Of a DNA stretch of 45,484 nucleotides, positions 1-45,484 are shown one piece after another. Under the pieces are notes generated by a model, which was not told the DNA's origin, ran no database searches, and saw only the letters and a list, made by a program, of their open reading frames with translations. Every line of letters begins with the position of its first letter. The stretch's first letter is position 1. This DNA comes from Nitratireductor sp. ZSWI3. Lineage in GTDB: Bacteria > Pseudomonadota > Alphaproteobacteria > Rhizobiales > Rhizobiaceae. The stretch spans positions 1 to 45,484 of the forward strand of contig NZ_JANKOF010000033.1 of assembly GCF_024655565.1 (NCBI RefSeq), written 5' to 3'. Position numbers and translations under genes: made by a program.

Positions 1-19
1 CCGGGGCCGTTCGCCCCGG
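1..19. terminator. GC-rich hairpin at the window edge, possible terminator of the phosphatase gene
   Basis: CCGGGGC (1-7) and GCCCCGG (13-19) form a perfect 7-bp stem with a 5-nt loop, 21 bases beyond the stop codon of the minus-strand phosphatase. Any T-run on the minus strand would lie outside the window, so terminator function cannot be confirmed. Confidence 0.35.
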
Positions 20-39
20 CGCATGATCGGCCCGCCAGC

Positions 40-1608
40 TCAGGCCGAGCGGATGGGATCGAGCGTCGTCTTGTAGAGCTCGTTGTCGTCGCGGTCCATC
101 AGGCGAACGGTCATCTGCTCGGTGACGGCATCGATGTCGACAAGGCCGAAGAACTGGAAGCCGGCGGAGGGCGGCAGGTTGGCGCCCTGCTCGGCGCTCG
201 GCGCCTTGACGTATTTCAGCTCCGGGCCGAAGGTCTGGTCGAGATCGTTCGGGCCGAAGGTGCCGGCGTGCAGCGGGCCGGAGACGAACTCCCAGAACGG
301 GTTGAAATCCTGGAACTGAGCCTTGTCCGGGTTGTAGTAATGCGCCGCCGTGTAGTGCACGTCGGCGGTCAGCCACACCGTGTTGTCGATGCCGGCGTTC
401 TTGATGAAGCGCAAGAGGTCGGCGATCTCCAGCTCGCGGCCCCTGGCCGGGCCGTCGTCGCCATTGGCGACGGCCTCGATGTTGTCGTCGTCGCGCACCA
501 CCAGGCCGATCGGCATGTCGGCGGCGATCACCTTCCACGTGGCGCGGGAATTGGCCAATTCGCGCTTCAGCCACTGCACCTGCTGCTCGCCGAGGATGCG
601 CGACTGGGGGGTGAGGCTTTCTTCCATCGAGGTCGTGTTCGGGCCGCGATAGGAGCGCATGTCGAGGAAGAAGACGTCGAGCAGCGGCCCATAGGCGATC
701 TTGCGATGCACCCGGCCGGGTTCGGCCGGCGTGTAGCGGATCGGCGTCATCTCGTGGAACGCGCGCGCCGCGCGCGCCTGCAGCAGCGGCACCGACTTGA
801 CCTTGTAGCGGTCGTCGGCCGTCAGATCCTTGGAAGACGACCAGTTGTTGACGACCTCGTGGTCGTCCCACTGGAAGAAGGTCGGGCAGACGGCGTTCAG
901 CGCACGCACATGCTCGTCCATCATGTTGTATTTCCACTGGCCCCGGAACTCATGCAGCGTTTCGGCGACCTTGCTCTTCTCCTCGGTCGTCACCTTGTTG
1001 ATCCACTTGGTGCCGTCCTTCAGCTCGACCTCTTGCTGGATCGCGCCGTCGGCATAGATGGTGTCGCCCGAATGCAGGAAGAAGTCGGGCTGGTGACCGG
1101 CCATCGTCGCATAGGTCTTCATGCCGACTTCGTCGATGCCCCAGCCCTGGCCGGCGGTGTCGCCCGACCAGCTGAAGCGGATGTTGCGGCGGGCGGAAGG
1201 TGCGGTGCGGAAGCGGCCGACGATCGGCTCCGAGGAGGCCGAGACGTCGTCGAGATCGACCGCCGTCATGCGGTAGAAGAATTCCTGATCGGGGGTGAGG
1301 TCCTCGAGCAGGCGCTTCACCGTGAAATCCGTCTCGGGCAGGGCGTCCAGCGCCGACAGGCGCAAGGGACCGGCAAAGCTCTCGGTGGTCGACACCTCGA
1401 ACTGGATGCGGGCCGGACGGTCGGTGCGCGTCCAGATCATGGCGCTCGTCGCATCGACGTCACCCGATTGCACGCCGTGCGTGAAGACCGGGCGGGCAGC
1501 GGCGCGCGAAATGGCCGGCAGGGCAAGGCCGCCGAGCGTGGTGGCCAGCGCCGTCGCGCCGGTGCCGACAAGGAACTTGCGGCGGGTACTCACTGCAAAG
1601 GACTTCAT
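40..1608 (-). CDS. PhoD-family alkaline phosphatase/phosphodiesterase, Tat-exported
   Basis: 522-residue secreted metallophosphoesterase of the PhoD type, expected to hydrolyse phosphate mono- or diesters in the periplasm. Residues 7-35 look like a twin-arginine signal (STRRKFLVG with R9 R10, then a hydrophobic Ala/Gly/Leu stretch ending near SRAAA). An N-terminal beta-sandwich (about 40-140, FTHGVQSGDV) precedes the metallophosphatase domain. Metal-site motifs are visible: WSGD (147-150), HSGDTIYAD (179-187), WDDHE (247-251) and TADVHY near residue 415. Length is normal for the family. The gene stands alone; the nearest upstream gene ends about 125 bp away. No Pho box was recognised. The exact substrate is not determinable from sequence. 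Confidence 0.92.
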   Translation of the reverse strand: MKSFAVSTRRKFLVGTGATALATTLGGLALPAISRAAARPVFTHGVQSGDVDATSAMIWTRTDRPARIQFEVSTTESFAGPLRLSALDALPETDFTVKRLLEDLTPDQEFFYRMTAVDLDDVSASSEPIVGRFRTAPSARRNIRFSWSGDTAGQGWGIDEVGMKTYATMAGHQPDFFLHSGDTIYADGAIQQEVELKDGTKWINKVTTEEKSKVAETLHEFRGQWKYNMMDEHVRALNAVCPTFFQWDDHEVVNNWSSSKDLTADDRYKVKSVPLLQARAARAFHEMTPIRYTPAEPGRVHRKIAYGPLLDVFFLDMRSYRGPNTTSMEESLTPQSRILGEQQVQWLKRELANSRATWKVIAADMPIGLVVRDDDNIEAVANGDDGPARGRELEIADLLRFIKNAGIDNTVWLTADVHYTAAHYYNPDKAQFQDFNPFWEFVSGPLHAGTFGPNDLDQTFGPELKYVKAPSAEQGANLPPSAGFQFFGLVDIDAVTEQMTVRLMDRDDNELYKTTLDPIRSA

Positions 1609-1734
1609 GACAGTCTCCCTCGAACTGATTGATTCGTGGGAGGCAATCTCGTCGCTGAATGTTGCAGCCGCTTATCGGCTCCATGACAGGAGCTTGAAGA
1701 TTGCGTGACAGCCGGTTCGCCTGGGGCAGGCCCC

Positions 1735-3792
1735 TCAGGCGAGCCCCTTCTTCTCCATCATCGCCTCGGGGGTCGGCAGGCGGCCGCGGAAGGCCTTGTA
1801 GAGCTCTTCCGGATCCGCCGATCCGCCGGCCGAATAGATGTGCCGCCGCAGTTTCTCGGCGGTCTCTTCGTCGAACGGGTCGCCAGCCTCCTCGAAGGCG
1901 CGGAAGGCGTCGGCGTCGAGCACTTCCGACCACATGTAGGAATAATAGCCGGCCGAGTATCCGTCGCCGGCGAAGACGTGCAGGAAGTGCGGCGTCCGGT
2001 GGCGCATGACGATGGCGTCGGGCATGTCGAGCTGCTGCAGCGTCGCGGCCTCGAAGGCGAGCGGATCCGCCGGCGCGTCCGCGGTGCTGTGAAAGGCCAT
2101 GTCGACAAGCGCCGAGGCCGTGAACTCGACGGTGGCGAAGCCGGCGTCGAAGGTCCGCGCGGCGATCATCTTCTCCAGAAGCTCCTCGGGCATCGGCGCG
2201 CCGGTCTCGTGGTGGAGGGCGAATTTCTGCAGCACCTGCGGGACGGTGAACCAGTGCTCGTAGAGCTGCGAGGGCAGTTCCACGAAATCGCGCGCCACCG
2301 AGGTGCCGGCGATCGACGGCCAGGTGACATCGCTGAGGAGCCCGTGCAGGGCGTGGCCGAACTCGTGGAACAGCGTGCGCGCCTCGTCCATCGAAAGCAG
2401 CGCCGGACGTCCCTTGGGCGGTTTGGCGAAGTTCATCACATTGTAGATGACCGGCGCCTTGCCCGTGCCCAGCCGATAGCCGGATTGCAGGGCGCTCATC
2501 CAGGCACCGGAGCGCTTCGAGGGGCGGTTGAAATAGTCGGCGAGGAAGACGCCACGCGCCGAGCCGCCGGCATTGCGCACGATGAAGCTGCGCACGTCCT
2601 CGTGCCAGGCGACGACGCCTTCCTGCTCCTCGAATGTGAGGCCGAACAGGCGGTTCGCCACATCGAAGGCGGCGGCAATGACGTTTTCGAGCGCCAGATA
2701 GGGCTTCAGCGCGCTTTCGTCGAAGGCGAAGCGCTCCGTGCGCCGCTTCTCGGCGTAGAAGCGCCAATCCCAGGGGGCGATGGCGTGGTTGTGCCCCTCG
2801 CCGGCGGCGATGCGGGCGAGATCCTTCTGGTCTTCTGCCGCCTTCTCGCGCGCCTTCTGCCATACCGGCTGCAACAGCTCCTGCACCGCTTCGGGCGTCT
2901 TGGCCATGGTGTCGTCCAGCTTCAGCGCCGCATATGTCTCGTAGCCGAGGAGGCGGGCCTTCTCGGCGCGCAGCTTCAGCGTCTCGCAAACGATCCCCGC
3001 ATTGTCGGTGTCGCCGCCGTTCTCTCCGCGCCTCGTGAAGGCCTCGAACACCTTCTCGCGCAGATCGCGCCGCTCGGACGATGCGAGGAACGGCTCGACG
3101 ATTGACCGCGACAGGGTGGCGGCGTAGCGACCGGCTTCGCCGCGCGAGGCGGCCGCTTCCGCCATGGCGCTCTTCAGCGAGTCGGAAAGCCCGGCAAGAT
3201 CGCCCTCGTCCAGAAAGTGCGCCCAGCCGCTTTCGTCGGCGAGCACGTTCTGACCGAATTTCGCGCCGAGGCCGGCGAGCTCTTCGTTGATCTTCGCCAG
3301 CCGCGCCTTGTCGGCCGCGCCCAGTCTCGCACCGCCTCGCACAAAGCGTTTCCAGGTCTTTTCGAGGACGCGGTCGGTTTCGGCGTCGAGGCCCAGCGTC
3401 TGCCGGGCTTCGTAGAGCGCATCTATGCGCGCGAACAGGGCGTCGTTCATGAAGATCGCCGAGACGTGGCGTGCCATGCGCGGCGAAATCTCGCGCTCTA
3501 GGGACTGGATCGCCTCGTTCGTGTGCGCTCCCGCACGCGTCCAGAAGATCGCCGAGACCTTGGACAGCGCGTCGCCGGCAAGCTCCAGCGCCGCCAGCGT
3601 GTTCTCGATGGTTGGCGGCTCGGGGTTGCCGGCGATCTCGGCGATCTCGGCCGCGTGCGCGGCAAGCGCCGCATCGAAGACCGGCGCAAAGGCGACATCA
3701 TCGAACGCTGCGAAATCAGGCAGACCGAGAGCGCCGTTCCAGTTCACAAGGGGATGGGTCTCGAGATCGACGGGAGCGACTGGCTTTTGCAT
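1735..3792 (-). CDS. M3-family zinc metallopeptidase (oligopeptidase A / peptidyl-dipeptidase Dcp type)
   Basis: 685-residue cytoplasmic peptidase of the thimet oligopeptidase family, which trims short peptides, including degraded signal peptides. The zinc motif HEFGH is at residues 476-480, followed by ALHG, with the downstream family signature FVELPSQLYEHW about 30 residues later supplying the third zinc ligand. The C-terminal GDGYSAGYYSYMWSEV stretch is also typical of the substrate-binding region. No signal peptide is seen, so the protein is cytosolic. Full length for the family. The ATG at 3792 follows GGAACCCTC, a modest ribosome site. It is divergent from the MarR gene at 3939. Whether it is functionally OpdA-like or Dcp-like cannot be decided from sequence alone. 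Confidence 0.93.
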   Translation of the reverse strand: MQKPVAPVDLETHPLVNWNGALGLPDFAAFDDVAFAPVFDAALAAHAAEIAEIAGNPEPPTIENTLAALELAGDALSKVSAIFWTRAGAHTNEAIQSLEREISPRMARHVSAIFMNDALFARIDALYEARQTLGLDAETDRVLEKTWKRFVRGGARLGAADKARLAKINEELAGLGAKFGQNVLADESGWAHFLDEGDLAGLSDSLKSAMAEAAASRGEAGRYAATLSRSIVEPFLASSERRDLREKVFEAFTRRGENGGDTDNAGIVCETLKLRAEKARLLGYETYAALKLDDTMAKTPEAVQELLQPVWQKAREKAAEDQKDLARIAAGEGHNHAIAPWDWRFYAEKRRTERFAFDESALKPYLALENVIAAAFDVANRLFGLTFEEQEGVVAWHEDVRSFIVRNAGGSARGVFLADYFNRPSKRSGAWMSALQSGYRLGTGKAPVIYNVMNFAKPPKGRPALLSMDEARTLFHEFGHALHGLLSDVTWPSIAGTSVARDFVELPSQLYEHWFTVPQVLQKFALHHETGAPMPEELLEKMIAARTFDAGFATVEFTASALVDMAFHSTADAPADPLAFEAATLQQLDMPDAIVMRHRTPHFLHVFAGDGYSAGYYSYMWSEVLDADAFRAFEEAGDPFDEETAEKLRRHIYSAGGSADPEELYKAFRGRLPTPEAMMEKKGLA

Positions 3793-3869
3793 GAGGGTTC
3801 CGGGACTGGGGATCGAAGGGTGTCGTCAGCGATGTAGGCGTCGCGGCGAGGTTGCGCAATGGCGGAATC

Positions 3870-3924
3870 TTGACGCCGCAGGGCGGGAACTCTACGTATG
3901 GCTTATAATAAGTATGCCTTATTA
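3870..3924 (+). promoter_or_regulatory. Promoter and operator-like palindrome upstream of the MarR regulator
   Basis: A TTGACG hexamer (3870-3875) is 17 nt from TACGTA (3893-3898), a plausible -35/-10 pair for the plus strand. Just downstream lies a perfect inverted repeat TAATAAG-TATGC-CTTATTA (3906-3924), with 7-bp arms and a 5-nt spacer, 14 bp before the MarR start codon. MarR proteins commonly bind such 16-20 bp palindromes to repress themselves and the adjacent transporter. Binding is inferred. Confidence 0.5.
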
Positions 3925-3938
3925 CATGGTCGTGCCTC

Positions 3939-4412
3939 ATGCCGCATCACGTCAATCCCGAATCCTTCGGCTTCCTCGTCACCGATCTCTACCGTCTGAT
4001 CCGGGGAGAGATGGATCGCGCCATCGCCCAAGCGGGTCTCGGCGTGACGGCCGGCGAAGCGCGGACCCTGTCCCATGCTGCGCGGGCGGGCAGCGTCCGG
4101 CAGAATGTGCTGGCCGAGCGCATGGGCGTCGAGGCGATGACGCTGAGCGGCTATATCGACCGGCTCGAGGCGCGCGGCCTCGTCAGGCGGGTGAACGATC
4201 CCAGCGACCGCCGCGCCAAGCTGGTCGAGCTGACGGATGCCGCCGAGGATGTGCTGGCGGCGGTCGCCGATGTCGCTGCCCGGGTGCGCCGCAAAGCCGC
4301 CGGCTCCGCCTCGATAACGGAGTGGGAGCAGTTCCTTGCGCAGTTGAAGGCCGTGCGCGACAACCTGAGCAAGCCGGACGACGATGCCGCCGGGCAGAAA
4401 GCGCTGGTATGA
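3939..4412 (+). CDS. MarR-family transcriptional regulator
   Basis: 157 residues, the usual MarR length. The central winged helix-turn-helix is recognisable: VRQNVLAERMGVEAMTLSGYIDRLEARGLVRR, then the wing NDPSDRRAKLVELTD. N- and C-terminal helices would form the dimer interface. Its stop codon overlaps the start of the efflux gene by four bases (ATGA), so the two are co-transcribed, the common MarR-plus-drug-pump arrangement. The palindrome at 3906-3924 is the likely autoregulatory operator. No strong Shine-Dalgarno sequence precedes the ATG at 3939. The ligand is unknown. Confidence 0.9.
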   Translation: MPHHVNPESFGFLVTDLYRLIRGEMDRAIAQAGLGVTAGEARTLSHAARAGSVRQNVLAERMGVEAMTLSGYIDRLEARGLVRRVNDPSDRRAKLVELTDAAEDVLAAVADVAARVRRKAAGSASITEWEQFLAQLKAVRDNLSKPDDDAAGQKALV

Positions 4413-5671
4413 ACGCCCGGCCGGACCTCCTGGAGGCGTCGGGCGAGCCACCGCTCATGAGCGAGCGTCGCACCAGCCTGATCGGTGCGATGCTGGTGGC
4501 TCTCGGGCCCTTCTCCCTGGCCCTGTTCACGCCGGCCATGCCGGAAATCGTCCGCGCCTTCGGCACCACCGAGGCGGCGGTGAAGATGACGCTGTCGCTC
4601 TATTTCGCCGGGTTCGCCTTCGCCCAGCTCATCTGCGGGCCGATGTCCGACGGGTTCGGGCGCAAGCCCGTCACCTACTTCTTCATCGGCATCTATGTGC
4701 TGGCGAGCCTCGTCGCGCTCATCTCGCCGAACATCGAGACGCTGATCCTGGCTCGCTTCCTGCAAGGCGTCGGCGCGGCGGTGGGCGTTGCCGTCTCGCG
4801 CGCCATCGTGCGCGACCTGTTCACCCATGAGCGGTCGGCGCGAATCATGAACCTGATCGGCATGATCCTGGCGATCGGACCGGCCGTCGCACCGACGCTC
4901 GGCGGCCTGACCATGGAACTGGCCGGCTGGCACGCCATCTTCGCGCTGATGCTGGCGGCGGGGATCGGCATCGTGCTCATCGTTCATTTCTGCATGCGCG
5001 AAACGGTGGAGCGGGACCTCTCGCGCATCCGGCCGGGGGCGTTGCTGAAGTCCTATGCCACCTTGACGCGCAGCGGCTATTTCATGCTGTCCAGCCTGGT
5101 CGTCGCCGGCTCGGCGGGGGCGCTCTATTCGCTGGCGACCGTCCTGCCTTTCATCCTGATGGGTCGTGCAGGCCTGTCGCCGGCGCAGTTCGGCATCGGC
5201 ATGCTGGCCCAGAGCGGCATGTATTTCATGGGCTCCGTGGCGGTGCGGTTCCTCATGCCGCGCGTCGGCGCCAGCATGCTGGTTCCGGTCGGGCTCGTCT
5301 TCATCGGCGTCGGCAGCCTTGCGGTCGCCCTGTCGCTCGGCCTCGTCCCGCCCAGCTTCATGAGCGTCATGGCGCCTGTCGGCCTCTATGCCTTCGGCAT
5401 CGCCTTCGTCATGCCGGCGATGATGACGGCATCGCTGGCGCCCTTTCCGCGCATGGCCGGTTCCGCATCCTCCATGATGGGCTTCCTGCAGATGGGGGCC
5501 GGACTGGTCGGCGGTTCCTTCACGGCGCTCATCGGCGATCCCGTTCTCGGCATGATGATCGTCATTCCCGCGCTCGGCGCCACCGCCATCGTCTCATGGC
5601 TGATCTGGCGTCGATTGCCGGAACCGACACTGGCCACCGCGATGCGCCCCAATCCGCCCGGGCCGGCGTAA
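4409..5671 (+). CDS. MFS efflux transporter, Bcr/CflA type
   Basis: 420-residue inner-membrane proton-driven exporter, presumably of drugs or small metabolites. About 12 hydrophobic segments are present. The N-terminal LFTPAMPEIVRAFGTTEAAVKMTLS and the loop-2/3 motif GPMSDGFGRKPV are hallmark features of the Bcr/CflA drug-resistance subfamily. The reading frame is open much further upstream (to about 3425), but the ATG at 4409 overlaps the MarR stop by four bases and gives a normal N-terminus, so it was chosen; a second ATG at residue 17 is also possible. Substrate cannot be predicted; bicyclomycin or related hydrophobic compounds are only the family precedent. Confidence 0.88.
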   Translation: MNARPDLLEASGEPPLMSERRTSLIGAMLVALGPFSLALFTPAMPEIVRAFGTTEAAVKMTLSLYFAGFAFAQLICGPMSDGFGRKPVTYFFIGIYVLASLVALISPNIETLILARFLQGVGAAVGVAVSRAIVRDLFTHERSARIMNLIGMILAIGPAVAPTLGGLTMELAGWHAIFALMLAAGIGIVLIVHFCMRETVERDLSRIRPGALLKSYATLTRSGYFMLSSLVVAGSAGALYSLATVLPFILMGRAGLSPAQFGIGMLAQSGMYFMGSVAVRFLMPRVGASMLVPVGLVFIGVGSLAVALSLGLVPPSFMSVMAPVGLYAFGIAFVMPAMMTASLAPFPRMAGSASSMMGFLQMGAGLVGGSFTALIGDPVLGMMIVIPALGATAIVSWLIWRRLPEPTLATAMRPNPPGPA

Positions 5672-5766
5672 AGGCGGCTCCATGACCTGCCGCAGGACGA
5701 CGGAGTGGGGGTGAGTGATCTCGTGTTGACCTAAGTTCCAAGCTCCGAACCTCCCCGCGGCGCCGC

Positions 5767-5797
5767 TTGACAGGCTCATGAGGCAGTGCACACTGCC
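5767..5797 (+). promoter_or_regulatory. Possible promoter with overlapping palindrome upstream of the LysE exporter
   Basis: TTGACA (5767-5772) is a consensus-like -35 element. The -10 region about 17 nt downstream is weak (ACACTG) and lies inside a perfect 7-bp inverted repeat GGCAGTG-CA-CACTGCC (5782-5797). A repressor or activator bound there would control the exporter starting at 5907. This rests only on sequence pattern. Confidence 0.35.
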
Positions 5798-5906
5798 GCT
5801 TTCATCGAGCGGGCCGTTTCCTTTGGAACGTGCCGATAATGCTCGGTTTTCTACAGCGCTTGCGGCGGGGCCCGTCCGGTCGCAGATGCTTCGATGGAGG
5901 CGGACC

Positions 5907-6518
5907 ATGGATCCGGCATTTCTTCTCACGGCACTGATCGTGGTGCTCATCCCCGGCACGGGGGTGATCTACACGCTGGCGATTGCGCTGGGGCGCGGAG
6001 GCGCGGCGTCGGTCTCGGCAGCCTTCGGGTGCACGCTTGGAATCCTGCCGCACATCGCCGCTGCGATCCTCGGGCTGGCGGCCCTGCTTCACGCCAGCGC
6101 CATGCTGTTCCAGGTGGTGAAGTTCGCCGGCGTTCTCTATCTGCTTTGGATGGCCTGGGGTGCGCTCAGCGAAAAGGGTATACTCGATGCGCAGCCGGAT
6201 CGTGCTCCGGCATCGCACTGGAAGATCATCCGCCGCGGCTTCCTGATCAACATCCTCAATCCGAAGCTGTCGATCTTCTTCCTCGCCTTCCTGCCGCAAT
6301 TCATCCCGGCCGATACGGCCGCGCCGGCCGTGGCCATGGCTTGGCTCGGTTTCGTCTTCATGGTGATGACCTTCGTGATCTTCGTCTTCTACGGCCAGGC
6401 GGCGGCGCTGGTGCGCGGCAGGGTGCTTTCCAGCCCGGTCATCATGAAATGGCTTCGCCGCTCCTTTGCGGCGGCGTTCGCCGCGCTTGGCCTGCGCCTG
6501 GCATTCTCCGCACGATAG
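5907..6518 (+). CDS. LysE/RhtB-family amino-acid or metabolite exporter
   Basis: 203-residue membrane protein with about six hydrophobic segments. The family signature is visible at the N-terminus (LIVVLIPGTGVIYTLAIALGRG, with the usual P-G-P replaced by P-G-T) and mid-protein (GFLINILNPKLSIFFLAFLPQF). Such proteins export amino acids such as lysine, threonine or homoserine lactone. The ATG at 5907 is preceded by GGAGG at 5896-5900, which favours it over an upstream in-frame start at 5778. The gene is monocistronic. The substrate is unknown. A second LysE-type gene lies at 25698-26339. Confidence 0.88.
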   Translation: MDPAFLLTALIVVLIPGTGVIYTLAIALGRGGAASVSAAFGCTLGILPHIAAAILGLAALLHASAMLFQVVKFAGVLYLLWMAWGALSEKGILDAQPDRAPASHWKIIRRGFLINILNPKLSIFFLAFLPQFIPADTAAPAVAMAWLGFVFMVMTFVIFVFYGQAAALVRGRVLSSPVIMKWLRRSFAAAFAALGLRLAFSAR

Positions 6519-6559
6519 GCGCTTTGAAGGCCGGGCCGCAACGGCGCCTTCCTTCCTCC

Positions 6560-7600
6560 TCATCCTGCGATCCACTCGATCCAGCGGCCGTGGAAATCGC
6601 AGCGGGCGAGATCGCGCGTGATGCCGCCGGGCCATAGGGTCAGGCGCAGCGTGGCGTAGGGGTCCTGCGCGGTTACGGGCTCCATCCGCAGCCAGGCGAT
6701 CGGCGCTCCGCCGTCCCGGCCGGCATCGGCCAGGGCCTGTTCGATGCGGCCGCGTGTCACCTGGGGCAGATATTGCCACATGATCGAATGGAACAGCACG
6801 AACATCGCGTCCGGCCGTCGCCCGGCGAGCGCGGTGCCGACGAAGTCGGCGGCATCCACCCGGTCGATGGCAAACGGCTCGCTCGCCGCCAGACCTATCG
6901 CAGCCGTCAGCCGCTGCAGTCGCTCCGTCTGGTCGGCCCAGATGTAGGAGGCCAGTCGCAGCCGTTCCTCCGGCCGGGCAATCTCGATGGGGGCGATGTC
7001 GCTTCCCTTGCGCCCGACGATGTCGAGAGCCCCTCCGAGCGCCGGAACGCGGCCGCGAATCTGCGGAGCCAGGCGAACCGGTGAAGCCTGGTCGCCCCAT
7101 TCGGTATCTGCGTAGAGATAGTGGAACCGATCGAACAGCAGATTGAGGCCGGCACTCGAGCCGATCTCATGCAGATCGAGAGGCAGGCCGGCCTCCCGCG
7201 CAATGGCGAGGAAGCCGGGAAGCAGCATTCCGGAACGGGCGATCTCGTTGGTCTGCGGTGCGCTGTCGAGCGTGCGGCAAAGCTGCTCGTCATGAACGGC
7301 GATGGCACCGCCCAGCGCCTCCCGCAGCGCCTCCCGGGAAACGAGATGAGGCGGATAGGCTGCCGCCAGCCGAGGATCCTCGCCCGAGAGAACCAAGGCG
7401 TGCAGTCCGCCGCACAGCCTCAGCGCCAGGGCGTCTTCGGACGGGTTGCCGGGCCATTCCCGGACGCGTCTTCCCGTGGCCGTCGCCGTGTCCAGCAGGT
7501 CCGGCAGCAGGCGGCATAGCTGAGCGGTAAAGGGAGAGCCCATCCGGTCGCAGGCCCGCGCCTGCTTTTCGAAATGCCGGCTTATGTCGTCGCTGCCCAT
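6560..7600 (-). CDS. DUF2332 family protein
   Basis: About 346 residues, matching the DUF2332 family by its layout: an N-terminal helical part with HFEKQARACDRMGSPFTAQL, a central HEIGSSAGLNLLFDRFHY motif and a C-terminal region with VLFHSIMWQYLP. The central GSSAGLNL resembles a nucleotide- or SAM-binding turn of a Rossmann-like methyltransferase fold, but the function of the family is not established. An ATG at 7612 is in frame, but GGAGG lies five bases before the second ATG (7600), so that start was chosen. It is on the same strand as ccmG but 100 bp downstream of it, so co-transcription is possible and not certain. Confidence 0.8.
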   Translation of the reverse strand: MGSDDISRHFEKQARACDRMGSPFTAQLCRLLPDLLDTATATGRRVREWPGNPSEDALALRLCGGLHALVLSGEDPRLAAAYPPHLVSREALREALGGAIAVHDEQLCRTLDSAPQTNEIARSGMLLPGFLAIAREAGLPLDLHEIGSSAGLNLLFDRFHYLYADTEWGDQASPVRLAPQIRGRVPALGGALDIVGRKGSDIAPIEIARPEERLRLASYIWADQTERLQRLTAAIGLAASEPFAIDRVDAADFVGTALAGRRPDAMFVLFHSIMWQYLPQVTRGRIEQALADAGRDGGAPIAWLRMEPVTAQDPYATLRLTLWPGGITRDLARCDFHGRWIEWIAG

Positions 7601-7698
7601 GACGTCCTCCATTCCGTGGACGTCTTTTTAGCACCTGCAGCAAAATCGTGTTGCGGCACCGCGGCGCTTCGGCTGAGCCATGGTCCCGTCGGGCTGGC

Positions 7699-8283
7699 TC
7701 AGCGGGACGGCATTTCCGACAGCGCCTTCTCCAGTTGGGGCATCAGCTCGTCACGCACGCTCTCGGGGGTGAAGGGACCCACATGCTTGTAGCGGATCGT
7801 GCCGTCGGGCCCGACGAGGAAGGTCTCCGGAACCCCGTAGACGCCCCAATCGATGGCGGCGCGGCCGCTCCGGTCGACGCCGATGGCATCGAACGGATTG
7901 CCCAGGTCACCGAGGAAGCGGCGGGCGTTCTCCGGCTTGTCCTTGTAGTTGAGACCGGCCAGAACGAAGCGCTCGTCCTGAGCGAGCTGCATCAGAAGGG
8001 GATGTTCCTGCCGGCAGGGCACACACCACGAGCCCCAGACATTGACGAGCGTCACCTTGCCGGAAAAATCCCCCGAGGAGAGCCCCGGCAGATCCATGCC
8101 CTCGAGCGGCGGAAGGTCGGTCGGCGGCGCCGCCTTGCCGATCAACGCGGAGGGTACGAGGGCCGTGTCGCGCCCGGAATAAAGCTGCATCAGGAAAATG
8201 GCGGCCAGCGCCAGAAAGGCCGCAAGCGGCAAGAGAAACAGGAGGCGCCGTGCCTGCCGGGGCCTTTGCCCGGAAACGCTCAT
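7699..8283 (-). CDS. ccmG: CcmG/DsbE thiol:disulfide oxidoreductase for cytochrome c maturation
   Basis: 194-residue membrane-anchored periplasmic thioredoxin-like protein that reduces apocytochrome c cysteines before haem attachment. A single N-terminal membrane anchor (about residues 13-35) is followed by the thioredoxin domain with active site WCVPC (C87, C90), the preceding TLVNVWGSW, and the cis-proline region YGVPETFLV. Length is typical. The ATG at 8283 overlaps the ccmD stop by four bases (ATGA), which fixes the start and places it last in the ccm operon. In-frame sequence upstream belongs to the overlapping ccmD. Confidence 0.95.
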   Translation of the reverse strand: MSVSGQRPRQARRLLFLLPLAAFLALAAIFLMQLYSGRDTALVPSALIGKAAPPTDLPPLEGMDLPGLSSGDFSGKVTLVNVWGSWCVPCRQEHPLLMQLAQDERFVLAGLNYKDKPENARRFLGDLGNPFDAIGVDRSGRAAIDWGVYGVPETFLVGPDGTIRYKHVGPFTPESVRDELMPQLEKALSEMPSR

Positions 8284-8447
8284 CGCTGCCGGTCCTTCCG
8301 CTCCGAGCGGCGGCGGATGCCCTGTTCTTCCAGCTCCTTCAGTTCGCGCCTTCGGGCCGCCTGGTCCACAAGGATCCAAATGCCGAGAGCGGCGATGACC
8401 AGGGCTGAAACGCCATAGGCGGCAAACACATAGGCGGCGTGCGTCAT
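8280..8447 (-). CDS. ccmD: CcmD, small haem exporter accessory protein
   Basis: 55-residue protein, too short for many gene finders. One transmembrane helix (about residues 6-28: YVFAAYGVSALVIAALG) is followed by a basic and acidic cytoplasmic tail (ARRRELKELEEQG), the classic CcmD pattern. CcmD helps release haem-loaded CcmE from the CcmABC complex. It overlaps ccmC upstream and ccmG downstream by four bases each (both ATGA), so the order C-D-G is translationally coupled. The identification rests on size, topology and position. Confidence 0.92.
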   Translation of the reverse strand: MTHAAYVFAAYGVSALVIAALGIWILVDQAARRRELKELEEQGIRRRSERKDRQR

Positions 8448-9220
8448 CGTGCCGCCCTTTCCGCCTTGCGCGCCGACAGGCGCTGCATGGCGATCACGCG
8501 GCGGCGCCAGATTTCGGCGCGCATCGCCATCAGGTGCAGCGTCAGGAAGAGAAGCGTGAAGCCCAGCGCGCAGATCAGCAGCGGCCATAACAGCGAAGCG
8601 TGGATCGTCGGTCCGTCGAGCCGGAAGACCGAGGCGGGCTGGTGCAGCGTGTTCCACCAGTCGACGGAAAACTTGATGATCGGAATGTTGATGAAGCCGA
8701 CGAGAGTCAGGATTGCCGCAGCCCGCGCCGAGCGGCCGGGGTCGTCCATGGCACGCGTCAGCGCAATGATGCCGAGATACATCAGGAACAACACGAAAAC
8801 CGAGGTGAGCCGCGCATCCCAGACCCACCATGTGCCCCACATGGGCTTGCCCCAGATGGAGCCGGTGAGAAGCGCCAGGGCGGTGAACGCCGCACCGATG
8901 GGAGCTGCTGATTTGAGCGCGACGTCGGCCAGCGGGTGCTTCCACACCAGCGTGCCGAGCGCCGAGGCGGCCATCAGCGAATAGCAGAACATGGAAAGCC
9001 AGGCGAAGGGCACGTGGATATACATGATCCGCACCGTGCTGCCCTGCTGGTAATCCTCGGGCGCGGCGAAGGCCAGATAGAGGCCGACCGCCAGCACCAC
9101 CAGCGCGATCCCGCCCAGCCAGGGCACGAGCCGGTCCGCCAGCGCGAGGAATCGCGTCGGGTTGGCCAGCGCCGTGAGGCGGCCGGAAAGCGTTGTGGCT
9201 TGCGGGTTGGCGTCTGTCAT
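8444..9220 (-). CDS. ccmC: CcmC haem transporter/handling protein
   Basis: About 258-residue, six-helix membrane protein that holds haem at the periplasmic face and attaches it to CcmE. The tryptophan-rich WWD signature is present (WGKPMWGTWWVWDARLTS), flanked by helices carrying the haem-ligand histidines (YIHVPFAWLSMF and the later NTLHQPAS). The start is not certain: ATGs at 9220 and 9232 and an upstream in-frame ATG at 9274 are all possible. 9220 was chosen because a GGTGCAGG stretch precedes it and it fits family length. It lies 55 bp downstream of ccmB in the same operon. Confidence 0.93.
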   Translation of the reverse strand: MTDANPQATTLSGRLTALANPTRFLALADRLVPWLGGIALVVLAVGLYLAFAAPEDYQQGSTVRIMYIHVPFAWLSMFCYSLMAASALGTLVWKHPLADVALKSAAPIGAAFTALALLTGSIWGKPMWGTWWVWDARLTSVFVLFLMYLGIIALTRAMDDPGRSARAAAILTLVGFINIPIIKFSVDWWNTLHQPASVFRLDGPTIHASLLWPLLICALGFTLLFLTLHLMAMRAEIWRRRVIAMQRLSARKAERAAR

Positions 9221-9275
9221 GCCTGCACCCATAGCGTTGCCCGTTCTGTTCCGCAATCTACGCGATTGCCGCACA

Positions 9276-9941
9276 TCAGTCGCCGCTCCAGCGCAGGGCG
9301 AGGGCAGCGGCCAGCGGCCCGATCACCGCAAAGAAAAGCATCAGCGCGGCAAGAATGAGGAAGGGCGGCAGGAAAGGGTCCGGATCCGCCACGGCGCCGC
9401 GGGCCGCCGCCACCCCGAAGATCAGCACCGGGATCGTGAGCGGCAGGACCAGAACCGACACGAGCAGCCCGCCGCGCGGCAGGGCCACCGCCAGCGCCGC
9501 GCCCACCGCGCCGATGAAGGTGATCGCCGGGGTTCCCACCGCGAGCGTCGCCGTCGCCGCGGCGATGCCGAGCGGCTCCACATTCATGAACAGGCCGAGG
9601 AGCGGCGTGACCACCACCAGCGGCAGCACGTTGACCGCCCAGTGCGCCAGGCATTTGACGAAGACGGTGAGCGCCGTCATGTGCCGGCCGTCGGCGATGA
9701 GCAGCAGATCGAGCGACCCGTCTTCGCGATCGGCCTGAAACAGGCGCTCGAGCCCGAGCAGGCTCGCCAGGAGGGCGCCGATCCACAGAATGGCCGGGCC
9801 AATGCGGGACAACAGGTTGAGGTCCGGGCCGACGCCGAACGGGATGACGGCGACGACGGCGAGGAAGAACAGGACCCCGGTCAACGCCCCGCTGCCGGCA
9901 CGCACGCCCAGCCGGGTTTCGCGAAGGAAGAGCGCTAGCAT
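9276..9941 (-). CDS. ccmB: CcmB, haem exporter ABC permease
   Basis: 221-residue permease with about six membrane segments; with CcmA it forms the ABC unit that powers release of holo-CcmE during c-type cytochrome maturation. The N-terminal FLRETRLGVRAGSGAL and the LERLFQADREDGSLDLLL loop are highly characteristic of CcmB. Length is normal. The gene that normally overlaps or abuts it, ccmA, is here separated by 433 bp filled with an inverted-repeat element, which may affect coupling between the two products. Confidence 0.95.
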   Translation of the reverse strand: MLALFLRETRLGVRAGSGALTGVLFFLAVVAVIPFGVGPDLNLLSRIGPAILWIGALLASLLGLERLFQADREDGSLDLLLIADGRHMTALTVFVKCLAHWAVNVLPLVVVTPLLGLFMNVEPLGIAAATATLAVGTPAITFIGAVGAALAVALPRGGLLVSVLVLPLTIPVLIFGVAAARGAVADPDPFLPPFLILAALMLFFAVIGPLAAALALRWSGD

Positions 9942-9990
9942 GGGCCTGCCGTCCGTCTTTCGTGCCGGAATGTGCGCCCCTGCGCACCCT

Positions 9991-10349
9991 CCTCTGGCCT
10001 CCTGAGCTTGTCGAACGGGGCGGCCATCTCCCCCTCAAGGGGCGGGACAAGCGCATATGGCGGCGCGGTACCCCCACCCCTTACCCCTCCCCTCAAGGGG
10101 GAGGGGGATGATCGAGCGCCCAGCCTTTCTTCCCTCCCCCTTGAGGGGAGGGATCGAGGGTGGGGGTCGCAGGCGGAGCCTGCAAGAAAAATCATAGGCC
10201 ATTGCCCTGCCTCAAGGGGGGAGATCGGACGGCCGCAAGGGTTTCGCGAATCTCTTATGCTGCAGAAGAAGCGAAGCGCAGACGACAGCCGATCTCCCCC
10301 CTTGTGGGGGAGATGCCCGCCCCGTTCGACAAGCTCAGGAGGGCAGAGG
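9991..10349. repeat. Nested inverted-repeat element (MITE-like) between ccmA and ccmB
   Basis: Outer arms at 9991-10042 and 10298-10349 are about 52 bp long, inverted and match at roughly 49 positions; each carries the core CTGAGCTTGTCGAACGGGGC. Inside lie further palindromes: ACCCCTCCCCTCAAGGGGGA (about 10084-10103) against CCCTCCCCCTTGAGGGGAGG (about 10132-10151), and CTCAAGGGGGGAGATCGG (about 10211-10228) against its complement near 10289-10306. No transposase or credible gene lies within. The whole could fold into a large cruciform or RNA hairpin. It fills a 433-bp gap (9942-10374) that is otherwise without genes. Confidence 0.8.
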
Positions 10350-10374
10350 GGGGTGTGACGCGCGGAAACCTCGA

Positions 10375-11010
10375 TCATGCCGGCGCTCCGTCCCCCATTC
10401 GCAGTTCCCTCGCCCGCTCGAGCCCCAGCGGCAGGTGCGTGGCGGCGACGATGATCCCGCCATCTTCCAGATGCACGCCCATCAGCTCGGCAAATTGCGA
10501 TTCGGACGCCTTGTCGAGGCCGGAGGTGGGCTCGTCGAGCAGCCAGACCGGACGGTAGCTGACGAGCAGGCGCGCTATGGCGGCGCGGCGGCGCTGGCCG
10601 GTGGAGAGATAGCCGAACGGCAGGTGGCCGATCGGCTCAAGGCCCACCATCTCCAGCGCCTCCCGCGGCGACAGATGGGCCCCGCCCAGAAAATCCTGCC
10701 AAAAGACCAGGTTCTCCACGACGCTGAGGGCCGCCTTCATGGCATTGCGATGGCCGAGATAGTGGCAGGCGGCGGCCACGTCCGGCCACTCCTCGCCGCC
10801 CCCCGTGAGGTGCACGCGGCCGCTCGCCAGCGGCAGAAGGCCGCACAGCACGCGCAGGAGGGTCGACTTGCCGGCGCCGTTCGGGCCGGTCACCGTCAGC
10901 GCCTCACCGCCCGCCAGCGTGAAGGACAGACCGGAGAACACGGGTTCGCCGCCGCGCTCGCCGCCCAGATCCTCGGCGGCAAGCCGCAAAATTTGCTGTT
11001 GGTCCGGCAA
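10375..11010 (-). CDS. ccmA: CcmA, haem exporter ABC ATPase
   Basis: About 211-residue ATPase of the CcmAB unit. Walker A GPNGAGKST (42-50), ABC signature LSTGQ (135-139), Walker B LLDEP (157-161) and the switch histidine (THLP, H192) are all present. No ATG is available at the 5' end: the frame opens at TTG 11034, and a second TTG at 11010 follows AGGAA with a 7-nt gap, giving a family-like N-terminus; 11010 was chosen. Either start implies weak non-ATG initiation. It is divergent from acnA and first of the ccm genes. Confidence 0.9.
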   Translation of the reverse strand: MPDQQQILRLAAEDLGGERGGEPVFSGLSFTLAGGEALTVTGPNGAGKSTLLRVLCGLLPLASGRVHLTGGGEEWPDVAAACHYLGHRNAMKAALSVVENLVFWQDFLGGAHLSPREALEMVGLEPIGHLPFGYLSTGQRRRAAIARLLVSYRPVWLLDEPTSGLDKASESQFAELMGVHLEDGGIIVAATHLPLGLERARELRMGDGAPA

Positions 11011-11272
11011 GGGAATGTTCCTGAATTTTTGCAATGCGGCGGTTTTGCCTCATATCGGTATGGAACTCTTTTACGAAATTCTCTATATGCCGGACAACCA
11101 CGCCAGCGGTCGGCGTGTAATTCTTTGTGCCGATACCCGCGCGCGCGCCGCCTTTAACGGCCCGGGACGCTTGGGGGCGGACAGCGGAAATGACCGTACC
11201 CGCACCTTTTGCGCGTGATGCCTAGAGGAGTCCGTTCCCGTTTCGGATGAACAGACCAGGATAGGATCGCTC

Positions 11273-13966
<2,694 letters not shown>

Positions 13967-13989
13967 CCACGGCCGACACCCGCATCGCC

Positions 13990-14017
13990 AAGGCCGCCGG
14001 AGAGATCCGGCGGCCTT
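13990..14017 (+). terminator. Hairpin terminator after acnA
   Basis: AAGGCCGCCGG (13990-14000) pairs perfectly with CCGGCGGCCTT (14007-14017) around a 6-nt loop, 24 nt past the acnA stop codon. It is followed by TT only, with a looser T-run about 14 nt later, so it is a strong hairpin but not a textbook intrinsic terminator. Confidence 0.7.
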
Positions 14018-14045
14018 AGATCATCGCGATCGTTTTCAAAAAGTT

Positions 14046-14091
14046 AGAGCGGGATGCGGGCGGAAAACCGCTTCACACTTTTCCTCATCCC
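14046..14091 (-). repeat. Dispersed rhizobial-type palindromic intergenic repeat, copy 1
   Basis: This 46-bp segment contains GCGGAAAACCGC (a short palindrome) between GGGATG and CATCCC arms. Read on the minus strand it contains GTGTGAAGCGGTTTTCCGCC and is about 85 percent identical to 29480-29524. From general knowledge, sequences with AAAAGTGTGAAGCGGTTTTCCG are frequent between genes in Rhizobiales. No function is known to me. Confidence 0.65.
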
Positions 14092-14321
14092 TTGCTTGGA
14101 CCGGTTCATCGTTTCATGGAAACGTTGTCCCGTTCCATCTCTTTGTTTTTCCGCATTTATGCGGTCGTCAGGTGATTCCACCTGACTGCAAAATGCTCTG
14201 GTGTTGGAGGTCCGCGAGGCGGTCGCGACGGGTCTCACCGGAACGTGACTTCTGCTTGAGCTTTCCGACCCCCTATACTGCTTCGAAACAGACGGAAGTC
14301 TTCAGTTTCAGGACGGGAAGC
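14092..14321. other. Intergenic stretch before the DUF1223 gene
   Basis: No convincing gene is seen. A 64-codon minus-strand frame (14044-14238) overlaps the repeat and has no family features. A good -10-like TATACT (14274-14279) lies 43 nt before the DUF1223 start, with only a weak -35 (TTCTGC, 14250-14255), so this stretch probably holds that gene's promoter. Confidence 0.4.
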
Positions 14322-15077
14322 ATGACGTTTCAAGCCAGACGGCTCTGGCCGGCGGCCATGGTGCTGGCAGCCTGCCTCGCAACCGGCATGGCCCAGGCGC
14401 AGGATGCACGGCGCCCTCTGGGGGTGGTCGAGTTGTTCACCAGCCAGGGGTGCAGCTCGTGCCCGCCCGCCGACGCTCTCCTCAGCGAGCTGGCGCAAAA
14501 GGCCAATGTGATCGCTCTGGCATATCACGTGGACTATTGGGACTATCTCGGTTGGAAGGACGCCTTGGGCAGTGCCGAGAACACGGAGCGCCAGCGGGCC
14601 TATGCGAAGTCCCTGGAGAACGCTTCCGTCTACACGCCTCAGGCGATCGTCAACGGCCGGCGGGACATGAATGGGGCCCGTCGCGACAGCGTGCTCAGCG
14701 CCATGAACGGCATGGCAGAGACCGTCGACGGCCTGTCCGTCGACCTCTCGATCCGCGACACCGGCGACAGCATCGTCATCGACGCAGGGTCTCTGGAGGG
14801 TGGCGGAGCCGTCAACGCCCATGTTCTGCTGGTCGATTTCGCGCCACGGCAAACCGTCGCCATCCGGTCCGGCGAAAATCGGGGGCGGACCCTGGACTAT
14901 TGGAATGCCGTCAACCGGATCCATACGGTCGGCATGTGGAACGGCGCGGCCAAGAGCTACGAGCTGCCGAAGAACGAGCTGGTCAAGGAAGGCAATGGCT
15001 GCGCGGTGCTGCTGCAGGTCGTCGACAAGAAGGGGCGGCCCGGCCCGATTCTCGGGGCGGCCAAGATGCAGCCTTAG
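14322..15077 (+). CDS. DUF1223 secreted thioredoxin-fold protein
   Basis: 251 residues. An N-terminal signal peptide (MTFQARRLWPAAMVLAACL then cleavage near AQAQ, about residue 27) precedes a DUF1223 domain beginning VVELFTSQGCSSCPPAD. The CxxC pair (C44, C47) sits where thioredoxin-like proteins keep their redox site, and DYWDYLGW and TPQAIVNG are further family signatures. The protein is probably periplasmic; its substrate is unknown. The frame extends upstream to 14172, but the ATG at 14322 follows AGGACGGGAAG and begins the signal peptide, so it was preferred. It is followed by a small hairpin (15082-15099). Confidence 0.88.
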   Translation: MTFQARRLWPAAMVLAACLATGMAQAQDARRPLGVVELFTSQGCSSCPPADALLSELAQKANVIALAYHVDYWDYLGWKDALGSAENTERQRAYAKSLENASVYTPQAIVNGRRDMNGARRDSVLSAMNGMAETVDGLSVDLSIRDTGDSIVIDAGSLEGGGAVNAHVLLVDFAPRQTVAIRSGENRGRTLDYWNAVNRIHTVGMWNGAAKSYELPKNELVKEGNGCAVLLQVVDKKGRPGPILGAAKMQP

Positions 15078-15081
15078 AGCG

Positions 15082-15099
15082 CGGTGCTGTAAAGCACCG
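15082..15099 (+). terminator. Small hairpin after the DUF1223 gene
   Basis: CGGTGCT-GTAA-AGCACCG is a perfect 7-bp stem four nt after the stop codon. No T-run follows, so it may be a transcript 3'-end stabiliser or a weak terminator. Confidence 0.4.
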
Positions 15100-15123
15100 A
15101 CCGTTCCGCCCCGACAATCAGCC

Positions 15124-15156
15124 AAAAAAAACCGGCGCTGACTGAACCAGCACCGG
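15124..15156 (-). terminator. Intrinsic terminator of the minus-strand small RNA
   Basis: On the minus strand CCGGTGCTG (15156-15148) and CAGCGCCGG (15140-15132) form a 9-bp stem with one G-U pair, followed at once by eight T residues (15131-15124). This is a textbook Rho-independent terminator. No protein gene on the minus strand ends near it, which points to a non-coding transcript. Confidence 0.85.
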
Positions 15157-15290
15157 CATGACTTCCTTTGGGACCGTTGCCTTTTTCTCGCTGAGCGAGG
15201 TTGGTTCGATCCGGCCAACATCCCGAGGGCGGGGGGGCTTGGGGTTTTCGGGATCGGTGTCCGGACCGAACCGTCTCAGGCAACGGAGGA
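15124..15290 (-). ncRNA. Candidate structured small RNA (rod-like, 6S-like architecture)
   Basis: About 165 nt on the minus strand, ending at the terminator above. Long-range complementarity is extensive: CCGTTGCC (15286-15279) pairs with GGCAACGG (15181-15174); TGAG (15278-15275) with CTCA (15195-15192); GGTTCGGTCCGG (15272-15261) with CCGGATCGAACC (15214-15203, one G-U); ATCCCGA (15254-15248) with TCGGGAT (15226-15220). The apical loop is C-rich (CCCCAAGCCCCCCCGCCC). The asymmetric bubble between the closing and inner stems, the size and the isolated terminator recall 6S RNA, but I cannot match a 6S consensus by eye. The 5' end is estimated; no clear promoter was found. Confidence 0.65.
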
Positions 15291-15541
15291 ATGGTCGCGG
15301 GATAATGGGGCATGAGCTTGGACAAATTGTGGCAAGAATGTGTCACGACATCACCAATTCAGACAAAGCGTGCCCATTTGTTACTGTCGGCTAACGATAA
15401 GGGCTTGCAATTCACACGGCGGCCAGCCGCTTGCGCCCGGCTTCAACGACTTGATTTTAAAACATACTCTTTATGGGACTTGCATTTCGCGCACTGCCGG
15501 GCGAACCTTTTGCGTCACCAAATCGTCATGAGGTGCAACCG
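15291..15541. other. Intergenic region upstream of DUF2794 and of the small RNA
   Basis: No gene is evident. It is less GC-rich than its surroundings and presumably holds two outward promoters: for the minus-strand RNA (weak GGACAA complement at 15320-15325 and GGGATA complement at 15299-15304, 15 nt apart) and for DUF2794 (TTGATT at 15451-15456 and TATGGG near 15472). Neither pair is convincing. Confidence 0.3.
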
Positions 15542-15928
15542 ATGACAGATTACGGCAGCGCGGGGGAGGATAGGGACGACTCCGGGATATTGATCCCGCT
15601 GCATGAAGTGCGGAAGGTGAGATCGGACCTTCCCGTCACCTTCGAGCGGCGGGAGCTCGATCAGATCCTCCGCCTTTATGGCCGCATGGTCGCGGCCGGC
15701 GAGTGGCGCGACTATGCGATCGATCACCTGAAGGACCGGGCGATCTTCTCCGTGTTCCGGCGAACCAGCGAGATTCCGCTCTTCCAGATCGTCAAGGACC
15801 CCAAGCTGGCGCGCAAGCAGGGCGCCTACAGCGTCGTCGCCGCAACCGGAGCGATCCTGAAGCGCGGACACGAATTGCCCCGGGTGCTGACGGTTTTCGA
15901 CAAGACGCTGCGTCTCGTCACGGGCTGA
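15542..15928 (+). CDS. DUF2794 domain-containing protein
   Basis: 128-residue cytoplasmic protein of a family confined, as far as I know, to alphaproteobacteria and of unknown function. The conserved block VTFERRELDQILRLYGRMVAAGEWRDYAIDHL then FSVFRRTSEIPLFQI and PKLARKQGAYSVVAATG spans residues about 30-115. No signal peptide or membrane segment. The ATG at 15542 has AGGTG nine bases upstream and matches the usual N-terminus; an in-frame upstream start at 15473 would add 23 unlike residues. It appears monocistronic. Confidence 0.85.
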   Translation: MTDYGSAGEDRDDSGILIPLHEVRKVRSDLPVTFERRELDQILRLYGRMVAAGEWRDYAIDHLKDRAIFSVFRRTSEIPLFQIVKDPKLARKQGAYSVVAATGAILKRGHELPRVLTVFDKTLRLVTG

Positions 15929-15944
15929 GCCTGGGCCGTGCGTA

Positions 15945-16054
15945 GTTCGACAAGCTCACCATGAGGGAGGGTGAGCTTGGCAGGGAGCCTGATCCCCAAG
16001 GCGTTGCGACCGGTTTTGCAACCAATATCGCCCCTCATGGTGAGCTCGTCGAAC
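15945..16054. repeat. Inverted repeat pair with TTCGACAAGCTCA core
   Basis: GTTCGACAAGCTCACCATGA (from 15945, continuing to 15967) is repeated in inverted orientation at 16032-16054 with one mismatch over 23 bp. The pair flanks 64 bp and sits between the convergent DUF2794 and GNAT genes. The core TTCGACAAGCTCA is shared with the outer arms of the ccm-region element (10003-10015 and 10324-10336), so these belong to one repeat family. Confidence 0.7.
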
Positions 16055-16062
16055 CACCCATT

Positions 16063-16638
16063 CTAGGAATGGGCGCTTTTGCGGAAGAGCCGTTCCGGCA
16101 GCGAATCCGGATCGGGCGGGCTTTGCGTTCCGCCGTTCAGTTCGATCTGCATGAAGACCGTGTCCAGCCAGCCGTCGAACTTGAAGCCGCTGCCCTTGAG
16201 CACCCCGGCATGGCGGAAGCCCAGCGCTTCATGCAGGCCGACGGAGGCGCGGTGGCGGGAGCCGTCGCCGATGACGGCGACGATCTGGCGAAAGCCACGC
16301 TCCCTGCAGGCTTCGACCAGCGCTTTCAAGAGATCCCGCCCGACACCCCGGCCCTGGGCCTGCGGCGCCACATAAACCGAATCCTCGACCATGAAGCGAT
16401 AGGCGCGGCGGGGGCGGAACGGCCCCGCATAGGCATAGCCGAGAACCTCCTCGCCCGCCGCCGCCAGCAGATAGGGATAGTCCTTCTCGATCAGTGCCCG
16501 CATGCGCTGAAGCATCTCCGCTTCGTCCGGCGGCTCGAGCTCATAGCTGGCGGTGCCGTTGGCAACCGCATGTGCGTAGATGCGGGTGATGGCGGGTATG
16601 TCGGCGGGGGTTGCCGGACGGATGGTCAACGAGGTCAT
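16063..16638 (-). CDS. GNAT N-acetyltransferase, phosphinothricin acetyltransferase-like
   Basis: 191-residue acetyl-CoA-dependent transferase of the Pat/Bar/MnaT subfamily. The N-terminus IRPATPADIPAITRIYAHAV, the VEDSVYVAPQAQGRGVGRDLL acetyl-CoA-binding motif (Q/R-x-x-G-x-G/A) and the C-terminal GLHEALGFRHAGVLKGSGFKF match the subfamily, whose members acetylate phosphinothricin, methionine sulfoximine or related amino compounds. The frame is open far upstream, but the ATG at 16638 gives the canonical start MTSLTIRPAT. The Shine-Dalgarno is weak. It lies downstream of the Bax-inhibitor gene, separated by a terminator. Confidence 0.88.
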   Translation of the reverse strand: MTSLTIRPATPADIPAITRIYAHAVANGTASYELEPPDEAEMLQRMRALIEKDYPYLLAAAGEEVLGYAYAGPFRPRRAYRFMVEDSVYVAPQAQGRGVGRDLLKALVEACRERGFRQIVAVIGDGSRHRASVGLHEALGFRHAGVLKGSGFKFDGWLDTVFMQIELNGGTQSPPDPDSLPERLFRKSAHS

Positions 16639-16682
16639 GCAGTTGCCGGTGTGGTGAGGCCTTGGGCCGAAGTGGAAACGAA

Positions 16683-16709
16683 AAAGGGCGGCCCGCAAGG
16701 CCGCCCTTT
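16683..16709 (-). terminator. Intrinsic terminator downstream of the Bax inhibitor-like gene
   Basis: AAAGGGCGGCC and its perfect complement (11-bp stem, 5-nt loop) are followed on the minus strand by TTTTT. It lies 22 bp past the stop codon at 16731 and before the GNAT gene. Confidence 0.85.
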
Positions 16710-16730
16710 CCCGCACGATTCTGCGCAACG

Positions 16731-17471
16731 TTACTCGCGATTGCCGAGGAACTGCAGCAGGAACATGAACAGGTTGATGAAGTCGAGATAGAGCCGCAGC
16801 GCGCCCATGATCGCCTTGCGGCCGGACACGGCGCTGTCGTCGCCCTCGTAATACATCTCCTTGATCTGCTGGGTGTCGTAGGCGGTCAGGCCGGCGAACA
16901 CCAGCACGCCGATCACCGAAATGGCGAACTGCAGGGCCGTGGAGCCGAGGAACAGGTTCACGATCGAGGCGATGATGATGCCGATCAGGCCCATGAACAG
17001 GAACGAGCCCATGCCCGACAGGTCGCGCTTGGTCGTATAGCCCCACAGCGACAGCGCGCCGAAGGAGGCGGCGGTGATGAAGAAGGTGCGGACGATGCTC
17101 TGCCCCGTATAGACGAGGAAGATGGTCGACAGCGAGAGGCCTACAAGGCCCGCATAGACCCAGAAGGTGGTCTGCGCGGCGGCGACGCTCATGTTCTGGA
17201 TGCGGAAGCTGAGGAAGAACACCAGCGCCAGCGGTGCGAAGATCACCACCCAGCGGAAGGCGCTCGCATAGATCAGCTGGCCGAAACCGGTGAGCTGACC
17301 GTCGGCAACCGCAAGATTGAAGGCCCCAAACGCTGCCAGGCCCGTGATGGCCAGGCCGAGCGCCATGAGGTTGTAGACGCGAATCATATAGGCGCGCAGG
17401 CCCTCGTCGATGGCCGCATCCGCACGTACGCCGGGCGTCGCGCGGGCCTGATAGTTACGAAGGTCAGCCAT
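16731..17471 (-). CDS. Bax inhibitor-1/YccA family membrane protein
   Basis: 246 residues with seven predicted membrane segments, the BI-1 (TMBIM) topology. A short cytoplasmic N-terminus (MADLRNYQARATPGVRADAAIDEGLRAYMIRVYN-type) precedes the helices, and the C-terminal GLTAYDTQQIKEMYYEGD carries the conserved acidic pair implicated in pH-sensitive calcium leak in family members. Bacterial homologues interact with FtsH-type proteases or act in membrane homeostasis; the role here is unknown. ATG 17471 has AAAGGGG upstream and is preferred over the longer frame starting at 17618. Its own terminator follows. Confidence 0.92.
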   Translation of the reverse strand: MADLRNYQARATPGVRADAAIDEGLRAYMIRVYNLMALGLAITGLAAFGAFNLAVADGQLTGFGQLIYASAFRWVVIFAPLALVFFLSFRIQNMSVAAAQTTFWVYAGLVGLSLSTIFLVYTGQSIVRTFFITAASFGALSLWGYTTKRDLSGMGSFLFMGLIGIIIASIVNLFLGSTALQFAISVIGVLVFAGLTAYDTQQIKEMYYEGDDSAVSGRKAIMGALRLYLDFINLFMFLLQFLGNRE

Positions 17472-17683
17472 AATTACCCCTTTCTGGCTCAATTCCCGTC
17501 CGGTGACGGCCGTCCGGCCGTGCGCCGCTGGCGGGAGTCCAGCATGCGTGCCCTCAAATATGATGTCTGTTTGTGTCGGCGACAAGCCCTTCCGCCGGGG
17601 AAATGCAGCCGCGACCAAAGTTCGCGGCAGCCGGCAAGCCTCACGAAGTCAAATGGTTAACGATTTGCCTGCTTTGGGCGAGG

Positions 17684-20233
17684 TCACAGGTTGCGCAGCA
17701 CCGGCGCGGCCTTGTGGCCCAGCACCCGCCAGGTTCCCACCAGACCGAACCCGACGGTCAGCACGAGGGCGATGACCACGGTCGACAGGGCGACCTCCGG
17801 AAGGAAGCTTGCCGGCAGTCCCATCACCCGGGCGACCACGTACCAGGCGGCCACGCCACCGGCGAGGAGGGCGAACACCGCCGTGGCGAGCCCGATCAGC
17901 AGATACTCTAGGGTAAAGGCGGCGATCAGCGTGCGCCGCGTCGCGCCCAGCGTCTTCAGCACCACGGCATCGTGGATGCGGGCCCGGTTGCCGGCTGCCA
18001 GGGCACCCGAGAGCACCAGCACGGAGGCGATGAGCGCGACGGCCGCCGCCGCCCGGATGGCGGTCGCAAGCTGCTCCAGCAGCCGGTTGACGACATCGAG
18101 CGCATCCTTCACGCGGACGGTGGTGACTGTCGGGAAGCTGCGGGTCACGGCATTCAGGACCCGCGATTCGTCGGCCGGCGTGGCGTTTGCGTCGGTCAGC
18201 GTCGCGAGCCATGCGTGGGGGGCGCCGGCGAAGGTGTTGGGTGAGAAGACCATCACGAAATTGATCGCCAGCGTCTCCCATTCGACGCGGCGAAAATTGG
18301 CGATCCGCGCCGTGACGCTGCGGCCGAGCACGTTGACTGTGATCGTGTCGCCGACCTTCAGCCCGAGTTCGCCGCCCTCCTCGGCCGCGAACGACACCAG
18401 CGGCTCGCCCTGATAGTCGGGCGCCCACCACTGCCCGGCCGTCAGCGTGGCATTGTCCGGCGCGGTGTCGGAGTAGGTGATGCCGCGGTCGCCGCGCAGC
18501 ACCCACCCGCCTTCCGGCGGGATCTTCATGTCGCGCACGTTCACCCCGTTGAGCGCGGTGATGCGGCCGCGCAGCATCGGCACGCGCTCGAGCCTGCCCT
18601 CCGGCGCCTCCTTGCCGACAAGCGCGGAGAAGGTCTCCACCTCGCCGCTCTGAACGTCGACGAAGAAGAAGTTCGGGGCCACCTCGGGCAGATTGCCGGT
18701 GATCTGGCGGCGCAGATTGCCGTCGATCAGCGCCAGCGTGGCGAGCAGGGTCAGGCCGAGGCCGAGGGAAAGAACGACGGAAGGCGTCAGCGCGCCGGGC
18801 CGATGGATGTTGCCGAGCGCGAGGCGGAGCGGCGTGGAGGCGATGCGCGGGCTGCGCCGGGCCAGCCACTCGATGCCGAGCGCCACGAAGCGCAGGACCA
18901 GGAAGGCGCCGACCGCGGCGCCGACGAAGATCGCCGCCATGCGGCGGTCGTCCGAAAACCAGATCGCAAAACCGGCCAGCACCGCCGCGATGGCTGCGGA
19001 CAGCACGATATAGACGGGCCGCGGCCAGCCCCGGCCATCGATGCCCATTTCGCGGAACAGGGCCGTGGCCGGCACCTCGCGCGCCCTGCCGAGGGGGATC
19101 AGCGCGAAGACCAGCGTGATCATCACGCCGAACAGGGTGGCGATGGCAAGCGCCGCCGGGTAGAGGCCGCCCGCCGCGGGCACTGGAAGCATGTTCGACA
19201 GCACCGCCGAGGCGGCGAACGGCATCAGCATGCCGAGCGCCAGCCCCGCCAGGATGCCGATGCCGGCGATGAGCATGATCTGCACGAGATAGACGGTGAA
19301 GACGAAGCCGCCGGAGGCGCCAAGGCTCTTGAAAGTGGCGATCACCGCACGCTTGCTGTCCAGATAGGCACGCACCGCATTGGCGACGCCGACGCCGCCG
19401 ACCACCAGGGCGGTCAGCCCGACCAGGGTCAGGAACTGCGAGAAACGTTCGATGTTGCTCGACAGCGAGGGAGCGGCGTTGCTGCGCGAGCGGATGTTCC
19501 AGCCAGCATCGGGAAACGCCTCGCCTGCCTGCTGCCGGGCGGCTTCGAGCGCGGCTTCGCCGGCATCCGCCGGCAGGCGCACCTTGTAGACATGCCTGAT
19601 CAGGCTGCCCGGCTGCACGAGGCCGGTCGCCTCGAGCGCCGGCAGCGAGATCATCAGGCGTGGCGCGAAGCCGAACCCGTCCGAAACCGCATCCGGCTCG
19701 GTCACCAGCATGGCCCGCAGCTCGATGGCCTGGCCGCCGAGCATGATGCGGTCGCCGGGCTCGAGGCCGAGCCGCTCGAACAGGAGTTCGGGCGCGGCGG
19801 CGCCGAACGCCCCGTCCCTCTCGCCGAACAGATCCTCCTGCGCCAGCTGCGGCTGCGTCACCAGCTCGCCATAGAGCGGATAGAGCGCGTCGACGGCCTT
19901 CACCTCCACCAATGCCTGGTCGGACCCGTCGGCGAGCCTTGCCATGGAGCGCATGTTGGCGCTCTCGGCCGTATCGCCGAGACCGGTGAGGAAGGCTCGC
20001 TCCGCATCGGTGGCGCGCCTCTGCGTCAATGCGAAGCGAAGATCGGCGGCCAGCAGCGACTGGCCCTGCGTCTCCACGGCCTCGCCGATGGCGCGCGCCA
20101 CCGAATTGACGCCGCCGATGGCGGCGACGCCCAGGGCAATGCAGGCCAGAAAGACGAAGAAGCCGGCCAGCCCGCCGCGCATCTCGCGCAACGAGAAGCG
20201 AAACGCCAGACGCAGCGTGCGCGTGAAGCTCAT
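17684..20233 (-). CDS. ABC transporter permease of the YbbP/FtsX type
   Basis: 849-residue inner-membrane protein with two FtsX-like permease modules: an N-terminal helix (about residues 20-40), a large periplasmic domain, three helices near 260-400, a second helix group near 420-480, another periplasmic domain and a C-terminal three-helix bundle (about 725-845). This matches the COG3127 type, historically described as linked to lysophospholipase L1 (TesA). It probably works as a mechanotransmitter rather than a classical importer. Its ATG overlaps the ATPase stop by four bases. The partner ATPase and a divergent TesA-like gene lie next to it, as in E. coli ybbAP-tesA. Confidence 0.92.
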   Translation of the reverse strand: MSFTRTLRLAFRFSLREMRGGLAGFFVFLACIALGVAAIGGVNSVARAIGEAVETQGQSLLAADLRFALTQRRATDAERAFLTGLGDTAESANMRSMARLADGSDQALVEVKAVDALYPLYGELVTQPQLAQEDLFGERDGAFGAAAPELLFERLGLEPGDRIMLGGQAIELRAMLVTEPDAVSDGFGFAPRLMISLPALEATGLVQPGSLIRHVYKVRLPADAGEAALEAARQQAGEAFPDAGWNIRSRSNAAPSLSSNIERFSQFLTLVGLTALVVGGVGVANAVRAYLDSKRAVIATFKSLGASGGFVFTVYLVQIMLIAGIGILAGLALGMLMPFAASAVLSNMLPVPAAGGLYPAALAIATLFGVMITLVFALIPLGRAREVPATALFREMGIDGRGWPRPVYIVLSAAIAAVLAGFAIWFSDDRRMAAIFVGAAVGAFLVLRFVALGIEWLARRSPRIASTPLRLALGNIHRPGALTPSVVLSLGLGLTLLATLALIDGNLRRQITGNLPEVAPNFFFVDVQSGEVETFSALVGKEAPEGRLERVPMLRGRITALNGVNVRDMKIPPEGGWVLRGDRGITYSDTAPDNATLTAGQWWAPDYQGEPLVSFAAEEGGELGLKVGDTITVNVLGRSVTARIANFRRVEWETLAINFVMVFSPNTFAGAPHAWLATLTDANATPADESRVLNAVTRSFPTVTTVRVKDALDVVNRLLEQLATAIRAAAAVALIASVLVLSGALAAGNRARIHDAVVLKTLGATRRTLIAAFTLEYLLIGLATAVFALLAGGVAAWYVVARVMGLPASFLPEVALSTVVIALVLTVGFGLVGTWRVLGHKAAPVLRNL

Positions 20234-20931
20234 GCGGTTGCCGCCTTGATCGCGGGCGCCGTCGGCTCGATCCGGCCGGAGCGCATGGCGACCTGTCGCG
20301 CGCAGCGTGCGGCAAGCGCCGGATCGTGGGTCACCAGCACCAGGGACGTGCCGCGTTCCTCGGCCTTGGCGAACAGGAGATCGGCGATCTGCCGCCCCGT
20401 CGCCTGGTCGAGATTGCCGGTGGGCTCGTCGGCGATCAGGATGGCGGGCGCCGGCGCAAGCGCGCGGGCGATGGCGACGCGCTGCTGCTCGCCGCCCGAC
20501 AATTCACCCGGATAATGCGTCAACCGGCCGCTGAGGCCGACCGCCGCCAGCTCGGCTTCCGCCGCCGCGAAGGGATCGGGGTGATGCGCCAGCTCCAGCG
20601 GCACGGCGACGTTTTCGAGCGCCGTCATGTTGGGAATGAGATGGAAGGACTGGAACACGATGCCGATCGTGCGGCCGCGAAAGGCGGCAACGGCATCCTC
20701 GCCGAGCCGGTTCAGCTCCGTTCCGTCGACGCGCACTGCGCCGCTGTCGATCCGCTCCAGCCCGGCGATCACCATCAGCAGGGTGGATTTTCCCGAACCG
20801 GAAGGACCGATGATCGCCGTCGACTGGCCGCGCGCGACCGACAGGCTCACATCCTTCAGGACATGGACGGACGAAGCGCCCTCGCCCAGGGTCAGCGACA
20901 CGTCCTCCAGCTCGATCACGGGTTCTGTCAC
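20230..20931 (-). CDS. ABC transporter ATP-binding protein, YbbA/LolD-like
   Basis: 233-residue ATPase. Walker A GPSGSGKST (42-50), Q-loop VFQSFHLIPNMTALENV, signature LSGGE (144-148) and Walker B ILIADEP (164-170) are intact. The LolD/MacB/YbbA group energises FtsX-type permeases, and here the ATGA overlap with the 849-residue permease identifies the partner. The start codon is GTG at 20931. The gene is divergent from the esterase at 21013, with a shared control region of about 80 bp. Confidence 0.93.
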   Translation of the reverse strand: MTEPVIELEDVSLTLGEGASSVHVLKDVSLSVARGQSTAIIGPSGSGKSTLLMVIAGLERIDSGAVRVDGTELNRLGEDAVAAFRGRTIGIVFQSFHLIPNMTALENVAVPLELAHHPDPFAAAEAELAAVGLSGRLTHYPGELSGGEQQRVAIARALAPAPAILIADEPTGNLDQATGRQIADLLFAKAEERGTSLVLVTHDPALAARCARQVAMRSGRIEPTAPAIKAATA

Positions 20932-21012
20932 GGAAAAGACATCCTATATTGGGAAGACATGGCGTGGCGGTCGTACAAGGCGGACGATTTCGGCAAATAT
21001 GGGTTTTCCCGG

Positions 21013-21684
21013 ATGGCATTCAAATTCTTTCCGCATTTTCAGCCGTTCAAAAAGAGTTCATTTCTCCTGCTGGCGTTCCTGCTGGCCGTGCCGGCATCCG
21101 GTGCGGCAAGGGCCGAGCCCGTGCAGATCGTGGGCTTCGGCGACAGCCTGATGGCCGGTTACGGGCTGGGGCCCGGCGAATCCTTTCCCGAGAAGCTGGA
21201 AGCGGCGCTCCAGGCGAAGGGGTTCGACGTGGCGGTCGCAAATGCCGGCGTCTCGGGCGACACGACGAGCGGCGGGCTGACGCGGCTCGAGTGGTCGGTG
21301 CCGGAAGAGGCCGATGTCGTCGTCGTGGAGCTCGGCGCCAACGACATGCTGCGTGGCATACCGCCGGCCTCCACCGAGGCCAATCTCGAGGCCATCGTCG
21401 AGAAGCTTCAGGCGCGCGGCCACCGGGTGGTTCTCGCCGGCATGCGCGCGGCGCCGAATCTCGGTCCCGATTACGCCGCCGCCTTCGATCCGATCTATGA
21501 GCGCCTGGCCGGGAAGTACGGCCTGACGCTTATCCCCTTCTTTCTCGACGGTGTCGCAGCCGAGCCGACGTTTCTGCAGGAAGACGGGATGCACCCCAAC
21601 GCAAAAGGCATCGAGCGCATGGTCGAGCGCCTGCTGCCGGTGATCGCAAGAGTGCTTGAAGAGCAGAAGGAGGAGGACGCCTGA
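21013..21684 (+). CDS. TesA-like arylesterase / lysophospholipase L1, SGNH hydrolase
   Basis: About 223-residue periplasmic esterase. A signal peptide (basic KK at 13-14, hydrophobic core to about 30, ASGAARA cleavage) precedes the SGNH blocks: GFGDSLMAGYG (nucleophile S45), NAGVSGDTTSG (block II glycine), VELGANDMLRG (block III, N110) and EDGMHPNAKG (D191, H194). It hydrolyses aryl esters, acyl thioesters or lysophospholipids in related proteins. An in-frame ATG at 20959 would add 18 residues ahead of the signal; 21013 gives a better signal peptide, though neither start has a strong ribosome site. Divergent from the YbbA/YbbP pair. Confidence 0.92.
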   Translation: MAFKFFPHFQPFKKSSFLLLAFLLAVPASGAARAEPVQIVGFGDSLMAGYGLGPGESFPEKLEAALQAKGFDVAVANAGVSGDTTSGGLTRLEWSVPEEADVVVVELGANDMLRGIPPASTEANLEAIVEKLQARGHRVVLAGMRAAPNLGPDYAAAFDPIYERLAGKYGLTLIPFFLDGVAAEPTFLQEDGMHPNAKGIERMVERLLPVIARVLEEQKEEDA

Positions 21685-21763
21685 ACCGGACCCAAGAAAC
21701 CGCTTGCCCGTGACGGCAATCGGTGATTCGCTGTCATTGACAGTGCGATTCGAGGAGGTTGCC

Positions 21764-22363
21764 ATGCCGCGACTTTTCACCGCCCTCGAGATCCCGCGTG
21801 ACGCGGCCTTGTCGTTGTCACTCCTGCGCGGGGGCCTCCAAGGAGCTCGTTGGATCGACGTCGAAAACTATCACCTGACCCTGCGTTTCTTTGGCGATAT
21901 CGAAGGCCACACGGCCGATGAGATCGCCAATGCGCTCGACAGGATTCGGCGCCCCTCCTTCACTCTCAAGCTCTCGGGCGTCGGCGCCTTCGGGCAGAAG
22001 AAGCCGCATGCGCTCTGGGCGGGCGTTTCCGCGTCGCCGGACCTTTATGCGCTGCAGGGCGAGATCGAGGGGATCTGCCGGCGGCTGCGCCTGCCGCCCG
22101 ATCCGCGCAAGTTCACCCCGCATGTGACGTTGGCGCGGCTGAAGAACGCCAATCCGCACGATGTCGCAGCCTATTTATCGGCGCGCGGCAACTTCGCCTC
22201 GGTGCCGTTCACCGTGGGCCGTTTCGTGCTGATGTCGTCGCGCGCCTCGGTCGGCGGCGGGCCCTACATCATCGAAGAGGCCTGGCCCCTGGTCGGCGGC
22301 GAGAACGATCGTCAGTCGAGCTTCGCAAACAGCGCTTCGGAGGCTTCCCGGATCATGTGGTAG
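21764..22363 (+). CDS. thpR: RNA 2',3'-cyclic phosphodiesterase (2'-5' RNA ligase family)
   Basis: 199-residue enzyme of the 2H phosphoesterase superfamily that opens 2',3'-cyclic phosphate on RNA ends. Both HxTx motifs are present: HLTL (H37, T39) and HVTL (H120, T122). The start has a strong GAGGAGG upstream. The family usually ends near the EEAWPL at residues 171-176; here the frame runs on for about 23 more residues, read from the opposite strand of the tyrosine phosphatase gene, giving a 52-bp convergent overlap (22312-22363). The extension probably has no function. Confidence 0.92.
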   Translation: MPRLFTALEIPRDAALSLSLLRGGLQGARWIDVENYHLTLRFFGDIEGHTADEIANALDRIRRPSFTLKLSGVGAFGQKKPHALWAGVSASPDLYALQGEIEGICRRLRLPPDPRKFTPHVTLARLKNANPHDVAAYLSARGNFASVPFTVGRFVLMSSRASVGGGPYIIEEAWPLVGGENDRQSSFANSASEASRIMW

Positions 22364-22785
22364 ACGGCCGCAAAGCCGTCGTCCCCGCCGTAATAGGGAT
22401 CCGGAACGTCGACGGCCCTGCCGCCGGCATGGTCCAGGAACAGACGGATTTTTCCCGTTGCCGACTGCGGCGCCCGTGAAAGCAGCGTCTGCACATTGCT
22501 GCGGTCCATGCCGAGGATCAGGTCGAAGCGCCGGAAGTCCTCCTTGTTGACCTGGCGTGCCCGTTGGCCGGAAATATCGACGCCGAAGCGGCGGGCGACG
22601 GCCATCGAACGCGGATCCGGTTGCTCCCCGACATGCCAGGCGCCCGTGCCGGCGGATTCGATATGGAAGGCGCTGGAGCGTCCGTGCTCGTCGACGACGG
22701 CGCGAAAGACGCCCTCGGCCAGCGGCGAGCGGCAGATGTTGCCCAGGCAGACGAACAGGATGGCGTATCGGGGCTTTGCGTTCAT
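22312..22785 (-). CDS. Low-molecular-weight protein tyrosine phosphatase
   Basis: 157-residue cytoplasmic phosphatase. The P-loop CLGNICRS holds the nucleophile C13 and R19; the general acid D129 lies in DPYYGG. All catalytic elements are intact and the length is standard. In bacteria such enzymes dephosphorylate tyrosine kinases of polysaccharide export or act on small phosphoesters or arsenate, but no exopolysaccharide or ars gene is adjacent here. It is divergent from phhB and converges with, and overlaps, thpR. Confidence 0.95.
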   Translation of the reverse strand: MNAKPRYAILFVCLGNICRSPLAEGVFRAVVDEHGRSSAFHIESAGTGAWHVGEQPDPRSMAVARRFGVDISGQRARQVNKEDFRRFDLILGMDRSNVQTLLSRAPQSATGKIRLFLDHAGGRAVDVPDPYYGGDDGFAAVYHMIREASEALFAKLD

Positions 22786-22843
22786 GGACGGGACGCTATC
22801 TTCGGGTCAGGCGGTAAACAAGGCGATACCACGGAGAGGCACG

Positions 22844-23134
22844 ATGGCAAGACAAAAGCTCGACACGACCGCGGCTGAAGAGGCGCTGAGGACCATCGAC
22901 GGATGGGCGCTGGCCGATGACGGCCTTTCCATTCACCGACGCTTCACCTTCCGCAATTTCTCCGAGGCCTTCGCCTTCATGACGCGGTCGGCGCTTGCGG
23001 CGGAAAAGCTCAATCACCACCCCGACTGGTCGAACGTCTACAAAAGCGTCGACGTGACACTTTCCACGCACGATGCGGGCGGCCTCACCGAGCTCGACTT
23101 CGCGCTGGCCAAGGCCATGAACGACTTCGTCTAG
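22844..23134 (+). CDS. phhB: 4a-hydroxytetrahydrobiopterin dehydratase (pterin-4a-carbinolamine dehydratase)
   Basis: 96-residue enzyme that regenerates the pterin cofactor of aromatic amino acid hydroxylases. The active-site pattern KLNHHPDWSNVYKSVDVTLSTHD contains H58, H59, P60 and H76, matching the catalytic histidines of the family. ATG 22844 is preceded by GGAGAGG. No phenylalanine hydroxylase is nearby; stand-alone phhB genes are common in this group. Confidence 0.95.
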   Translation: MARQKLDTTAAEEALRTIDGWALADDGLSIHRRFTFRNFSEAFAFMTRSALAAEKLNHHPDWSNVYKSVDVTLSTHDAGGLTELDFALAKAMNDFV

Positions 23135-23187
23135 CATTGCATTTGCGGGCGCATTGTCCCACATCATGGCGGACCGGGAGCATGACG

Positions 23188-23568
23188 ATGGACGACGTGA
23201 AAATCGGCGAGATCCTCGGGCCGGTCGGTCCGGGCGAGAGCAGGCGGCGCGAGGAACGCGTGCGCGAGCGGTTCTGGCGCACCGCCAAGAAAGCCGCGCG
23301 ACAGGTCCCCTTCATGGAGGAGCTGGTGGCCGGTTACTATTGCGCGCTCGACAACGAAACGCCGCCGCGCGTGCGCGGCATCCTGCTGGCCGCCCTTGCC
23401 TATTTCGTCCTGCCGCTCGACCTGGTGCCCGATTTCCTGGCCGGTTTCGGCTTCACCGACGACGTGGCGGTCATCATGGCGGCGCTCAACGCCGTGCGCG
23501 GCCATATCACGCCGGCACACCGGCTGGCGGCCAGGCGGGCGCTTCACGAGACTGAAGTCGACCTTTAG
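23188..23568 (+). CDS. YkvA family protein (DUF1232)
   Basis: About 126 residues. A basic N-terminal region (SRRREERVRERFWRTAKKAAR) is followed by the DUF1232 core ILLAALAYFVLPLDLVPDFL then GFTDDVAVI, a short hydrophobic hairpin likely inserted in the membrane. Function is unknown. ATGs at 23182 and 23188 are both in frame; GGGAG lies one nt from the first and seven nt from the second, so the second is favoured. It lies about 50 bp downstream of phhB and may be co-transcribed. Confidence 0.87.
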   Translation: MDDVKIGEILGPVGPGESRRREERVRERFWRTAKKAARQVPFMEELVAGYYCALDNETPPRVRGILLAALAYFVLPLDLVPDFLAGFGFTDDVAVIMAALNAVRGHITPAHRLAARRALHETEVDL

Positions 23569-23590
23569 CAAGTCAAATTCTTGCCTTTTT
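23568..23590 (+). terminator. Weak intrinsic terminator after the DUF1232 gene
   Basis: GCAAG-TCAAATT-CTTGC is a 5-bp stem followed by CTTTTTC, overlapping the stop codon. The stem is short, so efficiency is doubtful. Confidence 0.4.
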
Positions 23591-23778
23591 CATTCGTTTC
23601 AAACGGTAACGAAGGGGTGTTCGCCGCCGGCCGCGACAGGGCCTGCAGCGGGTATCGGGGTACGGCGCATGAAGATCGCTTGATTCGCTTCACGCTTTGG
23701 TAACCCAGATTAAGTAAAAATGAAGTGATCGAGGCTGAGGCTGATCGGCTTCAAGACACTGGCAAAAAAAAGACGGTC

Positions 23779-24285
23779 ATGACGATGCGCGTACTGATTT
23801 CGACACTCATGCTCATTTGCGGAATGGCGGCGGCGAGCCCGGCCCTGGCACAGGCCACGGCGGTCGGCCAGCACCGCGACTGGGGCGTCTACAGCTACCA
23901 GTCGGGCAACGGCAAGGTGTGCTATGCGATGAGCGTGCCGAAGGAAAAGCTGCCGGGCAGCCTCGACCATGGTGACATCTTCTTCTTCGTGAGCCAGAAG
24001 CCCGGGCAGAACGTGGCGTCCGAGCCGCAATTCATCGCGTCCTACAATTTCCAGGACGGATCGAAGGTGACGGCGACGGTGGGCGACAAGAGCTTCACCA
24101 TGTTCACCCAGGGCAAGTCCGCCTGGCTGGAGAATGCCGCCGAGGAACCGCAGCTCATCGCCGCGATGAAGGGCGGATCGACGATGAAGGTCGCTGCAAA
24201 GTCGGGCCGTGGCAACGACACCAGCTATGTGTTCTCGCTGAGCGGCGTGACGGCGGCGATCGACGCGACCAAGAACTGCAAATAG
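23779..24285 (+). CDS. Invasion-associated locus B (IalB) family secreted protein
   Basis: 168 residues. A signal peptide (MRVLISTLMLICGMAAASPALAQ-type, cleavage near residue 25) precedes a beta-rich domain: WGVYSYQSGNGKVCYAMS, DIFFFVSQKPGQN, VGDKSFTMFTQGKSAWL, and a terminal KNCK. The two cysteines (KVCYA and KNCK) probably form a disulfide. The family is named after a Bartonella protein linked to erythrocyte invasion but is widespread in free-living rhizobia, where its role is unclear. Two in-frame ATGs (23779 and 23785) precede the signal; no strong ribosome site distinguishes them. Confidence 0.85.
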   Translation: MTMRVLISTLMLICGMAAASPALAQATAVGQHRDWGVYSYQSGNGKVCYAMSVPKEKLPGSLDHGDIFFFVSQKPGQNVASEPQFIASYNFQDGSKVTATVGDKSFTMFTQGKSAWLENAAEEPQLIAAMKGGSTMKVAAKSGRGNDTSYVFSLSGVTAAIDATKNCK

Positions 24286-24411
24286 GCAGCCTCGACACGG
24301 AGCTTCGCCACCGCAGGTGACGCGGACGGCGGAGCGTGCTATGAGCGCCGCAAATGAACGGGCGGCCCCGCGCTGCGGAGCGTGCCGCCCACAGCCCGTT
24401 TCAAGAACGCC

Positions 24412-25638
24412 ATGGCACTGACACTCGACCTGAGCACGCCCGAGAGCCGCGCGGAACTGCGCCCCGGGGTAACACCGGACAAGAAGCCGCTGATCGGCCT
24501 TTCGCGCGACGAGCTGGCCGAGGCGCTTGCCGCGCTCGGCGTTCCCGAGCGGCAGACGCGCATGCGCGTGCGCCAGCTCTGGCATTGGCTCTATGTGCGC
24601 GGCGTGTCCGATTTCGCGCATATGTTCAACATCTCCAAGGACCTGCGGGCGGCGCTCGAGGAGGAATTCACCATCGCACGCCCCGAGATCGTCGAAGAGC
24701 AGATCTCGCAAGACGGCACGCGCAAATGGCTGATGCGCTTCCCGCCGCGCGGCGCCGGCCGGCCGGTCGACGTGGAGACGGTCTACATTCCCGAGGAAGG
24801 GCGCGGGACGCTGTGCATATCCAGCCAGGTGGGCTGCACGCTGACCTGCTCCTTCTGCCACACCGGCACCCAGAAGCTGGTGCGCAACCTGACGCCGGGC
24901 GAAATCCTCGACCAGCTTCTCGTCGCCCGCGACCGGCTGGGCGATTTTCCGGACGCCGACACGCCCGACGGCGCGATCGTTCCGGCCGAGGGCCGCAAGA
25001 TCACCAACATCGTCATGATGGGCATGGGCGAGCCGCTGTACAATTTCGACCATGTGAAACAGGCCCTGCTGATCGCCTCCGACGGCGAGGGCCTGTCGCT
25101 GTCGAAGCGCCGGATCACCCTGTCGACCTCCGGCGTGGTGCCGGAAATCTACCGCACCGGCGAGGAGATCGGCGTGATGCTGGCGATCTCGCTGCACGCC
25201 GTGCGCGACGAGTTGCGCGACGCGCTGGTGCCGATCAACAAGAAGTATCCGCTGAAGGACCTGCTCGAGGCGTGCCGGGCCTATCCGGGCCTGTCGAACG
25301 CCCGCCGCATCACCTTCGAATATGTGATGCTGAAGGGCGTCAACGATTCGCTCGAGGACGCGCGCGAGCTGGTGCGGCTTTTGAAGGGCATTCCGGCGAA
25401 GATCAACCTGATCCCGTTCAATCCGTGGCCCGGCAGCGACTATGAATGCTCCGACTGGGAGCAGATCGAGGAGTTCGCCGACCTGGTGAACAAGGCCGGC
25501 TACGCCTCGCCCATCCGCACGCCGCGCGGGCGCGACATCCTGGCCGCCTGCGGCCAGCTCAAATCCGCCTCCGAGCGCATGAAGAAGGCCGACCGGCTGA
25601 GGCTCGAGGCGATGATGATCGCCGGACACGGCGAGTAA
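24412..25638 (+). CDS. rlmN: 23S rRNA (adenine-2503-C2)-methyltransferase / tRNA A37 methyltransferase, radical SAM
   Basis: About 408-residue radical-SAM enzyme. The [4Fe-4S] motif CTLTCSFC (C142, C146, C149), the [10 protein letters not shown] motif and the C-terminal catalytic cysteine [10 protein letters not shown] (C380) required for the methyl-transfer mechanism are all present. The N-terminal RNA-binding region includes [18 protein letters not shown] 24412 gives a normal N-terminus; an in-frame GTG at 24382 is also possible and neither has a convincing ribosome site. The gene follows ialB by about 126 bp. Confidence 0.96.
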
Positions 25639-25697
25639 GCCCGAAAAACTTGCTTGCTTCGCCTTCACCGTGGGCTGTGGCCGGCGCTTAAGGCCGC

Positions 25698-26339
25698 TTA
25701 TCGGGCCTGCGCGGTGAGGATCTTGAGCGCAAAGGCGGAGAAGACGCCGGCGAACAGGTAGTCGACCACGCGGGTGACGCGCGGGCTCTTTTTCAGGAGC
25801 CTGGAAAACCCGTCGGCCGCGATCACCATCGGTGCGGTGATCGGCAGGGCCAGCGGAATGAACAGAAGGCCGAGAAAGAACAGCTTGCCTGGCGCATGCG
25901 GGTCGCTGGCCGAGACGAATTGCGGCAGGAAGGTCATGAAGAACAGGATGATCTTCGGGTTGAGGAGATTGATCCCCAGTCCCGTCGCCCAGTTGCGCAG
26001 CAGCGAGCGGCCGTTGCCGGCCTTGCTTTCCGGCGAGAAGGCGGATCCCTTGCGGATCGCCTGGACGGCCAGCCAGATCAGATAGCCGGCTCCGAACACT
26101 TTCAGCACCAGGAAGGCCTGCGGCGAGGCGACGATCAGCGCCGACAGGCCGAGCGCCACCAGCGCCGTGTGGATCATGATGCCGGTCATGGCGCCGAACA
26201 TGCAGGCAAAGCCGGCCGCGCGGCCCTGGCTGAGCGCCCGGCCGACGAACAGCGTCATGTCGGGGCCCGGCGTGATCGAGATGACGAAGGTGGCAAGCGC
26301 GAATTGCAGGATGGTCGCGGAATCGGGGATGAAATCCAT
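25698..26339 (-). CDS. LysE family translocator (amino-acid/homoserine-lactone exporter type)
   Basis: 213-residue inner-membrane exporter with about six hydrophobic segments. The canonical SITPGPDMTLFVGRALSQG motif (with intact P-G-P) and LGINLLNPKIILFFMTFLPQFV are present. Members export amino acids and derivatives; no substrate can be assigned. It is convergent with rlmN, 59 bp apart, and transcribed away from the SIS gene by 101 bp. It is more canonical than the LysE-type gene at 5907-6518. Confidence 0.92.
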   Translation of the reverse strand: MDFIPDSATILQFALATFVISITPGPDMTLFVGRALSQGRAAGFACMFGAMTGIMIHTALVALGLSALIVASPQAFLVLKVFGAGYLIWLAVQAIRKGSAFSPESKAGNGRSLLRNWATGLGINLLNPKIILFFMTFLPQFVSASDPHAPGKLFFLGLLFIPLALPITAPMVIAADGFSRLLKKSPRVTRVVDYLFAGVFSAFALKILTAQAR

Positions 26340-26440
26340 GACTGAGAACCCAGGCGGCTGATCGGCTCGGAAGCTAACGCAGCTTTTGCCGCAACGCCAG
26401 AGCGCGAGGCAAAAGTCGAATTTGAACTTCGTTCCGGGCG

Positions 26441-27475
26441 TCAGATCGTCTCGGTGACCTTCTTCAGCTTGTCGGGCGTGTCGGGGTTCAGCCCGCGTTC
26501 GCGCGCGACGCGCTCGATGAGGCGGTAATAGCCGACCAGCGCCACCAGCGGGTCGACCTGGCCGTGACCCGTCGCGGGCGTGGCGACCGTGATCTCGCCG
26601 ACCTCACGCGAAGAGAAAGCCGCAACGCGCGCGCCGAGGCGGCGCAGCTTCTCGAGCGAGTCGGTGCTCGAGGCGAGCGCCGCATCCTCGGGCACGAAGG
26701 CGATGATGGGAAAGCCCTTGTCGACGAGCTGCATCGGCCCGTGCATCAGCTCGGCCAGCGAAAAGGCCTCGGCGTGGAGCTGTGCTGTTTCCTTGGCCTT
26801 CAGTGCCGCCTCCAGCGCGATGGCGAAGCCCGGGCCGCGGCCGGCGGTGTAGAGCGAGGCGGCACCGGAAAGGATGGGCAGGACCGGCGACCAGTCGACA
26901 TCGCAGGCGCTGCTCAGCGCCTGCGGCAGGCGGGCCAGCGCGCCGGCAAGGGCCTCGTCGCCGGAAGCCGCCTGGGCGATGCCGGCAAGAGCCGCTGCCG
27001 AGGCGATGAAGCTCTTGGTCGCGGCGACGCTGCGCTCGGGTCCGGCATGGATGGGCAGCACGATGTCGGCCGCCTGCGCCAGCGGGCTGTCGGCGACATT
27101 GACGACGGCCACCGTCACCGCGCCGCCCTTTCTGGCCGATGCCTGGGCGGCGACGATGTCGGGGCTGGCGCCGGACTGCGAGATGGTGACGTGCAGAGCG
27201 CGGTCGAGCTTCAACGGAGCGTCGTAGACCGAGGCGACGGAAGGGCCGATCGAGGCGACCGGAATGCCGGCGTGAATCTCGAACAGATATTTGAAGAAGC
27301 TCGCCGCATGATCGGAGGAGCCGCGCGCCGAGGTGCTGACGACGGCCGGCCGGCGCTCGGCGATGACGCGGCCGATCTCGGCGAAGGTGCCGGCCTCGCG
27401 GGCGAAGAGCCGCTCCACGGCGTCCGCCGCCTCGGCGGTTTCGAGGAACATCAGCGAGGGCGTATCGGTCATCAT
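26441..27475 (-). CDS. SIS-domain sugar-phosphate isomerase/deaminase (GlmS isomerase-like, probable NagB-II)
   Basis: 344 residues with two SIS domains and no glutaminase domain. The first contains STSARGSSDHAASFFKYL and ISQSGASPDIV, the second YTAGRGPGFAIALEAALKAK and the AFSLAELMHGPMQLV motif shared with the GlmS isomerase domain. Proteins of this form act as glucosamine-6-phosphate deaminases (NagB-II) or related amino-sugar isomerases. It lies 48 bp downstream of murQ on the same strand, so it likely handles amino-sugar phosphates released from MurNAc. The intergenic 48 bp is itself a GC-rich hairpin. Confidence 0.85.
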   Translation of the reverse strand: MMTDTPSLMFLETAEAADAVERLFAREAGTFAEIGRVIAERRPAVVSTSARGSSDHAASFFKYLFEIHAGIPVASIGPSVASVYDAPLKLDRALHVTISQSGASPDIVAAQASARKGGAVTVAVVNVADSPLAQAADIVLPIHAGPERSVAATKSFIASAAALAGIAQAASGDEALAGALARLPQALSSACDVDWSPVLPILSGAASLYTAGRGPGFAIALEAALKAKETAQLHAEAFSLAELMHGPMQLVDKGFPIIAFVPEDAALASSTDSLEKLRRLGARVAAFSSREVGEITVATPATGHGQVDPLVALVGYYRLIERVARERGLNPDTPDKLKKVTETI

Positions 27476-27523
27476 GCTTCTTTCCGGTTGGTTGGCGGGC
27501 CGGCTCGCCGGCCGGCCGGCAGG

Positions 27524-28414
27524 TCAGTCGAGATCGGCAAGGGCGCGGCGCAGATCGTCGCCGTTGCGGGCGAGGGCGGCGGCGGCCTGCTCGGCCGTGA
27601 GGCCGCGAGCGACGAGCACCGCCGGCTTGACGTGAAATCCCGTCGCTTCCAGCGCCGCGGTCGCGGCAGCTTCGTCGCAGCCGGCCACTTCGGCCAGCAT
27701 GGAGACGGCGCGGCGGCGCAGCTTCCGGTTGGTCGGTTTCATATCCACCATGCGGCCGCGATAGACCTTGCCGAGGCGCATCATGACGGCGGTGGAGAAC
27801 ATGTTGAGGGCGATCTTCTGAGCGGTGCCGGCGGCCATGCGGGTGGAACCGGCGAGCACCTCCGGCCCGGTTTCCAGAAGCACGCCGATGGCGGCCCGCT
27901 CGACCAGCGGGCTGCCGGGATTGTTGGCAAAGCCGATGGTGAGGGCGCCGCGTGCCCGCGCCGCCTCGATGGCGGCCAGCGTGTATGGCGTGCTGCCGCT
28001 GGCGGCGAGCCCGAGAACCACGTCGGCGGGGCCGCAATCGATGGCGGCGATGGCGTCGCGGCCCGCCGCCTCGTCGTCCTCGGCGCTCTCGCGGGCTTCG
28101 GCAACGCTCGCCTCGCCGCCGGCGAGCAGGAAGCGGGTGCGGGCCTCGGGCCAGCCGAAGGTGGGATAGAGCTCGACCGCGTCGAGCATGGCGAGCCGGC
28201 CCGACGTGCCGGCGCCGACATAGACGAGGCGGCTGGCCGGATCGGCAAGCCGCAGAGCGGCCTCCGTCACAGCCCGTTCGAGTGACGGGACGGCGGCCGC
28301 GGCGGCGTGGAGCGCGGCGCCCTGCCCTTCGAGCAACGCCCGCAGCATGTCGCCGGTCTCGAAACACTCGATGTCGTGGAAGGCGAGGTCCGAACTCTCC
28401 GTGGACGTGGTCAT
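27524..28414 (-). CDS. murQ: N-acetylmuramic acid 6-phosphate etherase
   Basis: 296-residue cytoplasmic enzyme that removes D-lactate from MurNAc-6-phosphate to give GlcNAc-6-phosphate during cell-wall recycling or MurNAc use. The SIS-domain motifs YVGAGTSGRLAMLDAVELYPTF and LGLAASGSTPYTLAAI, and GSTRMAAGTAQKIALNMFST, are diagnostic of MurQ. The C-terminal helical extension has the usual length. First gene of a two-gene operon with the SIS protein; divergent from the GntR regulator, with operator-like sites between them. No MurNAc kinase or phosphotransferase component is visible in the window. Confidence 0.95.
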   Translation of the reverse strand: MTTSTESSDLAFHDIECFETGDMLRALLEGQGAALHAAAAAVPSLERAVTEAALRLADPASRLVYVGAGTSGRLAMLDAVELYPTFGWPEARTRFLLAGGEASVAEARESAEDDEAAGRDAIAAIDCGPADVVLGLAASGSTPYTLAAIEAARARGALTIGFANNPGSPLVERAAIGVLLETGPEVLAGSTRMAAGTAQKIALNMFSTAVMMRLGKVYRGRMVDMKPTNRKLRRRAVSMLAEVAGCDEAAATAALEATGFHVKPAVLVARGLTAEQAAAALARNGDDLRRALADLD

Positions 28415-28451
28415 GCTGTGCTCGTCTGTGCTGGCGGATCCAAAGTCATAT

Positions 28452-28503
28452 AGACCAATTTAATACCAAACTTCCCGCTAGTGATCTAGTGTGGGAATTT
28501 GGT
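28452..28503. promoter_or_regulatory. Operator-like repeats on the murQ side of the murQ-gntR control region
   Basis: AGACCAAT (28452-28459) and ATACCAAA (28463-28470) are direct repeats 11 bp apart, about one helical turn, and 38 bp from the murQ start. Overlapping them, ACCAAACTTCCC (28465-28476) is mirrored by GGGAATTTGGT (28493-28503) around a central CTAG-TGAT-CTAG. TGGTCT/AGACCA half-sites are typical of NagR/DasR-type GntR regulators. Binding by the divergent GntR is inferred. Confidence 0.55.
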
Positions 28504-28648
28504 TCGGCCAGTGCCGCCGCTGTTCTTGCATCCCGGCGCTCATGTTCGCACCAGTCTAGCCCAATATGGCGGCAGGATGTGTCGGCTGCATGAACCAACA
28601 ACTCGGGTGGGGTCGCACGGGTTGCGCCTTGTCGCAAATTCATCGATA

Positions 28649-28674
28649 ATTGGTCTCATGGATATAAGACCAAT
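28649..28674. promoter_or_regulatory. Perfect inverted-repeat operator upstream of gntR
   Basis: ATTGGTCT (28649-28656) and AGACCAAT (28667-28674) are perfect 8-bp inverted arms separated by exactly 10 bp, with TATAAG (28663-28668), a likely -10 element, partly inside. The site is 36 bp before the GTG start of the GntR gene and shares its half-site with the murQ side, suggesting autoregulation. The rest of 28415-28710 shows no gene. Confidence 0.6.
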
Positions 28675-28710
28675 GCATGGGGTCCTGCGCCGATCCTCCG
28701 AAGGCCGGCC

Positions 28711-29550
28711 GTGAAGCCCGGCGGAAACCTGGGGGACCTGCTCTCGCGCCAGCAGTTCGCTGGCGGGAGAGGCGATCCGACACCGCTCTACATCCGTCTG
28801 GCGAGCGCGCTGCGCAGCCTGGTGGAGAGCGGCCGGCTGGCGACGGGCAGCGCCCTGCCCGCCGAACGGGCGATCGTCGAGGCGACGGGCCTGTCGCGCG
28901 TCACGGTGCGGCGCGGGCTCGACCTTCTGGCGCGCGAGGGCCTGGTGGAGCAGCGGCGCGGCTCCGGCACCTATGTGCGCGGACCGGCGGAGCGATTCGA
29001 GCAGCCGCTGGCGGCGATCACCAGCTTCAGCGACGATGTCCTATCCTATGGCCGCCGGCCGGCGACGCGCTGGCTGGCGCGCGAGCATGCCGCCCCGTCG
29101 CCGCAGGAGGCGATGATGCTCGGCCTGTCGCCGGGCGACCTTGTGGCGCGACTGCACCGGCTGCGCCTTGCCGACGACCTGCCGCTGGCGGTGGAGCTTG
29201 CCGTCGTGCCGGCGCGCTTCCTGCCGTCGCTGGAAATGCCGGGCGATTCGCTCTATCGGGCGCTGGCGCAGAATGGAGCCGCTCCGCACAAGGCGCTGCA
29301 GCGCATGCATGCCTGCGCCCTGCCCGCGTTCGAGGCGGGGCTGCTGGCGGCGGAGGCGGGCGAGCCGGCGCTTTTCCTGGAGCGCGTCTCGCGCACGGCC
29401 GACGGCGCGGTGGTGGAGTTCACCCGCTCCCATTTCAAGGGCGACCGGTTCGACTTCGTCGCCGAGCTGACCCTGGAGCGGGATGAGGGAAAGTATGAAG
29501 CGGTTTCCCGCCCGTTTTCCGCTCCCCCGTCTCCCGCTGCAATGGATTGA
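28711..29550 (+). CDS. GntR-family (HutC/UTRA subfamily) transcriptional regulator
   Basis: 279 residues. An N-terminal winged helix (PLYIRLASALRSLVESGRLA, AERAIVEATGLSRVTVRRGL, LVEQRRGSGTYVRG, about 25-92) is followed by a UTRA effector domain (about 100-255) ending in FDFVAELTLERD. It probably senses an amino-sugar phosphate and represses the divergent murQ operon and itself. The start is GTG 28711 with AAGG six bases upstream; nearby ATGs are out of frame. The last ~22 residues are unusual: residues about 257-271 are encoded by a dispersed intergenic repeat (29480-29524), so the native C-terminus was likely replaced or extended. Confidence 0.9.
   Translation: MKPGGNLGDLLSRQQFAGGRGDPTPLYIRLASALRSLVESGRLATGSALPAERAIVEATGLSRVTVRRGLDLLAREGLVEQRRGSGTYVRGPAERFEQPLAAITSFSDDVLSYGRRPATRWLAREHAAPSPQEAMMLGLSPGDLVARLHRLRLADDLPLAVELAVVPARFLPSLEMPGDSLYRALAQNGAAPHKALQRMHACALPAFEAGLLAAEAGEPALFLERVSRTADGAVVEFTRSHFKGDRFDFVAELTLERDEGKYEAVSRPFSAPPSPAAMD
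29480..29524 (+). repeat. Dispersed palindromic repeat, copy 2, inside the 3' end of the GntR gene
   Basis: Same element as 14046-14091 in opposite orientation, about 39 of 45 positions matching, including TATGAAGCGGTTTCCCGCCC against the GTGTGAAGCGGTTTTCCGCC of copy 1. Here it is read in frame as part of the regulator. Confidence 0.65.
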
Positions 29551-29576
29551 GAGAAAACCGGCGGGCGTTCCAGGGC

Positions 29577-31091
29577 TCAGAGCGATTCCAGGAAGCGGAT
29601 GAGGTTGGCGCGGTCCTGCCTGTCCATGGCGACGACGCGGTCGCGCGCCGCCTGCGCCTCGCCGCCATGCCACAGCACGGCCTCGAGCAGCGTGCGCGCC
29701 CGTCCGTCATGCAGGAAACCGGCCTCGCCATTGACGGTTCCGGTCAGGCCGATGCCCCAGAGCGGCGGCGTGCGCCATTCGTAGCCGTCGGCCAGGCCTT
29801 CCGTCCGGTTGTCGGCAAGGTCCGCGCCCATGTCGTGCAGGAGCATGTCGGTGTAGGGCCAGATGAGCTGGAAGCGCAGCGCCGGGTCCTCGACATCGCG
29901 GCGGGTGACGTATTTCGGCCGGTGGCAGGAGGCGCAGCCCGCTTCATAGAAGACCTTCTTGCCGGCCAGCACGGCCTTGTCGTTGACCTTGCGGCGGGCC
30001 GGCACGGCCAGGTGCCGGGAATAGAAGGCGACGAGGTCGAGCAGGTCGCCCGGCACCTCCTCGGCGCCGAGCCGCTCCTGTGCGCCGTGCGGCAAGGCGC
30101 GGCAGGGATCCTGCGCCTCGGTGCAATCGCCCCAATGGTCGGGCGCGAGCGGCGTCGACAGGCCCATGTCGCCGGAGAAGGCGCCGGCGGACTGCTCGAT
30201 GATCGACGGGGCGATGCCCTTCCAGCCGAAGCGGCCGAGCTGCCATCGGCCGTCGCTGTCGCGCACGCGGGCCGGACGGCCGGAGATGCCGTCGCCGTTA
30301 CGGTCGTCGGGATCGGCGAAGGCAAGGATGTCCTCTTCGGCGACGCTCTCCAGAAGGCCGAGGCCGATCATCGGCGGGGCGACACGGGCCGACATCATCA
30401 TGTCGGGATGGAACCTGCCGAAGCCGGGATCGGCGATCGACAGGGCGGGCTTGCGCAGCGTCACGGTCTCACCGCCGGAGAGCGCGACCGGGACGTCCTC
30501 GTAGGCGATCTCGACGCGGCCCTCGGCGGCGAGCCCGGCGACGGCGAAATCCTGCAGCTGGAGGCCGTAGACCGGCTCGGGCGCGGCCGGCAGCCGTCCA
30601 TCGGCGATGGCGGCGGCCTGTTCCTGCGTGGGCGGGATCGACAGGCGCACGAGAAGCGAGACGGCGGGATCGTCGATCTTGGCCGGGGCGTGGCCGCGCC
30701 CGTCCTTGATGTGGCAGGACTGGCAGGCGCGGGCATTGAACAGCGGCCCGAGACCGTCGGAGGCCTGGGTGGAGGACGGGGCGGAGACCCAATCCTTGCG
30801 GAACAGGCCGTTGCCAAGCAGGAAGCGCTGCAGCTCGGCGAACTCCAGATTGGCCGAGGGATGCGAGAAGGCATCGGCATTGATGCGCTTGGTGGAGGTG
30901 GCGGCGCCGGCCTGCATGCGCTCGAAGCGCTCTGCCTTGCTGAAATCGGCAGTCGGCTTGGTAACCTCGGCGGCGCGCGCACGGTCCTCGGGCGAGAGGT
31001 CCTTGCGCAGCGACATATCGCCGGCATGCGCGCCAACGGCCAGACTGGAGATGAGGCCGACAAGCGTCGCGCCGCGGGTAAATCTGTTCAT
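29577..31091 (-). CDS. Di-haem c-type oxidoreductase, DUF1111 (thiol oxidoreductase-like)
   Basis: 504-residue periplasmic cytochrome. A signal peptide (residues 1-23, ends AHA) precedes two haem-binding sites: CQSCH (C123-H127) and CASCH (C386-H390). The arrangement GPLFNARACQSCHIKDGRG is diagnostic of the DUF1111 di-haem family distantly related to cytochrome c peroxidases. Such genes are usually paired with imelysins, as here (57 bp downstream of the imelysin, same strand), in loci linked to iron acquisition. Maturation would need the ccm system present in this window. The ribosome site before ATG 31091 is weak. Confidence 0.9.
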   Translation of the reverse strand: MNRFTRGATLVGLISSLAVGAHAGDMSLRKDLSPEDRARAAEVTKPTADFSKAERFERMQAGAATSTKRINADAFSHPSANLEFAELQRFLLGNGLFRKDWVSAPSSTQASDGLGPLFNARACQSCHIKDGRGHAPAKIDDPAVSLLVRLSIPPTQEQAAAIADGRLPAAPEPVYGLQLQDFAVAGLAAEGRVEIAYEDVPVALSGGETVTLRKPALSIADPGFGRFHPDMMMSARVAPPMIGLGLLESVAEEDILAFADPDDRNGDGISGRPARVRDSDGRWQLGRFGWKGIAPSIIEQSAGAFSGDMGLSTPLAPDHWGDCTEAQDPCRALPHGAQERLGAEEVPGDLLDLVAFYSRHLAVPARRKVNDKAVLAGKKVFYEAGCASCHRPKYVTRRDVEDPALRFQLIWPYTDMLLHDMGADLADNRTEGLADGYEWRTPPLWGIGLTGTVNGEAGFLHDGRARTLLEAVLWHGGEAQAARDRVVAMDRQDRANLIRFLESL

Positions 31092-31147
31092 GAACGGGAT
31101 TTACAAGCAAGATCGCCGGGCCGGCAAGCGGCCCGGCAGACTGTGAC

Positions 31148-32404
31148 TCATTCGAAGACGGCGCTCGGATTGTCGAGACTGTCGGAGCCTTCGAGTTCGA
31201 TGCCGGACAGGTCGAGCGCCGCGATGACGCGCTCCAGGGAGCGGGTCTGGTCGACCAGACCGTCGATGGCGGCCTGCACGACGGCGTTGCCCTCTTCATT
31301 GCCCTGGCCGATCATCTGGTCATAGGTCTCACCGCCTTCGGCGCGCTCCTTGAGCGCGGTCATGGCTGCGAGCGTCGCGTCGAGCCTGGCCTTCACCTCG
31401 TCGGCGAGCGCGGCGTCCTTGTCGGCGACGAGGTCGGCGAGGCTCGGCCCCTCGACCTTGGATCCGTCGACGCGCTCATAGGAGCCGAAATAAACGTTCC
31501 GGATGCCGAGTAGGTCGTAATAGTGGCTGTTGTGGGTGTTGTCGGAGAAGCAGTCGTGCTCCTCCTCGGGATCGTTCAGGAGCAGGCCGAGCTTCATGCG
31601 CTCGCCGGCGAGCTCGCCGTAGGAGAGCGACCCCAGCCCGGTCAGCATGGCCGTCAGGCCGGCCTTCGGATCGGCAGCCACCTCGGCGCGCGCCTCACCG
31701 TCGGCCTGCCAGTTGGCGACCATCTCCTCAAGGTCGGAGACGAGCAGATCCGCAGCCGCGGTCAGATACTGGATGCGGCGTTCGCAATGGCCGCCGGTGC
31801 AGTTGGCCGCATCGAAATCCGTGTAGGGACGATCGCCGGCGCCGGCATCGGTGCCGTTCAGATCCTGCCCCCAAAGGAGAAACTCGATGGCATGGTAGCC
31901 GGTCGCCACATTGGCCTCGATGCCGCCGACCTCGTGCAGCGACTGGAGGACCTCGGGGGTTATGGTCGTCGCGTCGATGTCCGTGCCGCCGACGCTGATC
32001 CTGTCGTTGGCGATGATGTTGGCCGTGTAGAACTGGTTGGTGTCGGATTCCGTGCCGTAGCCGGCGTCGACATAGTCGATCAGGCCTTCGTCGAGCGGCC
32101 AGGCGTTCACGCGGCCCTCCCACTCGTCGACGATGGCGTTGCCGAATCGGAATGCCTCGCTCTGCTGGTAGGGCACGCGCGCGGCGAGCCAGGCGCCGCG
32201 TGCGGCTGCGAGCGTCTCCTCGGAGGGCGCCTCGACCAGCTTGCCGATCGCCTTGCGCAGGGCGTTGGCAGCCGTCAGGCTGTCCTCGTAGGTGGCCAGA
32301 GCGATGTCCGCATAGGTGGAGACGACGGCCTGCGGCTCGGCGGCGATGGACGGCATGGCCGTTCCCGCCATAAGAGCCGCGGTAAGCAGTATGACGCGCT
32401 TCAT
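31148..32404 (-). CDS. Imelysin family protein (M75, iron-associated periplasmic protein)
   Basis: 418 residues. A signal peptide (MKRVILLTAALMAGTAMP, cleavage near AIA-AEP) is followed by an imelysin domain built of two four-helix bundles. The conserved GxHxxE motif is visible as GYHAIEFLLWG (G169, H171, E174), and the region AWPLDEGLIDYVD and later NTHNSHYYDLLGI are also typical. Imelysins are named for a reported insulin-cleaving protease but are now viewed as iron-uptake proteins; peptidase activity is doubtful. It is first of a two-gene operon with the DUF1111 cytochrome. Confidence 0.92.
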   Translation of the reverse strand: MKRVILLTAALMAGTAMPSIAAEPQAVVSTYADIALATYEDSLTAANALRKAIGKLVEAPSEETLAAARGAWLAARVPYQQSEAFRFGNAIVDEWEGRVNAWPLDEGLIDYVDAGYGTESDTNQFYTANIIANDRISVGGTDIDATTITPEVLQSLHEVGGIEANVATGYHAIEFLLWGQDLNGTDAGAGDRPYTDFDAANCTGGHCERRIQYLTAAADLLVSDLEEMVANWQADGEARAEVAADPKAGLTAMLTGLGSLSYGELAGERMKLGLLLNDPEEEHDCFSDNTHNSHYYDLLGIRNVYFGSYERVDGSKVEGPSLADLVADKDAALADEVKARLDATLAAMTALKERAEGGETYDQMIGQGNEEGNAVVQAAIDGLVDQTRSLERVIAALDLSGIELEGSDSLDNPSAVFE

Positions 32405-32553
32405 GAAGATTCCCCTCTCTGTGCGGTCCGCGCTGCGGGGCCTGCGGACCGAAACCCAAAACAGCGCGGCAGCCCGAGCATCGCGCGCTGGTTAGTGGAT
32501 TTAAATTATCAAGTTTTAGATGGCAACCCGCTGCCTGCCTGTCGCGGCAGAAA
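32405..32553. promoter_or_regulatory. Upstream region of the imelysin operon with an AT-rich patch
   Basis: A short AT-rich stretch (32499-32520: TTTAAATTATCAAGTTTTAG and neighbours) stands out in GC-rich surroundings about 95 bp before the imelysin start. TAAA-N9-TTTA symmetry could suit an iron-responsive regulator (Fur, Irr or RirA type) but matches none well by eye. No further feature is seen. Confidence 0.3.
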
Positions 32554-33768
32554 CTACTCGCAGGCCTTCACGGCGATCACCGCGTTGGTTCCGCCGAAGG
32601 CGAAGCCATTGCTGATGGCGACGCGCACCGGGCGCTGGCGCGCCACATTGGGGGTCACGTCGAGGTCGCAATCGGGATCGGGCTGGCGATAGCCGGCCGT
32701 CGGGGGCACTATTCCCTCACGAATGGCCATGACGCAGGCGATCAGCTCAAGAGCCCCGGAAGCGCCCAGGCAGTGCGCGTGCATCGACTTGGTGGAGGAG
32801 ACGGAGACCCGATCGGCGGCGGTGCCGAAAACCCTGCGGATGGCTTCCGTCTCGATCCTGTCGTTGGCCTTCGTGCCGGTGCCGTGGGCGTTGATGTAGT
32901 CGACATCGCCGGCGCAAAGGCCGGCCTCGTCCAGACAGGCCTGCATGGCGGCCGCCGGCCCCTCGACCGTCGGTGCGACGATGTCCGACGCATCGGCGGT
33001 CATGCCGCCGCCGGCCAGTTCGGCGAGGATGGTGGCGCCGCGCGCCTGCGCGTGCTCGAAGGTTTCGAGCACGGCGATGCCCGCGCCTTCGCCGAGCACC
33101 AGACCCTGACGGTCGGCGGAGAAGGGACGGCAGGTCTCGGGCGCCAGCACGCGCAGCGCCTCCCAGGCCTTCATGATCCCGTAGATGAGCGGCGCTTCGG
33201 CGCCACCGGCGAGCATGACGTCGGCGCGGCCGAGACGAAGCTGGTCGGCGGCCGAGATGATCGCGTGGTTGGAAGAGGAGCAGGCGGACGTCGCGCCGAA
33301 GACGGGACCGCGCAGACCGAGCGTCATGCTGACCTGCCCGGCGGCGGCGGCTGGCATGGCGCGCGGCACGGAGAAGATGCCGGCGCGCGGCTTGCCTTCG
33401 AGCAGAATGGCCCGGTAGTTCTCCTCGATCGATTCCCAGCCGCACACACCGACGCCGACGACAGCGCCGATGCGCCCCGTGTTGGCCGGCGTCACGGCGA
33501 TGCCCGACTGCGCCAGCGCCTCCCTGGCGGCCACCGCCGCGAGCAGGCTGAACCGGTCCATGGTCACCAGGCGCTTATGCTCGATGCCGTGATCCGGCAG
33601 GTGCTTGATCTCAGCGCCGACGCGGGTCTTCACCTCGTGCAGGTCCACATTGGTGATGGGGCCGATGGCCTGACGGCCCTCCCGCATGCCCGACCAGATC
33701 GCCGGCGCATCCGTGCCGAGGGCGCAGAGCCCGCCGAGCCCCGTTATGACGATCCGCGGCGCCGTCAT
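32554..33768 (-). CDS. Beta-ketoacyl-ACP synthase, FabF/NodE-like
   Basis: 404-residue condensing enzyme. The Cys-His-His triad is intact: [12 protein letters not shown] (C163), [11 protein letters not shown] (H295) and [14 protein letters not shown] (H332). The sequence ACSSS with SNHAI differs from housekeeping FabF (usually ACATG or ACAT-like), closer to the specialised NodE or very-long-chain synthases. It begins directly after the ACP stop (TAAATG). No other fab gene adjoins, so it may serve a specialised acyl chain rather than bulk fatty acid synthesis. Substrate chain length is unknown. Confidence 0.9.
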
Positions 33769-34044
33769 TTAGCTTTTGGCGCTCACCAGCTCGCGCACGG
33801 CAGCGACGATGTCGTTGACCGTTTCGAGATTCTCCCAGGCCTCCGCCGTGTTCATCTCGACCTCGATGCCGAATTCGTCCTCGACATCGAAAATGATCTC
33901 GGTCAGCTCGAGAGAATGGATGCCAAGGTCGGCCAGCGGGGTTTCCAGCGTGATGTTCGACGCATCTTCCTGGGCGTGCGTCCTGATTTTCTCAAGAATC
34001 GTCTGGCCGATATCGTCGGTCTTCTCGCGACTTTCAGCAGTCAT
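33769..34044 (-). CDS. Acyl carrier protein (specialised)
   Basis: 91-residue acidic, four-helix carrier protein. The phosphopantetheine serine is S44 in LGIHSLELTEI; the usual aspartate before the serine (DSL) is replaced by histidine (HSL). The following EIIFDVEDEFGIEVEM is typical of helix II-III in ACPs. ATG 34044 has GAGAGG upstream; an in-frame start at 34059 lacks one. Immediate fusion to the ketosynthase by TAAATG implies that the two form a dedicated ACP/KS pair, like NodF/NodE or the very-long-chain system, though it is neither AcpXL nor the main AcpP by sequence. Confidence 0.88.
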   Translation of the reverse strand: MTAESREKTDDIGQTILEKIRTHAQEDASNITLETPLADLGIHSLELTEIIFDVEDEFGIEVEMNTAEAWENLETVNDIVAAVRELVSAKS

Positions 34045-34191
34045 GAAGCCTCTCCTCAATTCCCTTCACGCCAGCCAGGTGTCGCATAACGAGGTCCCCG
34101 CGCCCAGCCATCAGATCCGGTGGACCATAAGAGACCAAAGCAAGCTTTGCGGCAAGTGTGCACCGCACAGATTCAGACGGGCCGGGAACCC

Positions 34192-34689
34192 TCATCCTCC
34201 GTTCGGCTCGCCCTTGACGAAGATCGTCACGGCGCCGCCCTCGGCGTATTCCAGCGCGACGATGTCGCGCGTCATGATCGAACGCGAATCCACCGCGTGA
34301 TAGAAAAGGGCGCTTCCTTCGACAGCCTCGCGCAGCGCTTCGATGTCGCGCTCATGATCGGCCATCGCCGTGGCGATGGCGCCGGACTTCTCGTCGAGAT
34401 CCGGCAGGAAGACGATGTCGAGCCCTTCGAGGGAGAACGTCTTGCGCACCCGCTCGGCGTTGGTGTTCGACGCATTGATGGCCGCGACCAGCCGCTCGGT
34501 CGCCGCGTTCGCCTTGGTCTCCTCGGTCTTCACATCCGAGCCGACGATCGCGTCGATCGTCTCCTCACTGTCGAGGCCCTGGGCCATAAGAGGCGTCTGC
34601 AGGGCAAAGGCGACCGCCAAGGCAAGGGCGATCATCCAGTGTGTTTCGGTTTCCAGCCTCGAGGGCCGGCGTCCGAGCTGCAAAATCAT
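34192..34689 (-). CDS. Hypothetical secreted or membrane-anchored protein
   Basis: About 165 residues; no family recognised. A basic N-terminal stretch (GRRPSR) precedes a hydrophobic segment (MIALALAVAFALQTPLMAQ, about residues 19-37) that looks like a signal peptide ending before GLDSEET. The mature part is acidic and helical and ends with a small beta region (DIVALEYAEGGAVTIFVKG). Starts at 34743, 34707, 34689 and 34635 are all in frame; 34689 was chosen for the basic N-region and GGGATGG upstream. It lies 147 bp upstream of the ACP gene on the same strand; any link to it is speculative. Confidence 0.6.
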   Translation of the reverse strand: MILQLGRRPSRLETETHWMIALALAVAFALQTPLMAQGLDSEETIDAIVGSDVKTEETKANAATERLVAAINASNTNAERVRKTFSLEGLDIVFLPDLDEKSGAIATAMADHERDIEALREAVEGSALFYHAVDSRSIMTRDIVALEYAEGGAVTIFVKGEPNGG

Positions 34690-34767
34690 TTGTCCATCCC
34701 GTGTCATCGTGGCGCAGAAAACATGATCCTTCGTTGAACGCAACGGGGGAATGCCACGCGGGTTCCC

Positions 34768-35451
34768 TCAAAGCCAGGTCGGATAGTCCGAGACCAGCAG
34801 CCGATAGGGAGGCTCGTCCTCCTCGATATGCGAGAACCGGGGGACGGAATCGGCGAAGATGTTGTCGGTCAGATCGTCGTTGACCGTCGACACCTCGCCG
34901 ATCAGCACATCCTGCCCTTCGCCCCAGAAGGCGTGCCAGACGCCGGGCAGGAGGGTGACGCTTTCGCCGGGCTCGAGACGCAACACGCCGCCCGCATCGA
35001 CGTGCCGCTTGACGCCGTCGGTGGGCACGATGACGGGAGCCGTGCGGTCGATGCTGCCGTCGGCAGCGGCCGCAAAGAGCTCGATGCAGAGGGTGCCGCC
35101 GCCGCGGTTGATGATGTCCTCGGCCTTGACGACATGCCGGTGCATCGGCGCGACCTGATCGCGGCGCGAGATCATGATCTTCTCAGCATAGAGCATGCCG
35201 CTGCCCTTCGCCAGGTCGGCGGGATCGCCGTTGCGCACCGTGAAGAGGAACAATCCGAGCTTGTCGAACGCGTTGCCGCCATAATCGGTGACGTCCCAGC
35301 CAAGGCGGGCCTCGACGATGCCGTCGATCTCGCCGCGCCGCCGCCTCATCTCATCCGGCGTCCAATCCGCAAACGGTGGCAACGCGTAGCCGAAAGAGCG
35401 GATGAACGCTTCACCCTGGCGCAAAATCTCGTTGACCTGTGAGCGCTTCAT
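34768..35451 (-). CDS. D-lyxose/D-mannose family sugar isomerase
   Basis: 227-residue cupin enzyme, equal in length to the E. coli O157 D-lyxose isomerase Z5688. The metal ligands line up: MHRH (H104, H106), KAED (E111) and PGVWHAFWG (H173). It would interconvert D-lyxose/D-xylulose or D-mannose/D-fructose in the cytosol. ATG 35451 follows GGAGGCCGCG, a strong ribosome site, so an upstream in-frame ATG (35499) was rejected. No sugar transporter or kinase is adjacent, so the physiological sugar is unclear. Confidence 0.9.
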   Translation of the reverse strand: MKRSQVNEILRQGEAFIRSFGYALPPFADWTPDEMRRRRGEIDGIVEARLGWDVTDYGGNAFDKLGLFLFTVRNGDPADLAKGSGMLYAEKIMISRRDQVAPMHRHVVKAEDIINRGGGTLCIELFAAAADGSIDRTAPVIVPTDGVKRHVDAGGVLRLEPGESVTLLPGVWHAFWGEGQDVLIGEVSTVNDDLTDNIFADSVPRFSHIEEDEPPYRLLVSDYPTWL

Positions 35452-35581
35452 CGCGGCCTCCCTGTATGAACCGATCCGGGTGGTCGGTTGGTATCCCAAG
35501 CGAAGGCCGCCGCCAAGCGCGATTCCGGCAATCTCGGACGATGATCGGGATCATGCATCCGCGACTGCGCGGGTCGAATCC

Positions 35582-35818
35582 CTAGAATGCCTTGAAGGTG
35601 AGCGTCGTCAGCGACCGGCGGATGCCCGGAACGTTGGCGATGTTCTCGCTGACGAACTTGCCGATGTCGACCCCGTCCTCGATGTAGACCTTCATCAGGA
35701 GATCGTAGTCGCCGCTGGTCGAGTAGAGCTCCGAGGCGATCTCGCGCTTGTAGAGCTCGTCGGCGACCTCATAGGTCTTGCCGGGTTTGCAGCGGACTTG
35801 AACGAAGACGGGTCTCAT
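35582..35818 (-). CDS. Stand-alone Lrp/AsnC ligand-binding (RAM) domain protein
   Basis: 78 residues comprising only the alpha-beta sandwich effector domain of Lrp/AsnC regulators: VFVQVRCKPGKTYEVADEL, SGDYDLLMKVYIED, IANVPGIRRSLTTLTFKAF. No helix-turn-helix is present and there is no room for one upstream, so this is a SraA/stand-alone RAM type that binds small ligands (often amino acids) as oligomers, not a truncated regulator. Its role is unknown. Confidence 0.9.
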   Translation of the reverse strand: MRPVFVQVRCKPGKTYEVADELYKREIASELYSTSGDYDLLMKVYIEDGVDIGKFVSENIANVPGIRRSLTTLTFKAF

Positions 35819-35871
35819 GAGGGCTCCATGGAGCGGATGCGAAGGGAACGGGCCAAGTTTGGCCCAACGGG

Positions 35872-36717
35872 TCAGGCTGTCAACAGACAGCGCACCATCT
35901 GATGCTGCGAATCGGCAAGGCCGTCAATGACGTCGAAATGATGCCGGTCGGGTTCCTCCACCACCGCCGTCACCGCCCCAAGACCGGTCCAGACGTTGGC
36001 GAGCAGCGCGTTCTGGCGCAGGAACTCGCCGCGTTCCGAGGCGCCCGCCCAACAGGTGAGCCGGAGGTCGGGCAAGGGCGACAGGAGCGCCGGGCTTTCG
36101 GCCAAGGCTTCCCGTTCGTCGATCTTCAGGCCTTCGTTCATCGCCGTCCGCATCATCGGGCGCAGGTCGTGCACGCCGGAAATGGACAGGACATGGCGCA
36201 GGCGTGCCCGCACCGGGGCGGGGAGCGGCGAATCGGTGCAGGCCATGCGCGTGGCGAGGTGGCCGCCGGCGGAATGGCCGGTCAGAAGCAGCGGTCCGTC
36301 GATGCGCTCGGCGGCGGCGGTGACCGCGAGGCCGATCTCGGCTGTGATGCCGGAGATCGTGTTTTCCGGACACAGCGTGTAGGAGGGCATCGCTACCGCA
36401 TAGCCGCTGTCGACCGCGCCGGCCGCCAGGTGCGACCAGAAGCTCTTGTCGAGCTTCAGCCAGAAGCCGCCATGGATGAAGACCACGAGGCCGGCCGGCT
36501 TGCCTTCAGGCCTGAACAGGTCGAAGCGGTTGCGCGCGCCTTCGCCGTAGGCAACGTCGAGTTCGGCCCTGCCCTCGGCGGCAAGCCGCTCGCGATAGGC
36601 GCGCGCGGGCTCGACCCAGGCCTGCGGCCAGCGCTCGCCGCCGGGAATGTTGGCGCCATTGGCATAGGCATCGTCCCAATCGGTGATTTTCCGGTAGAAC
36701 ACGTCCAGATCCTCCAT
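35872..36717 (-). CDS. Alpha/beta hydrolase of the HGGxW (kynurenine formamidase/carboxylesterase-like) group
   Basis: 281-residue cytoplasmic hydrolase. HGGFW (82-86) would form the oxyanion hole and GHSAGG (147-152) contains the nucleophile S149; the catalytic histidine lies in DRHHFDVIDGL near residue 263. HGGxW with this spacing is characteristic of eukaryotic-type arylformamidases and related esterases. Since tryptophan 2,3-dioxygenase lies in the same window, an N-formylkynurenine hydrolase role is plausible, though the gene is on the opposite strand and divergent from that operon. No strong ribosome site precedes the ATG. Confidence 0.8.
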   Translation of the reverse strand: MEDLDVFYRKITDWDDAYANGANIPGGERWPQAWVEPARAYRERLAAEGRAELDVAYGEGARNRFDLFRPEGKPAGLVVFIHGGFWLKLDKSFWSHLAAGAVDSGYAVAMPSYTLCPENTISGITAEIGLAVTAAAERIDGPLLLTGHSAGGHLATRMACTDSPLPAPVRARLRHVLSISGVHDLRPMMRTAMNEGLKIDEREALAESPALLSPLPDLRLTCWAGASERGEFLRQNALLANVWTGLGAVTAVVEEPDRHHFDVIDGLADSQHQMVRCLLTA

Positions 36718-37043
36718 CAGCGGCCAGGGCAGTCGAACCCGTGCATAATCCCTCGCCCGCTTCCTGTCATCACCCCGGCATATGCTGTAGACTGAGGCCA
36801 GGGCGGATATATTTCAACCTTAAAATTTCATACTTGAAATGTCTTGCCGTGAGTGTCATGCTCCGGGCCTGGGCATAATGATGATCGACGGGATATCATC
36901 ATGGTCCTGACCTGGAACGCCTGGCGCCGACCAGGATGCGCAAAGCGCTGTAAACTGTTGAACTGCGCTTCGACCTTGCCGAAGATCGATCCGTCGATCT
37001 CGGGCCGATGCGCAAAGCGATCCCGGGAGGACGGAGCGCGAGC
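36718..37043 (+). promoter_or_regulatory. Control region of the aromatic-CoA operon with two palindromes
   Basis: No gene is convincing in these 326 bp. ATTTCA-TACT-TGAAAT (36825-36840) is a perfect 16-bp palindrome, with an extra ATTTCAA half at 36811-36817; this form suits a MarR-type operator and a MarR gene lies in the operon. A second perfect repeat, ATGATGAT (36878-36885) and ATCATCAT (36895-36902), follows 38 bp later. The GGGAGG at about 37025-37030 lies upstream of the operon's first start codon at 37044. Confidence 0.5.
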
Positions 37044-39335
37044 ATGAAAATCGCTATTCTGGGCGGTGGCCCCGCGGGCCTCTATTTCGCAATCTCGATG
37101 AAGCTGCGCGACGCGGCGCACGACATCACGGTCTACGAGCGCAACAAGCCGGACGACACGTTCGGCTGGGGCGTGGTCCTGTCGGACGAGACGCTGGACA
37201 ACCTTGCCCGGAACGATGCGGTCAGCGCCGAGCGCATCCGCGAGCACTTCGCCTATTGGGACGACATCGCGGTGATCCACAAGGGCACGCGCACGCTGTC
37301 GACCGGACACGGCTTCTGCGGCATCGGGCGCATGCGGCTGCTGATCCTCCTGCAGGAGCGGGCCCGCGAGCTCGGCATCAAGATGCAGTTCCAGACGGAG
37401 ATCGACGATCCGCGCCCCTTCATGGCCGACAACGACATGGTGCTGGCCGCGGACGGGCTGAACTCAAGGGTGCGGTCCACCTTCGCAGAGGTGTTCAAGC
37501 CCGACGTCGATATGCGCAAGTGCAAATTCGTCTGGCTCGGCACGCATCAGAAGTTCGACGATGCCTTCACCTTCATCTTCGAGAAGACCGAGCATGGCTG
37601 GGTGTGGGCGCATGCCTACCAGTTCGACGACGAGACGGCGACCTTCATCGTCGAATGCAGCCAGGACACCTGGGAGAAGTTCGGCTTCGGCGCGATGAGC
37701 CAGCAGGAGTCCATCGCCGTCTGCGAGCGCATCTTCAAGGCGCATCTCGGCGGTCACGCGCTGATGACGAACGCCAACCACATCCGCGGCTCGGCCTGGA
37801 TCAGCTTCCCGCGCGTGCTCTGTGAGCGCTGGTCGCACGACAACCTCGCCCTGATGGGCGACGCGGCGGCGACGGCGCATTTCTCGATCGGCTCGGGCAC
37901 GAAGCTGGCGCTGGAATCGGCCATCGCGCTCGCCGATTACCTGCATTCGGAGCCGACGCTGAAGGACGCCTTCGACAAATACGAGGACGCGCGGCGGCTG
38001 GAGGTGCTGCGCCTGCAGTCGGCGGCGCGCAACTCCATGGAATGGTTCGAGGAGGTGGAGCGTTATCTCGATCTCGACCCGGTGCAGTTCAACTATTCGC
38101 TTCTGACCCGCTCGCAACGCATCAGCCACGAGAACCTGCGCCTGCGCGATCCCGCATGGCTGTCGGGAGCCGAGGCCTGGTTCCAGCGGCAGGCCGGCGC
38201 CGGCGGCAATGTGGCGCGGGCGCCGATGTTCGCGCCCTACAGGCTGCGCGGTCTGACGCTGAAGAACCGCATCGTCGTCTCGCCGATGGCGCAGTACAAG
38301 GCCGTCGACGGCTGCCCGACCGACTGGCATTTCGTGCATTACTGCGAGCGCGCCAAGGGCGGCGCCGGGCTCGTCTATATCGAGATGACCTGCGTCAGCC
38401 CCGAGGGCCGCATCACGCCCGGCTGCCCCGGCTTCTACAAGCCCGAGCACGAGGCGGCGTGGAAGCGCATCGTCGATTTCGTGCACCGTGAGACCGACGC
38501 AAAGATCTGCGCGCAGATCGGCCATTCGGGACCGAAGGGCTCGACCCAACTCGGCTGGGAGGAGATGGATGCGCCGCTGGCCGGCGGCAACTGGCCGCTG
38601 CTCGCCGCCTCGGAGGTCGCCTGGTCGGAGAAGAACCAGACGCCGAAGGCGATGGACCGCGCCGACATGGACATGGTGCGCGACCAGTTCGTCGCCGCCG
38701 CGCAGATGGCCGAGCGCTGCGGCTTCGACATGCTGGAGCTGCACTACGCGCACGGCTACCTGCTTTCCTCCTTCATCTCGCCGCTCACCAACAGGCGCAC
38801 CGACGACTATGGCGGCAGCCTCGAAAACCGCATGCGCTATCCGCTGGAAGTGTTTCGTGCCGTGCGCGCCGTGTGGCCCGAGGACAAGCCGATCTCGGTG
38901 CGCATCTCGGCCAACGACTGGGTGGGCGAGGAAGGCATCACCCCGGCCGATGCGGTGGAGATCGCCCGCATGCTGCGCGAAGCCGGCGTCGACATCTGCG
39001 ACGTCTCGGCCGGCCAGACCTCGAAGCGCGCCCGGCCCGTCTATGGCCGCATGTTCCAGACGCCGTTTTCGGACCGCATCCGAAACGAGACGGGCATGGC
39101 AACGATCGCCGTCGGCAACATCTATGAGCCGGACCATGTCAACTCGATCCTGATGGCGGGCCGCGCCGATCTCGTCTGCCTCGCCCGGCCGCATCTGGCC
39201 GATCCCTACTGGACGCTGCATGCGGCCGTGGCGCTGGGCGACCGCGAGGTGATGTGGCCCTCTCCCTACCTGCCCGGCCGCGATCAGGTCTACCGGCTCG
39301 CCGAGCGCGCCGAGCAGATGACGGGGAAGGTGTGA
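37044..39335 (+). CDS. Bifunctional 2-aminobenzoyl-CoA (or salicylyl-CoA) monooxygenase/ene-reductase
   Basis: 763-residue two-domain flavoenzyme. Residues 1 to about 385 form an aromatic hydroxylase: FAD motif GGGPAG (7-12), and [21 protein letters not shown] near 270. Residues from about 393 form an Old Yellow Enzyme-like FMN reductase: [47 protein letters not shown]. This fusion is the hallmark of 2-aminobenzoyl-CoA monooxygenase/reductase, known from Azoarcus evansii, which hydroxylates and reduces the ring of the CoA ester; databases often label it salicylyl-CoA 5-hydroxylase. The downstream CoA ligase and tryptophan dioxygenase favour aminobenzoate. A start at 37008 is in frame but lacks a ribosome site. 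Confidence 0.9.
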
Positions 39336-39365
39336 CGATGTCTTTCAAGCGTTGGCGCGGCCCTT

Positions 39366-39470
39366 CATCCGCCTGCCGGCACCTTCTCCCCGCACGCGGG
39401 GAGAAGGAGGAAGCGGTGACCTCTGTGCCCCCTTCTCCCCGCGTGCGGGGAGAAGGTGAGGATGAGGGGC
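39366..39470. repeat. Paired palindromic REP-like element, copy A
   Basis: Two hairpins of the form CCTTCTCCCCGC-NN-GCGGGGAGAAGG (39382-39407 and 39431-39456) lie inside weaker outer arms (CTTCATCC and GGATGAGGGG). It fills the gap between the monooxygenase and SDR genes. The short frames across it are repeat-derived and not genes. Confidence 0.85.
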
Positions 39471-39501
39471 GAGCGCCTACGTCAAACCGGGGAGCGCATC
39501 G

Positions 39502-40260
39502 ATGACCGCCTCACGCCATGCCCTCGTCACCGGCGGCGGCTCGGGTGTCGGCGAGGCGATCGCGCTGGCGCTCGCCGAGGCGGGCATCGACGTGACCGTC
39601 TGCGGGCGCCGCGCCGAGCCGCTGGAAAAGGTGTCGGCGGGCCACGCCCGCATTCACGCGATGACCGCCGACGTGACGGACGAGGCTTCCGTCAAGGCGC
39701 TCTACGAGACGGCGGAGGCGGAACGCGGCCCCTTCGACATTGTCATCGCCAATGCCGGCATCGCCTCCAGCGCGCCGGCCCACAGGACCACGCTCGAGGA
39801 CTGGAACAGGATCGTCGACGTCAACCTGACGGGCGCTTTTCTGACGGTGAAGCCGGCGCTGCAGCCGATGGCCAAGCGCGGCAGCGGGCGCATCGTCTTC
39901 ATCGCCTCGGTGGCCGGTCTCAGGGGCTACGCCTATGTGGCGCCCTATGTCGCCTCCAAGCACGGCGTGATCGGGCTGATGCGCGCGCTGTCGGTCGAGC
40001 TGGTCAAGACGGGCGTGACCGTCAACGCCATCTGCCCGGGCTACGTGGAAACCGAGATGCTGGAAGAGTCCATCGCGCGCGTGGTCGAGAAGACGGGGCG
40101 CAGCCGCGAGGAGGCCCGCAAGGGCTTCATCGAGGCCAATCCGCACGGCCGGCTGATCAAGCCGCGCGAGGTGGCGGCCGCGGCGCTGTGGCTCGTCAGC
40201 CCCGAGGCCGCCTCGGTCACCGGCCAGTCGATTTCCATTTCCGGAGGTGAAACATGGTAA
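39502..40260 (+). CDS. SDR-family NAD(P)-dependent dehydrogenase
   Basis: 252-residue classical short-chain dehydrogenase. Cofactor motif GGGSGVGEA (11-19), NAG (84-86) and the catalytic S136, Y149, K153 (YVASK) are present, with the C-terminal SVTGQSISISGG typical of beta-ketoacyl or hydroxyacyl reductases. In this operon it probably oxidises a hydroxyacyl-CoA intermediate during the beta-oxidation-like steps after ring reduction. Its last seven bases overlap the next gene. The exact substrate is inferred. Confidence 0.92.
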   Translation: MTASRHALVTGGGSGVGEAIALALAEAGIDVTVCGRRAEPLEKVSAGHARIHAMTADVTDEASVKALYETAEAERGPFDIVIANAGIASSAPAHRTTLEDWNRIVDVNLTGAFLTVKPALQPMAKRGSGRIVFIASVAGLRGYAYVAPYVASKHGVIGLMRALSVELVKTGVTVNAICPGYVETEMLEESIARVVEKTGRSREEARKGFIEANPHGRLIKPREVAAAALWLVSPEAASVTGQSISISGGETW

Positions 40261-40726
40261 GCGCTCCCCTGACGGCGGTCCGATCCGGCGCTCCCGCCAA
40301 GGAACGGCTGCGCCTGTGGATCAGGATCCTGCGCGCCTCGCGCCTGATCGAGGCGGTGCTGCGCGAACGGCTGAAGACGCGCTTCGACACCACCCTGCCG
40401 CGCTTCGACGTTCTTTCGGCGCTCGACCGTGCCCCCGAGGGCATGGCGATGAGTGACATATCGCGCTTCCTGCTGGTGTCGAACGGCAACGTGACCGGCA
40501 TCGTCGAGCGCCTGGTGAGCGACGGGCTGGCCAGCCGCGCCAAGCGCGACGGCGACCGCCGCACCTCGATCGTCAAGCTGACGCCGGCCGGCAAGGAGGC
40601 CTTCGCGGCCATGGCCGAGGCCCATGAACGGTGGATCGACGAACTGCTGGGCAGCCTGCCGGAGGATGAGGCGAGGATGCTTGCGGCGACGCTGAAGACG
40701 TTCGAAAGCAACTGGGAGGGCGAAGC

Positions 40727-40730
<4 letters not shown>
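40254..40730 (+). CDS. MarR-family regulator of the aromatic-CoA operon
   Basis: 158 residues with a clear winged helix: [61 protein letters not shown]. It is embedded in the operon, overlapping the SDR stop by seven bases and the hydratase start by four (ATGA), so it is co-transcribed with the pathway. MarR proteins of aromatic-CoA pathways often respond to the CoA thioester itself. The palindrome at 36825-36840 is a candidate operator. Confidence 0.92.
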
Positions 40731-41539
<809 letters not shown>

Positions 41540-41576
41540 CGGAGATGGAGGCGCTTCACGGACAAAGGCCGGCGCT

Positions 41577-41692
41577 GCCCCTCATCCGGTCCTTCGGACC
41601 ACCTTCTCCCCGCAGGCGGGGAGAAGGGAAGATGGCGGCGACGTTTGTGCTCCCCTCTCCCCGCTTGCGGGGAGAGGGTGAGGGTGAGGGGC
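41577..41692. repeat. Paired palindromic REP-like element, copy B
   Basis: Hairpins at 41602-41627 (CCTTCTCCCCGC arms) and 41653-41678 (CCCTCTCCCCGC arms) lie within outer CCCCTCATCC/GGTGAGGGGC arms. It fills the 186-bp gap between the hydratase and acyl-CoA dehydrogenase genes. Confidence 0.85.
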
Positions 41693-41725
41693 GGCGCAAG
41701 CCTTTGAACCACAGGGAACCTACCC

Positions 41726-42868
<1,143 letters not shown>

Positions 42869-42878
42869 GGGTGAACAC

Positions 42879-44504
42879 ATGCTCGGACCGACGGGTCATA
42901 CAGACACATTCGCGCGGGACAACCTCCCGCCCGAGGATCAGTGGCCAAAGTTCCTGCTCGAGGGCTTCGATTACCCGGATTATCTGAATGCCGGCGTCGA
43001 GCTGACCGACCGCATGGTCGAGCGCGGCTTCGGCGATCACGTGGCGCTGATCGGCAACGGGCGGCGGCGCACCTACAAGGAGCTGGCCGACTGGACGAGC
43101 CGGCTGGCGCATGCGCTCACCGAGGATTACGGCGTCAAGCCGGGCAACCGCATCCTGATCCGCTCGGCCAACAACCCGGCCATGGTCGCCTGTTGGCTGG
43201 CAGCCACCAAGGCCGGCGCGGTGGTGGTCAACACCATGCCGATGCTGCGGGCCGGCGAGCTCGCCAAGATCGTCGACAAGGCGGAGATCGGCCTTGCCTT
43301 ATGCGACACGCGCATCAAGGACGAGCTGGTCGCCTGCGCCAAGGAAAGCCGGTTCCTCAAGCAGGTGGTGGGCTTCGACGGCACGGCCAATTTCGACGCC
43401 GAGCTCGACCGCATCGCGCTCGACAAGCCGGTGCAGTTCGAGGCGGTGAAAACCGGCCGCGACGATGTCGCGCTGCTCGGCTTCACCTCGGGCACGACCG
43501 GCATTCCCAAGGCGACGATGCATTTCCACCGCGATCTGCTGATCATCGCCGACGCCTATGCGAAGGAGGTGCTGCAGGTGACGCCCGACGACGTGTTCGT
43601 CGGCTCGCCGCCGCTCGCCTTCACCTTCGGCCTCGGCGGGCTGGCGATCTTTCCGCTGCGCTTCGGCGCGGCCGCGACGCTGCTCGAAAACGCCTCGCCG
43701 CCGAACATGATCGAGATCATCGAGAAATACGGGGCGACGGTCAGCTTCACCGCCCCCACCGCGTACCGCGCCATGATGGCGGCGATGGACAACGGCGCCG
43801 ATCTTTCCTCGCTGCGGGTCGCGGTGTCGGCCGGCGAGACCCTGCCGGGGCCGGTTTTCGAGGAGTGGACGAAGAAGACCGGCAAGCCGATCCTCGACGG
43901 CATCGGCGCCACCGAGATGCTGCACATCTTCATCTCCAACCGCTTCAACGACAGGCACCCGGCCTGCACCGGCCGCCCGGTGACGGGCTATGAGGCGCGG
44001 ATCGTCGACGAGTCGATGAACGAGCTGCCGCGCGGCGAGATCGGGCGGCTGGCGGTGCGCGGCCCGACGGGATGCCGCTATCTCGCCGACGAGCGGCAAC
44101 AGGACTATGTGCGCGACGGCTGGAACCTGACCGGCGATTCCTTCTTCCAGGACGAGGACGGCCGGTTCCATTTCGCCGCCCGCTCCGACGACATGATCGT
44201 CTCGGCGGGCTACAACATCGCCGGCCCCGAGGTGGAGGCGGCCCTGCTCGCCCATGCCGACGTGCTCGAATGCGCGGTGATCGGCGCGCCCAGCGAGGAG
44301 CGCGGCCAGATCGTCGAGGCCTATGTGGTGCTGGTCGAGGGCGTGGCGCGCGACGCGGCGGCGGTGAAGCGCCTGCAGGACCATGTGAAGGCGGTGATCG
44401 CGCCCTACAAATATCCGCGTTCGGTCAAGTTCATCGACGCGCTGCCGAAGACGCAGACCGGCAAGATTCAGCGGTTCCGCCTGCGGGAGGGCGAGGGAGA
44501 ATGA
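42879..44504 (+). CDS. Benzoate-CoA ligase family enzyme, probable 2-aminobenzoate-CoA ligase
   Basis: 541-residue adenylate-forming ligase. The AMP-binding P-loop [10 protein letters not shown] starts near residue 202; further motifs are [14 protein letters not shown], the hinge region [22 protein letters not shown], and the C-terminal lysine loop [14 protein letters not shown]. It matches the benzoate/2-aminobenzoate-CoA ligase subgroup by the N-terminal [13 protein letters not shown] and GATEML motifs. It would activate anthranilate with ATP and CoA for the monooxygenase/reductase. Start preceded by GAGGGTG; the stop overlaps kynA by four bases. Confidence 0.93.
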
Positions 44505-45334
44505 GCGCCGAACGCAACCTCGACGACGAAAGGGCGGCCGACATCAAGCCGCCCATGTCCTACAGCGACTATCTGCATCTGGAAAAGGTGCTCGACGCCC
44601 AGGAGCCGTTATCGACGGCGCGGGACGAGCTCCTGTTCATCATCCAGCACCAGACATCCGAACTGTGGATGAAACTGGCGATTTTCGAGATCCGCGCGGC
44701 GCGTGCGGCGATCGCCGAGGACAGCCTGCGGCCCGCCTTCAAGATGCTGACGCGCGTGGCCCGCATCTTCGAGCAGCTCAACAGCGCCTGGGACGTGCTG
44801 CGCACCATGACGCCCAGCGAATATTCCAAATTCCGCGACGCGCTCGGCCAATCGTCCGGCTTCCAGTCGTGGCAGTACCGGTCGATCGAGTTCCTGGCCG
44901 GCAACCGCAACCTTGCGATGCTGAAGCCGCATTCCGACCGGCCGGAGATCACCGCCCGGCTGGAGGAGATCCTTGGCGAGCCGAGCCTCTATGACGAGGC
45001 GCTGCTGCTCCTGGCGCGGCAGGGCTTCGACATCGGCGCCGACGCCTCGCGCACCGACTGGCGCGAGCGACGCCAGCCGGACGAGCGGGTGCAGGCCGCC
45101 TGGAAAGCCGTCTACGCCAGGCCCGACGAGCACTGGGCGCTCTACGAACTGGCCGAGAAGCTGATCGATTTCGAGGATTATTTCCGTCGCTGGCGCTTCA
45201 ACCACGTGACGACGGTGGAGCGCATCATCGGCCTGAAGCGGGGAACCGGCGGCACATCGGGGGTTTCCTATTTGCGCAAGATGCTGGATGTGGAACTATT
45301 CCCAGAGCTTTGGCGGGTGAGGACGGAGATGTGA
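44501..45334 (+). CDS. kynA: Tryptophan 2,3-dioxygenase
   Basis: 277-residue haem dioxygenase that opens L-tryptophan to N-formylkynurenine. The distal histidine H50 in [13 protein letters not shown], substrate-carboxylate arginine R127 (WQYRSIEFL), and the proximal haem ligand H235 in [12 protein letters not shown] followed by [11 protein letters not shown] are present. Length is typical and the C-terminus complete. ATGA overlap with the CoA ligase ties tryptophan breakdown to aminobenzoate activation. Kynureninase is not in the window but could lie just downstream. Confidence 0.97.
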
Positions 45335-45360
45335 GGCGATGATGATCGGCCGCCGAGCCG

Positions 45361-45472
45361 GCCCCTCACCCTCACCCTCTCCCCGCAAGCGGGGAGAGGG
45401 AGGCATAGACGTCGCAACCGTCCTCCTTCTCCCCGCCCGCGGGGAGAAGGTGCCGGCAGGCGGATGAGGGGC
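45361..45472. repeat. Paired palindromic REP-like element, copy C
   Basis: Hairpins at 45375-45400 (CCCTCTCCCCGC arms) and 45425-45450 (CCTTCTCCCCGC arms) lie within outer GCCCCTCACC and GGATGAGGGGC arms, just after kynA. It is the same unit as copies A and B but in inverted order relative to copy B. Confidence 0.85.
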
Positions 45473-45484
45473 AGACACCTGCCC

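Follow-up and report, generated by a model that had tools for sequence, protein, structure and literature searches.

A stretch of 45,484 nucleotides from Nitratireductor sp. ZSWI3 (contig NZ_JANKOF010000033.1), here called the window, carries on its minus strand what is probably a free-standing gene for a non-coding, trans-acting small RNA, present in single copy and orthologous both to PmaR of Agrobacterium (Rfam family Atu_C10) and to BjrC174 of Bradyrhizobium, with an apical loop that pairs with messenger RNAs. The predicted small RNA almost certainly exists. Rfam lists Atu_C10/PmaR and BjrC174 separately; what is new here is that the two are joined with each other and with the unannotated window RNA, which is how the data are best read. 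The three RNAs appear to be a single ancient RNA gene, which many members of the order to which the rhizobia belong have retained next to the same protein gene.

The gene occupies the slot between the genes for a DUF1223 and a DUF2794 protein, on the strand opposite to both, and this is also the slot of PmaR; its sequence occurs once in the genome. Conserved sequence begins near 15287 and the elements of the hairpin follow in the order outer stem, main stem, internal bubble, upper stem, C-rich loop, side hairpin on the 3' arm, and terminator. The features of the locus are:

11273-13966, plus strand: aconitase gene, upstream of the DUF1223/RNA/DUF2794 stretch (named by eye)
14322..15077, plus strand: DUF1223 gene, convergent neighbour (PF06764, 215.5 bits)
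15124..15297, minus strand: small RNA gene, 5' end approximate (fold z -6.53, alignment A1, nhmmer matches)
15124..15157, minus strand: intrinsic terminator, 12-pair stem (15157-15131) and T8 tract (15131-15124)
15174..15286, minus strand: outer 9-bp stem, CCGUUGCCU (15286-15278) with AGGCAACGG (15182-15174), in the minimum free energy (MFE) fold
15203..15272, minus strand: main 12-bp stem, GGUUCGGUCCGG (15272-15261) with CCGGAUCGAACC (15214-15203)
15220..15254, minus strand: upper 7-bp stem, 15254-15248 with 15226-15220
15227..15247, minus strand: C-rich apical loop of 21 nt, unpaired in the MFE fold
15235-15227, minus strand: invariant core of the loop, CCCC-x-G-CCC, in 33 of 33 sequences
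15300..15335, minus strand: upstream conserved block, presumed promoter (alignment of 29 upstream regions)
15542..15928, plus strand: DUF2794 gene, divergent neighbour (PF10984, 139.1 bits)

After the DUF2794 gene, at 15943-16060, lies an imperfect inverted repeat, GTTCGACAAGCTCACCATGAGG ... CCTCATGGTGAGCTCGTCGAAC, which by eye resembles an extragenic palindrome.

The minus strand of 15124-15297 folds to -79.4 kcal/mol, against a mean of -54.9 for shuffled sequences (sd 3.75; z = -6.53), with none of 200 shuffles folding as well; over the longer span 15115-15300 the z score is -4.24. A terminator scan of 14000-16500 found a single terminator-like site, that of the RNA, which by itself lies within chance, since shuffles of the same interval average 2.4 such sites. 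Among the 75 sequences that carry the loop motif (of 81, being the window and 80 related loci), all of them kept in the count and the window included, 64 have a terminator-like site 3' of the loop, compared with 10% of shuffles. The original prediction, of a structured small RNA gene on the minus strand with its own terminator, is thus borne out by fold, conservation and terminator, and the nested stems, bubble, C-rich loop and T8 tract that it described are all correct in the MFE fold.

It had also stated that the terminator ends no protein gene, and this holds. The locus might encode a small protein, given that a minus-strand open reading frame (ORF) of 90 amino acids, 15074-15346, is open in the window; tblastn places in-frame stops within the hairpin region of several relatives, as near as L002, and frame changes in further relatives in the part of the output inspected, while loop length varies by one base between relatives in alignment A1. 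A coding function is therefore extremely unlikely and was rejected: the window RNA is non-coding.

Upstream of the RNA a promoter scan found no sigma-70 hexamer pair. In an alignment with no shuffled control, 29 upstream regions drawn from all groups share a block, GCC...TTT..TCCAA....GCCC.AnT (15335-15300 in the window), which is clearest among the relatives of the window and looser in the other groups. The RNA is probably transcribed from an unusual promoter of its own in this block; that such a promoter is common to the groups is plausible but unproven.

The size and shape of the hairpin had suggested 6S RNA (ssrS), which binds RNA polymerase as a mimic of an open promoter, and a covariance-model scan with the Rfam 6S family had been proposed. 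The window RNA does resemble 6S RNA in length (about 170 nt) and in forming one long interrupted hairpin, but the 6S model (RF00013) has its one match in the genome on another contig, at 79.5 bits, and returns no row at E <= 10 in 15000-15450 (gathering threshold 46.4 bits). The conserved unpaired element is moreover a C-rich loop at the apex rather than a central bubble. With a separate 6S gene in the same genome and no match here, the 6S identity was rejected; its probability is close to nil.

At gathering thresholds an Rfam search of the whole window returned no family. The best rows in 15000-15450 are BjrC174 (RF02355) at 17.7 bits and Atu_C10/PmaR (RF02497) at 15 bits, both covering the hairpin on the minus strand and both short of gathering (45 and 60 bits respectively). 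The alternative offered in the original prediction, a candidate new RNA, stands insofar as no Rfam family is reached at threshold, but not insofar as the RNA is orthologous to two that are already listed. By features other than score, the window RNA has the long stem and C-rich loop holding CCC-x-G that mark Atu_C10/PmaR, with accessibility of the loop predicted, and the position beside DUF2794 that marks BjrC174. The proposed family, comprising the window RNA, PmaR and BjrC174, shows a covarying common stem, an invariant loop core and the same slot and strand.

Conservation beside DUF2794 was assessed in the best 80 of 565 DUF2794 loci. Searching with the window RNA, nhmmer found a match upstream of DUF2794 and on the RNA strand (E < 0.001) in 73 of the 80; two that it missed have an Atu_C10 match of 110.5 bits at the slot (L079) and a match of 33.1 bits to covariance model R1 (L081), so that 75 of these 80 have a related RNA at this position. 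The remaining five (L058, L062, L075, L076 and L077) gave no RNA match with either nhmmer or R1. Alignment A1 retains 32 of 46 sequences after thinning, being the window and 31 relatives, and leaves out 13 lacking a clear nearby terminator as well as L079, which was too divergent; A2 holds 26 of those 32, and A3 and A4 each hold 33 of 42 hairpins. The training set of R1 comprised the window sequence and 25 relatives and excluded Atu_C10 and BjrC174 sequences; a second model, R2, was built from 33 hairpins of all three groups.

All 40 R1 loci that were fetched (the best ones, the window's own included) adjoin DUF2794, and 35 of them DUF1223 also. The R2 sites fetched numbered 69: the order's 30 best and 20 weakest, the five best of the family, and 14 more from the family, 13 of these weak. 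DUF2794 lies beside 28/30, 15/20, 5/5 and 13/14 respectively, 61 of 69 in total, and in each of those 61 its strand is opposite to that of the RNA; DUF1223 is present at 36 of the 69. Some of the best R2 sites come from training genomes; the order's 20 weakest do not, and all 15 of these that adjoin DUF2794 have it on the opposite strand. Five of the eight sites with no nearby DUF2794 (L163, L171, L182, L184, L187, L192, L197 and L201) fall among those 20 weakest. Aconitase and DUF1223 are retained at one of the eight, L201; six others have BjrC174 matches at the site that stay below threshold (27.6 to 42.5 bits), and L171 has none. The fetched sets overlap in part and hence their counts are not additive.

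Several further elements were observed at these loci. Extra, diverged copies of the RNA occur at L141, L142 and L143 (genomes G064 and G455); a transposase-like ORF, identified by eye, is close to L142, a further and diverged gene resembling DUF2794 (43% identity) adjoins L143, and L141 and L142 have no DUF2794 match. At L050 (2422-2564, plus strand) and L115 (1695-1837, minus strand), a further known small RNA, BjrC1505, at 76.6 bits in each, is the immediate neighbour of the C-rich-loop RNA and lies on the other strand, so that two small RNA genes point at each other. The ybhL leader (RF00520) reaches threshold in seven of 17 loci searched (L004, L017, L066, L071, L078, L079 and L081), past DUF2794 and on the minus strand, and falls just below it in L072 and L002; the window itself has no ybhL match at threshold.

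The stems are maintained by compensatory change. In A3 (33 sequences of the three groups, aligned with MAFFT and not fitted to structure), 91.9% of the cells in the named stems are paired, against 21-54% when partners are slid by one to three columns, a comparison tilted towards the named stems, as the structure was taken from the window sequence. Compensatory cells number 79, against 27.5 in shuffles (sd 4.5), and none of 500 shuffles is as high; two other measures are less extreme, the 11 pairs with change on both sides being reached by 30 of 500 shuffles and the 32 further pair types by 32 of 500. The main stem is paired in 96.0% of cells over the 33 sequences, with both sides changed in 5 of its 12 pairs, and the upper stem in 84.8%, with both sides changed in 6 of 7; RNAalifold on A1 retains pairs of the outer stem through CG/UG/UA and UG/UA changes. 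The original prediction had named a lack of covariation in homologous spacers as a way to refute it, and on running that test covariation is present.

Conservation of the loop core is strict. All 33 sequences of A4 have the same base at columns 41-44 (C), 46 (G) and 47-49 (C); at column 40 all but one have C, and column 45 is variable. Mean identity over the nine columns of the core is 0.95, eight of them being at 0.97 or more. The C-rich loop had been singled out from the window alone and proves to be the most conserved unpaired part of the RNA. A second proposed pairing element, the 5' TTCCTCC, fared less well: it is present, but the stretch varies freely over the 31 aligned relatives, and a conserved anti-Shine-Dalgarno role for it was rejected. 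Counting along the Rfam Atu_C10 consensus gives C58, C59, C60, A61 and G62, together with G47, which are the residues named in the PmaR paper; CCCA 58-61 of PmaR map to A4 columns 42-45, three of the four invariant, which puts the site needed experimentally within the unpaired part that is best conserved across the family.

The same slot and the R1 matches together mean that the window RNA, PmaR and BjrC174 are best read as orthologues. At E < 0.01, R1 matched all 12 BjrC174 loci and five of seven Atu_C10 loci, the other two being the weakest (L079, E 0.075; L084, E 0.08). Atu_C10 gave seven hits in 151 family genomes, two over the Rfam threshold; of the six that were fetched, four lie under that threshold. 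BjrC174 was positive in 76 of 297 genomes of the order, 21 over threshold, and the best 12 of the 76 were fetched. DUF2794 stands beside all 18 fetched loci (6/6 and 12/12), and DUF1223 beside 17 of the 18, including 11 of the 12 for BjrC174. Beyond the loop and the main stem there is little in common between the three groups, which also differ in length.

It could be argued that the three RNAs are unrelated and merely alike, as GC-rich genomes often make C-rich hairpins, and both the low cross-scores against Rfam models and behaviour on the wrong strand would fit this. In L079 the wrong-strand R1 match is slightly ahead (17.1 versus 14.8 bits), and L081 has a weaker wrong-strand match too; the hairpin is nearly palindromic, so that covariance models can match or even prefer the wrong strand (L079 2702-2815; L081 2670-2784), and strand calls for weak members accordingly need synteny. 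Against a chance resemblance stand the slot and strand beside DUF2794 at 61 of 69 R2 sites, where the expectation for a random 3-kb region is well under 1% (estimated from genome size), and the result that a strictly filtered R1 scan of 337 genomes across the class matched none but the window's own. We consider it very unlikely that the three are unrelated and retain orthology as the preferred reading.

R1 matched 10 of 10 genomes of the genus (the window's own included) and 149 of 297 of the family, while R2 matched 89 of 151 in the family and 105 of 297 in the order; strict filters were applied above 40 genomes and these counts are consequently lower bounds. In a class-wide sample of 96 genomes, 49 carry the gene for DUF2794, which is therefore more widely distributed than the RNA. 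In the accessible parts of its publication, PmaR is described as confined to Agrobacterium species plus a single Rhizobium strain, and as possibly of recent origin; orthology, as best read from the comparisons of sequence and position, would run against that restriction.

What the RNA does may be approached through PmaR, formerly named C10 in Agrobacterium, for which the accessible sections of the literature report detection by Northern blot and RNA-seq. The loop of PmaR was shown experimentally to be accessible, binds mRNA directly in vitro and regulates in a loop-dependent manner in vivo. According to the same sections, a variant with CCCA at 58-61 replaced by UUUU neither regulates targets nor rescues growth or motility, and gives no gel shift with murB or ampC. 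PmaR is reported to act through transcript stability, raising most of nine or more targets and lowering one, and its authors state that the interacting sequence is not an anti-Shine-Dalgarno. By analogy, we infer that the window RNA is expressed, probably from its own unusual upstream promoter, and uses its loop on mRNAs. The long stem would present a single-stranded C-rich loop, which would likely base-pair with G-rich segments in the 5' UTRs or coding regions of several mRNAs and so alter their stability, mainly stabilising and sometimes destabilising them.

Pairing with murB in the window's genome was not supported, its energy ranking 10 of 36 windows and 34% of shuffled loops doing as well, in a test of low power; five Atu_C10-type murB controls were likewise weak, at ranks 3 to 11 of 36 in the same low-power setting, and over the murB start regions of 24 genomes, again at low power, no shuffled loop was as good in three. 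That murB pairing is not conserved, and that conservation of the loop is stricter than shifting sets of mRNA targets would seem to require, could be taken to indicate that the loop's partner is a protein or another RNA and not mRNAs, the window RNA being a sponge or scaffold titrating a single-strand-binding protein or G-rich small RNAs. The binding of mRNA by the PmaR loop in vitro and its loop-dependent regulation in vivo, as given in the accessible sections, speak against this, and we regard it as unlikely, though deserving of consideration, beside the preferred reading of a loop that pairs with mRNAs.

DUF2794 was also considered as an RNA-binding protein. Its predicted fold (mean pLDDT 83.1) has no match in the PDB at E <= 0.001 (best E 0.48) and its gene is wider than the RNA, and the idea was rejected. 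In the accessible part of a paper on MucR silencing in Brucella, a DUF2794 gene is tabulated among affected genes with a minus sign, in an excerpt without the column headings, and that passage makes no mention of a small RNA.

More speculatively, and with little confidence, the family might be a single ancestral, near-core RNA of the Hyphomicrobiales, with a loop core fixed since early in the order, a non-canonical promoter and a functional linkage to the divergent DUF2794 gene as partner or regulator, the cell wall and beta-lactamase targets of PmaR then being a late specialisation of an older and more general role. The present results place PmaR in a family found in 105 of the 297 order genomes sampled and in 89 of 151 of the window's family. 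A defined locus and loop in many laboratory hosts allow one to ask what the RNA did before its Agrobacterium targets arose, and the covariance model can annotate the RNA where Rfam currently reports nothing.

The literature drawn on here comprises passages of PMC6234868, PMC4842269, PMC8959179, PMC10746212, PMC7143759, PMC5082802 and PMC5596092. A search covering mostly papers outside subscription found none that, by title, opening of the abstract or available passages, joins PmaR with BjrC174. The accessible text of two small RNA surveys (PMC2873474 and PMC3927594) makes no mention of the S. meliloti locus tags looked for, which proves little. The Mesorhizobium huakuii table lists no candidate within 3 kb of the ybhL leader MH_s34, where the geometry of L066 would lead one to expect the RNA.

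Among characterised RNAs beyond the order, GsrN of Caulobacter is a small RNA with a C-rich loop. In CcnA, also of Caulobacter, a CCCC in the loop is said, in the passages available, to meet a GGGG close to the ctrA start, which recalls the C-rich loop of the window RNA; both differ from it in order and locus, and are likened to it by description. BjrC174 shares with the window RNA its slot, strand, main stem (with UA to CG compensations) and C-rich loop, and differs in its 201 positions and its other flanking stems. It too is reported, in the accessible passages, to lack a mapped promoter motif of the RpoD or RpoN type, its start site having the highest promoter activity among the tested sites with no mapped promoter; passages of the one paper found to name it give no function. 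PmaR/Atu_C10 of Agrobacterium has the same DUF1223-DUF2794 slot and strand, a spoon-like stem, a C-rich single-stranded loop and CCC-x-G at the site needed experimentally; compared with it, the window RNA additionally forms an outer stem, its 3' part is longer and carries a terminator, and the flanks of the loop differ.
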